A stretch of DNA of 64,000 bases from a virus: IMG/VR virus record IMGVR_UViG_3300027741_000024, positions 82,311-146,310 of that record. One strand, written 5' to 3'. This document shows, one piece after another, positions 1 to 64,000 of this stretch (position 1 is the first letter of the stretch; every line of letters starts with the position of its first letter). Below the pieces are notes generated by a model. It saw only the letters and a list, made by a program, of their open reading frames with translations. It made no database searches and was not told the DNA's origin. Position numbers and translations under genes: made by a program.

Positions 1-30
1 AGCACCATCAAGATTAAAGTTGTGGAATAA
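1..30 (+). CDS. C-terminal end of an upstream gene (partial)
   Basis: Frame 1 is open from the window edge and ends in VVE followed by TAA at 28-30. Only nine codons are visible, so the product cannot be named. In T4-like phages DNA polymerase or clamp genes often lie upstream of uvsX, but nothing here proves that. Confidence 0.35.
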   Translation, partial: STIKIKVVE

Positions 31-48
31 TAGAAAAACTGTTAGAAT
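20..48 (+). promoter_or_regulatory. sigma70-type promoter upstream of uvsX block
   Basis: TTGTGG (20-25), 17-base spacer, TAGAAT (43-48), located 33 bases before the first start codon. It matches the spacing of the better TTGACA/TATAAT promoters further along the window. The -35 is imperfect, so this is a moderate call. Confidence 0.45.
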
Positions 49-81
49 ACATGAAGAACTTTTAGTTTTTAGGAGAGAAAT

Positions 82-264
82 GTGATTACAAATTATGAGA
101 AGTCTGTGTCAATTTATGAAACGGGAGGTCAATATGCTGTTTATAAAGCAGTGGAAAAAGGACACCTATACGCAGATTCATGGCAAAAGTGTTTGCCGTG
201 TGAAGATAAAACACCACATGAAGTAAATATATGTTTGGTTTGCGGAACACAACAGGAGAAATGA
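82..264 (+). CDS. small CxxC...CxxC protein upstream of uvsX
   Basis: 60-residue protein starting at GTG 82; the ATG at 80 is followed at once by a stop, and AGGAG at 71-75 fits the GTG. The C-terminal half carries two CxxC pairs (CLPC and CLVC) about 13 residues apart, a likely zinc knuckle. It ends directly before uvsX and is probably co-transcribed with it. Family not recognised. Confidence 0.6.
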   Translation: MITNYEKSVSIYETGGQYAVYKAVEKGHLYADSWQKCLPCEDKTPHEVNICLVCGTQQEK

Positions 265-1326
265 ATGAGCGTTCTTGATAAGTTGAAAAAGAGTTCAACG
301 ATTAAAGAGACTTCCATACTTGCGAAGTCTCAATTCTTTACTGAGAAAGATATGATTCAAACTGATGTGCCTATTGTAAACGTGGCACTATCAGGCAATC
401 TAGATGGTGGTCTGACACCAGGTCTGACTATGTTTGCAGGTCCATCAAAACACTTTAAGACGGCATTTGCTTTGTTGATGGCATCTGCTTATATGAAGAA
501 GTATCCGGATGCGGTAGTTCTATTTTATGATTCTGAGTTTGGCACACCACAGAAATACTTTGAAACATTTAATATTGACACTGACCGTGTTCTACACACA
601 CCGATCACTGACGTTGAACAATTGAAACATGATATCATGGTGCAGTTACAACAGATTGAAAAAGGTAATAAAGTTATTATTATTCTTGATTCAATTGGTA
701 ATCTAGCATCAAAGAAAGAAGTTGATGATGCAACAGAAGGTAAGACTGTTGCAGATATGAGTCGTGCAAAGCAAATGAAGTCGTTGTTCCGTATGGTCAC
801 ACCACACTTGACTATCAAAGATATTCCAATGATTGTGGTAAATCACACATACAAAGAGATTGGTTTGTATCCTAAAGACATCGTTGGTGGTGGCACAGGT
901 TCTTACTACTCAGCAGATACAATTTGGATTCTTGGTCGTCAGCAAGAAAAAACCGGCACCGAAATCACAGGATATAACTTCATCATCAACGTTGAGAAAT
1001 CACGTTTTGTTCGTGAGAAGTCTAAGATACCTGTAACAGTTTCATTTGATGGGGGCATCAATAAGTATTCTGGTCTACTTGATATTGCACTTGAAGGTAA
1101 CTTTGTACAAAAACCATCTAATGGTTGGTATGCAAAGGTCAACCAAGATACAGGTGAGATTGGTGACAAGAAACGATTAGATGATACACAGAATGCTGAA
1201 TTCTGGAATGATATTCTTGCTAATGAGAAATTTAAAGAATATGTAAGGAAGAGATATGAGATCACGTATAGTAGCATTCTTGGACAAGATACAGTTTTGG
1301 AAAAAGAAGATGTCTCAGAAGTATGA
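265..1326 (+). CDS. uvsX: UvsX RecA-like recombinase
   Basis: 353 residues, about the length of T4 UvsX (391). It forms ATP-dependent filaments on ssDNA and drives strand exchange for recombination-dependent replication and repair. The Walker A motif is GPSKHFKT at residues 59-66, close to the phage form GPSKSFKS. A Walker B-like strand (VIIILDSIGNL) follows near residue 140. The start follows an AGGAG site inside the previous gene's end. The gene 41 helicase follows one small gene later, the usual T4-like cyanophage neighbourhood. Confidence 0.95.
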   Translation: MSVLDKLKKSSTIKETSILAKSQFFTEKDMIQTDVPIVNVALSGNLDGGLTPGLTMFAGPSKHFKTAFALLMASAYMKKYPDAVVLFYDSEFGTPQKYFETFNIDTDRVLHTPITDVEQLKHDIMVQLQQIEKGNKVIIILDSIGNLASKKEVDDATEGKTVADMSRAKQMKSLFRMVTPHLTIKDIPMIVVNHTYKEIGLYPKDIVGGGTGSYYSADTIWILGRQQEKTGTEITGYNFIINVEKSRFVREKSKIPVTVSFDGGINKYSGLLDIALEGNFVQKPSNGWYAKVNQDTGEIGDKKRLDDTQNAEFWNDILANEKFKEYVRKRYEITYSSILGQDTVLEKEDVSEV

Positions 1327-1627
1327 AGTAGATATTGATTATCAGTTTATACCATCTGATGATGAACAGATAACAGGCATCGGCATACTAAAAGGAAAGT
1401 ATGCCGGTGTTCTGTATCACTATGGTAAAGCAAAGGTAATAGAAGAAGGTGAGTTTGCCAGACTCTACTTTGATTATACCATTGAACATACACCCACTTT
1501 CAGCGTTCATGACTTGACAATTGATCAGGAATTTCATACAATGATAGGTGACATCTTAACAGAAATCTTAATGAAACAAACCAATGAAACGACTAGAGAC
1601 GACGATATTAAAGAATTTGATATTTAA
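1310..1627 (+). CDS. conserved small protein between uvsX and gene 41
   Basis: 105-residue acidic protein. The frame is open further upstream (ATG at 1256), but ATG 1310 is preferred because it limits overlap with uvsX to 17 bases, like other junctions here. It overlaps the helicase start by 44 bases and contains the helicase promoter. Similar short genes sit between uvsX and gene 41 in cyanomyoviruses. Function unknown. Confidence 0.7.
   Translation: MSQKYEVDIDYQFIPSDDEQITGIGILKGKYAGVLYHYGKAKVIEEGEFARLYFDYTIEHTPTFSVHDLTIDQEFHTMIGDILTEILMKQTNETTRDDDIKEFDI
1514..1542 (+). promoter_or_regulatory. sigma70-type promoter for helicase
   Basis: TTGACA (1514-1519), 17-base spacer, TACAAT (1537-1542). 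It lies inside the preceding gene, 41 bases before the gene 41 helicase start, and would give the helicase its own transcript. Confidence 0.6.
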
Positions 1628-2990
1628 TGAGGACTATGCTCGTAAGATTTTACCTTTCATAAAATCGGAATACTTTACCGACAATACCGAGAAAATACTT
1701 TTTGAAGAAGTCAATGAGTATATTAATCACTACAAGAATCTTCCAACCTATGAATCTTTGGTAATTAATTTTACAGAATCTAAAAAACTGACCGAACAAC
1801 AAGTTCGTGATTCAGTTGAAATGCTTCGTGAAATTAATGCAGAGAAAGAAGAGAAATCGGATAACGCATGGTTAATTGATAACACTGAAAAGTTCTGTCA
1901 AGATAAAGCAATCTATAATGCTATCATGAAGTCTGTACAAATTCTTGATAACAAATCCGAAAATGATAGTAAAGGTTCTATACCAAAGTTATTGAGTGAT
2001 GCACTTGGTGTATCATTTGATTCATCCGTTGGTCACGATTATGTTGAAGATGCGGATAATCGGTTTGACTTTTATCATAAACACGAAACAAAGATTCCAT
2101 TTGACCTAGACATCTTCAACAAGATTACCAAAGGTGGTTTGCCACAGAAAACGTTGAACATTGCTTTGGCCGGCACAGGCGTTGGTAAATCTTTGTTCAT
2201 GTGTCACGTTGCAGGTTCTTGTTTGTCTCAAGGTCTAAACGTATTGTACATCACGATGGAAATGGCTGAAGAACGAATCGCTGAACGTATCGATGCCAAT
2301 TTATTGAACATCGATATTGCAGACTTGAATTCTATCAGCAAACAAGATTATGACCGTAAGTTTTCTGCATTGAAAGTAAAGACACAAGGCAAGTTAATCA
2401 TCAAAGAATATCCAACTGCTGCAGCATCTGCACTGCACTTCCGTTCTTTGTTAAATGAATTGCAACTAAAAAAGAGTTTCAAACCTGATATCATTTTTAT
2501 TGATTATCTTAACATTTGTGCAAGTGCTAGAATCAAGGCTGGTGCGAATGTCAATAGTTATTCTTATATTAAGGCTATTGCGGAAGAACTCAGGGGTCTT
2601 GCGGTTGAGTTTTCGGTACCCATAGTATCTGCCACACAGACAACACGTTCCGGCTTCACCTCCAGTGATCCAGGTCTTGAGGATACTAGTGAATCCTTTG
2701 GTCTACCTGCAACTGCTGACTTTATGTTCGCTTTGATAAGTACCGAAGAGTTGCAACAATTGAATCAAATTATGGTCAAACAATTAAAGAACCGATATAA
2801 TGACCCGAATACATTCAAACGATTCATGGTGGGTATTGACAGATCAAAGATGAAACTGTATGATGTTGAACAGTCAGCACAAGAAGATTTGATTGATGCT
2901 GGTCAAGTTGATGATAAACCATTGAATTCGTTTGGTGATCGTGAAAGACTTAGTGGTATGAAAAATAAGTTTGGAGGATTTAAAGTATGA
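1584..2990 (+). CDS. 41: replicative DNA helicase, T4 gp41/DnaB family
   Basis: 468 residues, the size of T4 gp41 (475). It unwinds DNA ahead of the replisome as a hexamer and works with the gp61 primase encoded at 25542. The Walker A motif is AGTGVGKS at about 196-203, followed by the DnaB-type segment VLYITMEMAEERIAERI and the Walker B strand IIFIDYLN. A SATQTTR segment matches the H3 sensor of this family. The ATG lies inside the previous gene, and the end overlaps the next gene by four bases. Confidence 0.95.
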   Translation: MKRLETTILKNLIFNEDYARKILPFIKSEYFTDNTEKILFEEVNEYINHYKNLPTYESLVINFTESKKLTEQQVRDSVEMLREINAEKEEKSDNAWLIDNTEKFCQDKAIYNAIMKSVQILDNKSENDSKGSIPKLLSDALGVSFDSSVGHDYVEDADNRFDFYHKHETKIPFDLDIFNKITKGGLPQKTLNIALAGTGVGKSLFMCHVAGSCLSQGLNVLYITMEMAEERIAERIDANLLNIDIADLNSISKQDYDRKFSALKVKTQGKLIIKEYPTAAASALHFRSLLNELQLKKSFKPDIIFIDYLNICASARIKAGANVNSYSYIKAIAEELRGLAVEFSVPIVSATQTTRSGFTSSDPGLEDTSESFGLPATADFMFALISTEELQQLNQIMVKQLKNRYNDPNTFKRFMVGIDRSKMKLYDVEQSAQEDLIDAGQVDDKPLNSFGDRERLSGMKNKFGGFKV

Positions 2991-3550
2991 GTTACGTGAA
3001 ATATTATGATAATGTTTTGCCTAAGACATTTTGTGATTCTGTTATAAAGAAGTTTGAGAATCATCCAAAACAACACAGAGAAACCTTTTTAGAAGGGCAT
3101 CGTTCATTCACCGAATTAAATTTGAATGAGAACATTGTAAGTTGGAAATCTGAAATAGACTATCTAGTAAGCACGATGCAAACCTATATGGATGTGTATA
3201 AGAAGGATGTCGGTGTTGATTTGATGGCATGGCCAGAAAACTTTGGATTTGAACAATTAAGGATGAAACGATATCTACCAAACGATCAAGATGAGTTTAA
3301 GTTTCATGTAGATGTACAAGACTATGCCTCAGCACGTAGATTTTTGGTATTTTTTTGGTATCTGAATGATGTGGAAGAAGGTGGACAGACAGCATTTCAA
3401 CTCAACAGAAATCAACCGGTTAAAGTTAAAGTACAACCTAGAACAGGTCGCTTGCTAATGTTTCCACCATTGTGGACACACCCACATGTGGCATTCAAAC
3501 CAGTAGATGTACCAAAGTATATTGTTGGTGGTTACTTACATTACGTTTAA
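2987..3550 (+). CDS. 2OG-Fe(II) oxygenase, prolyl 4-hydroxylase type
   Basis: 187 residues. Iron ligands are visible as H107-V-D109 and the distal H165 (THPHV). K177 is in the 2-oxoglutarate-binding position. The FWYLNDVEEGGQTAF segment is the typical jelly-roll core of phage P4H-like proteins, common in T4-like marine and freshwater phages. The substrate cannot be told from sequence. ATGA overlap with the helicase. A second, distinct 2OG oxygenase lies at 36397. Confidence 0.85.
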   Translation: MSYVKYYDNVLPKTFCDSVIKKFENHPKQHRETFLEGHRSFTELNLNENIVSWKSEIDYLVSTMQTYMDVYKKDVGVDLMAWPENFGFEQLRMKRYLPNDQDEFKFHVDVQDYASARRFLVFFWYLNDVEEGGQTAFQLNRNQPVKVKVQPRTGRLLMFPPLWTHPHVAFKPVDVPKYIVGGYLHYV

Positions 3551-3555
3551 AAATT

Positions 3556-4671
3556 ATGAATCTAACTAGAGATCAAGCAGTATATTGTGCTAACATCTAT
3601 TCAAAATACTTTGATAAATTTCAGAGAATTGATGATTATATTCGTGATCAAAAACTAAATTCTTTATCTGAAAGACCTCCTACTTTGTTTGGTATGGGAC
3701 CAGAAGAAGATTTATTTTCAGACTTTGATATACACCCACAAGATATGGAGTTTGAACTTGTAGAACTACCACAAAATAATTGGGACATTTATTTGAACAT
3801 GATTTCTTCACATTCAAATATGACTAGTATTCCTGGTAGATGTTTTCGTTTGGCAGTACAAGAAAAGAATACAAAGAAGTGGGTTGGTTTCATTCGTTTG
3901 GGTTCTCCTGTTATTAACATGAAACCAAGAAATGAAATGTTGGGTGGTGTATTTTCTCAAACACCCGAATCTGCAAAGTCATTTAATCACACATCGATTA
4001 TGGGTTTTGTGATTGTACCTTCACAACCCTTTGGTTTTAATTACCTTGGTGGTAAACTACTTGCTGCAATCTGTTGTTCACATTGGGTCAAAGAAAAGTT
4101 AGATGCAAAGTATGACATGAATACCTGTTTGTTTGAAACGACAAGTCTTTATGGCAGTTCAAAGTCATCATCACAATATGATGGCATGAAACCATATTTA
4201 AGATTCAAAGGTTTGACTGACAGCAATTTCTTACCAATGATGCACGGTAAACCTTATGATGATTTAAAGAACTATGTTGAGAATGCGATTGGTGAATTCG
4301 TACCTGCTGATGCATCATCACGTAAACTGAAAGTCTCAAACGCAATCATTTCAATGACTAAAGTGGCATTGAAAGGTTCACCAGAAGGTGAGAAGTTTGC
4401 ACAGACTGTGGAGAATGCCTTGTCATTGACAGAAAAGAAACGATACTATGCCTCAAATTATGGTTACAGTAACTTTACAGATGTGGTCATGGGTAAAACG
4501 GACAAATTGATTCCAGACAAGGAGAACTATGATAAGTTTCATCTGGAGACGATCATAGACTGGTGGAAGAAGAAATCAACGACCAGATATGATACACTCA
4601 AGTCTGAGAATAGGCTACGCTCCGAGATAGAAGTATGGACAGGCGAAAAAGAACTTGACATTATCAGGTAA
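3556..4671 (+). CDS. conserved protein, DUF4338/DruA-like pattern
   Basis: 371 residues from ATG 3556; the frame is open upstream over the previous gene, but that would give a long overlap. The middle (roughly residues 110-240) reads as RLAVQEK..KWVGFIRLGS, then a strand ending FVIVP, a helix LLAAICCSHWVKEKL and LFETTSLYG. That order resembles DUF4338 (the DruA component of Druantia and phage homologues). Resemblance is by eye only. It ends just before a late promoter. Confidence 0.5.
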   Translation: MNLTRDQAVYCANIYSKYFDKFQRIDDYIRDQKLNSLSERPPTLFGMGPEEDLFSDFDIHPQDMEFELVELPQNNWDIYLNMISSHSNMTSIPGRCFRLAVQEKNTKKWVGFIRLGSPVINMKPRNEMLGGVFSQTPESAKSFNHTSIMGFVIVPSQPFGFNYLGGKLLAAICCSHWVKEKLDAKYDMNTCLFETTSLYGSSKSSSQYDGMKPYLRFKGLTDSNFLPMMHGKPYDDLKNYVENAIGEFVPADASSRKLKVSNAIISMTKVALKGSPEGEKFAQTVENALSLTEKKRYYASNYGYSNFTDVVMGKTDKLIPDKENYDKFHLETIIDWWKKKSTTRYDTLKSENRLRSEIEVWTGEKELDIIR

Positions 4672-4680
4672 TCCTGTTAG

Positions 4681-4688
4681 TATAAATA
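4681..4688 (+). promoter_or_regulatory. T4-type late promoter
   Basis: Exact TATAAATA at 4681-4688, the T4 late consensus read by gp55-loaded RNA polymerase. It lies 26 bases before ATG 4714 with GGAG at 4704-4707. Confidence 0.75.
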
Positions 4689-4713
4689 CTTCATCAATCA
4701 TATGGAGTATTAA

Positions 4714-5835
4714 ATGGCAAAATCTTATTCAGCTGCAGAATTAACAAAGATGCAAGAACTCGGTTCTGCGTGGGTTTTTCGTAGAGTATTGAATGATAAT
4801 CAAATATACAACACTCCAGACGATATTGTAAAAGATAAAAAGTATAGTGAGTTGGTGAAAATTTATCCAGCAATAAATGCTGAATGGTTGAAAGCATTTC
4901 ATGCCCAACAAAAAACTATGTTTAAAGAATTCGCATCATCTAAGTTTACAGAGTTCACAAGAGATGGTGGATTTATGGATTACATTACAGAACTTGTTCG
5001 CACAAAATTTAAAATTTCTAAAAAAGATTCTTGGGATCCCGCTGATATTTGGTGTGTTCAGAATGAACAAAAAGTTATTGCGGATATTAAAAAGATAATT
5101 GAAGATGGTAAAGCATCCAGTCTTTTAGAGTTAAATGCTCTTATGAGAACAATGTATAAAGAAAGAAGGCTTGTTGGTGTTTCTCTAAAATTAATTTCTG
5201 GTAAAGAAGCAAAGTATGAAGAAGTTAATATAAATGAGGCTGATTTTCCTGATAAGAAAAATTATAATTTCAACATATCATCAATGAAGTGCCCTTTAAA
5301 TTTAAAAAATGGAACACAATTTGCAACGCAAGATACTAGAATTATTGTGGAAGGTGATGGCGTAAAATATGATTTTCAAATTAAAGCAAATAGCACATCT
5401 GGTTATAATAACTTAAAATTTGAACCAACTTCATCAGCAGGTACTAAAGCGAGATTAGGTAAAACACCACTTGACTTGTTAGCAAAACTACTGAAAGATT
5501 ATAAACTGCCATTTAAAAATAGTCATAAAGAATATCCAATGACTGGCGCAGAGTTCAATGATAAAACTTCTTTACAATATGCCAAGAATGTATACAATTC
5601 AATTGTTGCGGCAAAAGTTGATACTGGTGTGAAAAATGAAGAAGAGTTTATTGCAAATATGCAAAAAGTATTTACACTTGAACCACATACAGCGAATTCT
5701 AAATTAATGCAGTTAAACTTTTTATACAATATTTGTGAAATGGAAAAAGAAGAAAGAGATAATCTATTAACTGATATGTGCTTTCTTGCTCAGAAAAAAG
5801 GCCGCCAATTTGGTCCATTTGGAAAATTATACTAA
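4714..5835 (+). CDS. late conserved protein, possible PD-(D/E)XK nuclease fold
   Basis: 373 residues, first gene after an exact late promoter. Around residues 107-155 it carries WDPADIW and later GVSLKLI. A D in a PADIW strand followed by an S-L-K strand is the arrangement seen in several PD-(D/E)XK-like phage proteins, so a nuclease fold is possible. The call is by motif only. The late promoter argues for a virion or late-stage role. Confidence 0.6.
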   Translation: MAKSYSAAELTKMQELGSAWVFRRVLNDNQIYNTPDDIVKDKKYSELVKIYPAINAEWLKAFHAQQKTMFKEFASSKFTEFTRDGGFMDYITELVRTKFKISKKDSWDPADIWCVQNEQKVIADIKKIIEDGKASSLLELNALMRTMYKERRLVGVSLKLISGKEAKYEEVNINEADFPDKKNYNFNISSMKCPLNLKNGTQFATQDTRIIVEGDGVKYDFQIKANSTSGYNNLKFEPTSSAGTKARLGKTPLDLLAKLLKDYKLPFKNSHKEYPMTGAEFNDKTSLQYAKNVYNSIVAAKVDTGVKNEEEFIANMQKVFTLEPHTANSKLMQLNFLYNICEMEKEERDNLLTDMCFLAQKKGRQFGPFGKLY

Positions 5836-5836
5836 A

Positions 5837-7066
5837 ATGAAATTCAGAGAATATTTAACCGAAGCAAAAAAAGAAGGTAAGAACGTTCACCTAGAACATC
5901 TTGAAGATAATGTATTGAACAATGGTGTGTCTGGTGCAAGAGAAGCAATCAACTTTCTGCGTTCACTTCGCAATATGTTAGCAGGTCATTCCGATGTTAA
6001 AGTAAACGTGACAACAAAATGGGATGGTGCACCTGCAATATTTTGTGGCATTAATCCAGAAAACGGTAAGTTCTTTGTTGGTACAAAATCTGTGTTCAAC
6101 AAGAATGCCAAACTAAACTATACTGACGCAGACATTGATGAGAATCATCCATCAGAAGGACTGAATGATAAACTGAAGATTGCACTTGCATACTTACCAA
6201 AGTTAGGTATCAAGGGTATTCTGCAAGGTGATATGATGTTCACCAAAGATGATTTAAAACACGAAACGATTGATGGTGAAGAGTATTTAATATTTCAACC
6301 GAATACAATTGTGTATGCAGTACCAGCAAATACTAAACTGGCTAAGATGATGCAAGCCGCACAACTTGGTGTGGTATTTCATACATCATATGTTGGTAAA
6401 AATATTGAGAACATGAAAGCATCATTCAATATCGATATTGGTCATTTACAAACAACTAAAGATGTTTGGTTCCGTGATGCATCATTCACTGACGCATCTG
6501 GTTCTGCCACATTCACAGAAAAAGAAACTGCTGACCTCACATCAATTCTTTCACAAGCAGGAAGATTGTTCACTACAATACCTGCACTCATACTTAATAA
6601 GATTGCATCATCCGAAACTTATCTGATGCAAATTAAAACGTACAACAATACCAAAGTGCGTGAGGGTCAAGAGATTCGTGATACTAGGGCACATGTAACC
6701 GGTTTGATGAAGTGGGTAGAAGATAAACTGAACAAAGAAATCTCTGCTGCAAAGAAAGCAGATACGAAAGAGAAACGCATCAAAGAGAAAACAGAAGTCA
6801 TGCGATTCTATCGTACCAATGCTGCACAACTAAAAAACATATTTGATTTGATGAATATGATCATTGAGGCAAAACTTATGATCATTCGTAAGTTGGAAAC
6901 TATTCGTTCAATCGGCACATTTGTTCGTACTGATGATGGATTCAGAATCACAGCACCAGAAGGATTTGTAGCAGTAGATAAACTAAAAGGTAATGCATTG
7001 AAATTAGTTGATCGTTTAGAGTTCAGTCATCAGAATTTTAGTGCTGCTAAAAATTGGAGTAAATGA
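5837..7066 (+). CDS. nucleotidyltransferase-like protein with KxDG motif (DUF6267-like)
   Basis: 409 residues from ATG 5837, two bases after the preceding stop; longer frames start inside the previous gene. K61-W-D-G64 followed by APAIF matches motif I of the covalent nucleotidyltransferases (ATP-dependent DNA/RNA ligases, capping enzymes). A GILQGDMMF segment near 127-135 resembles the acidic motif III. Closest recollection is the phage family DUF6267. The N-terminus MKFREYLTEA resembles the T4 capsid-targeting peptide with an L-x-E cleavage site. Ligase activity is not shown. Confidence 0.6.
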   Translation: MKFREYLTEAKKEGKNVHLEHLEDNVLNNGVSGAREAINFLRSLRNMLAGHSDVKVNVTTKWDGAPAIFCGINPENGKFFVGTKSVFNKNAKLNYTDADIDENHPSEGLNDKLKIALAYLPKLGIKGILQGDMMFTKDDLKHETIDGEEYLIFQPNTIVYAVPANTKLAKMMQAAQLGVVFHTSYVGKNIENMKASFNIDIGHLQTTKDVWFRDASFTDASGSATFTEKETADLTSILSQAGRLFTTIPALILNKIASSETYLMQIKTYNNTKVREGQEIRDTRAHVTGLMKWVEDKLNKEISAAKKADTKEKRIKEKTEVMRFYRTNAAQLKNIFDLMNMIIEAKLMIIRKLETIRSIGTFVRTDDGFRITAPEGFVAVDKLKGNALKLVDRLEFSHQNFSAAKNWSK

Positions 7067-7338
7067 TGGAATACGATATCAATAAGATTATGGCAGAATA
7101 TGGAGATAAAGATTTTGGTTTCTCCACAGTTGACGAAGTTGAATATGAAGCAGTTATTGCAGAAAAAAATGATACAGTCCAAGAATACAAAGATCGTTTA
7201 ACTGAAGTAGAAAAAATTATCATGCCATTTTTGACCAATTTGCTCAAGTCAAAAGATCAACCATACATTCATTGGCCTAATCGTGGTCCAATCATTGAGA
7301 AACAAATACAGAAGATATTGACGTTGACGAGGAATTAG
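7063..7338 (+). CDS. conserved small protein of T4-like phages
   Basis: 91 residues; ATGA overlap with the preceding gene (ATG at 7066 is an equal alternative). The C-terminal pattern PFLTNLLK...YIHWPNRGPII...ILTLTR is one I associate with short conserved T4-like phage genes. Function unknown. Confidence 0.7.
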   Translation: MMEYDINKIMAEYGDKDFGFSTVDEVEYEAVIAEKNDTVQEYKDRLTEVEKIIMPFLTNLLKSKDQPYIHWPNRGPIIEKQIQKILTLTRN

Positions 7339-7496
7339 TGAAATCGTTCAAAGAATATATTAAAGATTTAAAAGGTACACAAGAGTTTGTATCTAAGGCT
7401 GGTGCTGGTGAATGGGGTAGACCAGAAACGGTACAAAAATATGTAAAAGACACACCAGGACAAACTATAGAACTATATAAGAAATACACTAATTAA
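7338..7496 (+). CDS. small protein, GTG start, capsid-targeting-like N-terminus
   Basis: 52 residues from GTG 7338, overlapping the last base of the previous stop. It begins MKSFKEYIKD, matching the start of the gene at 5837 and the T4 internal-protein leader. The rest contains GAGEWGRPETVQKYVKDTPG. Function unknown. Confidence 0.6.
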   Translation: MKSFKEYIKDLKGTQEFVSKAGAGEWGRPETVQKYVKDTPGQTIELYKKYTN

Positions 7497-7515
7497 TTTT
7501 TTACGTGAGGATATT

Positions 7516-8358
7516 ATGAAAGATTTGATCATTGGCTGCGCCACGAATTATAATTGGTCCAAATTAAAGTATTGGGTCAACTCTATCAATCAATCAGGCT
7601 TTGAAGGTGATAAATGCCTGATTCTTATGAATTGTGATAAAGAAACCGTAGATAAGATTTCTGATGCGGGTTTTGCTATCATAGCATTCAATCAAGATTC
7701 AAATGGTAATCTAACATACAACTCTAACATGATGGTGCATGTTGAGAGGTTCTTCCACATCTACAATGTTCTAAAAAATAATCTATATCGATATGTAATT
7801 ACCACTGATGTTAAAGATGTGATATTTCAAAAGAACCCATCTGAATGGTTAGAAAATAATTTATCAAAAGATGAAGATTTAGTATTTTCATCTGAGAGTA
7901 TGAAATATAAAGATGAGCCGTGGGGTAATCAAAATCTTATGGAAACATTTGGATCACAAATATATGAAGAGTTTAAGAATAATACTATCTTCAATGTAGG
8001 TGTTCTTGCTGGTCGTGGTTACGCCATGAAAGATTTGATGATGAATATCTTTACATCATGCGTTGGTCGTCCAATCAAAATTTGTGATCAGTCAACATTC
8101 AATTTCTTGATTTCACAACATCCATATCTAAAAACTTCCATGTATACCAAATCAGAAGATGGTTGGGCATGTCAGTTGGGCACAACTGCCGATCCAAGTA
8201 AGATAGATGAATTCCGTCCATTCTTACTTGAACCATCACCGAAATTAGATGGTGATAAGGTTGTAACTTCAGAAGGAATAGAGTATACTATAGTACATCA
8301 ATATGATCGTGTCCCAGAGTGGAAGAAAGTAATCGAGGAGAAATATAATGGTTTATGA
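7516..8358 (+). CDS. glycosyltransferase-like protein
   Basis: 280 residues with AGGA before the ATG. VITTDVKDVIF near residue 95 supplies a DxxD-like metal/nucleotide-sugar site, and later FNVGVLAG and CDQSTFNFL resemble the acceptor half of retaining transferases of the GT-A fold. It opens an eight-gene sugar operon in which most genes overlap. Donor and acceptor unknown. Confidence 0.6.
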   Translation: MKDLIIGCATNYNWSKLKYWVNSINQSGFEGDKCLILMNCDKETVDKISDAGFAIIAFNQDSNGNLTYNSNMMVHVERFFHIYNVLKNNLYRYVITTDVKDVIFQKNPSEWLENNLSKDEDLVFSSESMKYKDEPWGNQNLMETFGSQIYEEFKNNTIFNVGVLAGRGYAMKDLMMNIFTSCVGRPIKICDQSTFNFLISQHPYLKTSMYTKSEDGWACQLGTTADPSKIDEFRPFLLEPSPKLDGDKVVTSEGIEYTIVHQYDRVPEWKKVIEEKYNGL

Positions 8359-9070
8359 AAAAATGTATATTAATAGTGATAATGAAACATCACCTCAATC
8401 TAATCTAAAAGAAATATTCTGGAATTTGGACAAAGGTTGTACTAAATGGTCGGGTTACTTTGATGTGTATGAGAGACATCTGAGTAAATTCGTTGGTAAA
8501 TCACCACGAATTTTGGAAATTGGTGTTCTTGGTGGTGGATCAATTGAGATGTGGTTAAAATACTTTGGTGAAGGCACAGAAGTTGTTGGTGTTGACATTA
8601 ACGAAGAATGTAAAAATTATGTGTATGATGGTAAAGTAGAAATTGTAATGGGTGATCAAGGTGATCCACAATTTTGGGATCAATACCTATCAGACAAAAA
8701 AGGATTTGATATCGTCATTGATGATGGTTCGCATGTGATGCAACATCAAATTACTACACTCAATAGTGTATTTCCACATGTAAGACCTGGTGGTGTTTAT
8801 ATTTGTGAAGATACACATACAAGTTACTGGCCACAACCATGGGGTGGTTCATTCCGTGGCGCTGGCACGTTCTTGGAACATGCCAAACGCACGACAGACA
8901 TTTTAAATCAACAACACTTTCAGGGTGAACCAATAATGCCTGAAGTTTTATCAAAATATTCAGGTCTATACTCTGTAGCATTCTATAATAGTATGGTTGT
9001 ATATGAAAGAGAATCATTAAAAACATTTGGTATTGTAGATAACAAAGCAAATGTAGGACGTGATCTATGA
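8348..9070 (+). CDS. SAM-dependent methyltransferase (CmcI/MycE-like)
   Basis: 240 residues. Class I motif ILEIGVLGGGS (about 56-66), the acidic strand VVGVDIN, and FDIVIDDGSH followed by PGGVYICEDTHTSYW are typical of the cephalosporin-hydroxylase/macrolide-sugar O-methyltransferase group. The DDGSH and EDTHT segments normally bind metal and the sugar hydroxyl. This suggests O-methylation of a sugar made by the same operon. Overlaps the previous gene by 11 bases. Confidence 0.8.
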   Translation: MVYEKMYINSDNETSPQSNLKEIFWNLDKGCTKWSGYFDVYERHLSKFVGKSPRILEIGVLGGGSIEMWLKYFGEGTEVVGVDINEECKNYVYDGKVEIVMGDQGDPQFWDQYLSDKKGFDIVIDDGSHVMQHQITTLNSVFPHVRPGGVYICEDTHTSYWPQPWGGSFRGAGTFLEHAKRTTDILNQQHFQGEPIMPEVLSKYSGLYSVAFYNSMVVYERESLKTFGIVDNKANVGRDL

Positions 9071-9783
9071 AGATAGCATTATGTTTATCTGGTCAAGCAC
9101 GAAGTGTGGAAGCAGGATATGAATTTCATAAGAAAAATATTATAGAAGGTAATGATGTAACTGTATTCTTTCACACATGGACACAAGATGATATGAGTTT
9201 CTATCGGAAGATTATAGACTTGTATAATCCTGAATTATCGGTTGCTGAAGATCCGCTTGATGAAGATTTGTCAAAATACACAAGAACTCCACCACCATCA
9301 CCAAACTGGAAAGTAAAGGATGGTAGAATGTCAACATTTGCTCAACTGTATGCTATTCAAGGTTGCAATCAGTTGAAATCTGAATATGAACTTGAAAACA
9401 ATATGACATTTGATTGGGTGATTCGGTCACGATTTGATTTTGCCATCAACGCTAAGATACCGTTTGATGAATTGGATAACAGCAAACTGTACATTCCAAA
9501 TTGCCGTATGGTACCAACCAAAGATTTTGGTAATGATCAGTTCGCATTCTCATCATCTAAGAATATGGATAACTATGCAGAATGTTATAATCATATTGAC
9601 AAATTCTATGATTCTGGTGTACAATATATGTGTGAAGATTTTATGAGTGCTAACTGGAAGAAATACGGTATGGTTGGTGAGAATCTGGTATACTGTGATG
9701 TCAACCATCCATTTCCACCAGGTGAGTATAACGGAACACCACATTCTTTAATCAGGGAAGATTTTAAAAAATGGTTAACTTAG
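9067..9783 (+). CDS. glycosyltransferase-like protein
   Basis: 238 residues with the start MKIALCLSGQARS, then FFHTW, and WVIRSRFDFA near 118-127. This set occurs in a family of putative capsule/LPS transferases found in marine phages and bacteria. No biochemical assignment is safe. ATGA overlap upstream, 13-base overlap downstream. Confidence 0.55.
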   Translation: MKIALCLSGQARSVEAGYEFHKKNIIEGNDVTVFFHTWTQDDMSFYRKIIDLYNPELSVAEDPLDEDLSKYTRTPPPSPNWKVKDGRMSTFAQLYAIQGCNQLKSEYELENNMTFDWVIRSRFDFAINAKIPFDELDNSKLYIPNCRMVPTKDFGNDQFAFSSSKNMDNYAECYNHIDKFYDSGVQYMCEDFMSANWKKYGMVGENLVYCDVNHPFPPGEYNGTPHSLIREDFKKWLT

Positions 9784-10508
9784 TTATCTGTATGGCGGGT
9801 TATAATACCCGTTTTCATGATGTTGGTTTTGATATTCCAAAGTATCTGTTGCCTTGGAATAACACAACAATCATTCACGATATCTTAAATAATTTTGGTG
9901 AAACGTACCAAACAATTCTTGTTGCAAACAAGCGTGATGTTTATTTCAAAGATCAATTACTAGAAACCATCAAACCATTTGGATTAGATGAGAAGAACAT
10001 TCTATACATTGGTGATACTAAAGGTCAAGCACATACTGCTGCCATAGGTATTGATCAACTGTATGATGACAACATACCAACATTCATTCATAATGCAGAT
10101 ACAATTGTTACAGGTCGATCTTTAAATCTGATTGCTGATTCGATGAATAATCTGTATGATGCTTATATTGATGTGTTTGTTGGCAACTCACCAAAGTATT
10201 CATATGTTCGGGCATTTGAAGAAACTGTACTGGAAATTGTAGAGAAGAAACAAATCTCACCATATGCTTCATCAGGACTATATGGATTTTTGACGGGTAA
10301 TATGTACATGAGTTTTTTTAATTCACTTTGGGCGAAACAATATGAAGAAAAGAGTGAACTGTATGTAGCAGATGTGATTCAAAGTATGATTGCTGGAGGT
10401 AAACAAGTATTCATGAATGGTCTTGGAAATAACCAAGAAACGATTGTACTTGGCAGTCCACAAGAATATGGTATTGAGATAGCAAGACAAACATTAGGTG
10501 CAAGATGA
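9771..10508 (+). CDS. sugar-phosphate nucleotidyltransferase
   Basis: 245 residues. The N-terminal MAGYNTRFHDVGFDIPKYLLP is the G-x-(G)-x-R-F...PK nucleotide-binding signature of sugar nucleotidyltransferases, and FIHNADTIV near residue 103 supplies the metal-binding Asp. The expected reaction is NTP + sugar-1-phosphate to NDP-sugar. It lies between a transferase and a kinase, which fits an activation step. Confidence 0.8.
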   Translation: MVNLVICMAGYNTRFHDVGFDIPKYLLPWNNTTIIHDILNNFGETYQTILVANKRDVYFKDQLLETIKPFGLDEKNILYIGDTKGQAHTAAIGIDQLYDDNIPTFIHNADTIVTGRSLNLIADSMNNLYDAYIDVFVGNSPKYSYVRAFEETVLEIVEKKQISPYASSGLYGFLTGNMYMSFFNSLWAKQYEEKSELYVADVIQSMIAGGKQVFMNGLGNNQETIVLGSPQEYGIEIARQTLGAR

Positions 10509-11473
10509 TATCCGCAGTAAAGAAACTTAAAGGTGGTTCCCTTAGTTCCACATACTATATTAAATCTTGTGAACAAGAATGTATCAGTAAAGAAATTGTT
10601 CGTGATCAAAATCGTGAATATGGTTTCGTTCGTTGGTATTCACAACTAAAGAAATTGCAACGATATAATACATTGTATCCTAATCTATTTCCACAAGTTA
10701 TTAATGTTGGTGTTGATCACAATAAAGCATTCTTCAAAATAGAATATATGAAAGGTTTTCGTGACATTAAAAATATTCTGACTAACGACACTCTGACTGA
10801 TGAACAAATCTTTCGTATGAGTCAAGCGGTGTGGAAAGGTCTGAATCAACTTCATTCAGTCACACATGATCCAATACCGGGAGCAGGTAATTTATATTTT
10901 GAAGAAGAAGTACAACAAAAGATAACCGATGCACTTGTTGTGCCAGAGTTTGCTGAGTTTTATTCTTATGGAACATATGAGTATCATGATACAATTGTTC
11001 AAGGTATAGGTGCTTCAATAAACGACTTAGAAAATTTCTTTTCCGAGTTAAAGTTGGTACAAGAGGAAAACATTCATGGTAATCCTACACTAGAAAACAT
11101 TTTATATTCATTTGAGGAAGATCGTGTGGTATTTATTGATGTATATGAAGAAAGTATGATTGATACTAGGTTTTTGGACTATGCACAAGTTTTACAATGC
11201 TCACGCAGTAATTATGGTTACATAAATGATAATCAGGTAGATATAGATGGTGTTTCTGTAACTCATAGGTTGCAGATACCAAAGAATTTTGAAACCTTTA
11301 ACTATCATTTTGAGTCAGGAATTACCGAAAAAAGAACTAAAGAGATTGTGAACATTTTTGAGGCAACTCAGTTCATTCGTATGCTTCCATTCAAAGTTCT
11401 GGCAGGTGATATAGATAAAGCAAAGTTCTTTTATATTCAGGCGTGTTATTTGTTAAGTAAGGTATTTAAATGA
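10505..11473 (+). CDS. small-molecule kinase, aminoglycoside/choline kinase fold
   Basis: 322 residues. HGNPTLENIL near 197 is the H-G-[DN]-x4-N catalytic loop of APH/choline kinases, and VVFIDVYE follows as the metal-binding Asp. The usual catalytic Asp is Asn in HGN, as in some active members. It probably phosphorylates a sugar or cyclitol for the neighbouring nucleotidyltransferase. ATGA overlaps on both sides. Confidence 0.7.
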   Translation: MISAVKKLKGGSLSSTYYIKSCEQECISKEIVRDQNREYGFVRWYSQLKKLQRYNTLYPNLFPQVINVGVDHNKAFFKIEYMKGFRDIKNILTNDTLTDEQIFRMSQAVWKGLNQLHSVTHDPIPGAGNLYFEEEVQQKITDALVVPEFAEFYSYGTYEYHDTIVQGIGASINDLENFFSELKLVQEENIHGNPTLENILYSFEEDRVVFIDVYEESMIDTRFLDYAQVLQCSRSNYGYINDNQVDIDGVSVTHRLQIPKNFETFNYHFESGITEKRTKEIVNIFEATQFIRMLPFKVLAGDIDKAKFFYIQACYLLSKVFK

Positions 11474-12609
11474 ATGATTTTATGATGGATTACGACAAGT
11501 TCAAACGGACTTGGACAGTCAAAACAGAATTACCAGTAGAGTTCAAACTAACATACTCTGCTGATATTTTCAATCCTTTGAACCATGACTTGGTATCGTA
11601 TAAGACTAACGATAGAGTGATGATTGTTATTGATCAGAATGTTCATAAGTTTTACACTGTAGAATTAATGAACTATTTCAATTCCCATAATGTTAAATAT
11701 TCTATGTTGGTTATTGATACTGACGAAGAAAGCAAGACATGGGAAGATGCAGACTATATTTTACAATTTTTTGAAGATGAAGGAGTGTTACGCCGTGAAC
11801 CGATTATCGCCATTGGTGGTGGTGTCTTGCTTGACATTGTTGGGTTTGCTTGCAGCATATATCGCCGTGGAATCCCTTACATCAAAGTCCCAACTACTTT
11901 ACTGGCCATTGTTGATGCTTCCGTAGGGTCGAAGGTAGCAGTTAATCATTTTGAAAGACGCAATCGTCTTGGTGCATACTATCCACCAATTGCCACATTG
12001 ATCGACAAGAAGTTCATTAAGACACAAAGTGAACGTGAAATCGTTAATGGTATTGCTGAGATATTCAAGTTAGCAGTTATCAAATCACCAGAACTATTCA
12101 CACTACTTGAAGAGAATGCTGAACTGTTGATTGAAGAGAAGTTTCAGCACGGCGCAGTACCAGTTCGTGTCATCAATCTTGCTATCACAGATATGATTGC
12201 TGAACTTGGTCCTAATCTATGGGAAAGAAAACTAGATCGATGTGTAGACTTTGGTCACACATTCAGTCCTGTGATTGAGATGACAAATATACCAGAATTA
12301 TTGCATGGGGAAGCAGTAGCACTTGATTGCTTGTATAGTTCATGTATTGCTTGTCTGCGTGGTTACATAGGTCAGAGTGTTCTCAACAGAATATTCAATC
12401 TAGCAAAACGATTAAAACTAAAAACATTTCATGAAGGTTTCACAAACATGGAATTACTTCAGAAAAGTTTATCGGACGCAACTAAACATCGTAATGGTAA
12501 TCAGTATGCACCGTTGCCAATATATGTGGGTAATTATAAAATTGTGAATGATATTACAAAATCGGAAATGGAATACGCTATCGCACTTTTTAGGACTTAT
12601 CATGATTAA
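11470..12609 (+). CDS. sugar-phosphate cyclase, EEVS/dehydroquinate synthase family
   Basis: 379 residues, full length for the family. Visible are the NAD-binding GGG at 116-118 with D122, VPTTLLAIVDASVGSKVAVN (140-159), and likely zinc ligands E197, H263 and H279. NRLGAYYPP at 165-173 resembles the 2-epi-5-epi-valiolone synthase type rather than the NMIGAF/NLVGAF of AroB, though LLHGEAVA is AroB-like. Substrate is therefore sedoheptulose 7-phosphate or DAHP. The neighbours (kinase, nucleotidyltransferase, SDR) favour a cyclitol. Confidence 0.8.
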   Translation: MNDFMMDYDKFKRTWTVKTELPVEFKLTYSADIFNPLNHDLVSYKTNDRVMIVIDQNVHKFYTVELMNYFNSHNVKYSMLVIDTDEESKTWEDADYILQFFEDEGVLRREPIIAIGGGVLLDIVGFACSIYRRGIPYIKVPTTLLAIVDASVGSKVAVNHFERRNRLGAYYPPIATLIDKKFIKTQSEREIVNGIAEIFKLAVIKSPELFTLLEENAELLIEEKFQHGAVPVRVINLAITDMIAELGPNLWERKLDRCVDFGHTFSPVIEMTNIPELLHGEAVALDCLYSSCIACLRGYIGQSVLNRIFNLAKRLKLKTFHEGFTNMELLQKSLSDATKHRNGNQYAPLPIYVGNYKIVNDITKSEMEYAIALFRTYHD

Positions 12610-13279
12610 GAAAAATGCTGTGGTGACAGGTTGCAGTTATGGTTTGGGTGCAGAGATTTGTCGTAAATTAATTGACGATGGTTATCATGTCTATGGTCTA
12701 TCACGCAGTAAACCACCAGAAAGTTTCTTGAAATTTCCAGAAGATTTTACATGGGTTGAATGTGATATTTCAAGTTACGATGACGTTAGATTGGCATTCA
12801 AATATATGAACCAATATACCGATATCCTAGTCAATAATGCTGGTGTATTTACTGGTGGAAAGTTTGCAGCACAAAATCATGAAGCAATTGATAAAGTTAT
12901 TGATGTTAATGTCAAAGGTGCGATGTATGTTACCAACGAAGCATTGAAGTGGATGCCATCAGGATCACGCATATTCTTTATTAATTCAGTTTCTGGTTTG
13001 TATGAGATAGAGTATGAAGCAATCTATGGTGCATCTAAACATGCACTCACTGCATTTGCGGGTGTGTTAGGTAAAGAATTGCAAAGTCGTGGCATCTATG
13101 TAACTAGTATTCATCCTGGCAGTATTGAGACTCCGATGCAACGAAATAATCCGAACAATGCACCAGATAAGTTTTTGAAACCAGAAGAGATTGCTAATCT
13201 GATTTCATTTATTTGTAAGACCGAAAATGTAGAATATAAAACAATCAAACTATTTCCAAGGACAGAATGGCACCAATGA
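12602..13279 (+). CDS. short-chain dehydrogenase/reductase
   Basis: 225 residues from ATG 12602, overlapping the cyclase end by eight bases. It has TGCSYGLG (TGxxxGxG cofactor loop), NNAG, a catalytic Ser in INSVSG and Y-G-A-S-K. Likely NAD(P)-dependent oxidation or reduction of the cyclase product or a derived sugar. Confidence 0.9.
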   Translation: MIKKNAVVTGCSYGLGAEICRKLIDDGYHVYGLSRSKPPESFLKFPEDFTWVECDISSYDDVRLAFKYMNQYTDILVNNAGVFTGGKFAAQNHEAIDKVIDVNVKGAMYVTNEALKWMPSGSRIFFINSVSGLYEIEYEAIYGASKHALTAFAGVLGKELQSRGIYVTSIHPGSIETPMQRNNPNNAPDKFLKPEEIANLISFICKTENVEYKTIKLFPRTEWHQ

Positions 13280-13974
13280 AAGATAAAACATTATTCATCG
13301 TAACATCAGCTTTGAATGCTGATATGGGTGTGGTTAGTCGCACCGACAGGTTTGATCAGACTATGAAAGGTCTGATATCAATTCGTAAGTATGTACCTGA
13401 TGCCATTATTCTTTTAACAGATGGATCGCCTCATGAAATTGAAAAAGCAAAATTAAAAGCAATTTCACACTTTGCTAATTTTGCTGCCGATTTTTCTGGC
13501 GATGAACAAATAACTGAGTTGGCTATTAATCATCGTAAAAGTGAAGCAGAAAATCTTTTGATGTTGAAAACTTTAATGCTTTTACAACAAGATGAGGATA
13601 TGAAAGAAGTTATGAATAATGTTGAACGTATATTCAAGTTATCAGCACGAACTGATCTGACTGATGAATTTAACGTTGAAGAACATATGCATCAGGGTAA
13701 GTACGTATTTAAGAAAAGGATGCCAACTTGGTTGGAAGATTCTCGTAATGAGTTTGCTACAGACCTACTGATTACACGTATGTTTTCGTTCTGTCCAACA
13801 CTGATGAACGATTACATGAAAATGTGTGAAAATAATATTTCACTGATTCTTCAGACTAGAATTGATACGGAACACGCACATTTTGTCAATATTAACAAAG
13901 ATTTATTAGTAGAATTAGATGAAATTCACTGTACAGGCATCATGGCTGGCACTGGTGCAGTTGAAAATTACTAA
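13267..13974 (+). CDS. unknown protein ending the sugar operon
   Basis: 235 residues. ATG 13267 has AAGGA five bases upstream; ATG 13276 is an alternative with an ATGA overlap. It starts with strands LFIVTSALN and AIILLTDGSPHEIEKAK, reads like an alpha/beta transferase domain, and has FKLSARTDLTDEF resembling the RSRFDFA stretch of the gene at 9067. A glycosyltransferase-like fold is plausible but not shown. Confidence 0.5.
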   Translation: MAPMKDKTLFIVTSALNADMGVVSRTDRFDQTMKGLISIRKYVPDAIILLTDGSPHEIEKAKLKAISHFANFAADFSGDEQITELAINHRKSEAENLLMLKTLMLLQQDEDMKEVMNNVERIFKLSARTDLTDEFNVEEHMHQGKYVFKKRMPTWLEDSRNEFATDLLITRMFSFCPTLMNDYMKMCENNISLILQTRIDTEHAHFVNINKDLLVELDEIHCTGIMAGTGAVENY

Positions 13975-14011
13975 ATAGAAGAAAACGTAACCCTGCTGTA
14001 GAGGCGGATAA

Positions 14012-16126
14012 ATGAAATTTAGCGATTTTCTGCGTGAGCAGAAAGAAAAACATGCTGTACTGGCATTCGGGCGTATGAACCCGATAACTTCTGGTCACGA
14101 AAAATTAGTCAACAAAGTCAAAGATATTGCCGATAAAGTCGGTGGTTCTCATCACATCGTTCTGTCACATTCACAAGACTCTAAAAAGAATCCTCTTACA
14201 GCAGCACAAAAAGTCAAGCATGCCAAACGTGCATTTCCCAATACTAATTTTACTGCCGCAAATAAAGATGCACCAACATTCTTTCATCACGCAGAGAAAC
14301 TTCATAAACAAGGTGTAACTCACCTTCATATGGTAGGTGGTTCTGATCGTACAGACGAGTACCATAAACTCTTACACAAGTATAATGGTACACATGAAGG
14401 TGCTCGGTTTAACTTCAAATCAATCAAAGTCCATTCTGCTGGTGAACGTGATCCTGATGCTGAAGGCACAACTGGTATTTCCGCAAGTAAGATGCGTGAA
14501 CATGCCACTAAAGGCAACTTCAAAGAATTCAAAAAAGGTGTACCATCTTCAATGTCTCATGAACATGCTAAACACATGTACAATGATGTTCGTAAAGGCA
14601 TGAATCTGCATGAGTCTATTCTAGCAGAAGGTGTACACGATAAAGCAATATTCAAAGCCGTATTTTTAGCAGGTGGTCCAGGTTCTGGTAAAGATTATGT
14701 TCTGTCAAATACACTTGACGGACACGGCATGATTGAAATCAATTCAGATAAAGCATTAGAGTATCTGATGGATAAAGAAAATCTGGATAAGACTATGCCA
14801 GATAACGAAGCAGGACAACGTAATGCAGTTCGCAAAAAGGCTAAAGATATTACAGAAATTCGTAATCGTCTAGCACTTCATGGTCGTAATGGCTTAATCA
14901 TTAATGGCACTGGTGCTGATCCAAAAGAATATGAAGAAATCAAAAAGAAACTAGAGAAGTTAGGTTACGATACTTCAATGATCATGGTTAATACCGATGA
15001 TGAAGTATCAAAAGCCAGAAATGTAGAACGTGGTCAACGTGGTGGTCGTACAGTGCCAGAAGAGATTCGTAAGAAAAAATGGGAAGAAGTACAGGCAGCA
15101 CGTGCTCAGTTTTCTAAAATATTTCGCAACAACTATATTGAATTTGATAACTCTGAAGATTTACGTAATGCATCACCAGATGTTGTCAAAGCAAAAAAAG
15201 AAGAGATGCAACAAATTTTCAAACAGATTCAAAAGTTTGTTGATACGCCTCCAAAAAGTGAACAATCAAAACATTGGATAGCATCAGAGTTAGGTCAAAA
15301 AGACACAGCACCAATTAGCAAAACCGCACAACCTAATACAAATGCAAAAACAAACGATGAGATGAATGCGATGGGTCTTGAGTATTATGGATTCGGTCGT
15401 TACGGTAAAAATGGTAAAGTTACTCATCGTTCAGTGCATGATCATTTAGTGCCAGTTGAGAAAATTGCTAAAAAAGTCAACGAAGCATTTGAAGATTTGT
15501 TTGAAGAAGAAGAAAAAAAGAAAAAACAAAAACTTATGTCGGATACAAATGGAAAACCAAAAGTGTTTCATTTTCGTATGTCTGCTGCAAAGGAAGCACA
15601 TCGTAACAATGGTATAGTTCACAAAGTTGGAAAAACGTATGTTGTTAAAATCAGAGAGGACTTAAATGAAATATCTTCACCAGATAATAATGCTATTGAA
15701 GCAATTTATGGACAAAATATCTCCACCCCCAGTGCAAAACAACTTGGCAAAGTTGGAACCAACTTTAGACCAAAAGGAAAACCTGCCCTTGACAAACCAG
15801 TCAGTGAGTCGGACAACGGAAGCGGAAGTGAAACCCGCCCGAAAATCACCCTCAACAAAATCAAAGAAAACTGGAACAAGAAAACCCAAGAGTCCATCGA
15901 CAAAGGGATAGAACCAGGTCTTTCAATGGCAAGTTCAGGTGAATCACCTGCACGTGATACTGGTGAGAAGTTAAGTAAGAGAGGTAAAGCAACACAAGTT
16001 ATACCATCATCAATCACTGAGTTGACTGGTGATGAAACAACTGCATCTATTGGTGATCAAAAAGAAGATGAGTTGAAGAAAAAAGGTATCTCACTTACAA
16101 CATTTAAAAAGAGAAACTTTGTATGA
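14012..16126 (+). CDS. bifunctional nucleotidyltransferase-P-loop kinase fusion, probably virion-associated
   Basis: 704 residues in three parts. Residues 15-165 are a cytidylyltransferase/NMN-adenylyltransferase fold: FGRMNPITSGH (19-29) is the HxGH-type site and GISASKMR (155-162) the ISxxxxR site. Residues 210-400 are a P-loop kinase with GGPGSGKDY (221-229), zeta-toxin-like in layout. The remaining 300 residues are Lys/Glu-rich and low complexity. The leader MKFSDFLREQ resembles the T4 capsid-targeting peptide with an L-x-E site. Reaction unknown: NAD or CDP-alditol metabolism are candidates. Confidence 0.75.
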   Translation: MKFSDFLREQKEKHAVLAFGRMNPITSGHEKLVNKVKDIADKVGGSHHIVLSHSQDSKKNPLTAAQKVKHAKRAFPNTNFTAANKDAPTFFHHAEKLHKQGVTHLHMVGGSDRTDEYHKLLHKYNGTHEGARFNFKSIKVHSAGERDPDAEGTTGISASKMREHATKGNFKEFKKGVPSSMSHEHAKHMYNDVRKGMNLHESILAEGVHDKAIFKAVFLAGGPGSGKDYVLSNTLDGHGMIEINSDKALEYLMDKENLDKTMPDNEAGQRNAVRKKAKDITEIRNRLALHGRNGLIINGTGADPKEYEEIKKKLEKLGYDTSMIMVNTDDEVSKARNVERGQRGGRTVPEEIRKKKWEEVQAARAQFSKIFRNNYIEFDNSEDLRNASPDVVKAKKEEMQQIFKQIQKFVDTPPKSEQSKHWIASELGQKDTAPISKTAQPNTNAKTNDEMNAMGLEYYGFGRYGKNGKVTHRSVHDHLVPVEKIAKKVNEAFEDLFEEEEKKKKQKLMSDTNGKPKVFHFRMSAAKEAHRNNGIVHKVGKTYVVKIREDLNEISSPDNNAIEAIYGQNISTPSAKQLGKVGTNFRPKGKPALDKPVSESDNGSGSETRPKITLNKIKENWNKKTQESIDKGIEPGLSMASSGESPARDTGEKLSKRGKATQVIPSSITELTGDETTASIGDQKEDELKKKGISLTTFKKRNFV

Positions 16127-17304
16127 AAAAGTTTGAACAATTCGTAAAAGAAGAAAATAAATCTGGAGATTCTTCTTTGCATGATTGGTTTACTAAAAGT
16201 AAATCATCAGATGGTAAACCAGGATGGGTTCAGTTGGGTGGGCGATATGCAGGAAAATCGTGTGCCAAACAGCCAGGTCAAACTACTAAACCGAAATGCG
16301 GTAGTTCAAAGATGGCAGCATCAATGTCAGACAAAGAAGAGGATGCAGCCGCAAAAAGAAAAAGAGCACAGGATCCCAATCCAAATAGAAGTGGCGCACC
16401 AATAAATGTTCCAACAGAAGGAAAACGAAAGATGAAAGAAGAGTGGAGTCAAAAATATAAAAATTCAATTAACTGTTCACATCCTAAAGGATTCAGTCAA
16501 AAGGCACATTGCGCTGGCAAGAAAAAACAGAATGAATCTACTGATATGGAAATGGTATGCGAAGATTGCGGTATGTGCCAGACACATGGTAATCATTCAC
16601 ATGATACTTTAGGTGAAGCATGTTGGACAGGATATGAAAAAAAAGGAATGAAAACAATGTTTGGTAAGAAGTATCCTAACTGCGTTAAAAAAGAAAGTAT
16701 TGAAGAATATATAGCTAAGAGTGAATGTCCAGAATGTGGTGGACATATGGTTTCAGAAGATGAGTTGACAGAAGAAAAAGATGCCTGTTACCATAAAGTA
16801 AAATCACGATACTCAGTATTTCCAAGTGCATATGCATCGGGTGCATTGGTCAAGTGCCGTAAAGTGGGTGCTGCCAATTGGGGAAATAAAACAAAACAAG
16901 AAGCAACTCAATTAATACCGTTCAAGGCATTTATTAACGAAGCCGCCAATGCTGCACAACAGGCAGCGATTGCAATCAATATGAAAAAGAAAGGCATCAA
17001 GCCTAAGAATGAAGAAGTTGAATTGGATGAGACTGAAGCATGGACACGCAAAGAAGGACAGAATTCAGAAGGTGGTTTAAATCATAAAGGTATTGAATCA
17101 TATCGTGCTGCACATCCTGGCTCACACTTATCTATGGCTGTAACAACAAAGCCAAGTAAATTGAAAGCAGGTTCTAAGGCAGCAAACAGAAGAAAATCAT
17201 TTTGTGCTAGAATGGGTGGCATGAAGAAAAGATTAACATCAGCAAAGACCGCACGTGATCCAGATTCACGTATCAATAAGGCTTTGCGTAAATGGAATTG
17301 CTAA
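16123..17304 (+). CDS. mosaic Cys-rich basic protein (DUF5872/DUF6321-like segments)
   Basis: 393 residues, ATGA overlap with the previous gene. It begins MKKFEQFVKEE, a capsid-targeting-like leader. Separate conserved blocks follow: HDWFTKSKSSDGKPGWVQLGG with CAKQPGQTTKPKCGSSK, a CEDCGMC zinc-like knuckle, CPECGGHM, KVKSRYSVFPSAYASGALVKCRK, and a C-terminal GLNHKGIESYRAAHPGS block with many Arg/Lys. Such blocks recur in different orders in phage proteins (by recollection DUF5872 and DUF6321). Probably an internal DNA-associated virion protein. Confidence 0.6.
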   Translation: MKKFEQFVKEENKSGDSSLHDWFTKSKSSDGKPGWVQLGGRYAGKSCAKQPGQTTKPKCGSSKMAASMSDKEEDAAAKRKRAQDPNPNRSGAPINVPTEGKRKMKEEWSQKYKNSINCSHPKGFSQKAHCAGKKKQNESTDMEMVCEDCGMCQTHGNHSHDTLGEACWTGYEKKGMKTMFGKKYPNCVKKESIEEYIAKSECPECGGHMVSEDELTEEKDACYHKVKSRYSVFPSAYASGALVKCRKVGAANWGNKTKQEATQLIPFKAFINEAANAAQQAAIAINMKKKGIKPKNEEVELDETEAWTRKEGQNSEGGLNHKGIESYRAAHPGSHLSMAVTTKPSKLKAGSKAANRRKSFCARMGGMKKRLTSAKTARDPDSRINKALRKWNC

Positions 17305-17333
17305 AAAAATTAAAAATAAAATAGGAGACTTAG

Positions 17334-18905
17334 ATGTCAATTTTCAACGATAAAGCACTGAAAGGTGTAGCAGCAGCAGTATCAAAGATTATGGATGAAG
17401 AACTAAAAGGTAATCAAACTAAAATTGATGCCAATCATAATGGTAAAATTGATGCACAAGATTTTAAACTACTTCGTGCCAAAAAAACTATCAAAGAAGA
17501 TGATGTTGGTTATCAGCATCGCTATTCTGTTAAGAATGGTAAAGCAACTGTACACAATCCCGCAAAAGGTGAAAAGGATGAACCTCATCACGTTTATGCT
17601 GATAGTGAAGAACATGCGGTTCGTAAACATGCTGCCCAAAATAAACCAACAGTAAAAGAAGAAGTCAAAAAGAATGAATATCACATTGCAGGAAAACATA
17701 AATTTCCTACAAAAGATGAACATGCGGTAACAGTGAAGCACACCGAAAGTGGTCGTGAACATGTTCATAGTGGTAAAGGAAAGTATCTGTCAAAATTAAT
17801 TAAGTCGAGATATGACATCAATCATCATTTTGAAAGTGTTGAACTTGATGAGGCATTTCCAACTGTGGCTGATGCTAAAAAACGCATGGCTGCTGGTAAA
17901 ACTGCCACTGGTACAGTAACAAAAACAAAAACAGGTTTAGTTCATAATCGTGATTACAAAGACGATGATAATGATGCAGAAGATATGCAAAAGAAATCAA
18001 AAGGTTATGGTGCTCGTCAAAATTTCAAGCGTTCAACCCGTGTCAATGAACAGAAACTTTCTTTTACAGAAATGCTTGAATTGTACAATGAGGCAGGTGT
18101 AGAAGTTATTGCTAAGATTGCTCCACAAACAGTCAAGTTCGGTGACACTGAAGTTGAAGTATTTGATGCTGATAAAATCAACGGCGCTATTGAAACTACC
18201 GTTGTTGAAGAAGTAGATAACGAAACATTTACCAAAGAAGTTGAAGCACAGAAAGCAAAGAATGCTGGCGGTGGTAAGAAAGCAGATGTTGCTAAAGCAT
18301 CCGTACAAGCAGTGAAGCAAGAGGAAGTTGAACAGATTGATGAACTAAAGAAATCGACTGTATCCTCTTACATTCAGAAGAAATTTGGTAAGATGAGTGA
18401 TGAACCTGTTTCAAAAAATCAATATGGATATGCCAAAAAAGATGCAAAAGGTATTCAACGTGCTGGTTTGCGTATGAGTGGTATTAAAGCAACTCAAAAA
18501 GAAGAAGTAGAACACTTGGATGAATTGTCGAAGAACACTCTTGGTTCATACATCAAATCAGCATCACACGATGTTGCTGCTAAAGGTGCATTCACACGCC
18601 ATTTTGCTGATAAATCACGTGCTGAAACTGCGGAACAAAAACATGACTTAGCACGTAAAAGCATGAAACAAGCAGATAAAGTTCAAGATGCTGGCATGAA
18701 ACGCCGTGCGAATATGGCAAAAGCAGTTGATCGTTTGACCAAAGAAGAAACACAATTAGACGAAAAACTGCCAGCAAGTGCATCCGCTGGTGATTACATT
18801 CATGACTTTGTTCACTCTGACAATCCAAAGTTTGACGGTAAATCAACTAAAGAACGTCAAAAGATGGCATTAGGTGCATTCTACGCTAAGAACAAAGGTA
18901 AGTAA
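17334..18905 (+). CDS. Lys/Glu-rich protein with EF-hand-like loop and LDEL repeats
   Basis: 523 residues, RBS AGGAGA. D32-A-N34-H-N36-G-K-I-D40 is an EF-hand or dockerin-like calcium loop. From residue 170 on, short motifs recur: VELDEAF, VEQIDELKKSTVSSYIQK, VEHLDELSKNTLGSYIKSA and ETQLDEKL. Each has an [LI]-D-E step that fits the T4 prohead protease rule ([LI]-x-E). Likely a prohead core or internal protein; cleavage is inferred only. Confidence 0.55.
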   Translation: MSIFNDKALKGVAAAVSKIMDEELKGNQTKIDANHNGKIDAQDFKLLRAKKTIKEDDVGYQHRYSVKNGKATVHNPAKGEKDEPHHVYADSEEHAVRKHAAQNKPTVKEEVKKNEYHIAGKHKFPTKDEHAVTVKHTESGREHVHSGKGKYLSKLIKSRYDINHHFESVELDEAFPTVADAKKRMAAGKTATGTVTKTKTGLVHNRDYKDDDNDAEDMQKKSKGYGARQNFKRSTRVNEQKLSFTEMLELYNEAGVEVIAKIAPQTVKFGDTEVEVFDADKINGAIETTVVEEVDNETFTKEVEAQKAKNAGGGKKADVAKASVQAVKQEEVEQIDELKKSTVSSYIQKKFGKMSDEPVSKNQYGYAKKDAKGIQRAGLRMSGIKATQKEEVEHLDELSKNTLGSYIKSASHDVAAKGAFTRHFADKSRAETAEQKHDLARKSMKQADKVQDAGMKRRANMAKAVDRLTKEETQLDEKLPASASAGDYIHDFVHSDNPKFDGKSTKERQKMALGAFYAKNKGK

Positions 18906-18906
18906 T

Positions 18907-20562
18907 ATGGCAACGAAGAAAATGAAAATAAATTTCAAGATGCCAACACCGACTGCTGCTGAGAGACTTCATGTTCAACAGCAAAAGAACAGGAAGGCCG
19001 CTGGTCTTCCTGATCCGTCCGAGTATAAAAAGAAACTTGATGCGATGAAGTCGGAAGAGGTTGAGCAGATTGATGAGATTTCTGCCGAACTCAAAGCATC
19101 GTATAAATCCAAAGCAAAAGATCAAATAAGACAAGCTAGACCTTTTACTAAAAAGGGTCACAGTGAGTATAGAGATATTGCAAAGAACTTTATTGCTAAA
19201 CGTCAAAAAGGTATTGCTAAAGCATCCAAAGTTGAAGAACAATTAGAGAAAAAAGGTCGCTTTGTGTCTGGACCAATAAAGCAACCATTTAAATCGGATA
19301 CTATTTTAACTTCGGTAAAAGAAGAACATTTGGTTCACGTTTCCGATGGTAGTAATTCACATTCTAAAGATGTAGAACATGTTAAGGCTGGTGCAAAAAT
19401 GCATGGTGGAGTATATCATGATGCTTCCGATAAAGGTGCATTTTTTAAATTTAATTCTCACAATGATGCCAAAAACTTTAAGCATCATGTAGACAAAGCA
19501 CCACACAAATCTGTTTATGCAGATTTGCATGAAGAAACTAAAGTTGAAGAAGGAGTTACAATTGGTGGCATGGTTGGTCGTGGAAACATTCATCAATACG
19601 ACAGAAATCCTGGTCCAAAAGATGGAAATGAATTAAAGAATGTACCATTTCATGCTAAGACAGAAAAACAAAAGAAGTTGCAGAATGCCTTAAACAATTT
19701 GGGGAAAAAGATGAAAGAGACACATCCAAAACTAAAAGAAGATTATGCGGATCCTATTACGATCATCAAAAAAGGTACAAACATAAAAAAGAAAATTAGT
19801 GCTAATGCATATGATATATTCAAGCATCATGGTTTTCGTAAAGAAGAAAAAGATTCTCATGAGTATGATTACGAAGGCGATATGGCAAAATCTGATTTGC
19901 GTTCAATTATGCATAATGCCAAAGAATTACATGACATGATTGAAGATGATACAAATCTAGCAGAATGGTGTCAAGCAAAGATTACACTTGCCGAAGATTA
20001 TTTGTCAACCGTTGCTAATTACATGCGTTCAGAAATGAATGAAGAAACGATGCAAGAAGATAAGAATGACTATCAGAGAAAGATTGAAAAGAATAATAAG
20101 AACTTTATTGCTGCATCCAAACGTCAAAAGAATCCCCTCACTAATGTTCATACAGCAAAACAAATAGAAAAAAACATGCAGCAGAAACCTGTAAAAGAAG
20201 AAGTAAAAGATGAATATGCACGTAAAGTTGACAAGTATTTAAAAAAGAAATATGGCAAAGATGATGTACCATTCAACAAACCATACAATAAAGATACTGG
20301 AACAACAACTGACAAATCTGGTGCTAAACACACTCCAATGTCCAAAGCAAGACATTTGGCACAACAAATGATGAAAAAAAATGCAGAGAAATCTGTTAAA
20401 GAATCTGCTGCTGAGCCAACAGAAGGTGAAATGAAAGATAAGCAACAAGGTTATTCACGCAAAGCACAGATTGTGAAAGATATTGCTAAAGGTAAGAAAT
20501 CCGACAATTCAGAAAAGTTTCAGAAAGATCCTGAGTTGTCAAGTGAAATTCATAAGACTTAA
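18907..20562 (+). CDS. Lys/Glu-rich internal-type protein
   Basis: 551 residues from ATG 18907, directly after the previous stop. Same style as its neighbour: VEQIDEISAELKASYKSKAKDQ near residue 50, many Lys/Glu/His, no transmembrane segment and no catalytic motif. It contains repeated KxxxEE blocks. Probably a paralogue-like core or internal virion component. The function cannot be named. Confidence 0.5.
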   Translation: MATKKMKINFKMPTPTAAERLHVQQQKNRKAAGLPDPSEYKKKLDAMKSEEVEQIDEISAELKASYKSKAKDQIRQARPFTKKGHSEYRDIAKNFIAKRQKGIAKASKVEEQLEKKGRFVSGPIKQPFKSDTILTSVKEEHLVHVSDGSNSHSKDVEHVKAGAKMHGGVYHDASDKGAFFKFNSHNDAKNFKHHVDKAPHKSVYADLHEETKVEEGVTIGGMVGRGNIHQYDRNPGPKDGNELKNVPFHAKTEKQKKLQNALNNLGKKMKETHPKLKEDYADPITIIKKGTNIKKKISANAYDIFKHHGFRKEEKDSHEYDYEGDMAKSDLRSIMHNAKELHDMIEDDTNLAEWCQAKITLAEDYLSTVANYMRSEMNEETMQEDKNDYQRKIEKNNKNFIAASKRQKNPLTNVHTAKQIEKNMQQKPVKEEVKDEYARKVDKYLKKKYGKDDVPFNKPYNKDTGTTTDKSGAKHTPMSKARHLAQQMMKKNAEKSVKESAAEPTEGEMKDKQQGYSRKAQIVKDIAKGKKSDNSEKFQKDPELSSEIHKT

Positions 20563-20569
20563 TCAATAA

Positions 20570-20577
20570 CATAAATA
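20570..20577 (+). promoter_or_regulatory. T4-type late promoter variant
   Basis: CATAAATA, one base off the TATAAATA consensus, 32 bases before the virion protein at 20609, which has AGGAG at 20597. Confidence 0.6.
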
Positions 20578-20608
20578 ACAAACGAAATAGTTTTTTAGGA
20601 GAAAACAC

Positions 20609-21184
20609 ATGTCACTTTGGGGAAATTTAGATGCGTCAAATAACGCACCGTACTTCTCTGGTCTAACTGGTTACAAGACTTCAGTCAGTGTAGCCAATGC
20701 ACAGATAGATGCAGTATTCAATAACGTAACAATCAGTGCTACGGAAACAGCCGTAGCATTAGGTGTGTTTGCTGTTGATACCACAGAGATTCAAAATAAC
20801 ACTTCGGAAGATCACTCTGGCGCACATGCTGGTTGGATTGCTCGTCGTGCATTTACTGGTCCAATCACATCAATCACAGCAAATACAGGTGCTGTTGCCG
20901 TAAACAGTTATATCACGTTTACTGGTGGTTCTGCTGGTGCTGGTGCTGGATTGACTGGTAATACTGCTGCTAATGCTAGAATTTACGTAGATAGTAATAA
21001 TTTTATCGTAAATGTCACTCTGTTATCAGTTGGTTCATATGCTAACACACCCGTTGCCACTGCTAATCAAGGTAACGGTGTATTTACTATCACTATGGGT
21101 GGTCGTGCTAATCGTGTTCAGCAAGAGTGCCTGGTAGCGATGGGTTCTATGTCTGGCGATTCAGGTGGCGTTCCATATCCATAA
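20609..21184 (+). CDS. putative structural protein
   Basis: 191 residues, starts MSLWGNLD and ends with GRANRVQQECLVAMGSMSGD. That start and end pair is typical of an abundant small virion protein family of T4-like cyanophages and pelagiphages. The middle is Gly/Ala/Ser/Thr-rich beta strand sequence. Late promoter upstream. Confidence 0.7.
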   Translation: MSLWGNLDASNNAPYFSGLTGYKTSVSVANAQIDAVFNNVTISATETAVALGVFAVDTTEIQNNTSEDHSGAHAGWIARRAFTGPITSITANTGAVAVNSYITFTGGSAGAGAGLTGNTAANARIYVDSNNFIVNVTLLSVGSYANTPVATANQGNGVFTITMGGRANRVQQECLVAMGSMSGDSGGVPYP

Positions 21185-21189
21185 TCTGA

Positions 21190-21549
21190 ATGAACTTTAA
21201 AAGTTATCTCCAAGGACATGTAGAGGAATCTCCGTTCTCTGACCCACAAGTCAGAGCGGAGATTAATCATGCATTGGAAGCAGAGATAGATAGTACATTT
21301 ATGATGACACCAGAATCTGGTGTTCAACGAATGAGGAAAGTTCTATCACGTTATAGTATAGATTTTCCTGCATTCGAAGATTTAGATACAGATGGCGATG
21401 AAAGCATTTACGAATTAGATGCTAATGTTTATCTGTATTTCATTTATTATCTCACCGATGATGGTAATTACGAATTCCATGCTGAAATCACAGACGATGA
21501 AGGCATAGAAGAAATTCTGTCAGATGTGGAGGAAGATTCCGAAGAATAA
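21190..21549 (+). CDS. acidic protein with MNFKSYLQ leader
   Basis: 119 residues, strongly acidic at the C-terminus (EEDSEE). The start MNFKSYLQG resembles the capsid-targeting-like leaders at 5837, 14012 and 16123. LYFIYYLTDDGNYEFHAEIT suggests a small beta sheet. Ends ATA-ATG against the next gene. Function unknown. Confidence 0.6.
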   Translation: MNFKSYLQGHVEESPFSDPQVRAEINHALEAEIDSTFMMTPESGVQRMRKVLSRYSIDFPAFEDLDTDGDESIYELDANVYLYFIYYLTDDGNYEFHAEITDDEGIEEILSDVEEDSEE

Positions 21550-21941
21550 TGTCATTTGATAATTTAACTGATGAGAATGTCATACTCTATGCAGTAAAAG
21601 CATATGACACACCAAATTGTGTAATGAGTGAGTTTACTGAAGATATGAAGCGGTTGAATTATCTTAAACGTTTATTCCGAAGATATCGTAAACATGGTGA
21701 GATGCGTGAGCGTCTTATACTAAATCATATAGTAGTGTTAAACAATTTGTTTGGACCAGAAGTCACAACCAGATTGTTATTTTTTCGTATGTCAAAAGAC
21801 GATTATAGTGTAATGAAAACCTATTTGACCTTTTTGAATTTGATGCCAGAACGTGTCAAAGGAATAAATGGAAAAGATATTATATCATCAGATATTCAAA
21901 TTGACATGCCAGTAGCAGATGTACTTAGGACTCTAAAATGA
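21549..21941 (+). CDS. conserved T4-like phage protein (DUF7207-like)
   Basis: 130 residues. The pattern LYAVKAYD...EFTEDMKRLNYLKRLFRRY...ERLILNHIVVLNNLFG is a well conserved helical protein in T4-like cyanophages. No catalytic residues are evident. It sits among virion genes, so a neck or baseplate accessory role is possible. Confidence 0.7.
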   Translation: MSFDNLTDENVILYAVKAYDTPNCVMSEFTEDMKRLNYLKRLFRRYRKHGEMRERLILNHIVVLNNLFGPEVTTRLLFFRMSKDDYSVMKTYLTFLNLMPERVKGINGKDIISSDIQIDMPVADVLRTLK

Positions 21942-22687
21942 TAATTGGACCAGGAATAACAATTGGCGGTGGAATAAATGTGGACACTCAAATTCCATCA
22001 TACTCAATTGTTACAACTAATCTATTTGCCAACTACGATGCCGCTACAGGTATAAGTGGTAGCACATTTCTTGATAGTAGTGGTAATGGCCGTAATGCTA
22101 CCCTATTCAACACTCCTACAACTACAACGGTTAACGGAACAACAGTATTAATATTAACCAGTGCTTCAAGTCAATACTTTGGTTACACTACTGGTTATGG
22201 TACAAGTTTAGATTCTGCATTTACTTTTGATGTATGGTGTCGCAATTTATCAGGCAGCACGGCAGGAACATTAATTGGAGAGTGGAGTAACAACACATTT
22301 AGTAGTGGATGGACTGATGCACAGATGGGATTTAATGCCACACAAATTAATTGTGGAGTATATAATACTGGATATGCTACTGCACAGGCTAGTTGGAACA
22401 ATACAACGTGGTATAATATTGTAATGACTTATAATAGTGCTGCAGGTATTGCCACTTATGTTAATAACACAGCCGGTGCCACAAAAGCAGGAGCAAAACA
22501 AAATCCAAGTGGTACTGGCACATTCTTGAGTATGGGTAAACCTGATGGTGCCGGTGGTGGTTATCTAAACGGAGTCACTAATTATTTTAACGGATACATA
22601 GGCGTTTGGAAAATATACAATCGTGCTTTAACATCAATTGAAGTAACACAAAACTTTAACGCTTTGCGTGGAAGATACGGATTATAA
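21938..22687 (+). CDS. LamG/concanavalin-like lectin domain virion protein
   Basis: 249 residues. The layout YDA...DSSGNGRNATL...FTFDVWC...WYNIVMTYNSAAGIATYVN...GYIGVWKIYNRALT is the laminin-G-type jelly roll (Laminin_G_3) used by tail fibre and decoration proteins to bind glycans. The short N-terminus MIIGPGITIGGGI resembles the end of phage fibre modules. Probably an adhesin or fibre tip component. Confidence 0.75.
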   Translation: MIIGPGITIGGGINVDTQIPSYSIVTTNLFANYDAATGISGSTFLDSSGNGRNATLFNTPTTTTVNGTTVLILTSASSQYFGYTTGYGTSLDSAFTFDVWCRNLSGSTAGTLIGEWSNNTFSSGWTDAQMGFNATQINCGVYNTGYATAQASWNNTTWYNIVMTYNSAAGIATYVNNTAGATKAGAKQNPSGTGTFLSMGKPDGAGGGYLNGVTNYFNGYIGVWKIYNRALTSIEVTQNFNALRGRYGL

Positions 22688-22690
22688 TCT

Positions 22691-22918
22691 ATGTCAAACG
22701 AATTCAAAAAACAATGTGGTGCTGGATATTATTGGTGCTCTACTGATAAAATTTGCAAACCACTTCAAGAAGATGGTATGGCTGGTGGTGCTCCTACCAA
22801 TGCTGTAGGCGGTGGTCAAGTTGCTGGTATCGGTGTCGGTCTACAAGGTGAACCTGGCCGCAAGAAAAATAAAATCGCAACATTCATTTCATACATGAGT
22901 AGAAAGATACCTAAATGA
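22691..22918 (+). CDS. small Cys-containing protein
   Basis: 75 residues with CGAGYYWCSTDKICK at the N-terminus and a Gly-rich middle. Similar Cys-GYxW-CxxxKxC modules appear in small phage virion proteins. ATGA overlap with the spanin gene. Function unknown. Confidence 0.6.
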   Translation: MSNEFKKQCGAGYYWCSTDKICKPLQEDGMAGGAPTNAVGGGQVAGIGVGLQGEPGRKKNKIATFISYMSRKIPK

Positions 22919-23355
22919 TGTGGATGATGCATCTGTTACCAGATTCATTTCTAATTTTCGTAATCAATGCACTATTGGTCACTGGACTAATTGGCATGGT
23001 GATAGGTTTTATTGGCGGTAAAATACCTTTTGTTGGAGCATATGCAACGATCATCAAGATAGTTTCAATTGTTCTTTTCTGTATTGGTTTGTACTGGAAA
23101 GGTGGTTACAGTGTAGAAGCAGATTGGCGTGAACGTGTTGCAGAGATGGAAGAAAAAGTAAAAATTGCAGAAGAGAAATCACGACAGACAAATGTGGTTA
23201 TTGAAACAAAATACCATGATAGAATCAAAAAGGTCACAGAAACTAGAGAGAGAATTGTCCAGACGATTAAAGAGAGGGAAAAAGTTATTGACGCAAAATG
23301 CGAACTTGATCCCGCAGTCATAAGCATCTTGAATGAGGCAGCAAAAAAACCATGA
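22915..23355 (+). CDS. putative inner-membrane spanin (Rz-like)
   Basis: 146 residues with two or three hydrophobic segments in the first 60 residues and then an alpha-helical coiled coil rich in Glu/Lys to the C-terminus. Most Rz proteins have a single N-terminal segment, so this is a variant. The next gene overlaps by ATGA and encodes a lipoprotein, the usual i-spanin/o-spanin pairing, followed by an endolysin. Confidence 0.6.
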   Translation: MMWMMHLLPDSFLIFVINALLVTGLIGMVIGFIGGKIPFVGAYATIIKIVSIVLFCIGLYWKGGYSVEADWRERVAEMEEKVKIAEEKSRQTNVVIETKYHDRIKKVTETRERIVQTIKEREKVIDAKCELDPAVISILNEAAKKP

Positions 23356-23612
23356 AAAAACTATTGATTCTTTTGTTGCTTGCAGGTTGCAGTACAACTG
23401 TGCCAGTGGCTCGTAAGTTTCCAGAAATACCTGATGTAATGATGGTACCTTGCCCGCCACTGTCACAGATCAAAGAAGGAACAACCAAGTTAAGTGAAGT
23501 AGTTGAGGTTGTTACGGATAATTATTTTGAATATCACAAGTGCAGTGATAAGAATGATTTGTGGATGGAATGGTTTAAAGCACAAAAAGAAATATTTGAT
23601 TCTGTAAAATAA
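23352..23612 (+). CDS. putative outer-membrane spanin lipoprotein (Rz1-like)
   Basis: 86 residues with signal MKKLLILLLLAGC: a short hydrophobic run and a lipobox LAGC. The mature protein is Pro-containing (PVARKFPEIPDV...PCPPL). It lies between the Rz-like gene and the endolysin. The lipoprotein call is firm; the spanin role is inferred from position. Confidence 0.65.
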   Translation: MKKLLILLLLAGCSTTVPVARKFPEIPDVMMVPCPPLSQIKEGTTKLSEVVEVVTDNYFEYHKCSDKNDLWMEWFKAQKEIFDSVK

Positions 23613-23624
23613 TAAGGATTAACA

Positions 23625-24239
23625 ATGGAATTAACAAAACAACAATTAAAACAATTACTTCCAAAAAATCCATACATTGATCAGTGGCATCATGCTCTGA
23701 GTCAATTGCTTCCGGATTATGAGATCAATACGCCAAAACGTATTGCATCATTCATGGCACAATGTGCTCATGAGTCGGGTGATTTTGTTTTTCTCTCTGA
23801 AAATTTAAATTACAAAGCAGAAAGTCTAGTTAAGATATTTGGAAAATACTTCAAAGATATTAACACGGCTAAAGCATACGAAAAGAAACCCGAAAAAATT
23901 GCCAACAAAATCTATGCAGATCGTATGGGTAATGGTAACGAAGCATCTGGTGATGGATTCAAATACCGAGGTCGTGGTCTAATTCAATTGACTGGTAAAA
24001 CAAACTATACATGGTTTGCAGCATCATTAGAAATTACACCAGAAGAAGCAGCAGAATACATGGGCACCTTTGAGGGTGCAGCACAATCAGCATGTTGGTT
24101 CTGGGAAACTAACAAACTGAATGAATGGGCAGATAAAGGTGACATTGAGAAGATGACTAAAATCATCAACGGTGGCACAATTGGACTTGAAGATCGTAAA
24201 AAACATTATGCACATGCACTTCACGTTTTAGGAGCATAA
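23625..24239 (+). CDS. endolysin, glycoside hydrolase family 19
   Basis: 204 residues. CAHESGDF puts the general acid Glu at position 50, and YADRMGNGNEASGDGFKYRGRGLIQLTGKTNY is the GH19 core seen in phage muramidase/chitinase-type lysins. It cuts glycan strands in peptidoglycan at the end of infection. No signal peptide, so export would need a holin. Confidence 0.9.
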   Translation: MELTKQQLKQLLPKNPYIDQWHHALSQLLPDYEINTPKRIASFMAQCAHESGDFVFLSENLNYKAESLVKIFGKYFKDINTAKAYEKKPEKIANKIYADRMGNGNEASGDGFKYRGRGLIQLTGKTNYTWFAASLEITPEEAAEYMGTFEGAAQSACWFWETNKLNEWADKGDIEKMTKIINGGTIGLEDRKKHYAHALHVLGA

Positions 24240-24243
24240 TACG

Positions 24244-24432
24244 ATGAGATATATACTACTTCTGTTGTTACCACTATCACTCTTTGCTTGCCAAGAACGA
24301 TATAGATATCCTTGTCAAGACCCTGAAAATTGGGAAACTAAACAGTGTCAAAAACCATATTGCACCGCAAATGGTACTTGTCCTGAAGATTTAAAACACT
24401 ATGTAAAAGATAAAATTGGAGAAATTAAATGA
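24244..24432 (+). CDS. small Cys-rich lipoprotein
   Basis: 62 residues; signal and lipobox LFAC at about residue 16, then six further Cys-flanked short loops (YPCQDP, KQCQKPYCTANGTC). Part of the lysis/envelope group. ATGA overlap downstream. Confidence 0.7.
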   Translation: MRYILLLLLPLSLFACQERYRYPCQDPENWETKQCQKPYCTANGTCPEDLKHYVKDKIGEIK

Positions 24433-24875
24433 TATTTGCAAAAGAAAAATACACATCTGAAGAATTGAATGCTCGATTAAAGTTTTTCATCGGTATCATT
24501 CTCGGTTTAACACTTTTTGGTATTGTGTTCGTTGTTCTTTATAGTTTGATTTTTGTTACTCAACCTATGAATGGCATGAGTCCAGTGGATAATAAATTCT
24601 TTGAATTAATTATTCCTATTGCCACATTCTTGACTGGCACATTGTCGGGTATTATGTTAGCCGGTGATGACAAAGATTTGAGAGCAAAGGCAATTGATGC
24701 TGCTTCCAAACCTTATACACCACCACCTGAACCACAATCGGTTGCAAAATATGTACCTACTCCTGAACCTATGACACCACCTGCACCTTTTACTCCTGTA
24801 ATGGCAGTAGCAGAACCTGTTGTTGGATTTGGTGGTAAACCTGCACCTTTTCAACCCCCACATCCAGAGGTATAA
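24429..24875 (+). CDS. two-TM membrane protein with Pro-rich tail, holin candidate
   Basis: 148 residues with hydrophobic helices at about 18-43 and 58-80 and a cytoplasm-type Pro/Ala-rich tail (TPPPEPQS, PTPEPMTPP). Its place next to the GH19 lysin and spanins makes it the best holin candidate in the window, but size and tail are unusual. Confidence 0.5.
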   Translation: MIFAKEKYTSEELNARLKFFIGIILGLTLFGIVFVVLYSLIFVTQPMNGMSPVDNKFFELIIPIATFLTGTLSGIMLAGDDKDLRAKAIDAASKPYTPPPEPQSVAKYVPTPEPMTPPAPFTPVMAVAEPVVGFGGKPAPFQPPHPEV

Positions 24876-24876
24876 A

Positions 24877-25074
24877 ATGAAAAAAGAAATTTTAGTTGGT
24901 TCTATGATTTTGTTTTTACTCTTTGCACCTTTGACCAAAGCAGCCTTTGCTGCAGAAACAAAAAAGGTATGTGTTAAAGAGTTAGATAACAAAACCAAAA
25001 AACAAAAAGAAGTTTGTAAAACAATCAAAGTGCATAAAAAGTTAGAAGGCACTGAACTACCTACTAAAAAATAA
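24877..25074 (+). CDS. small exported protein
   Basis: 65 residues from ATG 24877 (two bases after the previous stop). The N-terminus MKKEILVGSMILFLLFAPLT and following AAFAAE form a signal peptide with an AFA cleavage site. The mature part is short, very Lys-rich and has two Cys. Periplasmic; function unknown. Confidence 0.6.
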   Translation: MKKEILVGSMILFLLFAPLTKAAFAAETKKVCVKELDNKTKKQKEVCKTIKVHKKLEGTELPTKK

Positions 25075-25505
25075 TGGAACAAATAGAAGTTGATCTAAAA
25101 GTGGATGTGAGTGTATTGAAAGAAAGAGTCAGTACACTCACTGAACTTTGTGCTAAAATGGACCGAGTTATTGAAAAACTTGCGGATAACCAATTGGATC
25201 TTGCTGGACAAATTTACCAAGACATGGATAAAAGAAAAGAGCAGACCGTGAGTGACATCAAAGAACTTCATTCCCGTATCACTACTACCGATAGAAATTT
25301 ATCCGATAAGATAGAACTTACCGAACGTAGGATTATGGATGAAATTAAATCTTTGCGTGAGTGTATAGATCAGCACAACGAAAAAGAAATATCTGACATG
25401 CAAAAACTATCACAATGGAAATGGATGATTGCTGGTGGTGTAATGGTATTTGCCTGGTTAGTTTCAAATGTTAAACTTGAGATGCTAGGTAAACTTTTTA
25501 ATTAA
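25074..25505 (+). CDS. coiled-coil protein with C-terminal membrane anchor
   Basis: 143 residues. Residues 10-115 are a long heptad-rich helix and MIAGGVMVFAWLV near the end is a membrane segment. The tail-anchored coiled-coil layout is shared with phage spanin-like and injection-associated proteins. Last gene before the primase promoter. Confidence 0.6.
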   Translation: MEQIEVDLKVDVSVLKERVSTLTELCAKMDRVIEKLADNQLDLAGQIYQDMDKRKEQTVSDIKELHSRITTTDRNLSDKIELTERRIMDEIKSLRECIDQHNEKEISDMQKLSQWKWMIAGGVMVFAWLVSNVKLEMLGKLFN

Positions 25506-25506
25506 G

Positions 25507-25535
25507 TTGACTTTTGTGTGTGGTAGTGATATTAT
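25507..25535 (+). promoter_or_regulatory. sigma70-type promoter for primase
   Basis: TTGACT (25507-25512), 17-base spacer, TATTAT (25530-25535), just before ATG 25542. The start is so close that the transcript would be nearly leaderless, or a slightly later start is used. Confidence 0.5.
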
Positions 25536-25541
25536 GAATGC

Positions 25542-26582
25542 ATGTCCCTTTCTACTGATTCAAAATACGTCCGTCTAATTTCTTCACGTTTGCGTAACTT
25601 CAAACAGAAGAATACTAATCTATGGAACTTTTCTTGTCCGTTCTGTGGAGATTCTCAAACAAACAAACTCAAAGCCCGTGGTTATGTTTTTGCCAGGGGC
25701 AATGATCTATTCTTTCGTTGTCACAACTGTGGAGCAGGTACGAATGTTGCCAATTTACTCAAGCAAGTCGATTCTTCATTACATGGAGAGTACATACTTG
25801 AAAGATACAAGTCGGGTGAATCCAATACATTCGTCCGCAAAAGTAACACTGCACCCACATTCAACATACCTGCACCAAGGTTCGGCAAACCAGAAAGACA
25901 AAGAGTATTTGAACACGCAGAGTGGGTATCAGACCTGCCAAGTGGACATTTTTGTCTAAACTATGTTGAGAATCGTTTATTACCAAAAGAAGTATACAAT
26001 CAATTACTATTCACTAGTAAGTATAAAGAGTTTTGTGATACACTGATACCAGATCATGGTAAGACTGTAATTGATGATGCACGATTGATTATACCATTCT
26101 TTGACAGAAACAATGAATTAGTTGCAGTCTCTGGTCGTGCATTAGAAACATCCGATAAGACTCTGAGGTATGTAACACTACGTACCAATGACAGTGATGA
26201 CAAACTTATCTATGGCATGGATAGAGTGAATTTGAATGAAACAGTGTACCTTGTTGAAGGTCCACTTGATTCTTTATTTCTAAAGAATTGTGTGGCATCT
26301 GGTGATGCAAACCTTTCATTAACAGCAAAAAATATTTCAGCAAAGAAATTGGTGCTGATTTTTGATAATGAACCAAGAAATAAAGAAGTATGTAAGATGA
26401 TTGAAAATGCCATTAAGTCCAATCATTATGTCGTTATCTGGCCTGACAACATGGATGGTAAAGATATCAATGAAATGATATTGAACGGGTTTTCAAATGG
26501 CGAAATCCAAGATATCATAGATAGTAATACATTTTATGGTTTGGAAGCAATAGCGAAGTTTACATTCTGGAAGAAATTATGA
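25542..26582 (+). CDS. 61: DNA primase, T4 gp61/DnaG type
   Basis: 346 residues, the size of T4 gp61 (342). Zinc-binding domain with C32, C35, C60, C63; Toprim signature EGPLDS at 239-244 and LIFDNEP near 275 for metal binding. It makes RNA primers for lagging-strand synthesis with the gp41 helicase. Overlaps thyX by ATGA. Confidence 0.93.
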   Translation: MSLSTDSKYVRLISSRLRNFKQKNTNLWNFSCPFCGDSQTNKLKARGYVFARGNDLFFRCHNCGAGTNVANLLKQVDSSLHGEYILERYKSGESNTFVRKSNTAPTFNIPAPRFGKPERQRVFEHAEWVSDLPSGHFCLNYVENRLLPKEVYNQLLFTSKYKEFCDTLIPDHGKTVIDDARLIIPFFDRNNELVAVSGRALETSDKTLRYVTLRTNDSDDKLIYGMDRVNLNETVYLVEGPLDSLFLKNCVASGDANLSLTAKNISAKKLVLIFDNEPRNKEVCKMIENAIKSNHYVVIWPDNMDGKDINEMILNGFSNGEIQDIIDSNTFYGLEAIAKFTFWKKL

Positions 26583-27244
26583 GCGTGAAATTAATTGGTA
26601 TTACTGCACCTTCTAATGACCATAAGTCAGCAGAAGATTTGATTGTTTACATGGCTAGGGTATCCAATCCCAGCAATCAAAACACTACACAGGGTAACGA
26701 CAAACTCATTCGTTATCTTATCAAAAATCAACATTGGTCTCCCATGGAGATGGTCAGTGTCGTAATGGAGATAAGCACAACCAGGGACATAGCAAGGCAA
26801 ATTTTGCGCCATCGTAGTTTTGCCTTTCAGGAGTTTAGTCAACGTTATGCAGAAGTTGATTTTGGTACTGCCGGTGACAATTGGGAACAACGTGAAGCAA
26901 GATTGCAAGACACAAAGAATCGTCAGAACTCTATTGAAGTCGATGATATTGGTTTACAAGAAACATGGAAAACACAACAAAGTTATGTAACATATGCAGC
27001 AGAGAAAGCATATCGATGGGCATTAAATAATGGTATTGCAAAGGAACAAGCAAGAGCAGTATTACCAGAAGGATTGACAAAATCAAAATTGTACATGAAT
27101 GGCACACTTCGTTCTTGGATTCACTACTGTCAATTACGTATAGAAAATGGAACACAGAAAGAACACATGGAAGTTGCAAAAGCATGTTGGAATATTATAG
27201 CAAAAGAATTTCCAAATGTGGCAGCAGCACTAGAACAACAATAA
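26579..27244 (+). CDS. thyX: flavin-dependent thymidylate synthase
   Basis: 221 residues. RHRSFAFQEFSQRY at 77-90 is the ThyX motif RHRxxSxxxxSQR apart from one conservative difference. It makes dTMP from dUMP with methylene-THF and FAD. It sits between primase and ribonucleotide reductase, a nucleotide supply group. Confidence 0.95.
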   Translation: MSVKLIGITAPSNDHKSAEDLIVYMARVSNPSNQNTTQGNDKLIRYLIKNQHWSPMEMVSVVMEISTTRDIARQILRHRSFAFQEFSQRYAEVDFGTAGDNWEQREARLQDTKNRQNSIEVDDIGLQETWKTQQSYVTYAAEKAYRWALNNGIAKEQARAVLPEGLTKSKLYMNGTLRSWIHYCQLRIENGTQKEHMEVAKACWNIIAKEFPNVAAALEQQ

Positions 27245-27257
27245 CAACGGAGATGAG

Positions 27258-29066
27258 ATGGTAGATATCAGCAGCATTAAGATAGACTTAGATCGTGATA
27301 AACTGTTTGACGAATTGGGAATTAAAAGACTACAAGAATCGTACATGAAAGAGGATGAGAAATCACCACAAGAAAGGTTTGCATATGTTTCAAAGGCATT
27401 TAGCAGTAATGATGGACACGCTCAAAGATTGTATGAGTATAGTAGCAATCACTGGTTATCTTATTCTACTCCTATTCTCTCTTTTGGTCGTTCTAAGCGT
27501 GGGTTGCCTATTTCTTGTTTTCTTCCTTATTTGGACGATTCCGCAGAGGGCTTGGTCAATACACTATCAGAAGTAAATTGGTTATCAATGCTAGGAGGAG
27601 GTGTTGGAATTGGTCTTGGGATTCGTTCGGCAGACGATAAATCAGTTGGAATCATGCCACATCTTCGCACATATGACGCATCATCTCTTGCTTATAGACA
27701 AGGTAGGACTCGTCGTGGTAGTTATGCTGCATACCTTGATATCAGTCACCCTGACATTATCAACTTTTTGGAAATGAGAAAGCCTACAGGCGATCCAAAT
27801 CTTCGTACATTAAATCTGCATCACGGTATCAATATCACTGATGACTTCATGTTATTGATTGAGAAGGCCATGCTTGATCCAGAGGCAGATGATTCGTGGG
27901 AGTTAAAAGACCCACATACACAAGAGGTACGTGAAACTGTATCGGCACGTGAATTATGGCAACGCATACTTGAAACACGTATGCTAACAGGTGAACCATA
28001 CATTCACTATATTGATACAAGTAATCGGTTGATGCCAGAGTTTCAAAAGAAATTAGGATTATCAATCAAACAGAGTAACCTTTGCTCAGAAATTATTTTA
28101 CCTACAGACAAACAACGAACAGCGGTGTGCTGTCTATCTTCAGTGAACTTGGAGTATTATGATGATTGGAAAAATGATAAACTTTTTCTGCGGGACGTTG
28201 CAGAGATGCTGGATAACGTACTTCAGCACTTTATTGACAATGCTCCTGATGCTATCAACAGAGCCAGGTTCTCTGCTATGCAGGAGCGCAGCATTGGTGT
28301 GGGCGCTCTTGGTTTTCATGCTCTTCTTCAGAAAAAGAATATCGCATTTGAATCGGCGTTAGCAAAATCAATCAACATGCAAGTGTTTAAACACATTAGA
28401 GGAAAACTAAACGATGCAAATCTTGAACTCGGTAATGAACGTGGTGAGGCACCAGATGCAAAAGGTACCGGACAGCGTTTTAGTCACCTTATGGCTATTG
28501 CTCCTAATGCTTCCTCTTCTATTATTATGGGCAACACCTCCCCATCTGTTGAGCCTTATAGAGCAAATGCATATCGCCAAGACACTCTTTCTGGTTCATA
28601 TCTAAACAAGAATAAGTTTTTAAATACAGTTATAGAAAGACATTTGAATCCTGATCCTGGTGGTACAATTGCTACAGAGGATTACAATGAAATCTGGTCA
28701 TCAATTATTGCAAATGATGGTTCAGTTCAACATTTAGATTGGATGCAACAATACACTAAAGATGTATTCAAAACATCTATGGAAATTGATCAACGATGGG
28801 TTATAGAACATGCAGCAGATAGGCAAAAATATATTGATCAAGCACAATCTATCAACTTATTTTTCAGACCTGATGTCAATGTGAAGTATCTTCATGCTTG
28901 TCATTTCTTGGCATGGAAGCAAGGGCTTAAAACTTTATATTATTGTCGTTCTGAAAAGTTAGCAAAGGCAGACAAAGTATCCAAAAAGATTGAACGTAAC
29001 ATTATTCAAGAGATTGATCTAAAATCTATAGCGGATGGAAATGAATGCCTTGCATGTGAAGGGTAG
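27258..29066 (+). CDS. nrdA: ribonucleotide reductase class Ia, large subunit
   Basis: 602 residues, shorter than E. coli NrdA (761) because it lacks the N-terminal ATP cone. The active-site pair is C87 (LPISCFL) and C291/C292 (AVCCLSS); N274-L-C276-S-E278 is the radical/catalytic triad. The C-terminal CLAC is the swinging dithiol tail. Without the cone, overall activity is probably not switched off by dATP. RBS CGGAG. Works with NrdB at 29989. Confidence 0.95.
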   Translation: MVDISSIKIDLDRDKLFDELGIKRLQESYMKEDEKSPQERFAYVSKAFSSNDGHAQRLYEYSSNHWLSYSTPILSFGRSKRGLPISCFLPYLDDSAEGLVNTLSEVNWLSMLGGGVGIGLGIRSADDKSVGIMPHLRTYDASSLAYRQGRTRRGSYAAYLDISHPDIINFLEMRKPTGDPNLRTLNLHHGINITDDFMLLIEKAMLDPEADDSWELKDPHTQEVRETVSARELWQRILETRMLTGEPYIHYIDTSNRLMPEFQKKLGLSIKQSNLCSEIILPTDKQRTAVCCLSSVNLEYYDDWKNDKLFLRDVAEMLDNVLQHFIDNAPDAINRARFSAMQERSIGVGALGFHALLQKKNIAFESALAKSINMQVFKHIRGKLNDANLELGNERGEAPDAKGTGQRFSHLMAIAPNASSSIIMGNTSPSVEPYRANAYRQDTLSGSYLNKNKFLNTVIERHLNPDPGGTIATEDYNEIWSSIIANDGSVQHLDWMQQYTKDVFKTSMEIDQRWVIEHAADRQKYIDQAQSINLFFRPDVNVKYLHACHFLAWKQGLKTLYYCRSEKLAKADKVSKKIERNIIQEIDLKSIADGNECLACEG

Positions 29067-29697
29067 AATAGCCCTATTTTTACACCATCCACGATGTTCT
29101 ATTCAGTCGGTGAATGGTATCATCAAATCGTTGGAGCATCATTATGTTTTCAAAACTTTCACTAAACACGAAATTGAAGATGGCTTCTTTGACGATGTGG
29201 ATATCGTTTGCTTTTCTGGTGGCATTGGTGACTCCGATGCTTACGATTTTCTGTTTAGAGAAAACGGAGATACTATTCGCAAATACATTCAACGAGGTGG
29301 TAGATATCTTGGCATCTGTATGGGTGCTTATTGGGCTGATCACCATTATTTTAATTTGTTGGACGAAGTTACTTGCGAACAGTATATTAGACAGCGTAAT
29401 ACATGTACAAAACGATACTACAGTAAAGCAGTTGAATGTAACTGGAACGGAAAATGGATTAGACCATTTTTCTATGATGGACCAGCATTTATTGGAAATG
29501 AAAATACTTTTGAAACAGTTGGAAGATACAAGAACGGCAATCCAGCAGCAATTATTCAAGGACGTATAGGATTAGTTGGACCACATTTAGAAAGTCAAGA
29601 TTTTTGGTATGATAAACCATATTTGGAAAGATATTGGCATTTCAATTCACATGGTAAGTTATTATTAAATTTTGTAGACAGATTGATGGAGAAATGA
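29035..29697 (+). CDS. class I glutamine amidotransferase-like protein (BPL_N-like)
   Basis: 220 residues. FSGGIGDSDAY and GICMGAYW near residue 105 give an oxyanion strand and a nucleophile-elbow Cys like biotin-protein-ligase N-terminal (BPL_N) or GATase1 proteins. It overlaps nrdA by 32 bases; a GTG at 29056 is an alternative start. Substrate unknown. Confidence 0.6.
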   Translation: MEMNALHVKGRIALFLHHPRCSIQSVNGIIKSLEHHYVFKTFTKHEIEDGFFDDVDIVCFSGGIGDSDAYDFLFRENGDTIRKYIQRGGRYLGICMGAYWADHHYFNLLDEVTCEQYIRQRNTCTKRYYSKAVECNWNGKWIRPFFYDGPAFIGNENTFETVGRYKNGNPAAIIQGRIGLVGPHLESQDFWYDKPYLERYWHFNSHGKLLLNFVDRLMEK

Positions 29698-29698
29698 T

Positions 29699-29836
29699 AT
29701 GATAGTATTAGAATTGTTGATAGGCGGATTCTTTTCCGCACTTGGTTGGTGGGGTGCAAATCATTATGTTGTAGATGTATACCTGGAACCTAAAACAAAA
29801 ATAGAAAAAACGGAGAAAGAAATAAATGAAAAATAA
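29699..29836 (+). CDS. small membrane protein
   Basis: 45 residues with one hydrophobic helix (about 3-24, containing FFSALGWWGAN) and a Lys/Glu tail. The preceding stop overlaps two bases away. It lies between the nrd genes with tight spacing. Function unknown. Confidence 0.55.
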   Translation: MIVLELLIGGFFSALGWWGANHYVVDVYLEPKTKIEKTEKEINEK

Positions 29837-29987
29837 AGATTATACAGATATTGCAGTACAAAAAGAGGTGTTATTGGATTATTTGCAAGTGATGGTTGTG
29901 ATGGGAGATTGGCATGGTGTATCTGATGTCGCAAACGACCTTCGTGAACTAGAAGCAAAAAACAATAACAACTATAAGAGCAAATAG
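29826..29987 (+). CDS. small conserved phage protein
   Basis: 53 residues overlapping the previous gene by 11 bases and ending one base before nrdB. QVMVVMGDWHGVSDVANDLRELE is a helical signature common in tiny T4-like phage proteins. Function unknown. Confidence 0.6.
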   Translation: MKNKDYTDIAVQKEVLLDYLQVMVVMGDWHGVSDVANDLRELEAKNNNNYKSK

Positions 29988-29988
29988 A

Positions 29989-30981
29989 ATGATTAAAAAA
30001 CAGCAAGTAAGATTGACCGATGAACGAACAGCATTCAAACCATTTGCCTATCCATGGGCATACAACGCATGGCTACAACATGAACAGTCACACTGGATTC
30101 ACACTGAAGTACCGATGCTTGAGGATGTTAAGGATTGGAAAAATAAACTTACGAAAGACGAAAAGAATTTTCTTACTCATGTATTCAGATTTTTTACTCA
30201 GGGTGACATTGATGTTGCAGGTGGTTATGTTAATAATTATCTACCTTATTTCCCGCAACCTGAAGTAAGAATGATGTTGCTTGGTTTTGCTGCACGTGAG
30301 GCATTACACATTGCAGCATACTCACACTTGATTGAAACACTAGGTATGCCAGAAACAACCTACTCTGAGTTTATGGAGTATAAAGAAATGAAGGATAAAC
30401 ATGATTATGTTCTTAATATTAGCTCACAGAATAGCAATCGGTCTGCTACTGCTGCTCACATTGCAGTATTCTCTGCTTTCACCGAAGGGATGCAACTATT
30501 CAGTTCCTTTATCATGTTACTTAACTTCCCTCGACATGGTAAGATGAAAGGTATGGGGCAAATCATCACGTGGTCAATCGTAGATGAAACACAACATGCT
30601 GAGTCGATGATAAAACTGTTCCGCACATACATCGAAGAGAATAAAGATATATGGAATGATGACCTCAAATCGAGAATCTATTCTATTGCAGAGAAGATGG
30701 TAGAACTAGAAGATAACTTTATTGATTTGGCATTTGCTACAGGTGGTATTGAAGGATTGTCTGCGGAAGATGTTAAGAAATATATTCGTTATATTGCAGA
30801 TCGTAGGTTGATCAGTCTTGGACTCAAAGGCATATTCAAGGTCAAAAAGAATCCTTTGCCTTGGGTAGAAGAAATGATTAATGCACCAACTCATACAAAC
30901 TTTTTTGAGAATAGGGCGACCGACTATTCAAAGGGTGCGTTGTCTGGTTCATGGGAAAATGTATGGAGTAAAGCAGCATAA
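29989..30981 (+). CDS. nrdB: ribonucleotide reductase class Ia, small subunit
   Basis: 330 residues. Metal-site helices are readable: HEQSHWIHTEVPM, RFFTQGDIDVAGGY, FAAREALHIAAYSH and SIVDETQHAESM. These supply the Glu/Asp/His ligands of the di-iron tyrosyl-radical centre. It generates the radical for NrdA to make dNDPs. Confidence 0.95.
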   Translation: MIKKQQVRLTDERTAFKPFAYPWAYNAWLQHEQSHWIHTEVPMLEDVKDWKNKLTKDEKNFLTHVFRFFTQGDIDVAGGYVNNYLPYFPQPEVRMMLLGFAAREALHIAAYSHLIETLGMPETTYSEFMEYKEMKDKHDYVLNISSQNSNRSATAAHIAVFSAFTEGMQLFSSFIMLLNFPRHGKMKGMGQIITWSIVDETQHAESMIKLFRTYIEENKDIWNDDLKSRIYSIAEKMVELEDNFIDLAFATGGIEGLSAEDVKKYIRYIADRRLISLGLKGIFKVKKNPLPWVEEMINAPTHTNFFENRATDYSKGALSGSWENVWSKAA

Positions 30982-31086
30982 TTGTTACAATTCTGTTTCA
31001 ATTCTTGTTTTTGATAGATATACTATCTAAACGAACAAATCGGTCACAATGATATGGTGACTCTGGAACCGTAACCAGAAAGAATA
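30982..31086 (+). other. 105-base spacer with two hairpins
   Basis: No ORF. Two small hairpins stand just before the next start: GTCAC/GTGAC (about 31044-31062) and TCTGG/CCAGA (31064-31081). They may control the next gene; no T-run follows, so not a terminator. Confidence 0.35.
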
Positions 31087-31917
31087 ATGGATAAAACCTA
31101 CCGCACTATTTTTATATCAGATGTCCACCTTGGAACGAAAGATTGCAAGGCAGGACATCTGAATAATTTCCTCAAGCACAATACATGTGAAACATTATAT
31201 CTTGTTGGCGATATAATTGATGCATGGAAAATCAAAGAAAACAAATGGCGTTGGAAGCAATCACATACAAATGTGGTGCGTAGAATCCTTGGTCACTCCA
31301 AACGTGGTACAAAAGTTGTTTATGTTCTGGGCAATCACGATGAATTTCTCAGACCTTATCTACATTATGGATTAGGTTTTGGTATGATAGAAATTACAAA
31401 TCAATGCGAGCACATTGGTGCAGATGGTAAACATTATCTTGTTACGCATGGCGATCTATTTGATGGCATCACAAGATTAGCACCATGGTTGTCCATACTA
31501 GGAGACAAAGCATATGATTTCGTCCTTTCTCTCAATTCTAAATTCAATTGGATACGACATCGTTTTGGCTTTGGTTATTGGAGTTTGTCTCTATATCTTA
31601 AACAAAAGGTCAAACGAGCCGTAGATTTTATGTTTCACTTTGAAAAGAATCTTGCTGGTTACTGTAAGAAAAAAGGATATGATGGTGTGATCTGTGGTCA
31701 CATACACAAAGCAGAAATAAAAGAAATAGATGGCGTAACGTATATGAATGATGGTGATTGGGTTGAATCATGTACAGCATTGGTTGAGCATCACGATGGC
31801 CGATGGGAAATAATCACATGGACAGAGGAGAACGATGATGTGGTTGATGATATTGATAGCAATCCACCTAAACGATTCAAACGACATTCCAGCAAGAATG
31901 ACAATGGAGTTTCCTGA
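31087..31917 (+). CDS. lpxH: UDP-2,3-diacylglucosamine hydrolase-like metallophosphoesterase
   Basis: 276 residues. Metallophosphoesterase motifs in order: SDVHLG (11-16), GDIIDAW (41-47), GNHDE (82-86), THGD (120-123) and GHIH (204-207). The DVHLG...GDIIDAW spacing is close to the LpxH/UDP-diacylglucosamine pyrophosphatase branch. LpxH cleaves UDP-DAG to lipid X in lipid A synthesis at the inner membrane. In a phage it could alter host envelope synthesis; other phosphodiester substrates are possible. Confidence 0.75.
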   Translation: MDKTYRTIFISDVHLGTKDCKAGHLNNFLKHNTCETLYLVGDIIDAWKIKENKWRWKQSHTNVVRRILGHSKRGTKVVYVLGNHDEFLRPYLHYGLGFGMIEITNQCEHIGADGKHYLVTHGDLFDGITRLAPWLSILGDKAYDFVLSLNSKFNWIRHRFGFGYWSLSLYLKQKVKRAVDFMFHFEKNLAGYCKKKGYDGVICGHIHKAEIKEIDGVTYMNDGDWVESCTALVEHHDGRWEIITWTEENDDVVDDIDSNPPKRFKRHSSKNDNGVS

Positions 31918-32008
31918 TCAGAAATCTTGCGAACATGCAAAATCCACATTGTCATATTCAGTGAAGTTTAAGAGTTATAAAATAGAGGCAATTTGCAAAT
32001 CTAAATAG
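31898..32008 (+). CDS. tiny Cys-containing protein
   Basis: 36 residues starting inside the end of the previous gene. The pattern FPDQKSCEHAKSTLS...YKIEAICKSK, with two Cys about 22 apart, occurs in small phage proteins. No strong RBS. Moderate call. Confidence 0.4.
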   Translation: MTMEFPDQKSCEHAKSTLSYSVKFKSYKIEAICKSK

Positions 32009-32028
32009 GCGTTTAAGGGAGAGATTCC

Positions 32029-32493
32029 ATGAAACGTCTATTGTTCTTTGTAATTGCAACACTCATGGCAGTGGCAGCACACGCAGAATCATATCGTTTA
32101 CCTTTTGTAGAATTACAAAACGGCGTAGTTAAAATTCCTTTTGTTGAAAATGAATGGGTTCTTGGAGCGAAAAGAGCCGATTGGTTGTTGTACCTAGAAA
32201 AAGGAATGTTCTCTAAACAAAATCAACCAATGTATGAATTTCATGCTGTTACATTATACAAAAAACCACATCATAATGATGCGATTGATACCGATATAAG
32301 CAAGATATATACATACGGAGTTTTGAACTGTCAGGAAGCAAATTTGTATATTTTGTTTGAATGGTATGTGGATGTAGATGAAAACATGGTATTCAAAGGT
32401 TCACATGAATATGGCGCATATACAGTTGAAATGCTGACGCCGACAACCGCAAGAAATGATGTTTATAACCAAATATGTAAGGATTCAGTATGA
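32029..32493 (+). CDS. exported protein, possibly surface-adhesin-E-like
   Basis: 154 residues; signal peptide ending AHA-E (first 19 residues) and RBS AGGGAG. The mature part is beta-rich with one Cys pair (VLNCQEA, QICKD). It resembles the surface-adhesin protein E fold in layout only. ATGA overlap with the exported nuclease, so both go to the periplasm. Confidence 0.5.
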   Translation: MKRLLFFVIATLMAVAAHAESYRLPFVELQNGVVKIPFVENEWVLGAKRADWLLYLEKGMFSKQNQPMYEFHAVTLYKKPHHNDAIDTDISKIYTYGVLNCQEANLYILFEWYVDVDENMVFKGSHEYGAYTVEMLTPTTARNDVYNQICKDSV

Positions 32494-33308
32494 AAAAGAT
32501 TATCAGTTTAGTTTTATTATTCGTAGCGCAGCATGTATTAGCATGGGATCAAAAACCACCACTACCAATTGACCAGTGTGCAGTTCATGCACCATATGGT
32601 ATTCCAACAGTAAATAAACCAGATGCAACAGTAATTTGTCGGAGTGGTTATGTTACAATGCATGACAACGTAGCAAAAATCCCAGTGTGGTCATCCTATT
32701 CAATTGATGCAACAACTGGTCTTGGTTGTGTGGCACGAACAAATGCATTTGTTGCAGATAATTCATTGCCATTAGGTAAGAAGGCATCACCAACTGATTA
32801 TGCTGGTACTGGATACGATCAAGGACATTTGGTGCCTGATGGTGATCAATCATATAATCAGCAAGTAGAATGGGAATCTTTTCTCATGTCCAACATGTCA
32901 CCACAATTGCCTAATCTTAATCGTGGTGTATGGAAACAATTAGAATCAAATGTTCGTGCATGGGCAGTTCAACGCAATCATAAACTCATTGTAATACCAG
33001 GAGACATTTATGATACTGCTTCAGCTAAAAAGATTGGTAAGAATAATGTAGTTGTACCTTCGGCTCTATTTAAAATTGTGATTGACACGCAAACAAATGA
33101 AGCACTAGCATTCATCTATGAGCATAAAGAATCACAACCGACTGATATTACATTAGGTCAAGTATCTATTGCAGAAGTAGAGAAGCGCACAGGTATTACA
33201 TTTCCTATGCCTAAAGGTATAGATAAGAATGCTAAACCAAAAATCTGGACTGCCGACTTAGGTGCATTAGGCAAATCCAAGAAAGCAAAGTGTGGCAAAG
33301 ATGATTAG
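32490..33308 (+). CDS. exported DNA/RNA non-specific endonuclease (NUC1/EndA type)
   Basis: 272 residues. The N-terminal hydrophobic signal ends VLA-W near residue 18. D110-Q-G-H113 is the DRGH active site with Gln replacing Arg; H113 is the general base. SNMSPQLPNLNRGVWKQLE supplies the metal-binding Asn. Cys30/50/80 may form disulfides outside the cytoplasm. It may degrade DNA outside the cell or on entry. The Arg-to-Gln change also occurs in some active homologues, so activity is open. Confidence 0.85.
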   Translation: MKKIISLVLLFVAQHVLAWDQKPPLPIDQCAVHAPYGIPTVNKPDATVICRSGYVTMHDNVAKIPVWSSYSIDATTGLGCVARTNAFVADNSLPLGKKASPTDYAGTGYDQGHLVPDGDQSYNQQVEWESFLMSNMSPQLPNLNRGVWKQLESNVRAWAVQRNHKLIVIPGDIYDTASAKKIGKNNVVVPSALFKIVIDTQTNEALAFIYEHKESQPTDITLGQVSIAEVEKRTGITFPMPKGIDKNAKPKIWTADLGALGKSKKAKCGKDD

Positions 33309-33468
33309 ACTTCAGCACGAATGTTCCGCATGTGGTACAGATTTTACGATTCAATATGATGAGATGAATACTGAATCGGATCCAGCACATTGTCCATTTT
33401 GTGGTGAATTCTTAGTATTAGATCCAGATGATTTTGGTGATATTGAAGATGATGAGGATGATGAATAA
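33301..33468 (+). CDS. small zinc-ribbon protein
   Basis: 55 residues with CSAC and CPFC pairs 18 residues apart and a very acidic tail (EDDEDDE). Overlaps the nuclease end by eight bases. Zinc-ribbon small proteins at this size are common in T4-like phages. Confidence 0.65.
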   Translation: MIRLQHECSACGTDFTIQYDEMNTESDPAHCPFCGEFLVLDPDDFGDIEDDEDDE

Positions 33469-33470
33469 TT

Positions 33471-33887
33471 ATGAAATGGTTATTATGTGACAGTGAATAT
33501 ATTGATGATGGGTTGAATTTTGGTTTTGTGTACATGATAGAAAACACCATCACAGGACGAAAATATATTGGAAGAAAGTATTTTACCGCAGCTGCGTATA
33601 AACAAGTTAATGGTAAAAGAAAAAAGATCCGAAAACCTTCTGACTGGCAAACATATTATGGTTCTAATGAAACACTCAAAGAGGATGTCTCAATCTTAGG
33701 TGAGGATAAGTTCGTAAGGACTATCCTTCACCTCTGTAAGACTAAATCGGAAGCATCATATCTTGAAACAAAAGAGATATTTGCCAGAGATGCTCTATTA
33801 TCTCCACAATATTATAATGATTGGTGCCAATGCAAGATACGCCGTGCCCATTTGACCAATCTCCAAATATCAGATATCACTAAATAA
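33471..33887 (+). CDS. GIY-YIG-type nuclease-like protein
   Basis: 138 residues. GFVYMIEN...GRKYIGRKYF near residues 18-38 is the GIY-YIG core (here F-V-Y and Y-I-G), followed by YYGSNETL and a C-terminal CKIRRAHL. This is a standalone version typical of T4-like phages, without a homing-type DNA-binding tail. Its role may be in host DNA breakdown or repair. Confidence 0.7.
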   Translation: MKWLLCDSEYIDDGLNFGFVYMIENTITGRKYIGRKYFTAAAYKQVNGKRKKIRKPSDWQTYYGSNETLKEDVSILGEDKFVRTILHLCKTKSEASYLETKEIFARDALLSPQYYNDWCQCKIRRAHLTNLQISDITK

Positions 33888-33940
33888 AATACTGCAACGC
33901 AACATTTCTCTACTATATAATATCATAGGAGGGTTGCACA

Positions 33941-34087
33941 ATGTTAAACAAACTGATACAATGGTTCATAAGACCACAAATAACCGAAATAGAACAATAT
34001 ATTTCGGCACACAATCCAAAGAATACAGCGGACGTGGAAATGTTAATTAATGAATTCAACTACAAAAGGAAACTACAATGTTTTTAA
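33941..34087 (+). CDS. small protein, DUF3563-like
   Basis: 48 residues with RBS AGGAGG at 33927. IEQYISAHNPKNTADVEMLINEF resembles the E-x-YLA-xAxDxxDLExRxR layout of DUF3563. TATAAT at 33916-33921 lies upstream but without a good -35. Overlaps the next start by ten bases. Confidence 0.55.
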   Translation: MLNKLIQWFIRPQITEIEQYISAHNPKNTADVEMLINEFNYKRKLQCF

Positions 34088-34332
34088 ATCAACCACAATT
34101 TCCAGTGTTTTATACTTTTAATGATCTTAACCGCAAGGCAGAGGAAGCAGCCGTGAAAACTATTGACTTTAACAAGCAATTCATAGATAATACTCTAGCG
34201 TATTTTGATTCTATCACAGATAATCAGTTTACTACATACACAAAGAAGATGGTAACTTTTAATCAGAATACGGCAGAAGATGCAAAGAAAATCCTCAAAA
34301 GTGAGTCAACCAAAACTAAGGCTGGAAATTGA
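34078..34332 (+). CDS. phasin-like helical protein
   Basis: 84 residues, almost all amphipathic helix, reading FNDLNRKAEEAAVKTIDFNKQF...NQFTTYTKKMVTFNQNTAEDAKKIL. This resembles phasins, small proteins that coat polyhydroxyalkanoate granules. Resemblance is weak-to-moderate because phasins are low complexity helices. Confidence 0.5.
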   Translation: MFLNQPQFPVFYTFNDLNRKAEEAAVKTIDFNKQFIDNTLAYFDSITDNQFTTYTKKMVTFNQNTAEDAKKILKSESTKTKAGN

Positions 34333-34540
34333 ATCTAAGACTAAATTTTGGTACCCAGTGAGTCGCAATGGGTGGTGGATTAAGTTCTCCACCTATCGTG
34401 ACCACTACATTTTATTAATGATAGTTTCCAAATATACCGCACAAACAATTATTAGATATTATGAGAATGAAGATGAGGCTGTAACATTTATCAACTTTAT
34501 TACCACATGTAACGCACAAGACGTACTTGAATCAATCTAG
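34280..34540 (+). CDS. small protein of unknown function
   Basis: 86 residues at most; starts at ATG 34280 or GTG 34301 overlapping the previous gene. WYPVSRNGWWIKFSTYRDHYILLMIVSKYTAQTIIRYYENEDEAVTFIN looks like one compact alpha/beta domain. Function unknown. Confidence 0.5.
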   Translation: MQRKSSKVSQPKLRLEIESKTKFWYPVSRNGWWIKFSTYRDHYILLMIVSKYTAQTIIRYYENEDEAVTFINFITTCNAQDVLESI

Positions 34541-34610
34541 GAGTTATTATGAATTTTGTGGACAAACTGGTCAACACCCAGCGAATATTTTGAATGATAG
34601 CTTCTAATAT

Positions 34611-34925
34611 ATGCCTGTTCAAAAAACTTGCCCAACATGTAACATAACTCACACTAAACGTGGACCGTATTGTTCACGTTCATGTGGTAACATTAGGGTA
34701 CACAGTGAAGAAGATAAGGCCATACGTTCACAAAAACTCACCGAGTATCATCAAACACCAGAAGGTGCAGCAACACGTGAGAAATCATCCCGTATTATGA
34801 CGGCCAAAAGAAAAGGTGAAGATTGGGAAGAAATCAGTTCGGATGAATTTGCGGTAAATATTCCAGATGTTACCGATTATGTGGCAGACTATGATAATAC
34901 ATGGGAACGTGCCGAAAAATGGTGA
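34611..34925 (+). CDS. zinc-finger protein
   Basis: 104 residues. N-terminal CPTC...CSRSC (CxxC and CxxxC) followed by GNIRVHSEEDK is a conserved Zn-finger start in T4-like phages. The acidic C-terminus is probably disordered. May bind DNA. Confidence 0.6.
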   Translation: MPVQKTCPTCNITHTKRGPYCSRSCGNIRVHSEEDKAIRSQKLTEYHQTPEGAATREKSSRIMTAKRKGEDWEEISSDEFAVNIPDVTDYVADYDNTWERAEKW

Positions 34926-34926
34926 C

Positions 34927-34955
34927 TTGACAATCCAAATATTGTATCATATAAT
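34927..34955 (+). promoter_or_regulatory. consensus sigma70 promoter
   Basis: TTGACA (34927-34932), 17-base spacer, TATAAT (34950-34955). Perfect consensus, three bases before ATG 34959, so the mRNA would be leaderless or start inside the gene. Confidence 0.65.
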
Positions 34956-34958
34956 AAA

Positions 34959-35165
34959 ATGACAGACGATTCAGAAGATGAACTTAGCATTCTTGAAAAG
35001 ATTGATGCTGCAATAGAGTTCTTTACCCATGTAAAACAATTCAAAACATTGTGTTACATACTTAAAGAAATAAGGCAAGAACTTTTAGAGTCGTATGGTG
35101 AAACTGAATACTATGAAGAGCTCTGCGAAGGGTATGAAAAAATGATTCAAGATTTAATAAAGTAA
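34959..35165 (+). CDS. small acidic helical protein
   Basis: 68 residues, acidic and helical, ending EGYEKMIQDLIK. The promoter abuts its start. Function unknown. Confidence 0.55.
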   Translation: MTDDSEDELSILEKIDAAIEFFTHVKQFKTLCYILKEIRQELLESYGETEYYEELCEGYEKMIQDLIK

Positions 35166-35169
35166 TCTT

Positions 35170-36084
35170 ATGAACATAAAAGAAAAACTGCTGGACATAC
35201 AATACGCCATAGAAAATTGGTACAATGCAAGACAAATGACCGTTGTTGAGATGCTGGTCTTTGTTTTTTTATTAGGTTTATTACTTGTTGGTTCAGTAGA
35301 AGCCAAAACAATAAAACATAAACATAATATTCCAACTAATACTATGTCTATCATTCATGTGGATTTAAAACAAGATATTATTATCAAAGGCCAGAATATT
35401 GATCAGGTTCGTGCATTGGCAAGCATCACCAAACTAATGACGGCAATTGTGGCACTGGATTATACCACAGATATGGACAAAGTATTGACACTGAGCAACA
35501 AAGCAGGTTCTAAATTACCTCATCGTGAATATACCCGTGATGAATTATTTCACGCTATGTTGATCAAATCGGATAACGCAGCAACAGAAACAATAGCAGC
35601 AGATTATCCAGGTGGTCGTGAGAAGTTCATAACTGATATGAACATTCGTGCTATGATGATGGGATTAAAGAATACGCATTTTAATGATCCTACGGGTCTG
35701 AGTAACGGTAATGTAAGCACAGCAGAGGATGTATCGCATCTAGTGGCAGGTGCAGCATTCTATCCAATGATTAGAAATATATCTACAAAAAAAGAATCCA
35801 CTATTCTATTTCAAGTCAAACACAAAAATAGGTCAGTTGTAATCAATAATACAAACAAAGTCCTATTGCATGAGTTTGATTCTATACGGTTAAGTAAAAC
35901 AGGTTTCACTAATCCAGCAGGATTTTGTGTTGCCATACTAGTAGAACATTCAGTAAAGAATGAAATGCATCATCGGGTAATAGTGATCATGGGTGCTAAG
36001 AATACCACTCAAAGAGTTGACATAGTAAAACGAATGATGTATCATGTAACGTATGGAGGCACAGAGTATGACGAAAGAGTTTGA
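35170..36084 (+). CDS. D-alanyl-D-alanine carboxypeptidase-like (peptidase S11)
   Basis: 304 residues. One membrane segment at about 23-43 anchors it. Penicillin-binding protein motifs are complete: S85-I-T-K88, S134-D-N136 and K243-T-G245. The S11 family trims the terminal D-Ala from peptidoglycan pentapeptides in the periplasm. In a phage it could change cross-linking during infection or help exclude other phages. Confidence 0.85.
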   Translation: MNIKEKLLDIQYAIENWYNARQMTVVEMLVFVFLLGLLLVGSVEAKTIKHKHNIPTNTMSIIHVDLKQDIIIKGQNIDQVRALASITKLMTAIVALDYTTDMDKVLTLSNKAGSKLPHREYTRDELFHAMLIKSDNAATETIAADYPGGREKFITDMNIRAMMMGLKNTHFNDPTGLSNGNVSTAEDVSHLVAGAAFYPMIRNISTKKESTILFQVKHKNRSVVINNTNKVLLHEFDSIRLSKTGFTNPAGFCVAILVEHSVKNEMHHRVIVIMGAKNTTQRVDIVKRMMYHVTYGGTEYDERV

Positions 36085-36280
36085 TAAGATTATGGATCGC
36101 ATCAAGAATCTTACTGAGTATGAGGTAATGGTGCCATTTCCTAAAGAGTTTGAGTTTGGTGGTCCTGTACCGTATGATATGAGTATATCTGGTGATAAAG
36201 CATTTGTAAAAGTTATTGCAGAATCAATAGAAGAGGCAACGTTTAAAGCAAATGAATATTTTGAAAGCAAATACAAATAA
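36068..36280 (+). CDS. small protein, unknown
   Basis: 70 residues from ATG 36068 with GGAGG eight bases upstream; overlaps the previous gene by 17 bases. FDKIMDRIKNLTEYEVMVPFPKEFEF then a helical tail. Function unknown. Confidence 0.6.
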   Translation: MTKEFDKIMDRIKNLTEYEVMVPFPKEFEFGGPVPYDMSISGDKAFVKVIAESIEEATFKANEYFESKYK

Positions 36281-36422
36281 ACCTTGGATGTCCAATGAGT
36301 ATGAAACACCCATTCCTGAGAACGAGGAAATGTGGTCGCAACGGATAATTGATGAAGTTATAGAAGATTTGTTTAATGAAATGGATGAGGAAAATAATGG
36401 CAACAAAAAAGAAAAAGATTGA
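36252..36422 (+). CDS. small acidic protein, unknown
   Basis: 56 residues. Overlaps both neighbours. PWMSNEYETPIPENEEMWSQRIIDEVIEDL has a conserved-looking core. ATG 36288 is an alternative start. Confidence 0.45.
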   Translation: MNILKANTNKPWMSNEYETPIPENEEMWSQRIIDEVIEDLFNEMDEENNGNKKEKD

Positions 36423-37152
36423 CAAATTAATTGAAGTACCAAAAAATAGTACCATCACAGTGTATCCGGAACCAATTATTAATCAGGTATTTCCTACGCC
36501 AGTATCTTTCAGCAAATTACATCGTAAATTTACTGATGATGAAATTGCTTTCATTCAAAAATGTTCACAGAATGTAACAAAAAATACTGGCAATACTACT
36601 AGCGTAGATCGATACGTGCTGGAAGATCCTGTAATGTCGGGAATAAAATCATTCATTCAATTCTATGTGAATCATTATATGACCAACATAGAATCGCCAT
36701 ATAATCCTGTTGAAGCATATATTACACAATCATGGTTGAACTATACAAAACCAGGTGAGTTTCATCATAAGCATGAGCATCCGAATAGTTATATTTCAGG
36801 TGTATTGTATATCAATGCTGATCCAGAGAAAGATAAAATCTATTTCTACAAGAGTGGATACAAACGCATTTCATTACCCACAAATAATTTTAATCCATTC
36901 AATTCTGACTCATGGTGGTTCTCTGTTGGTACATGTGATATGGTACTATTTCCTTCATATCTAACCCATATGGTAGAACAAACAGAAAGTGCCGACACCA
37001 GAATCAGTCTATCATTCAATACATTCCTCAAAGGTTATATTGGTGAAGAGAATAGTTTAACATCATTACATACCGGTCAACCTGTTGATACTTCACAATG
37101 GCGTAAGACCGAAGTTGATAAACCAAGAGATGGATTAGGTGGTTCAATCTAA
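36397..37152 (+). CDS. 2OG-Fe(II) oxygenase (2OG-FeII_Oxy_5 type)
   Basis: 251 residues from ATG 36397. WLNYTKPGEFHHKHEHPNS, SGVLYIN, DMVLFPSYLTHMVEQ and DTRISLSFN match the phage family with Fe ligands in the HxHxH/N segment, a distal His and a 2OG-binding Arg. Distinct from the P4H-type enzyme at 2987. The stop abuts the tRNA gene directly. Confidence 0.85.
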   Translation: MATKKKKIDKLIEVPKNSTITVYPEPIINQVFPTPVSFSKLHRKFTDDEIAFIQKCSQNVTKNTGNTTSVDRYVLEDPVMSGIKSFIQFYVNHYMTNIESPYNPVEAYITQSWLNYTKPGEFHHKHEHPNSYISGVLYINADPEKDKIYFYKSGYKRISLPTNNFNPFNSDSWWFSVGTCDMVLFPSYLTHMVEQTESADTRISLSFNTFLKGYIGEENSLTSLHTGQPVDTSQWRKTEVDKPRDGLGGSI

Positions 37153-37227
37153 CTGGCGTTAGTATAATGGATAATACAGAGGATTTCTACTCCTTTAATG
37201 TGGGTTCGATTCCTACACGCCGGACCA
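37153..37227 (+). tRNA. tRNA-Arg (anticodon TCT)
   Basis: 75 nt with encoded CCA. Acceptor CTGGCGT/ACGCCGG (7 bp with one GU), D-stem GTAT/ATAC, anticodon stem GAGGA/TCCTT with loop TTTCTAC (anticodon TCT), T-arm GTGGG-TTCGATT-CCTAC, discriminator A. It begins directly after the preceding stop codon. Reads AGA, a codon favoured in this AT-rich genome. Confidence 0.9.
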
Positions 37228-37246
37228 AATATATTATAGGGTTATA

Positions 37247-37648
37247 ATGGCTAAAAATTCAATATTCTCAGTACCATCAAATTCAACAGGAATTTATAGT
37301 ATACCAGTTGGTGTTGGTGGCGGTGGTGGTACCAGTATGGGTGATTTAAATAGAATACCACCATATATGATTCAAGATGTTGTTGACCATCAAATTACAG
37401 GTCAAACATTATATGTTGAGCACACATATACAGGAGATGTTGGTGATGGTCGTTATACAGAGGATAACATAAAACAATTATTGATGGATAAATTGGTAGT
37501 TGAAATGTACAAAGCAAATCACATAGAGTTCACACGTATGGAAAGGCATGAAACAAATGAGATGGTATTTCGTGCTAGAATTCATGTGGTGCCAGATACC
37601 CAAGTCCGTATTATTAGGGAGATAAAAGATGCAAGAAAAACAACGTAA
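37247..37648 (+). CDS. conserved small T4-like protein
   Basis: 133 residues with a Gly-rich N-terminal stretch and then DNIKQLLMDKLVVEMYKANHIEFTRMERHET...RARIHVVPDTQVRIIRE, a pattern common in cyanophage/pelagiphage proteins. Ends just before a strong terminator. Function unknown. Confidence 0.65.
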   Translation: MAKNSIFSVPSNSTGIYSIPVGVGGGGGTSMGDLNRIPPYMIQDVVDHQITGQTLYVEHTYTGDVGDGRYTEDNIKQLLMDKLVVEMYKANHIEFTRMERHETNEMVFRARIHVVPDTQVRIIREIKDARKTT

Positions 37649-37690
37649 ATCACTATGGAGGAAGCGAAAGTTTCCAAATAGATAACAAAA

Positions 37691-37715
37691 AACGACACTC
37701 CGGTGTCGTTTTTTT
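37691..37715 (+). terminator. intrinsic terminator
   Basis: 8-bp stem AACGACAC/GTGTCGTT with loop TCCG, followed by an unbroken T-run to 37715. It closes the 36-37.6 kb genes. A new promoter follows 20 bases later. Confidence 0.9.
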
Positions 37716-37734
37716 ACAACAATGCCACTATTTC

Positions 37735-37763
37735 TTGACAATCTTGCCGATATCTGTCATAAT
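37735..37763 (+). promoter_or_regulatory. sigma70-type promoter of the small-gene region
   Basis: TTGACA (37735-37740), 17-base spacer, CATAAT (37758-37763), after the terminator and before 37800. Confidence 0.65.
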
Positions 37764-37799
37764 AAGAACATAGAAGATTAGATAGAAAGTGAGTTTGAT

Positions 37800-38069
37800 A
37801 TGAGAATAAAAACAGATTTTGATTTGACCGAATTGTGCGGTTGGATCGGTATGGTGTTGATACATGCAGCAACCTTACCAACAAGTATTGGTGTGATTCT
37901 AGGTTATAATGATAGACTTCCACCTGTTAGTATGGTGTTGATGGTCTGGGCAGGTTTGTTTCTGTTTTTGATTCGTGCATTAGGTAGGAATGACAGACTG
38001 TATATTATAAGTAATGCAGTTGGATTTTTCTTCAATAGTGTATTGTTAGCATTGATAGTTTTTAGATAG
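37800..38069 (+). CDS. three-TM membrane protein
   Basis: 89 residues with hydrophobic stretches near 12-33, 43-60 and 68-88. First gene after the promoter. Similar small polytopic proteins occur in T4-like cyanophages. Function unknown. Confidence 0.65.
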   Translation: MRIKTDFDLTELCGWIGMVLIHAATLPTSIGVILGYNDRLPPVSMVLMVWAGLFLFLIRALGRNDRLYIISNAVGFFFNSVLLALIVFR

Positions 38070-38077
38070 GAGATTAT

Positions 38078-38347
38078 ATGAGTAAAGAAATGTTTGGTAT
38101 GTCCGAGAGTGACATCCGTGAGCAGTATATGGAAAGCATTACCGCAAGATTTAGTGGGTTAGAGATGGTGGTTGCAGGTATCCTGAGTGATTGTCAGGAA
38201 ATGATATCAATGAAGAATCCTACAATCCCTGCTCCTAACACCGATGAGTTTATTCGCAAGCAGTTAAATGTAGCTAAGTTTATCTTGTTTGAGATGATGG
38301 ATGCTAAGCGTGCTAATGAGTCGAAGTACATTGGGGAGGCAGCGTAA
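38078..38347 (+). CDS. small protein, unknown
   Basis: 89 residues; RBS AGGAG. Mostly helical with MVVAGILSDCQEMI. Ends ATGA with the next gene. Function unknown. Confidence 0.6.
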   Translation: MSKEMFGMSESDIREQYMESITARFSGLEMVVAGILSDCQEMISMKNPTIPAPNTDEFIRKQLNVAKFILFEMMDAKRANESKYIGEAA

Positions 38348-38538
38348 TGAGTTTGAGAAAATGGGATGAGATGTCCCTTTTGGAGCAGTATGCCTGCATC
38401 TATTCAGACAGGTTCAAAGATGCCTATGGTTTTCGTCCACGTGGCAATGAAACACAGGATTGGAATGAGATACAGTACCTTGCCGAGTTTGCAAGATTGA
38501 ATGAAATAGTTGCCAGACAGATTGCAGAGGAGTATTAA
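38347..38538 (+). CDS. small protein, unknown
   Basis: 63 residues. Tight one-base junctions (TAATG) at both ends. MSLLEQYACIYSDRFKDAYGFRPR resembles the first helix of small phage proteins. Function unknown. Confidence 0.6.
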   Translation: MSLRKWDEMSLLEQYACIYSDRFKDAYGFRPRGNETQDWNEIQYLAEFARLNEIVARQIAEEY

Positions 38539-38792
38539 TGTCAAGATTGAAACTTTTTGTTGTTGCTGGTAACTATAAAGAGTTCCAAGACTTTGTTATC
38601 AAAAAGAGAATGAAAGGTTTTAGTTATGATTTTATATACATTTCTGGTGCCGAGATGCTACGTGGATTGAGTACCATACGGGGGTTCTATATCGGTACGT
38701 ACAGGAACCGTCCAGACTGGCCAGAGATACGGGATGCTATAGCCATTATCAAAGTGAAAGAAAACCACGTGGAAGAGTCTCTGGATGATTAA
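38538..38792 (+). CDS. small basic protein, unknown
   Basis: 84 residues. LKLFVVAGNYKEFQDFVIKKRMKGFSYDFIYISGAEMLRGLSTIRGFYIGTY looks like a Rossmann-like small alpha/beta domain ending in GTYRNRPDW. Function unknown. Confidence 0.6.
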   Translation: MSRLKLFVVAGNYKEFQDFVIKKRMKGFSYDFIYISGAEMLRGLSTIRGFYIGTYRNRPDWPEIRDAIAIIKVKENHVEESLDD

Positions 38793-38806
38793 TAATTTGA
38801 CAATGG

Positions 38807-38835
38807 TTGACAAACCGAACGGGTTAGATTACAAT
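38807..38835 (+). promoter_or_regulatory. sigma70-type promoter
   Basis: TTGACA (38807-38812), 17-base spacer, TACAAT (38830-38835); another TTGACA sits at 38797. It decides the start of the next gene: ATG 38869 is downstream of it, while earlier in-frame ATGs (38785, 38803) are not. Confidence 0.6.
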
Positions 38836-38868
38836 CCTTATTGTGATGATTTTATTGGAGATGTTGAA

Positions 38869-39054
38869 ATGATAACTGTTAGCGAAGATGAAATTAATGC
38901 ATTGGCTGCCGATTTGGCGGCCATGAGTATTGAAGATGAAATTGATGATGAATATGAAGCTTTGATGGATGCATTATATGCCGAGCATGAGGCAAGAATG
39001 CACGCCGCCAATAGTTATGATAATGATGCAATCGCCTACGGAGAGATGATATGA
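38869..39054 (+). CDS. small acidic protein, unknown
   Basis: 61 residues from ATG 38869, chosen because the promoter ends at 38835 and GGAG is at 38854. Helical and acidic (IDDEYEALMDALYAEHEARM). ATGA overlap downstream. Confidence 0.5.
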   Translation: MITVSEDEINALAADLAAMSIEDEIDDEYEALMDALYAEHEARMHAANSYDNDAIAYGEMI

Positions 39055-39371
39055 ATGTAAGCAATGAATTGGCTACGGCCTTGATCGGTTTGAAAGATGT
39101 AATCGTGGCAGACTATGCCAAGTTCCTTAGTGATTTAAATTGCTTGGAAAAAGATAAGTTCGGAATTGAGTTTGAGGCAGGTAGCAAGTATGTAAAGGTT
39201 GTCAGTATTTCTGCTGGTGGTAGCCGCTCGGTACACTGCTTTGTTGAGAAAGCAAACGGTAATATATTGAGAGCCGCAAGTTGGAAATCACCAGCACGTA
39301 ATTTTATACGTGGTAATGTGTTTGACCAATCATCCTACATTAACCGTGTTCGTTGGACTGGTGTATCATGA
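39051..39371 (+). CDS. small protein, unknown
   Basis: 106 residues. Has a beta-rich middle FGIEFEAGSKYVKVVSISAGGSRSVHCFVEKANGNILRAASWKSP typical of small phage proteins of the LPD/DUF3854-neighbour type. Function unknown. Confidence 0.6.
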   Translation: MNVSNELATALIGLKDVIVADYAKFLSDLNCLEKDKFGIEFEAGSKYVKVVSISAGGSRSVHCFVEKANGNILRAASWKSPARNFIRGNVFDQSSYINRVRWTGVS

Positions 39372-39586
39372 AGTTGTGTAAAGATTGTGCCTTTTTTAGT
39401 GCAGAAAATGAGGAGTGTAATAACTCCTTATCCATACAAAGTCATGACCTTTTATATGGCAATCATTCGAAAAAGAGTGCTAAAGCCATGCGTGAAGATA
39501 TTGACCGATGTGGTTTCAGTGGTAAACTATTTGCAGAAAAAATTATATTGAAAAACCAATCCAATTTTGTTGAAGGATTAGTATGA
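39368..39586 (+). CDS. small Cys-rich protein
   Basis: 72 residues from ATG 39368 (ATGA overlap). MKLCKDCAFFSAENEECNN gives CxxC plus Cys, and later RCGF: four Cys that could bind zinc. Confidence 0.6.
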   Translation: MKLCKDCAFFSAENEECNNSLSIQSHDLLYGNHSKKSAKAMREDIDRCGFSGKLFAEKIILKNQSNFVEGLV

Positions 39587-39720
39587 AAATCGTATTAACA
39601 ATAATGCTCCTATCATTGGCAGCATGTAATACCGCATCTGGTGTATTGTCAGGTGCAGGTAAAGACCTACAAGCCGCAGGTTCATGGATGAGTCCAAAAG
39701 AATCGGTGCCCTTGAAATAA
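39583..39720 (+). CDS. entericidin EcnA/B-like lipoprotein
   Basis: 45 residues: signal with lipobox LAAC at 12-15 then NTASGVLSGAGKDLQAAGSWM. The ACNT...GAGKDLQAAG pattern is the entericidin family, tiny lipoproteins with toxin/antidote-type membrane activity in Enterobacteria. ATGA overlap upstream. Confidence 0.65.
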   Translation: MKIVLTIMLLSLAACNTASGVLSGAGKDLQAAGSWMSPKESVPLK

Positions 39721-39730
39721 ATAAGGCACT

Positions 39731-39934
39731 ATGACCGATGATGCTGACGACCTCAAGAAAAAACTAGAAAAACACAAACCCAAGAAAAAACTGGATATTG
39801 CAGCCGGTTTACTTGAAGGTGCCAAATCCTATGAGGGTAAGTTGGAAGCGGTCAAAATTATTGCAGAGCGTGAAAAAGATCGTACCTTGTTATTGATTAA
39901 AGGATTGATCAATAGTGAAGAAAAGAAAAAATGA
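39731..39934 (+). CDS. small Lys-rich helical protein
   Basis: 67 residues, N-terminus very Lys-rich (KKKLEKHKPKKKL), then a helix. ATGA overlap with the next gene. Function unknown. Confidence 0.5.
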   Translation: MTDDADDLKKKLEKHKPKKKLDIAAGLLEGAKSYEGKLEAVKIIAEREKDRTLLLIKGLINSEEKKK

Positions 39935-40179
39935 AAGACCTGCTAAACCTATTGCCTAAGTTATTAGAGATGATGCCAGGGGTTGTGAAATTCCTGAAGT
40001 ATATTCCTATTTTGATGGTATTGGCAGGCATAGGTTACGGTGTATTCTATTGGTCACAAAATTACAAAGATCCATTTAAATGCGTTAATAATGAGATATA
40101 TCAGCAAGTCCGTGTAGATTCTAATGTGTATCAATTTGTGGGTGGTTATTGTGTTGAGGGTGTTGATGAGCGAAAATAA
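39931..40179 (+). CDS. single-TM protein with two Cys outside
   Basis: 82 residues; hydrophobic helix at about 25-42, then a small domain with CVNNEIYQQV and GGYCVEG, a likely disulfide. Function unknown. Confidence 0.6.
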   Translation: MKDLLNLLPKLLEMMPGVVKFLKYIPILMVLAGIGYGVFYWSQNYKDPFKCVNNEIYQQVRVDSNVYQFVGGYCVEGVDERK

Positions 40180-40354
40180 AATAATGATTATATTATGGTC
40201 TGGATTGATTTGCCTTGTTCCTATACTGGTGTTTGGTCTATATCATGAGCGAACTGAGCATGCCAAACAATGTACCGAGGCCAATGGTACACTTATCTCC
40301 ACCAAAACCGATTATATTTGCATCAAAACAAAGGCAATAATTCCTCTCAAATGA
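40166..40354 (+). CDS. small single-TM protein
   Basis: 62 residues from ATG 40166, helix at about 6-24 and a periplasm-type tail CTEANGTLISTKTDYICIK with two Cys. Overlaps both neighbours. Confidence 0.55.
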   Translation: MSENKIMIILWSGLICLVPILVFGLYHERTEHAKQCTEANGTLISTKTDYICIKTKAIIPLK

Positions 40355-40542
40355 CATGGTTTTTAGTTGTCATTTTTCAAATAACCCTCACCCTTCTAGG
40401 TATTGTCATTACTGCAATGTCCTACGAACTACCTTTTGTCATTCCGACAACGTTGCCTCCTAACAACACTCCTTCCATACCTCTTGACAATCTGCCCGAA
40501 ATCAGCGATAATAGACCTATTGATGATGAAGATTGGGAGTAA
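40351..40542 (+). CDS. small single-TM protein with Pro-rich tail
   Basis: 63 residues from ATG 40351 (ATGA overlap). One N-terminal membrane helix then PTTLPPNNTPSIPLDNLP and an acidic end. Confidence 0.5.
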   Translation: MTWFLVVIFQITLTLLGIVITAMSYELPFVIPTTLPPNNTPSIPLDNLPEISDNRPIDDEDWE

Positions 40543-40546
40543 TTAA

Positions 40547-40765
40547 ATGAGAGAAAAAGTCCGAGTTATTGTGAATGGTGTATCGTTCTATACAACCAAG
40601 GCACAAATCAAGCGTGGCGTTGGTGACAATGCATCCATTAACTATTTTGTCCAGTTGGCACTAGAAGAGTGCATCCGTGACGGTATCAAAGGTCTAGGTC
40701 GTACTTATCGCCAGTATGATGCGAAGATGAAGTTCACACCGCTTAACCTGCAAATTAACCTATAA
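40547..40765 (+). CDS. small basic protein, unknown
   Basis: 72 residues; VRVIVNGVSFYTTKAQIKRGVGDNASINYFVQLALEECI is a small beta/alpha domain. Base composition here is less AT-rich than elsewhere in the window. Confidence 0.6.
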   Translation: MREKVRVIVNGVSFYTTKAQIKRGVGDNASINYFVQLALEECIRDGIKGLGRTYRQYDAKMKFTPLNLQINL

Positions 40766-40779
40766 TTCTGGAGTTTATT

Positions 40780-41157
40780 ATGGCATACGTATCCCAAGAG
40801 TTGAAAGCGAAAATCGCACCGAAGGTCAAGGCGATTCTGAAAAAATACAAAGTCAAAGGTTCACTAGCCGTTAATCACCACTCCACATTGGTGCTGAATA
40901 TCAAAGAAGGTGCCTTGGACATGTATCAGGATTTTGCTAAGTCCGAAGATGCCGAGAAATTCGGTATTCAAGTGAACCCATACTGGTACAAAGAGCACTT
41001 TTCTGGCAAGACCAAGGCATTCTTAAGCGAAGTGATTCCTGCTATGAATGACGGCAATTGGGACAAGTCAGATATCCAATCCGACTATTTCAACGTGGGT
41101 TGGTATATCTCCGTGAATATTGGTAAGTGGAACAAACCGTACCAGTTGTCAAAATAA
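40780..41157 (+). CDS. LPD29-like conserved small protein
   Basis: 125 residues with RBS GGAG. AYVSQELKAKIAPKVKAILKKYKVKGSLAVNHHSTLVLNIKEG is a module I know from plasmid and phage polyvalent proteins (LPD29-like). Its job is unknown. Confidence 0.6.
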   Translation: MAYVSQELKAKIAPKVKAILKKYKVKGSLAVNHHSTLVLNIKEGALDMYQDFAKSEDAEKFGIQVNPYWYKEHFSGKTKAFLSEVIPAMNDGNWDKSDIQSDYFNVGWYISVNIGKWNKPYQLSK

Positions 41158-41162
41158 CATGG

Positions 41163-41191
41163 TTGACAAAGTACCGACAATCGGTTATAAT
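41163..41191 (+). promoter_or_regulatory. consensus sigma70 promoter
   Basis: TTGACA (41163-41168), 17-base spacer, TATAAT (41186-41191). It sets the start of the next gene at ATG 41223, although the frame is open from 41127. Confidence 0.75.
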
Positions 41192-41222
41192 AGAGTCTGA
41201 ATTGATTAATACGGAGAAGCAA

Positions 41223-41411
41223 ATGATCCAATATATTACTGATGGCCGCAACGGCAAAAATGAACGTGTAGTCCTCTGGCGCACCGGCGAGTACACCTAT
41301 GAGTTGGAAATTGCCGGTAAGAACCTGAAATTCTATGAGACCGAGTTTGGTGATGCCATAGGGTACTTTGATGCCGCTGTAGCCAACTACCAAGATTTGG
41401 AGGCAGTATAA
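41223..41411 (+). CDS. small protein, unknown
   Basis: 62 residues from ATG 41223 with CGGAGAAG upstream. Beta-rich (VVLWRTGEYTYELEIAGKNLKFYETEF). Function unknown. Confidence 0.6.
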   Translation: MIQYITDGRNGKNERVVLWRTGEYTYELEIAGKNLKFYETEFGDAIGYFDAAVANYQDLEAV

Positions 41412-41412
41412 T

Positions 41413-41583
41413 ATGACCAAAGTATTCATTGTGGTAGAGCGGAAAACATATGATGCCTACCGAGGAAGTGATACTATAATGCGTGTATTTGCCAATTACA
41501 AAGATGCCGTGGCCTATGCTGATGAATTGACCGCACAACAAAATGGATTTGATTATGACGTACTTGAGCGTGAGGTATATTAA
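41413..41583 (+). CDS. small protein, unknown
   Basis: 56 residues, one base after the previous stop. KVFIVVERKTYDAYRGSDTIMRVFANYKDAVAYADEL is a compact domain seen in many tiny T4-like genes. Function unknown. Confidence 0.6.
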   Translation: MTKVFIVVERKTYDAYRGSDTIMRVFANYKDAVAYADELTAQQNGFDYDVLEREVY

Positions 41584-41780
41584 TGGAAACCTATAATTTT
41601 TGGTATGAAACAAAGGGCGGTTACACCTTTGAAGAAAAACGATTAACCAAGAGGCAGGCAGTGATCCGTTACAATAGACTGGAAAAGAACTACAATCCCA
41701 ATATCAAATCCTTTGGATGGGGTGTAGAACAAAAACCAATAGACCTGAATAAACTGATGGAAGATTATGCCCAAGTTTAA
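41583..41780 (+). CDS. small basic protein, unknown
   Basis: 65 residues, TAATG junction. YNFWYETKGGYTFEEKRLTKRQAVIRYNRLEKN. Overlaps the next gene. Function unknown. Confidence 0.6.
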   Translation: METYNFWYETKGGYTFEEKRLTKRQAVIRYNRLEKNYNPNIKSFGWGVEQKPIDLNKLMEDYAQV

Positions 41781-41976
41781 CACAAAAACCTATACAGAAT
41801 CCATTGAGTTCATAGGTAAGATGGCAACCATACCTAATGCCAATGTGGACTCTGAGATAGCGACCATTGCCTTTATATTCAACCAAGACCTGTTTAAGGT
41901 AGGCAAGGACGTGATACGATTCGCACGAAAATGGCAGAGACTATTGGATAAAGATTACATAGCCAATGAAGGATAA
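41767..41976 (+). CDS. small protein, unknown
   Basis: 69 residues starting inside the previous gene; helical, basic. Last gene before a 288-base spacer. Confidence 0.5.
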   Translation: MPKFNTKTYTESIEFIGKMATIPNANVDSEIATIAFIFNQDLFKVGKDVIRFARKWQRLLDKDYIANEG

Positions 41977-42139
41977 CCACCAATTTGTGTAGAATCGTGC
42001 AATAATCCCATAGGACGTATACTGCTGAGTCACAAAATATACTCTGCAATCGCACTAGTCTGGATGGTGTGAAAAAGTGGGATAAAGTGTAAATTAGTGT
42101 CACCGCATAATCCCATGTTGTCAACTGAACAACGCCGCA

Positions 42140-42163
42140 CATACCCGCATACCCGCATACCCG
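42140..42163 (+). repeat. three tandem CATACCCG octamers in a 288-base non-coding spacer
   Basis: Three perfect direct copies of the 8-mer CATACCCG. The spacer 41977-42264 also has ATAATCCCAT twice (around 42003 and 42109) and ends with a consensus promoter. No credible ORF or RNA seen. Possible protein-binding or replication-linked site. Confidence 0.5.
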
Positions 42164-42205
42164 CACTGCATCACCGTTGCGTCCTTACAACACTCCACAA
42201 ACTGG

Positions 42206-42234
42206 TTGACAATCTTTGCCTAATCCACTATAAT
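42206..42234 (+). promoter_or_regulatory. consensus sigma70 promoter
   Basis: TTGACA (42206-42211), 17-base spacer, TATAAT (42229-42234), 31 bases before ATG 42265. Confidence 0.75.
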
Positions 42235-42264
42235 GAAGTCTGATTGATTGAAAGAGGTAAGAAA

Positions 42265-42336
42265 ATGTTAGTTCTAGAGTGTATTGCGTTTTTAGTAACA
42301 GTGGCGATTTTGATAACCCCTGCGACCGGAGAGTAA
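42265..42336 (+). CDS. tiny membrane peptide
   Basis: 23 residues, almost entirely hydrophobic (VLECIAFLVTVAILITP). RBS GAGG. Directly follows a consensus promoter. Confidence 0.4.
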   Translation: MLVLECIAFLVTVAILITPATGE

Positions 42337-42337
42337 A

Positions 42338-42418
42338 ATGGAAACGATTGAGATTATTTTCGTTATTGCAACTATTTTTGGTGGTGCCTACATTGTCTGG
42401 GACGCTCTGTATGTTTAA
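42338..42418 (+). CDS. tiny membrane peptide
   Basis: 26 residues, hydrophobic (IIFVIATIFGGAYIVWDAL), one base after the previous stop. Paired with its neighbour, possibly a two-peptide membrane unit. Confidence 0.4.
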   Translation: METIEIIFVIATIFGGAYIVWDALYV

Positions 42419-42519
42419 TGTTCTTTTTGCAAGTGGTCGGATCATGGAGTTCGGTACCGTTGACATTGCGACAATATACGCTACTGCCTATAACGGAACA
42501 CTATTACCGACTATGGGGC

Positions 42520-42548
42520 TTGACAATGCCGTGGATAACGACTATAAT
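42520..42548 (+). promoter_or_regulatory. consensus sigma70 promoter
   Basis: TTGACA (42520-42525), 17-base spacer, TATAAT (42543-42548), 30 bases before ATG 42578. The 159 bases before that start contain no clearly real gene. Confidence 0.7.
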
Positions 42549-42577
42549 GCTTGTGTGGTGAATGATATGGAGAAAAT

Positions 42578-42742
42578 ATGATTACCAGAAAAGAAACACT
42601 GAATGAGATAGCCACTCTAAAGGCCAAGTTTAATCCTGGTGTGTACGCTAATTGGGACTTGATTGTAATTGATTCGATTGCCAAGACACTGAACCTTGCT
42701 GCTGCTGATGTGGCTGCTGCTATTAAGGCGTTTAAATTATGA
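42578..42742 (+). CDS. small helical protein, unknown
   Basis: 54 residues, Ala-rich C-terminus (LAAADVAAAIKAFKL). GGAGAA before the start. ATGA overlap downstream. Confidence 0.55.
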   Translation: MITRKETLNEIATLKAKFNPGVYANWDLIVIDSIAKTLNLAAADVAAAIKAFKL

Positions 42743-42945
42743 ATGATTGGATATTAGAAGGTCAGAGAGTCAGAGCCGAGTACCATGGCTTATTCCCAGT
42801 AGAGGGTACAGTGACAGAATCCAGAGTAACGTATGGTGGCGCAGTGAAGCACACCGTTGTATTACCAGAGCCTGTGATGATCTATGGTGCACTCCGTGAT
42901 ACCCTTTTGTTTTATGCTGAGGATGTGGAGGTAGTAAATGGCTAA
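42739..42945 (+). CDS. small protein, SH3-like candidate
   Basis: 68 residues. WILEGQRVRAEYHGLFPVEGTVTESRVTYGGAVKHTVVLPEPV reads like one small beta barrel (SH3-like). Function unknown. Confidence 0.6.
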   Translation: MNDWILEGQRVRAEYHGLFPVEGTVTESRVTYGGAVKHTVVLPEPVMIYGALRDTLLFYAEDVEVVNG

Positions 42946-43111
42946 AGCCAAGTTTACACAAGAGCAATTGAATGCAGCTGTTGCTGAGTTCTTTGCTGAT
43001 GAAAATTTGAGTATTGAATGGGGTTTGCGGCCCGCTGTGGGACTGCATGGAGCAATAACTGTTTACAATAAGGTAGAACAAAATGGCACGGATGAAAGAC
43101 CAAGTAATTGA
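42938..43111 (+). CDS. small protein, unknown
   Basis: 57 residues, overlapping both neighbours. KFTQEQLNAAVAEFFADENLSIEWGLRPAVG. Function unknown. Confidence 0.5.
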   Translation: MAKAKFTQEQLNAAVAEFFADENLSIEWGLRPAVGLHGAITVYNKVEQNGTDERPSN

Positions 43112-43229
43112 GATATTAGAGCTCTGGATGGAGGGTTACACCTTCGCCAGAATTGCAGGAGCTACAGGCCTTACACCTGAAGTGGTTCAGTATGTCATTG
43201 AGCAATACGGTGAGGACGTGATAGCATAG
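43083..43229 (+). CDS. small helix-turn-helix protein
   Basis: 48 residues. VIEILELWMEGYTFARIAGATGLTPEVVQYVIEQYG has the homeodomain-like HTH spacing (helix, AxxxGLT turn, recognition helix). Could be a transcriptional regulator of the small-gene region. Confidence 0.6.
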   Translation: MARMKDQVIEILELWMEGYTFARIAGATGLTPEVVQYVIEQYGEDVIA

Positions 43230-43399
43230 TGTAGCAATGCTGTGATGGCTGTGGTCAAAACAGCATTGCCACTATAAAAAGGAGTCCTCTAGAAGTATAC
43301 TGCTTTATCCAAAGAGAACTCTTACGCACGACTTAGCACGTTTCAAAATTTTTTTCCTGGCCAAAAACGCTGTCCAGAATTTTTTTCGGAGGAAATCCA
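43230..43399 (+). promoter_or_regulatory. 170-base non-coding region with a 10-bp inverted repeat and two T-runs
   Basis: GCAATGCTGT (43234-43243) pairs with ACAGCATTGC (43260-43269). Further on, AATTTTTTTC occurs twice, flanking CCTGG and CCAG, just before the RBS GGAGG of the next gene. No gene seen. The inverted repeat could be an operator or transcript hairpin. Confidence 0.4.
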
Positions 43400-43579
43400 A
43401 TGATAAAGTTCATTCTAAGTAAAAATGAGATAGCACTGCTCTATGATGCGTTAGAGGCCTATAAGATGCCGGATGATAAGGATAATCACTGTCAGATGGA
43501 TTTCAATAGCAAACTTGATATGTTGATGGATTTTACCACATCATTCGAATTGGCACTGTATCCCGAAGAGTACGCATAA
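43400..43579 (+). CDS. small acidic protein, unknown
   Basis: 59 residues with strong RBS GGAGG. FILSKNEIALLYDALEAYKM...FTTSFELALYPEEYA. Function unknown. Confidence 0.6.
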   Translation: MIKFILSKNEIALLYDALEAYKMPDDKDNHCQMDFNSKLDMLMDFTTSFELALYPEEYA

Positions 43580-43580
43580 T

Positions 43581-43868
43581 ATGACAACTTTCACACAACC
43601 ACTGCACCGTGCTGAGCCATTCTCTGTGGATCAGACTGCACCGGATCCAGAATATACACTGTGCATTTCAAAGCCTCTGACCTACGACCAGTTGGGTGAT
43701 ATGTACCAGAAGGCCACTGGGAATTCTGCACGGTCAAAGTCACTGGATTTTGTTCGTGAATGGGCAGAAAAACATGACCAATGGTTCTATGTCTGCCCTA
43801 TAGATACAACCATTCACAAGAAAGGGTATGCTAAACCCTTACCTACTGGTGGTACTGGATCTGCTTGA
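43581..43868 (+). CDS. small protein, unknown
   Basis: 95 residues, one base after the previous stop. EYTLCISKPLTYDQLGDMYQKATGNSARSKSLDFVREWAEKHDQWFYVCP is a compact domain. Function unknown. Confidence 0.6.
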   Translation: MTTFTQPLHRAEPFSVDQTAPDPEYTLCISKPLTYDQLGDMYQKATGNSARSKSLDFVREWAEKHDQWFYVCPIDTTIHKKGYAKPLPTGGTGSA

Positions 43869-43888
43869 CAAACTACTGAGAATATACT

Positions 43889-44161
43889 ATGATTGATTAT
43901 TATACACTGAGGCGTATAGCACGGTTCAAATCATCCGGGAATGAATGGAAGATAGAAAGACTGGCTGAGATTGCTGCTGATCGTGTGAAGTCTCGGGAAA
44001 ATGGTACCTACGACACTCGCAAATTTAATATTGTGTTTGCGGCGATGATTATAGATATCTGTATTGATCTTGTGGAAGATGGAGTGGAATATCGTGAACC
44101 GGCATCCCACTATGGAAATAAAATTCGTGAACACTTTGAAATGAAAATTGAAGATGAGTGA
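43889..44161 (+). CDS. small protein, unknown
   Basis: 90 residues. TTGACA at 43865 and TATGAT at 43888 have promoter spacing, but the -10 overlaps this start codon. Helical. Overlaps the next gene by eight bases. Confidence 0.55.
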   Translation: MIDYYTLRRIARFKSSGNEWKIERLAEIAADRVKSRENGTYDTRKFNIVFAAMIIDICIDLVEDGVEYREPASHYGNKIREHFEMKIEDE

Positions 44162-44444
44162 TTATAAACCGCAGAATTCGCTGTTGTGTAAACTAGGTAC
44201 CGATGCAGGTCTGCTGAATTATATTGAGCATGAAACGCCTCGGGAATATTTTATGTCATCATGGGCAACCGAAGAGGATGTCTTTACATTCGCTGAGACA
44301 ATTATTCGTATCTGCGCTGATATCGCTCTGAAAGAGAATCATGATCCGTATGAGTGTATACTGAAACATTTTGATTTGGGTCCGACTGAGACTGTTGATG
44401 AAACTCTACGGAGGCGGTCTACTTACTATGGAAGCAATCCATGA
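44154..44444 (+). CDS. small protein, unknown
   Basis: 96 residues from ATG 44154. SSWATEEDVFTFAETIIRICADIALKENHDPYECILKHF resembles the gene just upstream in length and helix layout, so they may be divergent paralogues. Confidence 0.55.
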   Translation: MSDYKPQNSLLCKLGTDAGLLNYIEHETPREYFMSSWATEEDVFTFAETIIRICADIALKENHDPYECILKHFDLGPTETVDETLRRRSTYYGSNP

Positions 44445-44824
44445 AACCAGAACTACAAAAAAAATTAATTGAAAAATATCCCAAACTCTACAACCAAGAA
44501 TACTTTTGGGGTTTTGAGTGTGGTGACGGATGGTATGATTTGATTGACCATCTCTCCAGTGCGATTGATACATACACGAATCCGATATCCGAGTTTAATG
44601 TTTTTAACGTTGGGGTATCTCAAGTCAAAGAGAAATTCGGTACGCTGCGATTCTATGCTGACAATACAGACAGAGTGATTGATGGTATGATTTGGCTCGC
44701 TGAACATATGTCGGCGCATACCTGCGAAACTTGTGGTAATCGTGGTGAAACACGGAATGGTTCGTGGTTGGTAACACTTTGCGATCTCCATCATGATATG
44801 AGATTGGAAAAGGAAGCAGAATGA
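44441..44824 (+). CDS. conserved phage protein with zinc-like CxxC
   Basis: 127 residues, ATGA overlaps on both sides. VKEKFGTLRFYADNTDRVIDGMIWLAEHMSAHTCETCGNRGETR...WLVTLCDLHH is a recurrent phage family with a CETC...C...H zinc site. Function unknown. Confidence 0.7.
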   Translation: MKPELQKKLIEKYPKLYNQEYFWGFECGDGWYDLIDHLSSAIDTYTNPISEFNVFNVGVSQVKEKFGTLRFYADNTDRVIDGMIWLAEHMSAHTCETCGNRGETRNGSWLVTLCDLHHDMRLEKEAE

Positions 44825-44934
44825 TAGTTCTAATATTGGTGCTGGTATTTCTATTTGCTGGTGAACCTGACCTATGGGACAATCTCCATGAATGGGCTAT
44901 GCACGTAACTATGGTAAATAAGGATTGTAAATGA
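44821..44934 (+). CDS. tiny membrane/exported peptide
   Basis: 37 residues, hydrophobic N-terminus LILVLVFLFAGEPDLW. ATGA overlaps on both sides support translation. Confidence 0.5.
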   Translation: MIVLILVLVFLFAGEPDLWDNLHEWAMHVTMVNKDCK

Positions 44935-45140
44935 ATAATCGATGGAATGAAATAGCATACAAATGTTGGAATGAACGAAAATCCGGCAGACAGTTCGACC
45001 AAGAGATGTTTGCCAAGTTGATCATTGACAAATGCCTACAACAATGTTATAATCGTGGTATGAATGATGAATTGTATGAAGGTCAGTTGCAAGCAGCTGC
45101 ATATATTGAAGAATACTTTGGAATACAAAATGAAGCATAG
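44931..45140 (+). CDS. small protein, unknown (two possible starts)
   Basis: 69 residues from ATG 44931. A consensus promoter (45025-45053) lies inside it and ATG 45060 is in frame, so a 26-residue version could also be made. Confidence 0.5.
   Translation: MNNRWNEIAYKCWNERKSGRQFDQEMFAKLIIDKCLQQCYNRGMNDELYEGQLQAAAYIEEYFGIQNEA
45025..45053 (+). promoter_or_regulatory. consensus sigma70 promoter inside a gene
   Basis: TTGACA (45025-45030), 17-base spacer, TATAAT (45048-45053). Serves the in-frame ATG 45060 and/or the genes from 45184. Confidence 0.6.
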
Positions 45141-45183
45141 GTACACGGATACACAAAATCGTACACTAATTGAGGGATAAAAA

Positions 45184-45360
45184 ATGAACTTTGCATTAAT
45201 GATTTATACCGTGGTTGCTATGTCCGGTCAAAACGCATCATTGGTACAAGCACATGACTGGCGTCCTCTAACCACACACTATACATTAGAGAGTTGCTTA
45301 AATGCCGCAAAAATTATGGGTATTTCATCTGAACGTTTTCGTTGTGTTCCATCAAAATGA
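45184..45360 (+). CDS. small exported-type protein
   Basis: 58 residues. Hydrophobic start FALMIYTVVAMSG, then two Cys (SCLNAAKIMG...FRCVPSK), a pattern for small periplasmic phage proteins. GAGG upstream. Confidence 0.55.
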   Translation: MNFALMIYTVVAMSGQNASLVQAHDWRPLTTHYTLESCLNAAKIMGISSERFRCVPSK

Positions 45361-45503
45361 TAATTCTCGTTAGTATATTAATTGGTATTATTCTATGGGC
45401 AATGTCTGATGTTGCATGGGAAGAAGGTCGTCCAAAAATGGCATGGACGTATTTGTTTTTATCAGCACTGAATGGTGCTTTGGTATTGAATGCAATATTA
45501 TAG
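45357..45503 (+). CDS. small two-helix membrane protein
   Basis: 48 residues, two hydrophobic helices separated by AWEEGRPKMA. ATGA overlap upstream. Confidence 0.55.
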   Translation: MIILVSILIGIILWAMSDVAWEEGRPKMAWTYLFLSALNGALVLNAIL

Positions 45504-45511
45504 GAGAACAT

Positions 45512-45742
45512 ATGATTAAAAATCTAATTAAATTTATGGATAATTTGATTCAGTATCGTCCATTTCTGGATGTGGCACTTCAGATGTTTTTTTGGCTACT
45601 GTTAGCAGCAGCAACATGGACTAAGAATTATGAGGACATGGCAATTGCAGCATGGTGGATTATTCTACTAGAATTGGTACAGGTGAACGATAATCTGAAA
45701 GCACTTAAAAAGGACAAAGATGAATCCTGGTTTAATGAATAA
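45512..45742 (+). CDS. small membrane protein
   Basis: 76 residues from ATG 45512 with TAGGAG upstream. Two hydrophobic segments (ALQMFFWLLLAAATW and AAWWIILLELV). Function unknown. Confidence 0.55.
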   Translation: MIKNLIKFMDNLIQYRPFLDVALQMFFWLLLAAATWTKNYEDMAIAAWWIILLELVQVNDNLKALKKDKDESWFNE

Positions 45743-45935
45743 ACTAGCACTTGCGGCAGGCGGTGCTAACTTTCCTGAGGTATTCAAACAAAATCAGGAA
45801 CAGTACACCAAAAAAGTGTTGCAAGAATGCTACAAATTATTTCAAAATTCGCAACATTTGTCAAATGACTATCTGGCCATGGATTTACTTTTTGATATCC
45901 AAATGCATTTTGATATTGATTTGACAACTAAGTAA
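45720..45935 (+). CDS. small helical protein, unknown
   Basis: 71 residues overlapping the previous gene by 23 bases. Gln/Asn/Lys-rich helices. A hairpin AGTGTTG/CAACACT follows the stop. Confidence 0.5.
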   Translation: MNPGLMNKLALAAGGANFPEVFKQNQEQYTKKVLQECYKLFQNSQHLSNDYLAMDLLFDIQMHFDIDLTTK

Positions 45936-45958
45936 GTGTTGCCAAAATACAACACTGG

Positions 45959-45987
45959 TTGACAAAGCAAGCGTAAACAACTATAAT
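45959..45987 (+). promoter_or_regulatory. consensus sigma70 promoter of the tRNA region
   Basis: TTGACA (45959-45964), 17-base spacer, TATAAT (45982-45987), preceded by a 7-bp hairpin (45935-45956). It would drive the tRNA group. The 195 bases from it to the first tRNA have no credible gene. Confidence 0.75.
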
Positions 45988-46182
45988 TAGTTCTGTTGAG
46001 TTGATGAAGAAAAAAACGGAAATAAACGATCCGTCTCTGAAAAGAGTTTAGCAAGGGTTTGGTGTGGTAATGACTTCGGCACCATGTAACAGTCAGTTCT
46101 TTGTTAGTTTTAGATCAGATGGTAGACAACTACCCAATGGTTGTAGGTGACGATGGGCTTTATAGGAACCTTCACTTTTTAT

Positions 46183-46257
46183 GCACCGTTCGTCTATCGG
46201 CTAGGACACCGCCCTTTCACGGCGGGAAGAGGAGTTCAATTCTTCTATCCCCTGCCA
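46183..46257 (+). tRNA. tRNA-Glu (anticodon TTC) with defective acceptor stem
   Basis: D-arm, anticodon arm (CCGCC-CTTTCAC-GGCGG), T-arm (AGGAG-TTCAATT-CTTCT) and GCCA end are all intact and match tRNA-Glu. The 3' acceptor strand is ATCCCCT, but the 5' strand GCACCGT leaves four central mismatches (C-C, A-C, C-C, C-C). Either a pseudogene or an altered tRNA. Confidence 0.65.
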
Positions 46258-46270
46258 ATTATGGTATCAC

Positions 46271-46358
46271 GGAGGATTGGCCGACCGGTTAAGGCAGCGG
46301 GTTGCTAACCCGTCATTCAGAAATGGGTGAGTAGGTTCAATTCCTACATCCTCCGCCA
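46271..46358 (+). tRNA. tRNA-Ser (anticodon GCT)
   Basis: 88 nt with CCA. Acceptor GGAGGAT/ATCCTCC, anticodon arm GCGGG-TTGCTAA-CCCGT, long class II variable arm, T-arm GTAGG-TTCAATT-CCTAC. Confidence 0.93.
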
Positions 46359-46521
46359 GAATAACTTGAGTTGTGGCAAGTATAGTCCACAAACAGGAGT
46401 GTAACCTGATGAATACAGAACATAAGTATTCAACGTGATGAGCCTTGTTTGACCGGTGAGTTTAGGCAGGAAACACATAACGAAACGGCAAGCGTAAAAC
46501 GTGACCACAATCGCTTAGGTG

Positions 46522-46559
46522 GTTTTAAGTTTACAGTGTAGTAGTTTTAAGTTTACAGT
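46522..46559 (+). repeat. 16-bp direct repeat before tRNA-Trp
   Basis: GTTTTAAGTTTACAGT occurs at 46522-46537 and 46544-46559, the second ending at the first base of tRNA-Trp. The upstream spacer (46359-46521) has short hairpins (TTGTGG/CCACAA and GAATAC/GTATTC) but no gene. Confidence 0.6.
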
Positions 46560-46634
46560 CTCGGTGTGGTGTAATTGGTAGCACGTAAATCTCCAAAATT
46601 TGTAGTTGCGGTTCAAATCCGTACATCGAGGCCA
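46560..46634 (+). tRNA. tRNA-Trp (anticodon CCA)
   Basis: 75 nt with encoded CCA. Acceptor CTCGGTG/CATCGAG, D-stem GTGT/GCAC, anticodon arm TAAAT-CTCCAAA-ATTTG, T-arm TGCGG-TTCAAAT-CCGTA, discriminator G. Confidence 0.9.
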
Positions 46635-46669
46635 CTTGACAATTCAAAAATTCTATGCAATCATATATT

Positions 46670-46876
46670 ATGAATACAAAAATGTGGATTGACCCACCAG
46701 CGGGTTGGAAGTATGGCTTCCCAAAAGTGTATGATAAGTCGGTTGACGGCGATTGCACTGCATGGATGCTAAAAAACGGTTATCCGCAGAGAGAAATTGA
46801 CTCTTGCGGTAATCATTTTCATGTACGAATGTGGGATTATACCGATGAAAACGAAAAAACTGAAAAAACCTCGTAA
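46670..46876 (+). CDS. small protein, unknown
   Basis: 68 residues from ATG 46670 (46655 also possible). KMWIDPPAGWKYGFPKVYDKSVDGDCTAWMLKNGYPQREI is a conserved-looking phage module. TTGACA at 46636 has no good -10. Confidence 0.55.
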   Translation: MNTKMWIDPPAGWKYGFPKVYDKSVDGDCTAWMLKNGYPQREIDSCGNHFHVRMWDYTDENEKTEKTS

Positions 46877-46997
46877 TTTTGTTGCTAAAGACCTCTTTAC
46901 AGCAAAATATTCCATGAAAGTTGAAAAATCCGATGCGATTTTTTATAAACGTGCAGCAGAAAAACAGAAAATAGAGAAAATTTATGGGTTTTTTTAA
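46845..46997 (+). CDS. small basic T4-like protein
   Basis: 50 residues; KPRNFVAKDLFTAKYSMKVEKSDAIFYKRAAEKQK is a familiar very basic small protein of T4-like phages. Overlaps both neighbours. Function unknown. Confidence 0.6.
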   Translation: MKTKKLKKPRNFVAKDLFTAKYSMKVEKSDAIFYKRAAEKQKIEKIYGFF

Positions 46998-47418
46998 GAA
47001 AAAAGAAGTTCCTGAAGTAGAAATTGAAAATCCTCATGTCAGTGAAGAAAAATATGACGGTTTTTACTTTGTTCCTGACTATGAGGACTTTGAAGATAAC
47101 ATGAAACTAGCATTTTTCTCATTTAAAGATGAAATGAAAGATGCAAAACCGATAGAATCATCATCCGTAGGCGATAAATTTCATTTAGCGTTCTTTACGT
47201 CAGATGAAGATGGTGCTCCTACATTTCAAGATTCATTTGAAGCAATTTTAGCGGATCCAGTTGTGTATGTCAAGAATATGGTCGGCACTGGAATGTCAGG
47301 ATGTATATTACGTAAGACAGAAAAGTCGGATGAGTGGTGGACTGACTATTTGGATTATGTAACAGGCGGTGTTTTTAAAGAAAAAGTGAAAGCAGCATTT
47401 TCTAATCTAGCGGAGTAA
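46984..47418 (+). CDS. acidic protein, unknown
   Basis: 144 residues, acidic, beta-strand rich in the middle (FHLAFFTSDEDG). The start overlaps the previous gene by 14 bases. Function unknown. Confidence 0.55.
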   Translation: MGFFKKKEVPEVEIENPHVSEEKYDGFYFVPDYEDFEDNMKLAFFSFKDEMKDAKPIESSSVGDKFHLAFFTSDEDGAPTFQDSFEAILADPVVYVKNMVGTGMSGCILRKTEKSDEWWTDYLDYVTGGVFKEKVKAAFSNLAE

Positions 47419-47421
47419 ATT

Positions 47422-47715
47422 ATGAGTGAAAATAATTTTGTAGGTGAGTCAAAAGAAGCAAAGAAAAGCCGTAAATGGTTAACCAATCTTTTAAATGAAT
47501 ATGTCGTTGAAGTTACATTCACGAAAAAAGATGGAACCGAGCGTGTAATGAATTGCACACTGCTGGAAGACTATTTGCCCGAAACTACAGGTGTAGGTCG
47601 TTCGGCAAGTTTTGATGCTGTATCAGTTTATGATGTTGACAAAGAAGATTGGCGTTCATTCCGCTGGGATTCTATCAAAGCAGTAAAAGTTGTCGTGGAG
47701 TCCGAAAATGCCTAA
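47422..47715 (+). CDS. SH3-fold protein (DUF2693-like)
   Basis: 97 residues. VVEVTFTKKDGTERVMNCTLLEDYLPE...VYDVDKEDWRSFRWDSI is the DUF2693 / SH3 beta-barrel pattern found in many phages. May bind DNA or a host protein. Confidence 0.75.
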   Translation: MSENNFVGESKEAKKSRKWLTNLLNEYVVEVTFTKKDGTERVMNCTLLEDYLPETTGVGRSASFDAVSVYDVDKEDWRSFRWDSIKAVKVVVESENA

Positions 47716-47998
47716 GTATATTGTCGAGCAGTTGATGACATACCGTAATGTATATGTTGTTGAAGCGGATAATGAAGCAGAAGCGACTAAAGTTGCGGAA
47801 CATGCCGATGATAACTGGCAGAAGTTCCTTGGCACAACGAATATTGATATCAATGAATATACCGAAGAACGAATTGCATACTTTAAAGGAAAAGATTATT
47901 TCTGGAACGGTTGTTCATATGTTGATTCTGATGGATTTATCGCATATAGATATCCAAACGGTGATACAAATGAACCGAAAGAAATATTAGTTAAATAA
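47708..47998 (+). CDS. small protein, unknown
   Basis: 96 residues from ATG 47708. MPKYIVEQLMTYRNVYVVEADNEAEATKVAEHAD is a common small alpha/beta phage module. Function unknown. Confidence 0.6.
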   Translation: MPKYIVEQLMTYRNVYVVEADNEAEATKVAEHADDNWQKFLGTTNIDINEYTEERIAYFKGKDYFWNGCSYVDSDGFIAYRYPNGDTNEPKEILVK

Positions 47999-48003
47999 AA
48001 AAT

Positions 48004-48077
48004 GCGGGATTAGTTTAATGGTAAAACTTGAGATTTCCAATCTTACGTTGTCAGTTCGATTCTGGCATCCCGCTCCA
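48004..48077 (+). tRNA. tRNA-Gly (anticodon TCC)
   Basis: 74 nt with CCA. Acceptor GCGGGAT/ATCCCGC, D-stem GTTT/AAAC, anticodon arm TGAGA-TTTCCAA-TCTTA, discriminator T as usual for tRNA-Gly. Reads GGA. Confidence 0.92.
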
Positions 48078-48088
48078 AATTCTATATT

Positions 48089-48283
48089 ATGACAAAAACT
48101 TGGACATTAGAAGTCAAAAAAATGATGGTGACTGATGACTATTACGTTGAGTTTCCAGAAGAGGTATTAGAAGAAGCAGGATGGAAACCTGGTGATACTT
48201 TGAAGTGGACAGATAAAGGTGATGGTTCATGGTCATTAACAAAGATTAATGAAAATACTGAGGACAATCCCGATGAGAAATGA
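48089..48283 (+). CDS. SpoVT-AbrB-like small protein
   Basis: 64 residues; YVEFPEEVLEEAGWKPGDTLKWTDKGDGSWSLTK is the swapped-hairpin AbrB/MazE pattern of small phage proteins. Probably DNA-binding. Confidence 0.65.
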   Translation: MTKTWTLEVKKMMVTDDYYVEFPEEVLEEAGWKPGDTLKWTDKGDGSWSLTKINENTEDNPDEK

Positions 48284-48290
48284 TTAAATA
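48283..48290 (+). promoter_or_regulatory. possible late promoter variant before pqqA
   Basis: ATTAAATA, two changes from TATAAATA, 30 bases before pqqA. Weak on its own; supported by position. Confidence 0.3.
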
Positions 48291-48319
48291 GAGTAGCAGT
48301 ACAAACTTAGGAGAAAACT

Positions 48320-48394
48320 ATGAAGTGGACTACACCATCAGCACAAGATATGCGTTTTGGTTTTGAAATCACAATGTACATCGCAAATCGTTAA
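48320..48394 (+). CDS. pqqA: PqqA, pyrroloquinoline quinone precursor peptide
   Basis: 24 residues, the family's usual length, with RBS AGGAG at 48309-48313. It reads MKWT-TPSAQDMRFGFEITMYIANR. E16 and Y20, spaced E-x3-Y, are the two residues cross-linked by PqqE to make PQQ, and the W at 3, R-x-G-x-E and Y-x-x-N-R tail fit bacterial PqqA. No other pqq genes (B-F) are in the window, so the host must supply them. It stands alone between a possible late promoter and a terminator. Confidence 0.88.
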   Translation: MKWTTPSAQDMRFGFEITMYIANR

Positions 48395-48396
48395 AC

Positions 48397-48420
48397 AAAA
48401 GAGACCTTAGGGTCTCTTTT
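48397..48420. terminator. bidirectional intrinsic terminator
   Basis: 10-bp stem AAAAGAGACC/GGTCTCTTTT with loop TTAG. A T-run on each strand. It ends pqqA on the + strand and the facing gene on the - strand, whose stop lies inside the hairpin. Confidence 0.85.
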
Positions 48421-49186
48421 CAATTTCACAGTCAATCCATTTTAAATTATTGTACTTTTCATATAACCAACCACCTTTAGGCAATAAGCAGCGACCTAAT
48501 TCTGGCGAATGTTCTATTCGTACCTGAACAACTGCCCAAACTAACCAAACGAAATAAATTATAAAAGTTGCACCTATTCCGTATTTCCATGCTTCACATT
48601 TTATTTTATTAATTCTTTTTCTTTTTAGTATTGTTGCTTCTCTTTCCTTTTGCATTTTAATACGAATAGCAACACTTTGTTCTTCTTGAATTTTTTCCAT
48701 CATTGCTTCAACTTTGGTATACAAAGCACCTAATTCTGGAGGACATTGATATACCATAATTTCACGAAGTTCTGCTTGCATAGCCTGAAGTTTAGTTTGC
48801 ATCAAAACTCTAGATAAGGCACGTTTACCTACGCTATGTGGTCCATCATAAACTTCATATGCATGACTTTCTTCTTCTTCAAAGATAGCCATGCAAGTAG
48901 CCATATTTTCAAAGTAAGCACCTAAACTTTCACCGATTGCTGTATATACATCATCAGGTTGTTTTTTGCTTAGTTCTATTACACGATTTTTTTCTTGTAT
49001 GTACTGATTATGTTCAGCAACGGTAGGAGGACGATCTTTGTGGGCAGAATGGAATTGTGACTCAAGGTCGCCAAGAATACCCTTAACATCACTTGCTGCG
49101 GATGCTATTTCTTTGTAAAGTTTACACCCTTGCTTTACGGCAGCAACTGCACCATTTGCAAGGGCAAAGAGGGTAATTGGATCCAT
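48407..49186 (-). CDS. conserved membrane protein, only minus-strand gene
   Basis: 259 residues. Starts MDPITLFALANGAVAAVKQGCKLYKEI, then a long helical charged middle and a membrane segment near 209-228 (YGIGATFIIYFVWLVWAV). Proteins starting MDPITLF with this layout occur in many T4-like marine and freshwater phages and often sit on the opposite strand. Function unknown. Confidence 0.75.
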   Translation of the reverse strand: MDPITLFALANGAVAAVKQGCKLYKEIASAASDVKGILGDLESQFHSAHKDRPPTVAEHNQYIQEKNRVIELSKKQPDDVYTAIGESLGAYFENMATCMAIFEEEESHAYEVYDGPHSVGKRALSRVLMQTKLQAMQAELREIMVYQCPPELGALYTKVEAMMEKIQEEQSVAIRIKMQKEREATILKRKRINKIKCEAWKYGIGATFIIYFVWLVWAVVQVRIEHSPELGRCLLPKGGWLYEKYNNLKWIDCEIEKRP

Positions 49187-49244
49187 TTATCCTTTTAGTA
49201 ATCTTTCGTATGAGAAACATAAAAAAATTCAAAAAAGACAATAC

Positions 49245-49274
49245 TTGACAATCACGGTCTATTTATGTTATGAT
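49245..49274 (+). promoter_or_regulatory. sigma70-type promoter for rnh operon
   Basis: TTGACA (49245-49250), 18-base spacer, TATGAT (49269-49274), 37 bases before ATG 49311. CTAAATAT at 49288 could be a weak late element. Confidence 0.6.
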
Positions 49275-49310
49275 GCTGGATCCTGAACTAAATATGTGCC
49301 TGAGGGTATT

Positions 49311-50387
49311 ATGAGTAAATCAATTGACATTAAAGCAATCTTATCAAATAACAAAGAACCCAAGTTTTCGGGTGAGTTGTCACAAACAGAACTAACTCAA
49401 ACGCTGAGTTGGTACGCTCAAAATCGTGATAGTAAAGATGCAACAAAATATGCTATCGAATACTTCAAAAAGAAACTCAAAATCCAAGCGCCTGACGGTT
49501 TAAAATCACAAGCTCCTACCTTCGGGTACATCTGTCGGATTGTCAGTCTAGGAGGCGTCCTAAACGATTCCAACACCAAGTGGTTTGAAGATACTATTGA
49601 GGAACTGAAAAATGCAAAACAACCTGTTGCAAAAGTTGTCAAAGTTGCAAATGTTGTATCAATTCAAGATCATATCAAACGGAAAGCAGGTGAGTGTATC
49701 GCAGAATTAGAAGGCCAAATTGACGAATTAATAATTACTAAGTTTTCTGCTGATGTTTCACCTTATGCAATGATGAATACTTTGGAAATAAAAGGTGCTC
49801 ATACTAAATTTGTAATTGATCACTTTAAAACACGCCGAGCAGAATACGATGAAGTTTTGACAACTATAGATTCGGTTATGAAAGAAGGATATTCCAACTT
49901 TACAAAAGTGCAACTAAAGAAATTAGTGGCATATTGTGATCAAGTAATCGTTGACGGTATGAAACTTGCTGGTGAAGCGGTGAAGTCTCGTAAGCCAAGA
50001 AAGCGCAAAGTAAAATCGGCAGAACAGTTGGTAAGCAAAATGAATTATGCCAAAGATTTTGCTGAACTGAAATTAGTATCTGTTGATCCTAAAACAATTG
50101 TCGGTGCAAATCAATTGTGGGTGTACAATACCAAAACACGTAAACTTGGTGTATACATTGCTCTTGATGCTGCTGGACTAAGTATCAAAGGTTCAACGAT
50201 ACAAAATTTTGCTGAAAGTAAATCAATTTGTAAAACGATTCGTGTACCAACAACGACAAGAATGAATGAAGTGCTAAATGCAGGTAAAGTTGCATTACGT
50301 AATATATTAACTGATATTCGTGCCGCTGAAGGAAGGTTGACAGGCCGAATTAATAATGATACAATTTTATTGAGAACAGTGAAATGA
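49311..50387 (+). CDS. conserved protein upstream of rnh, unknown
   Basis: 358 residues from ATG 49311 with GAGG upstream (the frame runs on to GTG 49296). N-terminal SIDIKAILSNNKEPKFSGELSQTELTQTLSWYAQN, a very basic stretch KSRKPRKRKVKSA near 235, and KTRKLGVYIALDAAGLSIKGSTIQNF. The basic stretch suggests nucleic acid binding. ATGA overlap with rnh. Confidence 0.6.
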   Translation: MSKSIDIKAILSNNKEPKFSGELSQTELTQTLSWYAQNRDSKDATKYAIEYFKKKLKIQAPDGLKSQAPTFGYICRIVSLGGVLNDSNTKWFEDTIEELKNAKQPVAKVVKVANVVSIQDHIKRKAGECIAELEGQIDELIITKFSADVSPYAMMNTLEIKGAHTKFVIDHFKTRRAEYDEVLTTIDSVMKEGYSNFTKVQLKKLVAYCDQVIVDGMKLAGEAVKSRKPRKRKVKSAEQLVSKMNYAKDFAELKLVSVDPKTIVGANQLWVYNTKTRKLGVYIALDAAGLSIKGSTIQNFAESKSICKTIRVPTTTRMNEVLNAGKVALRNILTDIRAAEGRLTGRINNDTILLRTVK

Positions 50388-51232
50388 TAATCTTTGACTT
50401 TAATCAAGTGGCAATCTCGTCACTTATGGAACAGATCGGTTCTTCCAAGAAACCTGTGGAAGAAAATTTGGTACGTCACATGATTTTAAATGTGATTCGT
50501 ACCTACGTGAAGAAATTCAAAGAGACACACGGACCGGAAGTTGTGATTGCTTGTGATAATCGGAATTACTGGCGCCGTGACTTTTTTCCACAGTATAAAG
50601 CATCCCGCAAGAAAAGTCGTGATGCATCTGGTCACGATTGGAATTCTATCTTTGAGTGCCTACATAAAATCAAAGAAGAATTGAAACTATATTCACCTTA
50701 TAAAGTGATTGATATTGACACCGCAGAGGCAGATGATATAATTGCAGTATTGACGATGAAATATGCAGCTCACGGTAAAGTGATGATACTTTCGTCAGAT
50801 AAAGACTTTGCACAATTACAAAAGTTTCCTAATGTTGAACAATTCTCACCAATACTGAAAAAGTTTATCAAAGAACCTCTGCCACATGTACAGTTGAAAC
50901 AGATGATCATTCGTGGTGACAAAGGCGATGGTATTCCAAATATTATGTCACCTGATGGTGTATTCGTTGATGGTGGTCGTCAGAAACCTATTACAGAAGC
51001 AAAGATCATTGTTTGGCTAAATCAAGAACCAAAAGAATTCTGCAATGAAGATATGCTACGCAATTACAAACGAAATGAATTACTAATTGACCTAACACAA
51101 ATACCTGAATTATTGCAGAAAACTATCATAGATACATATGAAAGCACCACTGTTAAAACAAGGCAGATTTTTATGAACTATATGATTGCTAACCGCTTAA
51201 AAAATCTATTGGAAATTATTGATGAGTTCTGA
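50384..51232 (+). CDS. rnh: RNase H / 5'-3' exonuclease (T4 Rnh, FEN family)
   Basis: 282 residues, near T4 Rnh (305). IIFDFNQVA, the helical arch RRDFFPQYKASRKKS, DTAEADDIIAVL and LSSDKDFAQL supply the metal-binding acids of the FEN fold, followed by an HhH-like RGDKGDGIPNI. Removes RNA primers and flaps during lagging-strand synthesis. Confidence 0.93.
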   Translation: MIIFDFNQVAISSLMEQIGSSKKPVEENLVRHMILNVIRTYVKKFKETHGPEVVIACDNRNYWRRDFFPQYKASRKKSRDASGHDWNSIFECLHKIKEELKLYSPYKVIDIDTAEADDIIAVLTMKYAAHGKVMILSSDKDFAQLQKFPNVEQFSPILKKFIKEPLPHVQLKQMIIRGDKGDGIPNIMSPDGVFVDGGRQKPITEAKIIVWLNQEPKEFCNEDMLRNYKRNELLIDLTQIPELLQKTIIDTYESTTVKTRQIFMNYMIANRLKNLLEIIDEF

Positions 51233-51653
51233 ACTATTATATTCCGAAATATTGGAACAATTTACAAATGCACCAACAAAAGAGGAGAAATTAAATGTTC
51301 TCCGTAGAAATGATGATCCAAGATTTCGATTCTTCTTGGAACTAGCATTGAATCCTAATGTTGAATGGGATATTCAATTACCATACAAGTACCGACCGGC
51401 AGTAGAACCTGCCGGTTTAAATTATGCATATCTAGATACAGAAATGCCTAAAATGTATCGGTTCATGAAAAATCATCCTAATCGTCCAAAAGAATTTACG
51501 GCCGAAAAAACAACACCACAACTTCAAGTTATTTTAGAAGCACTTCACAAAGATGAAGCGGCTATTCTTGCTGATTTAATTCGTAATAAATTTAAAGTAA
51601 AAGGTCTAACTGCGACTTTAGTCAAAGAAGCGTTTCCTGGTATAAACATATGA
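51222..51653 (+). CDS. conserved T4-like protein (DUF6433-like)
   Basis: 143 residues from ATG 51222. EILEQFTNAPTKEEKLNVLRRNDDPRFRFFLELALNPNVEW followed by LPYKYRP is a known small T4-like family located with replication genes. Function unknown. Confidence 0.65.
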   Translation: MSSELLYSEILEQFTNAPTKEEKLNVLRRNDDPRFRFFLELALNPNVEWDIQLPYKYRPAVEPAGLNYAYLDTEMPKMYRFMKNHPNRPKEFTAEKTTPQLQVILEALHKDEAAILADLIRNKFKVKGLTATLVKEAFPGINI

Positions 51654-51799
51654 GTAAAGGATCGAAACCAAGACCAATAGAAGTGCCAATGAAAAAATTT
51701 GATGATAACTGGGATGCAATTTTTAAGAAAAAGGTGAAACATGAAAGTAGCAGTAGTGACTCCAACAATCGCATCAAGCACACTAAAGAAGTGCATTGA
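51650..51799 (+). CDS. small conserved T4-like protein
   Basis: 49 residues, ATGA overlap. MSKGSKPRPIEVPMKKFDDNWDAIF is a standard short T4-like phage sequence. Overlaps the next gene by 59 bases, so the C-terminal part may be unimportant. Confidence 0.6.
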   Translation: MSKGSKPRPIEVPMKKFDDNWDAIFKKKVKHESSSSDSNNRIKHTKEVH

Positions 51800-52493
51800 A
51801 TCGGTTGACAATCAAACTTATGAAGATTTAGTACATTACATTTATGTTGATGGTGAACAATATTTCGACACTGTTGATAAAGAAATTGTAGGCGCATCTA
51901 GAATTAGAACCGTTCATCTTGAAGAGAACGTTGGCAAAGGATGGTATGGTCATCGTGTATATGCAGCATGTGGTTTTCTTGTCAATGCTGATGTTATTTG
52001 TTATCTTGATGAGGACAACTGGCTTGAACCTAATCATGTTGAGACACTGGTTGAGAAAATCAAAGGCGGTGCTGATTGGTCATATTCACTAAGAAAGATT
52101 GTTGACAAAGACGGCGAATTTGTTTGTGAAGATAATTGTGAATCGCTAGGTAAATGGCCAGTATACTTTAAAAATGATCAGTATCACATAGACACATCAT
52201 CATTTATGGTGAAGCGTGATGTTGCTATTCGTGTAGGTCAAACATGGTATGGTCAATGGGGTGCAGATCGCCAATTCTTTGGTGCATTGAAACAATACTT
52301 TCCAAACTTTGCATGTTCTAAAGAATATTCATTGAACTATCGATTAGATGGTAATGAGAATTCAGTCAACAAGGAATTTTTTGATAAAGGTAATGCGGAG
52401 AATGAGAAACAGTATCCGAATGGTTTTCCTTGGAAACAAAAAGGTGGAACAGAATATATTGTTGGTCCTGGCATAACAATTGTAGGAGCATAA
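51741..52493 (+). CDS. glycosyltransferase family 2
   Basis: 250 residues. VAVVTPTIAS, SVDNQTYEDLVHYIYVDG, and CYLDEDNWLEPNH near residue 93 (DxD-type metal site) are GT2 signatures. First of a three-gene sugar cluster. Confidence 0.85.
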   Translation: MKVAVVTPTIASSTLKKCIESVDNQTYEDLVHYIYVDGEQYFDTVDKEIVGASRIRTVHLEENVGKGWYGHRVYAACGFLVNADVICYLDEDNWLEPNHVETLVEKIKGGADWSYSLRKIVDKDGEFVCEDNCESLGKWPVYFKNDQYHIDTSSFMVKRDVAIRVGQTWYGQWGADRQFFGALKQYFPNFACSKEYSLNYRLDGNENSVNKEFFDKGNAENEKQYPNGFPWKQKGGTEYIVGPGITIVGA

Positions 52494-52494
52494 T

Positions 52495-52992
52495 ATGAGA
52501 ATTCTTGATACAGCACTTGAAGGTGTAAGATTAGTTCAACCTGTTGTATATGAAGATTATCATGGCACAAACTTTGAAACATATAATGAAACAAAATTTC
52601 GTGATGAGATTATATTCAACAATTTTGTAGTGGACAGCATTTTTACATCACGTAAACATACCCTTCGTGGTATTCACGGAGATAACAAAACCAGCAAATT
52701 GGTATCGTGTTTGTATGGTACGATTCATATGGTTATTATCAATCGTGATCCTGATTCGAAACAATACAATCAGTGGTTCACTACTACATTATCTGACCGT
52801 AATAAGTATCAATTGTTGATACCACCAAAGTTTGGTAATGGTTATTTGGTTATGTCAGATGAAGCAGTGTTCAGTTACAAGTTAAGTGAATACTATGACC
52901 GTGATTCACAGTTTACAATCAAGTGGAATGATCCGATGCATAATTTCTTTTGGCCTATTAAAAATCCTATTCTATCGGAAAGAGATGCATGA
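52495..52992 (+). CDS. rfbC: dTDP-4-dehydrorhamnose 3,5-epimerase-like
   Basis: 165 residues, near the usual 180. TLRGIHGDNKTSKLVSCLYGTIHMVIINRDPDS and LLIPPKFGNGYLVMSDEAVFSYKLSEYYD are the RmlC cupin core; the active His lies in RGIHGD. It probably acts on an NDP-keto sugar. Confidence 0.85.
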   Translation: MRILDTALEGVRLVQPVVYEDYHGTNFETYNETKFRDEIIFNNFVVDSIFTSRKHTLRGIHGDNKTSKLVSCLYGTIHMVIINRDPDSKQYNQWFTTTLSDRNKYQLLIPPKFGNGYLVMSDEAVFSYKLSEYYDRDSQFTIKWNDPMHNFFWPIKNPILSERDA

Positions 52993-53942
52993 GAACAGCA
53001 TTGGTGACAGGTGGTGCAGGTTATCTTGGTAGTCATTTAGCAAAAGCATTAAAGAAAGCAGGTTATAAAACAATTTGCTTTGATATAAAATCTCCACGCA
53101 ACATGATCTATTGGGATCATGCAATACTTGGTGATATTCGTGATTTGATTTTAGAACGACCATTTAAAAGTGAAACGATTGATGTAGTATTTCATCTAGC
53201 GGGTCGAATTGAAGTTGGAGAATCTGTAGAACATCCAGAATTGTTCTGGGATGTTAATGTGGGTGGTACAACAAATCTTCTACAACTAATGAAAGAATAC
53301 AATGTTAGGAATATTGTTTATTCTTCTACTGCCGGTCTTTATCGTTCTACTGGGACGACACTCTCAGAAAAAGATCCAATAGATGATAACAATCCGTATG
53401 CTAATAGTAAGTATGCTGCGGAATGTGCAATTCGTAATTCAACAATGAATCATATCATCTTTAGGTTCTTCAATCTTGCTGGTGCTGATCCAGAGGGTGA
53501 AATGGGTGAAATGCATAATCCAGAAACTCATCTGATTCCAGTAATGTTTGAAAATCTAAATAACTTCGTTATCAATGGTTCAGATTACAGAACACCAGAC
53601 GGTACTTGCATTCGGGATTATGTACATGTATCTGATGTTGCTGATGCTCATGTTTCTGCTGACGAATATATGCAGACACGAATGGCAAATCAACCAACTT
53701 TATTCAATCTAGGAACTGGCAAAGGACATTCAGTATTAGAAGTAATTCAGGCAGCAATTGAAGAACTCAAAATACCTATTAATTATACATTTGGTCAAAA
53801 ACGTGAAGGTGATCCACCACGCCTTGTTGCTATCACCGACCTTGCCAAAAAATACCTTAAATTCAAACCTAAACACAACTTAAAATCTATATTGAGAACA
53901 GCATATGATTGGCATGAAAAACAAAGACGAAATAACATTTGA
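52989..53942 (+). CDS. galE: UDP-glucose 4-epimerase-like NDP-sugar epimerase/dehydratase
   Basis: 317 residues. TGGAGYLGSHLAKAL (Rossmann Gly-rich), YSSTAGLY, Y-A-N-S-K and RFFNLAGADPEGEMGE are GalE features. Substrate not determined. ATGA overlap with the cupin epimerase. Confidence 0.85.
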   Translation: MRTALVTGGAGYLGSHLAKALKKAGYKTICFDIKSPRNMIYWDHAILGDIRDLILERPFKSETIDVVFHLAGRIEVGESVEHPELFWDVNVGGTTNLLQLMKEYNVRNIVYSSTAGLYRSTGTTLSEKDPIDDNNPYANSKYAAECAIRNSTMNHIIFRFFNLAGADPEGEMGEMHNPETHLIPVMFENLNNFVINGSDYRTPDGTCIRDYVHVSDVADAHVSADEYMQTRMANQPTLFNLGTGKGHSVLEVIQAAIEELKIPINYTFGQKREGDPPRLVAITDLAKKYLKFKPKHNLKSILRTAYDWHEKQRRNNI

Positions 53943-54447
53943 TGACCACAATCACTTTCTTACTGGTGAAGTAACCGGTGAAAGTGTAGAAAAAACAATT
54001 CGTTGGATAATGATGGGATCACAAAATCCATCACCAGAACATCCTATGAAATTGTATATCAATTCAGAAGGCGGTAGTCTAAACGATGCATTTGCCTTGT
54101 TAGATGTAATGCGTACTTCTCCTGTACCTATCGCTACTGTCGGCATGGGTAATTTAATGAGTTCGGCATTTATGATATTTGCTGCTGGTACATTAGGTAG
54201 ACGAGCAATCGCCAGAAACACTAGCATTATGATTCATCAATATTCTTCCGATTATATTGGTAAATATCATGACATGAAAGCATATGTTGAAGAAATTGAT
54301 ACTATCAATCAACGAATGGTGGCAGAGTTGACACGAACTGGCAATTTGAGTGAATTAGAAGTAACAACCAAACTATTAAAACCGAGTGATGTTTGGATGT
54401 CTGCGGAGCAGTTGACAAAACTTGGATTTGCAGATATCGTTTTCTAG
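53914..54447 (+). CDS. clpP: ClpP-like serine protease
   Basis: 177 residues from ATG 53914 (53905 possible). The catalytic triad can be aligned: Ser in GNLMSSAFMIFAAG, His in IMIHQYSS, Asp in PSDVWMSAEQ. The normal GQAAS becomes GNLMS. It forms a protease chamber in bacteria. In a phage it may degrade host proteins or process virion proteins. Confidence 0.85.
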   Translation: MKNKDEITFDDHNHFLTGEVTGESVEKTIRWIMMGSQNPSPEHPMKLYINSEGGSLNDAFALLDVMRTSPVPIATVGMGNLMSSAFMIFAAGTLGRRAIARNTSIMIHQYSSDYIGKYHDMKAYVEEIDTINQRMVAELTRTGNLSELEVTTKLLKPSDVWMSAEQLTKLGFADIVF

Positions 54448-54460
54448 GAGAGTAATAAAT

Positions 54461-54610
54461 ATGTTGTCTGGTGGCAAGAAGTTTCAAAAACCTGAAAAAA
54501 CCAAGTTTCGCAAAAATCGTGAAGCGAATGAATATTTACATAATGGTAAACAAAAACATCATGACAAGAGTCTATATCGACTTTTGAAACAGGAAAAAGA
54601 CCATGTTTAA
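54461..54610 (+). CDS. small very basic protein
   Basis: 49 residues from ATG 54461 (TAGGAG upstream). GGKKFQKPEKTKFRKNREANEYLHNGKQKHHDKSLYRLLKQ. Possibly nucleic acid binding. Overlaps the next gene by eight bases. Confidence 0.55.
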   Translation: MLSGGKKFQKPEKTKFRKNREANEYLHNGKQKHHDKSLYRLLKQEKDHV

Positions 54611-54776
54611 AGACCTATTACTTAAACGGATTGCGGTTTTAGAAGCAAAGATGGCCGCATCCGAATATGACAAAATTGAGTTAGAAAATCTCCGAAAAGA
54701 ACTCGTCAAACTATCCGTACAGGACTTCGATGAAAGTCAACAGAACGAATCTACACAACAACTCCTCAAAGGATAG
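54603..54776 (+). CDS. small coiled-coil protein
   Basis: 57 residues, one helix with heptad leucines (IAVLEAKMAASEYDKIELENLRKEL). Overlaps the previous gene. Last gene before the late regulatory element. Confidence 0.55.
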   Translation: MFKDLLLKRIAVLEAKMAASEYDKIELENLRKELVKLSVQDFDESQQNESTQQLLKG

Positions 54777-54781
54777 TGGTT

Positions 54782-54827
54782 TAATTGATCTCCTGTTTGT
54801 ATAAATAACGAAATAGGAGATCAATTA
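54782..54827 (+). promoter_or_regulatory. late promoter inside an RBS-sequestering inverted repeat
   Basis: Perfect 13-bp inverted repeat: TAATTGATCTCCT (54782-54794) and AGGAGATCAATTA (54815-54827). Exact TATAAATA at 54800-54807 lies in the 20-base loop. The right arm holds the AGGAG ribosome site and the A of the start codon. Transcripts starting at the late promoter lack the left arm and leave the RBS free, while read-through RNA would hide it. T4 gene e has a comparable arrangement. Confidence 0.85.
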
Positions 54828-55519
54828 TGCCATTAACAAAAATAACTACAGATTCTATCCAAAATAGTACAATTATTGCGGATGACTTAGCAAATGCGTC
54901 CGTTAATGGCGCCAAACTAGATATAACTTCGGTTAGTGGTAATACCTTAGGAATCAAGTCTGTTTCTGGTAACAATATTGGTCTTGGTGCCGTTTCTGGT
55001 AACAATATTGGTCTTGGTGCCATCACATCAAATGTGTTGGCATCAAATCTAGCATTTTCAACTATCCGAGTAAATGAGACTGCTAATGTAAACACATCCA
55101 GTTCTGGTCCAAGCGGAACGATTAATATTGATGTTGCAAACAGCACTGTTTATGTTTTTGGTGCAAACTCTACGGCAAATCTCTCATTCAATCTTCGTGC
55201 AAATACAAGAAATACATTTGACTCAGTTATTCAAACGGGACAGAGTATTTCTGTAGCAATATTAGTTAAACATGGACTTAATCGTCATACGGCTAATCTT
55301 TTTATTGATGGCACTTTGCTTTCTGGTTACACAGTGCTGACTAATCAAGCTGGTTCATTTACAGGTAACAATATAATCTATGCAGGAAACACTCAACCCG
55401 CTTATGCGTCTTTGACTGGATCATATCCAGAAGTGCAACTTTTCAATTACTCAGTATTCAAAACTGCGGCAAACCAATACACTGTGGTTGCCAGTAACAC
55501 TATATTTGGAATCGGATAA
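54827..55519 (+). CDS. virion/tail fibre-type protein
   Basis: 230 residues. The N-terminus MPLTKITTDSIQNSTI...DDLA is typical of phage fibre proteins, followed by short SVSGNNIGLG repeats and a beta-rich C-terminus. Controlled by the late hairpin element. Confidence 0.65.
   Translation: MPLTKITTDSIQNSTIIADDLANASVNGAKLDITSVSGNTLGIKSVSGNNIGLGAVSGNNIGLGAITSNVLASNLAFSTIRVNETANVNTSSSGPSGTINIDVANSTVYVFGANSTANLSFNLRANTRNTFDSVIQTGQSISVAILVKHGLNRHTANLFIDGTLLSGYTVLTNQAGSFTGNNIIYAGNTQPAYASLTGSYPEVQLFNYSVFKTAANQYTVVASNTIFGIG
54962..55021 (+). repeat. 30-bp perfect tandem duplication in fibre gene
   Basis: Two identical 30-base units (54962-54991, 54992-55021) encode two in-frame copies of a 10-residue segment with SGNNIGLGA. 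Confidence 0.9.
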
Positions 55520-55522
55520 ACT

Positions 55523-58336
55523 ATGCCAATTTTAGCATCAATAGGTGCAGGCTCACTTGCATCATATGGATTTAGAAAAAGACTGTTAGGACAAACACCA
55601 CTCACTATATTTAATGTAGTAGAAACTTTTAAATATACTAGAGACTGGACAGTACCTGATGGAGTTACTTCCGCAGACTATCTTGTTGTGGGCGGTGGTG
55701 GTAGTGGCGCTTACGGTGGCGGCGGTGCAGGAGGTTTTTTATCTGGAACGGGTACCGCATTAACTCCAGGCACACCGTATACGGTCACTGTCGGTGCAGG
55801 TGGTGCGCTTGCTGCTAATGGTACTAGTACAACTTTTGGCGCATATACTGCATTAGGCGGTGGAGGAGGAGGTACAAATGCTCCTGCTGGTGGGTCCAAT
55901 GGAAAATCTGGTGGATCTGGTGGAGGAGGAGGAACGCAAGGGACTGCCGGTGCTTTTTTAGGAGGTTTGGGAACTCCGGGTCAAGGTAATGATGGTGGTG
56001 CTGGAACCTTTTTTGGTGCATCTTATGGTGGTGGTGCTGGTGGTGGAGGTGGTGCAGGTACAGCAGGCGGTAGTGCATATTCAATTGCACCTGCACCTCA
56101 ACCTACACCAGGAATAATTTATGGTGGAAATGGTGGTGATGGATTAGCATCATCAATAACTAGCACACCAACATATTATGCTGGCGGTGGCGGCGGTCAT
56201 ACACGGGCTGGTGCAGGTGGTTCTGGTGGTTTAGGTGGTGGTGGTGCTGGTGTTTCACAATCACCAGCGCCTGCGTCTGCTGCTCTCTCTGGAACTCCAA
56301 ACACTGGAGGTGGCGGAGGCGGCAGCGCAAGTTATACCAATGGGGGTTCTGGCATTGTCATACTAAGATATCAACGACCAAGTAATACAACATTGTTTTT
56401 TGCAAACTCAGGTTCATTTACTGTAGATTCACTTGTTGCTGGTATATCATGGTTAGTTGTCGGTGGTGGTGGTGGCGGTGGTGGAGGTCGTGCAGGTGGT
56501 GGGGGTGCTGGTGGTATAGCATATACTCCGTATGCTTCTTTTTCTTCATTTCCTACAGGATATAATCCATCACTAACAGGCACTGTTATTGTTGGTGCGG
56601 GTGGTGCTGGATCATCTTCTCCAACAACCGCAGGTGCGAATGGTGGTACAAGTTCCGTTTCTTTTGGTCCAGCAAGTCCTGGACCATATTTGTTTGATTT
56701 ACCAGTAAGTGGACAAAGTTTGGGTACAATATTAGGATATGGTGGTGGAGGAGGAGGTGCCACTGGTCCTTCAGTTGCAGCATCGGCTGGAAGATCAGGA
56801 GGTTCTGGTGGAGGAAGCGGATCACTATCAATAGCAAATCCAGCAAATCCAGGTTTTGCAGGAAATGCAGGACTAGCATTGACTCAAGGTGAGGATGCTG
56901 GTGTGGCACCATACACTTCTCCTGCATTAGGAGTCAGTCCTGTAAATCCTGGAGTTCAAGGTTATTCTGGTGGTCTTGGTATATCAGCTGCATCACCATA
57001 TGGATTATTGAGTGCAGGTGGTGGCGGCGGTGCTGGTGGTGCAGGTCAAAATGGAAACGTTCCTGCACCTGGAGTGGGAGGTGATGGTGGTATTGGAATT
57101 ACAACTACGATGGCAGGTTTTGGTTTAAACTTGGCAGGTGGCGGTGGTGGAGGAGGTTACTCTCCTGTTGCTGGCGGTAGAGGAAGTACAACACCAAATT
57201 CTTATGGTGGAGGAATTGGTATTACAGATAGCACATTTACTCCACTTCAAATTGGTACGATCAATACTGGCGGTGGTGGTGGCGGTGGCGGACAAGTTTC
57301 TCCTACTATACTATCGGCTGGCGGCACCGGTGGTTCAGGTCTTGTGATTGTAAAGATATTCCGTCCACTTGAAGGTGTACAATTAAGTACATTTAATAGT
57401 GCAAATACAATTGTCATACCATCAGGTATAACTAAGATGGATTATCTTGTTGTTGCTGGTGGTGGTGGCAGTGGTGGTCAGTCTGCAAGTGGACCAGGAA
57501 GTCCATTTAATTCTGGTACTGGTGGCGGTGGTGCAGGTGGATTTAGAATAGGCACAGGACTTACTGTATCAACAGGTCAAGAATTTACTTTTTCTGTCGG
57601 TGCTGGTGGCGGCGGCGGTGGTAACGGAAGTAATAGTGGAATTTGGAATTCATCTCCAGGAAACGGTTTTTCTATATGGTCATCTGGAGGAGGTGCGGGT
57701 GGCGCTGGACAAACTAGTCCGACAAATCGTAATGGATACTTCGGTCAGTCTGGTGGTTCTGGTGGTGGCGGTGGCGGCGGTGGTGCTAGTCCGGTCGCCG
57801 CTCCTTCGCCGGCAGCAGGCGCATGGAATGGTGAGATAGGTGGATTAGGTAACTATGATCCTGCATCGCAATCCACAACACCGTTCAATCAAGGTAACGG
57901 AGGTGGTTACGGTGCTAATGCTTGGAGTGATCCGTTTTCTCCTGGAGCAGGAATTTCTAGTGGCGGTGGAGGTGGTGGAGCAGGCGCTGCTGGTGGCAAC
58001 GGATATTCTTTTAACTTTCTTGACGTTTCATCAGGATATGGTGGAAATGGTGGAGATGGAGTATCTTCAGCAATAAGCGGCAATACTGTTTTCTATGCTG
58101 GCGGCGGTGGTGGTGGTATGTACTCACTTTCTCCATTTCCTGTTACTGGAGCATATCAAAATGGATTTTTTGCTGTTGGTGTTGGTGGTGCAGGTGGTGG
58201 TGGTAATGGTGGTGGAAGAGCTCCGTCTACTGGTATTTCTGGAAGTCTAAACACTGGCGGTGGTGGAGGTGGTGTTGCCAGAACTACTCTTACAGGAGGA
58301 GGTTCAGGAGTTATCATAGTCAAACTGTACAATTAA
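55523..58336 (+). CDS. glycine-rich tail adhesin
   Basis: 937 residues with long Gly-rich runs (GGGGGG, GGAGG) separated by folds such as WLVVGGGGGG and DYLVVAGGGGSG. Three or four similar domains follow one another. The pattern resembles phage receptor-binding adhesins with polyglycine-II sandwich (S16 gp38-like) and Gly_rich repeats of tail fibres. The N-terminus resembles the end of the previous protein, so both may be stacked on the same fibre. Confidence 0.75.
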   Translation: MPILASIGAGSLASYGFRKRLLGQTPLTIFNVVETFKYTRDWTVPDGVTSADYLVVGGGGSGAYGGGGAGGFLSGTGTALTPGTPYTVTVGAGGALAANGTSTTFGAYTALGGGGGGTNAPAGGSNGKSGGSGGGGGTQGTAGAFLGGLGTPGQGNDGGAGTFFGASYGGGAGGGGGAGTAGGSAYSIAPAPQPTPGIIYGGNGGDGLASSITSTPTYYAGGGGGHTRAGAGGSGGLGGGGAGVSQSPAPASAALSGTPNTGGGGGGSASYTNGGSGIVILRYQRPSNTTLFFANSGSFTVDSLVAGISWLVVGGGGGGGGGRAGGGGAGGIAYTPYASFSSFPTGYNPSLTGTVIVGAGGAGSSSPTTAGANGGTSSVSFGPASPGPYLFDLPVSGQSLGTILGYGGGGGGATGPSVAASAGRSGGSGGGSGSLSIANPANPGFAGNAGLALTQGEDAGVAPYTSPALGVSPVNPGVQGYSGGLGISAASPYGLLSAGGGGGAGGAGQNGNVPAPGVGGDGGIGITTTMAGFGLNLAGGGGGGGYSPVAGGRGSTTPNSYGGGIGITDSTFTPLQIGTINTGGGGGGGGQVSPTILSAGGTGGSGLVIVKIFRPLEGVQLSTFNSANTIVIPSGITKMDYLVVAGGGGSGGQSASGPGSPFNSGTGGGGAGGFRIGTGLTVSTGQEFTFSVGAGGGGGGNGSNSGIWNSSPGNGFSIWSSGGGAGGAGQTSPTNRNGYFGQSGGSGGGGGGGGASPVAAPSPAAGAWNGEIGGLGNYDPASQSTTPFNQGNGGGYGANAWSDPFSPGAGISSGGGGGGAGAAGGNGYSFNFLDVSSGYGGNGGDGVSSAISGNTVFYAGGGGGGMYSLSPFPVTGAYQNGFFAVGVGGAGGGGNGGGRAPSTGISGSLNTGGGGGGVARTTLTGGGSGVIIVKLYN

Positions 58337-58361
58337 TAGTGTTGTAAAAAAACAACACCAC

Positions 58362-58390
58362 TTGACAATAGGCAGGGTTTTTAGTATAAT
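58362..58390 (+). promoter_or_regulatory. consensus sigma70 promoter
   Basis: TTGACA (58362-58367), 17-base spacer, TATAAT (58385-58390), after a 7-bp hairpin GTGTTGT/ACAACAC (58339-58358), before ATG 58400. Confidence 0.75.
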
Positions 58391-58399
58391 GGTAATACT

Positions 58400-58759
58400 A
58401 TGAAAACTTTGCCTATTGTCGGTTCAACAATTTCCATAAATTGTCAATATTACACTGGTTCCGTCAAGTTTGATGGTGTCGTGGTCAATCCATACCGTTG
58501 GTTATCTGCTGACGAATTCTGTTTACAAACTGACAACAAGACCTTTCCTGTGTCAGTTATCAATCTTGCAAATGTTGTTGATTTGAAAATACTTAACGGT
58601 TCAACAACAACCATCCGCAAGTTCAAGGTCAAGGGTTCTAAGAATGATGAATATTTGGTAACATTGTCAGGAGAACACTATTCCTGTTCTTGCATCGGTT
58701 TCAAATATTACAGTAAATGCAAGCATATTACAAAGGTAAAAGATAAACTTGCCTCTTGA
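58400..58759 (+). CDS. SWIM zinc-finger protein
   Basis: 119 residues. C96-x-C98-x8-C107-x-H109 is the SWIM CxCxnCxH zinc finger, used for DNA or protein contact. Early-type promoter. Otherwise a small beta barrel in front. Confidence 0.7.
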   Translation: MKTLPIVGSTISINCQYYTGSVKFDGVVVNPYRWLSADEFCLQTDNKTFPVSVINLANVVDLKILNGSTTTIRKFKVKGSKNDEYLVTLSGEHYSCSCIGFKYYSKCKHITKVKDKLAS

Positions 58760-58784
58760 CAAAGGTATCACTACCTGATAGAAT
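58756..58784 (+). promoter_or_regulatory. sigma70-type promoter
   Basis: TTGACA (58756-58761), 17-base spacer, TAGAAT (58779-58784). Confidence 0.55.
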
Positions 58785-58793
58785 GATTATATT

Positions 58794-59183
58794 ATGATGA
58801 TTCACACATACCACAAATCAAAGAAAAAGAAAGTAACAAAAAAACAATTGCAAGACCGACAAGATTTTGAACGGTCTATCAATTCAATACCGTTACCTTC
58901 TGGTGCCAAGTTCCTTCCTACCAAGGTCAAGGTTCAGAAAAAGGCCTTGTTCACGTATCGTGTACCACGTGACATTGTACGAGCAGAATCTTTACCTGAC
59001 ACGGTTAAGGGCGCTCTGACAAAGACTGGCATCATGAAAGATTACCACAAACTCAGTAAATCTGACCGTGAGATTGTGGCTGATGTAGCGTCCTGCACGG
59101 CTCCATTGCATAAAGGTAACTATACCTATGTTACCGAAGGCATGAATCCTGCAAGTTTCGGTCGGAAAAATGAGGTGTTATGA
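58794..59183 (+). CDS. basic conserved protein
   Basis: 129 residues, very basic N-terminus (HKSKKKKVTKKQLQDRQDF) and YRVPRDIVRAESLPDTVKGALTKTGIMKDYHKLSKSDREIVADVASC. The basic start suggests DNA binding. ATG 58797 is also possible. Confidence 0.6.
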   Translation: MMIHTYHKSKKKKVTKKQLQDRQDFERSINSIPLPSGAKFLPTKVKVQKKALFTYRVPRDIVRAESLPDTVKGALTKTGIMKDYHKLSKSDREIVADVASCTAPLHKGNYTYVTEGMNPASFGRKNEVL

Positions 59184-59189
59184 GAGGGC

Positions 59190-59218
59190 TTGACAAATGG
59201 CAACCTTCATGTTACACT
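59190..59218 (+). promoter_or_regulatory. sigma70-type promoter
   Basis: TTGACA (59190-59195), 17-base spacer, TACACT (59213-59218), before 59251. Confidence 0.5.
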
Positions 59219-59250
59219 ATTATTTCTATTGTTAATTAGGAGTTTATATT

Positions 59251-59694
59251 ATGGCACGTACTAAATCAGGCAATCTGCCTCCTTTTGTTAAACTTTTGAC
59301 ACTGTTACAAACAGGCGAAGTTGTTACTAAAGATGAAATCGAATCAAAACTCGGTAATGATATTTACACTTACCGATTGTCAACATACATTTGGCATATC
59401 AAGACCAACACGAAAGGTGTTGTGAAAGTTATCAAAGATGGTCGTATTGTCTCTGGTTATCAGTTGACTAATCCGGATGCAATCAAACAGTTTCTAATTG
59501 ATGCTGGCGCAGGTAATTTTGTACCAGGTCAAACAACACTAAAACCTTCAACGGCAAAACTTGCTGCAGCATCTGTGAAATCACTCAGTGGTTTGAAAGC
59601 AAAACCTGCCAAAGCTGTAAAGCCAACTAAAGTTGCTGCACCAGTTGAAATTGTTGCACCTGTGATTGACGAGGTCGTTGAAATCACTGAATGA
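59251..59694 (+). CDS. winged-helix-like regulator candidate
   Basis: 147 residues. FVKLLTLLQTGEVVTKDEIESKLGNDIYTYRLSTYIWHIKTNTKGVVKVIKDGRIVSGYQL is a winged HTH layout. The C-terminus is an Ala/Lys/Pro linker ending acidic, so it may contact another protein. Confidence 0.6.
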   Translation: MARTKSGNLPPFVKLLTLLQTGEVVTKDEIESKLGNDIYTYRLSTYIWHIKTNTKGVVKVIKDGRIVSGYQLTNPDAIKQFLIDAGAGNFVPGQTTLKPSTAKLAAASVKSLSGLKAKPAKAVKPTKVAAPVEIVAPVIDEVVEITE

Positions 59695-59702
59695 TAAAAG
59701 TT

Positions 59703-59790
59703 TCGGGGGTGATGGCCATTCTACGCCTATATTTCATTAAACAACAATGACTGTCGTGAGACAGACACGTGCCCCCATTTTCTTTCTAAG
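59703..59790 (+). ncRNA. candidate structured RNA in a 102-base spacer
   Basis: GGGGG (59705-59709) can pair with CCCCC (59772-59776). Inside is a CTGTC-GTGA-GACAG hairpin (59751-59764) with a GNRA tetraloop. No ORF. It lies between a regulator and a membrane protein gene. Family unknown. Confidence 0.4.
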
Positions 59791-59796
59791 GTGATC

Positions 59797-60030
59797 ATGT
59801 CAAAATTTACAAATTGGGTTTCAAAGAAGTGGTCAGAGATTGAAGATCGTTCACTTAAAGCAATTGACTCTGCAAATTTTTACAGTGCATTATTTACTGA
59901 ACGACAAAAGTTTTACATGGTAGTGATTGTTATGGCATTTCTTGCCATGGTTGGTGCAAGAGGTGCTGTTGAGTTTATTGGTTTTGTTTATATTATGAAT
60001 AAGTTTACACCTGATGAGGATCAGAAATGA
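59797..60030 (+). CDS. small membrane protein
   Basis: 77 residues from ATG 59797. Hydrophobic VVIVMAFLAMVGA and EFIGFVYIM form two short helices. Conserved-looking start FTNWVSKKWSEIEDRSLKAIDSANFYSALFTERQKFYM. Overlaps next by ATGA. Confidence 0.6.
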   Translation: MSKFTNWVSKKWSEIEDRSLKAIDSANFYSALFTERQKFYMVVIVMAFLAMVGARGAVEFIGFVYIMNKFTPDEDQK

Positions 60031-60296
60031 AAACGATTATCCCTTTATTATTATTGAGTATGCTTACGGCATGTTCAACTGCTACACTAAAAGATCCTGT
60101 GGCTAATCCACAAGGTCTGACTAATCCAGATTTGATTAAAGTTCAACTTGAACAAATTGCAAAACTTGAACGTGAGATGGAAAAACGTGAACAGGAATTG
60201 AAGTATCAGCATTTGAAAGAACTAACACAAATGCAGATACAACAAAAACAAGCAGTATCTTCTGGTCACACTAATTGCAAATTACTTTGCTTCTAG
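60027..60296 (+). CDS. lipoprotein with coiled coil
   Basis: 89 residues; lipobox LTAC at about 13-16, then a Glu/Lys/Gln-rich coiled coil (LEREMEKREQELKYQHLKEL). The tail has CKLLCF. Confidence 0.65.
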   Translation: MKTIIPLLLLSMLTACSTATLKDPVANPQGLTNPDLIKVQLEQIAKLEREMEKREQELKYQHLKELTQMQIQQKQAVSSGHTNCKLLCF

Positions 60297-60297
60297 A

Positions 60298-60837
60298 ATG
60301 AATATTTTTTACTTACACCATGATGTGCGAAAATGTGCAGAAATGCATGTGGATCGGCATTGTGTTAAAATGATACTTGAATATGCTCAACTTCTATCTA
60401 CTGCTCACCGTATTCTTGACGGTGTTCTTTCTACTGGCGTCAGTCAATCTGGTCGGAAGAAAACTATATATGTTCTTGCCGATGACCGTGATACCGTTTT
60501 GTACTCTGCTACTCACGCTAACCATCCGAGCGCTGTATGGGTAAGGCAATCAGATAAAAATTATGATTGGTTGTTTGCTTTGTTTCAAGCATTGATGGAT
60601 GAATACACTTATCGTTATGATAAAGTTCATGCATGTTCTAAGTTGGAAATGCATTTGGCTAAAATACCTAACAATATTCCATGGAAACCTTTTACTGAAC
60701 CAACGCCTGCTATGCCTGATGATGTGAAGGTATTAAATGATTCAATTCTATCATACAGAAATTACTATATACAGAATAAGACACATTTAGCCAACTGGAA
60801 AAAACGTGATGTTCCAGAATGGTATATTACTAAATAA
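60298..60837 (+). CDS. conserved T4-like phage protein
   Basis: 179 residues. IFYLHHDVRKCAEMHVDRHCVKMILEYAQLLSTAHRIL is a highly conserved helical block in T4-like cyanophages and freshwater phages. Several His and one conserved Asp suggest a metal site, unproven. Function unknown. Confidence 0.7.
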   Translation: MNIFYLHHDVRKCAEMHVDRHCVKMILEYAQLLSTAHRILDGVLSTGVSQSGRKKTIYVLADDRDTVLYSATHANHPSAVWVRQSDKNYDWLFALFQALMDEYTYRYDKVHACSKLEMHLAKIPNNIPWKPFTEPTPAMPDDVKVLNDSILSYRNYYIQNKTHLANWKKRDVPEWYITK

Positions 60838-60841
60838 AATT

Positions 60842-61144
60842 ATGCCAACCTACGATTTCGTAAACACTGAAACAGGCGAAGAATTTGAGGAGTTCATGAG
60901 CATTTCCGCACGTGAGCAATACCTCAAAGATAACCCAAAAATTCAACAAATGCTAGGAGCCACATCAACGGTTTCTGGCGTATCAATTACTGGTAAAATA
61001 CCAGACGGTTTTAAAGAAGTTCTATCCAAAGTTGCCGAAAACCATAAAACATCTGCTGTTGCAAATGCACATGGTCGCAAGTCTATGAAAGAAATCAAAA
61101 CACAAAACTTAGTCAATAAACATATCGGAAAATTTGGGCACTAA
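60842..61144 (+). CDS. conserved T4-like small protein
   Basis: 100 residues from ATG 60842. MPTYDFVNTETGEEFEEFMSISAREQYLKDNPKI resembles FmdB-type starts without the zinc Cys, followed by IPDGFKEVLSKVAENH. Precedes phoH. Confidence 0.6.
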   Translation: MPTYDFVNTETGEEFEEFMSISAREQYLKDNPKIQQMLGATSTVSGVSITGKIPDGFKEVLSKVAENHKTSAVANAHGRKSMKEIKTQNLVNKHIGKFGH

Positions 61145-61184
61145 TTATATAATGCTAACTTGCTGTTGTATATAAGGAGCATTT

Positions 61185-61946
61185 ATGGCACGTAAAGCGG
61201 CACTAAAACAGGTCTATAGTAGTGAAGAATCGTTGGACTTTTCAAAACCAACTAATCGTTTGAAGTTAAGATTAGATGATATGAAAACATTTCAACCACT
61301 AACTGATAACCAGAATAAATTTTTTCAAGCATACAAACAAGGAGATTACTTTATAGCATTACATGGTGTTGCTGGAACAGGTAAAACATTTTCAGCATTA
61401 TATAAAGCTATTGAAGAAGTATTGGATAAAAGTAATACGTTTGAGAAAATTATAGTTGTGCGCTCAGCAGTGCAATCAAGAGAGATAGGACATCTACCGG
61501 GTTCTATAGATGAGAAGATGGATATCTATCAGCAACCATATCGTCAAATATGCGAAACACTTTTTGGTCGCAAAGATGCATGGGATAGATTAGAGGAACA
61601 AGGTCATATTGAATTCATTTCAACATCATTTATTCGTGGTATGTCATTTGATAATGCCATTATTATTGTTGATGAAATGCAGAATATGACCTTTGAAGAA
61701 ATTGATACTGTAATGACTAGGGTAGGTAATCAATCAAAGATTATCTGGTGTGGTGATTACAGGCAGACTGATTTGAACAAGAAGAAAAACGATGTATCGG
61801 GTCTATTGAAATTCTTTGACATTGCATACCATATGGGTGCATTCACTAGAATTGAATTTACACCAGATGATATCGTTCGTTCAAGTTTAGTTAAAGATTA
61901 CATTTTAGCAAAATTGAAGTTTGAGGATTTAGCAGAAAAGGCATAA
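61185..61946 (+). CDS. phoH: PhoH-like ATPase
   Basis: 253 residues. Walker A GVAGTGKT (61-68), IIIVDEMQNM as Walker B, and CGDYRQTDL match PhoH (RNA-linked P-loop ATPase). Common in marine phages; biological role debated. One-base overlap with the next gene. Confidence 0.92.
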   Translation: MARKAALKQVYSSEESLDFSKPTNRLKLRLDDMKTFQPLTDNQNKFFQAYKQGDYFIALHGVAGTGKTFSALYKAIEEVLDKSNTFEKIIVVRSAVQSREIGHLPGSIDEKMDIYQQPYRQICETLFGRKDAWDRLEEQGHIEFISTSFIRGMSFDNAIIIVDEMQNMTFEEIDTVMTRVGNQSKIIWCGDYRQTDLNKKKNDVSGLLKFFDIAYHMGAFTRIEFTPDDIVRSSLVKDYILAKLKFEDLAEKA

Positions 61947-62611
61947 TGAAAATATTTAATCATGTGAAGTTGCCGCAACTTGACTTTGACTTGAAAGCAG
62001 AAACAACCGAAAGTGGTAGACTCTATGCTACTCCCACAGGAGAAAAGTATAAGTCTATCACTACGGTACTTTCAAATCATAGCAAGCAAGCAATCATGGA
62101 ATGGCGTGATCGTGTTGGTGCTGAAGAGGCAAACAAGATATCAACCAAAGCGGCAAATCGTGGTACCAAAATTCACAAAATCTGCGAAGATTATATCAAC
62201 AACGAAATCTCTGAGATGAAGATGAAAACGTTGATGCCGAATTTAAAGGAACTATTCTTTAAGATCAAACCAATTATTGATGAGAAACTTGGTGATGTAT
62301 ATTCTCAAGAACAGGCATTATATTCACACCAATTGAGAGTTGCCGGCAGAGTAGACTTGATCGGTATGTGGAATGGTAAGTTATCGGTAATTGACTTTAA
62401 GACTTCTACCAAACAAAAAGAGGAATCGTACATTCAAAATTACTTCATGCAATGTACCGCATACGCTTTAATGTTTTCAGAGTTGACAGGAATGTGGATT
62501 GATGATATAGTAGTATTAATTGCTACTGAAGAAGGTGAATCGCAGGTATTTGAACGCCAGATCCATGACTATCGGAAACCTCTAATGAATTATATTGATA
62601 AATATGCCTAA
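61946..62611 (+). CDS. RecB-like PD-(D/E)XK nuclease
   Basis: 221 residues. EQALYSHQLRVAGRVDLIG then LSVIDFKTSTKQKEESYIQNYFMQCTAYA gives the E...GxxD...DxK nuclease core and QxxxY motif of RecB/Cas4-like exonucleases. Used for DNA repair or host DNA breakdown. Confidence 0.85.
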   Translation: MKIFNHVKLPQLDFDLKAETTESGRLYATPTGEKYKSITTVLSNHSKQAIMEWRDRVGAEEANKISTKAANRGTKIHKICEDYINNEISEMKMKTLMPNLKELFFKIKPIIDEKLGDVYSQEQALYSHQLRVAGRVDLIGMWNGKLSVIDFKTSTKQKEESYIQNYFMQCTAYALMFSELTGMWIDDIVVLIATEEGESQVFERQIHDYRKPLMNYIDKYA

Positions 62612-62624
62612 AATAGGAGGTATT

Positions 62625-63149
62625 ATGTTATCACTCAAACAATATATGGTGGAAGGTAATCCACTGGCAAGACTACATAAACACGCACAAGAAGGACGCC
62701 ATTATGCTGTATTATCAGCACATCGTCCAGAAGGTGAAGCAACACCAGAACAGAACAAAATAAGGCACAACGAATTGAAGGATAAACTTACTTCGCTAGG
62801 TTATGCTCACAAAGAAGTAGAAGGACACTATGAGGGTGGTAAAGAAAAATCAATTATGGTACATGCTAGAGGTACAGGTGATGAACATGGTAAAACATTG
62901 TTGCATGATGTCAAGAAACTGGGAAAGCATTATAACCAAGATTCCATCTTCCATCATGACACAAAATCTGCTAAATTACATGGAACAAATGCGACAGGTT
63001 TTCCAGGTAAAGACAAAGAAGAGGGCGTTGGTAAAACCAAGTTCAATAAACCTCATGCGCCATTTCAGACTGAGACTAAACCAAAGTCTGATAAACCATT
63101 GAAAGCAGGAAGAACTAGCAAAGGGTCGGCAAGATTTACGACAGAGTGA
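62625..63149 (+). CDS. DUF3293-like protein with capsid-targeting-like leader
   Basis: 174 residues from ATG 62625 with AGGAGG upstream. MLSLKQYMVEG resembles the other leader peptides. HYAVLSAHRPEGEATPEQNKIRHNELKDKL and GKEKSIMVHA recall DUF3293-type proteins. The C-terminal 60 residues are basic and disordered. Confidence 0.6.
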   Translation: MLSLKQYMVEGNPLARLHKHAQEGRHYAVLSAHRPEGEATPEQNKIRHNELKDKLTSLGYAHKEVEGHYEGGKEKSIMVHARGTGDEHGKTLLHDVKKLGKHYNQDSIFHHDTKSAKLHGTNATGFPGKDKEEGVGKTKFNKPHAPFQTETKPKSDKPLKAGRTSKGSARFTTE

Positions 63150-63152
63150 TAT

Positions 63153-63323
63153 ATGAATAAAAAAGAATATGATGAAAAGTTTAAAGAATACTTAAAAGAA
63201 AAGGGACCAAATCCAGGTACAACGTTTTTCGGTGCTTGGGGTTGGTATGCAATGATGAAAAATAAATTTAATGATGAATTGAAAGAACAAAATGGACAAA
63301 ATGGAACAGAAGAAAGAGTATAA
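63153..63323 (+). CDS. small basic protein, unknown
   Basis: 56 residues, KEYDEKFKEYLKEKGPNPGTTFFGAWGWYAMMKNKF. Overlaps the next gene by 23 bases in another frame. Confidence 0.5.
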   Translation: MNKKEYDEKFKEYLKEKGPNPGTTFFGAWGWYAMMKNKFNDELKEQNGQNGTEERV

Positions 63324-63423
63324 AACAACACTCGATCATTTTGAACGTTGGTTTGATATAGCGTTACGATTTGGTTGGGCATTGTTTATCTATGTTGTGG
63401 TTACTGGCCATTACATTAGATAG
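63301..63423 (+). CDS. small single-TM protein
   Basis: 40 residues; one membrane helix (LFIYVVVTG) at the C-terminus after an amphipathic start. Ends ten bases before the tmRNA helices. Confidence 0.5.
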   Translation: MEQKKEYKTTLDHFERWFDIALRFGWALFIYVVVTGHYIR

Positions 63424-63432
63424 TAAAGAATT

Positions 63433-63692
63433 GTTGTAATTCCTTCAAAGTAAAGGCATTCTGGACGAGGGTTCGATTCCCTCCATCTCCACCAAAAGCA
63501 TATTGTATAGTGTGTTTCTGATGGGGATGACCTGGTTTCGACAGGGTGAAATAGCAGAGAAGGCAACACGATAGGCGATGATCGTTAATCAAGCAAAACT
63601 ACAAATGCAAATGACGCATTTTATGGTGAAGATCGCCTAGCAGCGTAACTCACTTGGGGTTTAGGGAGTGTCCTTATTAACCAATCACTCCC
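63433..63692 (+). ncRNA. ssrA: circularly permuted (two-piece) tmRNA
   Basis: The acceptor piece comes first: P2 3' strand, T-arm GAGGG-TTCGATT-CCCTC (63467-63483), CATCTCC, discriminator A and CCA (63492-63494). After a 28-base intervening segment the coding piece starts at 63523 with GGGGATG, then the TGGTTTCGAC tmRNA signature. GGGGATG pairs with CATCTCC, giving G3-U70, the alanine identity pair. CAGGGTG/CATTCTG and GAAGG/CCTTC (plus CAAC/GTTG) rebuild helix P2 across the two pieces. The tag ORF resumes at GCA 63607 and reads ANDAFYGEDRLAA, stop TAA 63646-63648. TAGGCGAT/ATCGCCTA forms P5 around it. Confidence 0.92.
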
Positions 63693-63709
63693 ACCAAATT
63701 CTATACATT

Positions 63710-64000
63710 ATGAAAATCTATAAGTCAAATTATCGTAGTCATTGGATTTCTCCATATGTTATATTGGAGAAAGTTTTCTTTTGGCGTGAGATTGATTATG
63801 ATGAACCACTCATTGAAAAACTTTCCAACTTCCTCAATCCTTTTTCTGTAGCATGGATGAATTTTCTTGACTTTGTGCATCCACAAATCAATTACATAAA
63901 GATTGATCGTTGGGATACATGGTCAATGGATCATACATTAGCCGATATTATTCTACCAATGTTGAAGCAAATGCGTGATACCAAACATGGTTCACCTCTT
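63710..64000 (+). CDS. conserved T4-like protein (partial, runs off the window)
   Basis: 97 codons from ATG 63710 with no stop before the end. KIYKSNYRSHWISPYVILEKVFFWREID, FLDFVHPQINYIKID, DTWSMDHTLADIILPMLKQMRDTKHGSP is a highly conserved hypothetical of T4-like phages. Function unknown. Confidence 0.8.
   Translation, partial: MKIYKSNYRSHWISPYVILEKVFFWREIDYDEPLIEKLSNFLNPFSVAWMNFLDFVHPQINYIKIDRWDTWSMDHTLADIILPMLKQMRDTKHGSPL

Follow-up and report, generated by a model that had tools for sequence, protein, structure and literature searches.

The window, which comprises the last 64 kb of a viral record of 146,310 bases, contains a complete circularly permuted tmRNA gene at about positions 63432–63692, recognized by both ARAGORN and Rfam. 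A capsid gene of the T4 Gp23 type (470 bits) on the same record marks it as that of a T4-like phage. The conserved upstream neighbor of the tmRNA gene is an exonuclease gene (phrog_298; 61946–62611, plus strand), whose product shares 41% identity with the PDDEXK nuclease that precedes ssrA in the phage Melnitz. Between the exonuclease and the tmRNA lies an ORF with a weak match to phrog_2226, a SAM-dependent methyltransferase (62595–63149, plus strand). The window also contains four phage tRNA genes, Arg-TCT (37153–37227), Ser-GCT (46271–46358), Trp-CCA (46560–46634) and Gly-TCC (48004–48077), and a long ORF (14012–16126) in which a cytidyltransferase-like N-terminus is joined to a kinase/ATPase-like part.

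ARAGORN labels the gene ‘tmRNA*’ and reads its tag as ANDAFYGEDRLAA. The match to beta_tmRNA (RF01850) extends with flanks over 63381–63716 of the plus strand and over model positions 1–331 (172.8 bits, E 8.7e-54), and that to tmRNA_permuted (RF04321) over 63432–63648 (162.8 bits, E 1.2e-32). Both are above the gathering cut-offs, 84 for RF01850 and 47 for RF04321, and the window gene is the sole match of RF01850 in the whole record.

The sequence, ARAGORN and Rfam agree on the order of the parts, all on the plus strand: the acceptor piece is upstream of the coding piece, with an intervening sequence (IVS) between them. The tRNA-like 3′ (acceptor) piece, at about 63432–63494, contains a P2 strand, the T arm GAGGG-TTCGATT-CCCTC (63467–63483, with stem strands GAGGG at 63467–63471 and CCCTC at 63479–63483), the 3′ acceptor strand CATCTCC (63484–63490, U70 being 63488), A73 (63491) and an encoded CCA (63492–63494). 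The IVS is a 28-nt plain hairpin (63495–63522) that prolongs the acceptor stem and would be removed in processing. The 5′ (coding) piece up to the resume codon (63523–63606) comprises the 5′ acceptor strand GGGGATG (63523–63529, G3 being 63525), the GGTTTCGAC motif, the other P2 strand and the first pseudoknot. It is followed by the tag reading frame, running from GCA to GCG at 63607–63645 with the stop codon TAA at 63646–63648, and by the 3′ pseudoknot region GGGAGTG...CACTCCC (63649–63692), placed by the Rfam alignment. An earlier note, made from the sequence alone, had described these parts, and the inner ends it gave, 63494 and 63523, are correct on the sequence. The acceptor strands pair across the two pieces in 7/7 positions, including the G3(63525)-U70(63488) pair that the note had named. 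In the Rfam alignment the P2 helix, which it had rebuilt, is formed with one non-standard pair, and the pseudoknot stems CGAU/AUCG and GGGAGU/CACUCC are formed as well. The segment from acceptor strand through IVS to acceptor strand folds as a precursor hairpin of −18.8 kcal/mol (z −4.63 versus shuffles).

That a strong promoter could not be detected close to the tmRNA gene counts against its function. The T4 late promoter TATAAATA is absent near it and shows no excess across the window. No terminator was found at the gene. The terminator-like hairpin at the 3′ end of the RF01850 model, its last, aligns to the window gene with several non-standard pairs; this hairpin is a feature of the gene end and has no part in the function of the mature RNA.

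Starting from the exonuclease upstream of the window tmRNA, 80 related loci were collected. Of the 56 loci L006–L060 and L083, whose exonucleases are 55–100% identical to that of the window, all but one (55/56) have a permuted tmRNA according to ARAGORN and the covariance models. Further contigs brought the set to 94 distinct phage tmRNAs in which the acceptor stem could be parsed, mostly from metagenome contigs. The G3-U70 pair is kept in all 94, together with G1-C, G2-C and pair 7. Pair 4 is G-C in 55 and C-G in 39, pair 5 occurs as A-U, C-G, G-C or U-A and pair 6 as U-A, A-U or C-G. Since the parse itself demanded pairing, the TTCGA anchor served in a control to delimit the 5′ strand; among 90 tmRNAs the own acceptor strand pairs in 7/7 positions in 90/90, as against 33/630 for strands of other classes. 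The T stems covary in the relatives too. The invariant G3-U70 pair and the covarying pairs next to it show that the structure is under selection in the phage relatives. Covariation of the pairing partners in related phages, which the earlier note had required, is therefore present. The tRNA-like piece ends in ACTG and not in ACCA in three loci (L007, L011 and L119), in which the CCA would therefore need post-transcriptional completion.

The same data bear on whether the gene might be a functionless passenger or remnant acquired from a host. Such an origin would be in line with the frequent integration of phages and islands at tmRNA genes, pieces of which they carry along (PMC9004378). The gene is complete, occurs in 55/56 syntenic loci with strong compensatory changes, has a tag type that no surveyed bacterium shares and lies among T4-like genes, so that a passenger is hardly credible here. 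Covariance models, covariation, synteny and the T4-like capsid gene all uphold the identification of a phage-encoded permuted tmRNA.

The best explanation for the gene anatomy, the covariation, the conservation and the distribution of the tags is that the window gene encodes a functional two-piece tmRNA of a T4-like phage, which rescues ribosomes with the help of host factors. This reading is very probable; that the RNA is expressed, processed and charged, that it tags proteins for proteolysis and that the phage profits from it, as outlined here, is inferred. The route has been reviewed for two-piece tmRNAs in general and leads from the precursor through processing, pairing of the pieces and charging with alanine to SmpB-dependent entry, tagging and proteolysis (PMC3985003); according to work cited in that review, the two-piece tmRNA of Caulobacter functions in trans-translation. 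The phage RNA would be transcribed as a single hairpin-joined precursor, from which tRNA-processing enzymes of the host would excise the 28-nt IVS; RNase P probably cuts at 63523 and a 3′ tRNA nuclease (tRNase Z) at 63494. The two resulting pieces would stay joined through pairing in the acceptor stem and P2. The RNA would be charged by host AlaRS by way of G3-U70 and carried by host SmpB and EF-Tu to ribosomes stuck on broken mRNAs. No match to an SmpB or an SspB gene was found on the 146,310-base record, which may be incomplete; host factors would therefore be required. Translation would resume at GCA 63607, giving a product that ends in (A)ANDAFYGEDRLAA, which host ClpXP/ClpAP would degrade through the C-terminal LAA with SspB assisting through AND..Y. 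The likely benefit is that the infected cell has sufficient ribosome rescue and clean-up without relying on the host copy. The phage copy would keep rescue running as broken mRNAs accumulate or when the copy of the host comes under attack. The suggestion in the earlier note, that the phage takes over ribosome rescue or redirects tagged proteins after decay of the host mRNA, is a reasonable one.

The opposite role, that of an inhibitor or decoy of host trans-translation, has a precedent in the mycobacteriophage DS6A, which carries an RNA with tmRNA domains, a similar molecule being an inhibitor of tmRNA (PMC4131195). Phage tmRNA-like RNAs therefore need not perform rescue. A decoy would have no need of a resume codon, an in-frame tag and a stop codon, yet these are retained in the relatives read by ARAGORN, which makes this role very improbable for the window gene. 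A tag frame with an alanine resume codon, a stop codon and a hydrophobic Ala-Ala end is present in the window gene and in its relatives.

The tag of the window gene contains 13 residues and retains both the AND start and the C-terminal LAA, as the earlier note had read it. A degenerate DNA pattern for this tag type, AND-x-(F/Y)-YGE(D/E)RLAA, matched 55 viral contigs, and the same 13-residue pattern had no match in 84,980 bacterial and archaeal species genomes. LAA or a variant of it is retained at the tag end in the relatives, and 91/92 AN-type phage tags have Tyr or Phe at the place of Tyr7 of AANDENY, the SspB position. In the 13-residue form the parts bound by SspB and by ClpX are three residues further apart. 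Bacterial beta-type tags that read as AND-type have 10 residues, and SspB genes were found in four bacteria with a permuted tmRNA. Among 42 distinct tmRNAs from the window and the loci L001–L085, selected by neither tag nor cassette, the tag has 10 residues in 21 and 13 residues in 18. Closely similar tmRNA bodies switch between the two forms: in 17 pairs the body and spacer are alike and the tags differ in length (10 versus 13 residues), and therefore the tag block has been exchanged. The 13-residue tag type is not reported in the openly accessible literature and goes beyond the published picture of phage tmRNAs. It makes testable the question of why lytic phages retain a rescue RNA with tags unused by bacteria.

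One answer would be that the choice of tag is itself the main benefit, the phage tmRNA outcompeting that of the host and the longer phage-type tag changing the delivery of products to the proteases. The restriction of the tag type to viral contigs and the 17 like-bodied pairs are in line with it. However, roughly half of the phages with this locus have tags of 10 residues, and the retention of LAA and AND..Y may leave the fate of the tagged proteins unchanged. Other bacterial lineages, too, have tags longer than 10 residues, which also counts against this answer, and we regard it as unlikely. In its favor, engineered tags with extra spacing exist, and in a benchmark an extra SENY linker left the KM with SspB unchanged and the substrate was removed faster (PMC8512704). 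That the longer tag alters proteolysis is accordingly a hypothesis.

Among the 94 relatives the length of the IVS is at most 33 nt in 20, 34–100 nt in 69 and longer in five, and in 109 pairs of tmRNAs the spacer differs in length with both halves more than 90% identical. The longer IVSs mostly retain the closing hairpin, to which differing apical modules are added. Recurring RNA cassettes of this kind are E, A and B, exemplified by L018, L023 and L019; further types are seen in L013/L145, L029/L059 and L113/L124. The modules A, E and B were probed across 2.9 million viral contigs, with probes that needed exact cores. They were found in 30 (A), 23 (E) and 15 (B) stretches, and 68/68 are in tmRNA spacers, nearly all placed inside ARAGORN calls and a few by the flanking CCACC...GATGGG or an adjoining tag. 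Module E, with 87 nt of which 27 are fixed by the probe, has a mean identity of 99% and a minimum of 97% across 14 tmRNAs. These 14 have 10 tags and 5 acceptor stems, and their tRNA-like halves average 83% identity and their coding pieces 79%. For several pairs of phages sharing a cassette the flanking 2.5 kb are without similarity or are about 70% identical over short stretches, and the exonucleases of these phages are 44–79% identical to that of the window. A cassette 97–100% identical between phages with dissimilar flanks points to recent exchange or to strong selection on a supposed waste RNA.

Module A shows compensatory changes in its stems, with 5 pairs changed on both sides and the loop fixed by the probe. 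The fold of cassette E (z −1.38) is no different from those of shuffled sequences. Neither module A nor module E turned up among 50,697 named phage records, and an Rfam search with one cassette at a permissive E-value returned tmRNA and chance matches only. Two processes, alone or together, would account for the cassette pattern: exchange by recombination at the IVS flanks, which are conserved, and strong selection acting on the module. The discriminator pairs with the spacer in phage tmRNA precursors, and according to the abstract of one study, pairing of a leader with the 3′ RCCA inhibits an RNase P binding step (PMC9433436); on these grounds the spacer could set the pace of maturation.

Some of the spacers contain reading frames. 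Frames of 34–61 codons behind Shine-Dalgarno-like sites are present in the IVSs of L009 (7745–7885), L139 (1029–1211), L263 (745–846) and Melnitz (L273, 10097–10258); by tblastn these four are mutually unrelated, and the predicted proteins of L139 and L009 had no match in named phages. The IVS of L046 has a predicted frame of 71 codons without a clear Shine-Dalgarno site. The permuted tmRNA at L061:6720-7353, with the tag ANDEEYLLAA, has a spacer of ~450 nt with a predicted frame of 155 codons, the predicted product of which is a homolog of staphylococcal nuclease (SNase PF00565, 33.7 bits against a cut-off of 21; phrog_452, E 7e-32). In L046, L061 and Melnitz the frame extends into the coding piece.

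The earlier note had overlooked the spacer, which is a short hairpin in the window and a site of cargo in relatives. These spacers raise the possibility that the locus is retained as much for IVS cargo, that is, for small structured RNAs or small proteins freed by processing, as for rescue, the window gene being a cargo-free allele. The probed cassettes, found only in tmRNA IVSs and near-identical between otherwise dissimilar phages, agree with this, as do the ORFs with Shine-Dalgarno-like sites. Since 20/94 IVSs, that of the window included, are short plain hairpins, and neutral recombination at the conserved flanks would give the same pattern, we consider it improbable as the reason for keeping the gene, and rescue remains the preferred function. 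A broader proposal covers a large group of T4-like phages. In these the IVS would be a dedicated cargo site for small structured RNA cassettes and small protein genes, a nuclease among them. The cassettes and genes would move between phages as units with the closing hairpin, and tRNA-processing enzymes would release them as products of their own; the tmRNA, for its part, would write a phage-only, independently swappable tag. This proposal is tentative, being somewhat short of probable. It makes testable whether an excised tmRNA spacer carries and releases other RNAs or proteins. The IVS cassettes are not reported in the openly accessible literature and extend beyond the published picture of phage tmRNAs.

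The window gene is similar to the tmRNA of the Methylophilales phage Melnitz (MZ577097), a two-piece phage tmRNA published in 2022, when 53 were suggested in a phage database (PMC9004378). Both are permuted and encoded by T4-like phages downstream of related exonucleases, with small ORFs between the nuclease and the tmRNA in Melnitz, and the locus is the same. As phage two-piece tmRNAs have been published from the same gene neighborhood, and Rfam already includes a permuted tmRNA model, the window gene belongs to a kind already known. The Melnitz tmRNA differs from that of the window in being alpha-type (RF01849) with the tag ANDNYVPVDYALAA, the window gene being beta-type. Unlike the 28-nt spacer of the window, the IVS of Melnitz is long; the 54-codon reading frame within it has a GGAG site and is missing from the annotation. 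Melnitz also has a glutamine riboswitch, which is located downstream of the tmRNA; a position inside the IVS was ruled out.

The permuted tmRNAs of betaproteobacteria (RF01850; L153–L161 and L188–L193) share with the window gene the model, the order of the parts and the short IVS, and are about 67–83% identical to it in the two pieces. They differ in being encoded on a bacterial chromosome and, where ARAGORN reads an AND-type tag, in its length of 10 residues (ANDERFALAA, ANDESYALAA, ANDENFALAA and others). In the bacterial order of G017, the RF01850 cut-off was exceeded in 4/150 sampled genomes and the other genomes read have a one-piece tmRNA; therefore, the permuted form is scattered in that order. 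A tRNA-like pattern had matches in two MAGs titled Rhodocyclaceae and in a third titled Accumulibacter, and a marker of the RuMP pathway (methylotrophy) was not above its cut-off in the permuted-tmRNA genome G070. Insertions in the IVS are described for bacterial or archaeal permuted tmRNAs: one such IVS contains a tRNA-Ala gene, and a second has a repetitive element (PMC11915505). As presented in the accessible part of that source, these are single curiosities, in contrast to the phage spacers, without recurring cassettes, protein genes or phages.

Permuted tmRNAs are also present in the cultured phages Bhz51 and DLP6 of Stenotrophomonas, BUCT628 of Acinetobacter, XacN1 of Xanthomonas and SM1 of Pseudomonas. 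Like the window gene these have their own tags, of 12–14 residues, and some have long IVS hairpins; they differ in belonging to other phage groups (45–385 kb). The four bacterial genera are known for one-piece tmRNA. Among the five phages the tmRNA is annotated only in Bhz51 and is unannotated in DLP6, BUCT628, XacN1 and SM1 (L218, L219, L220 and L221). Phage tmRNAs were previously known, yet little studied.
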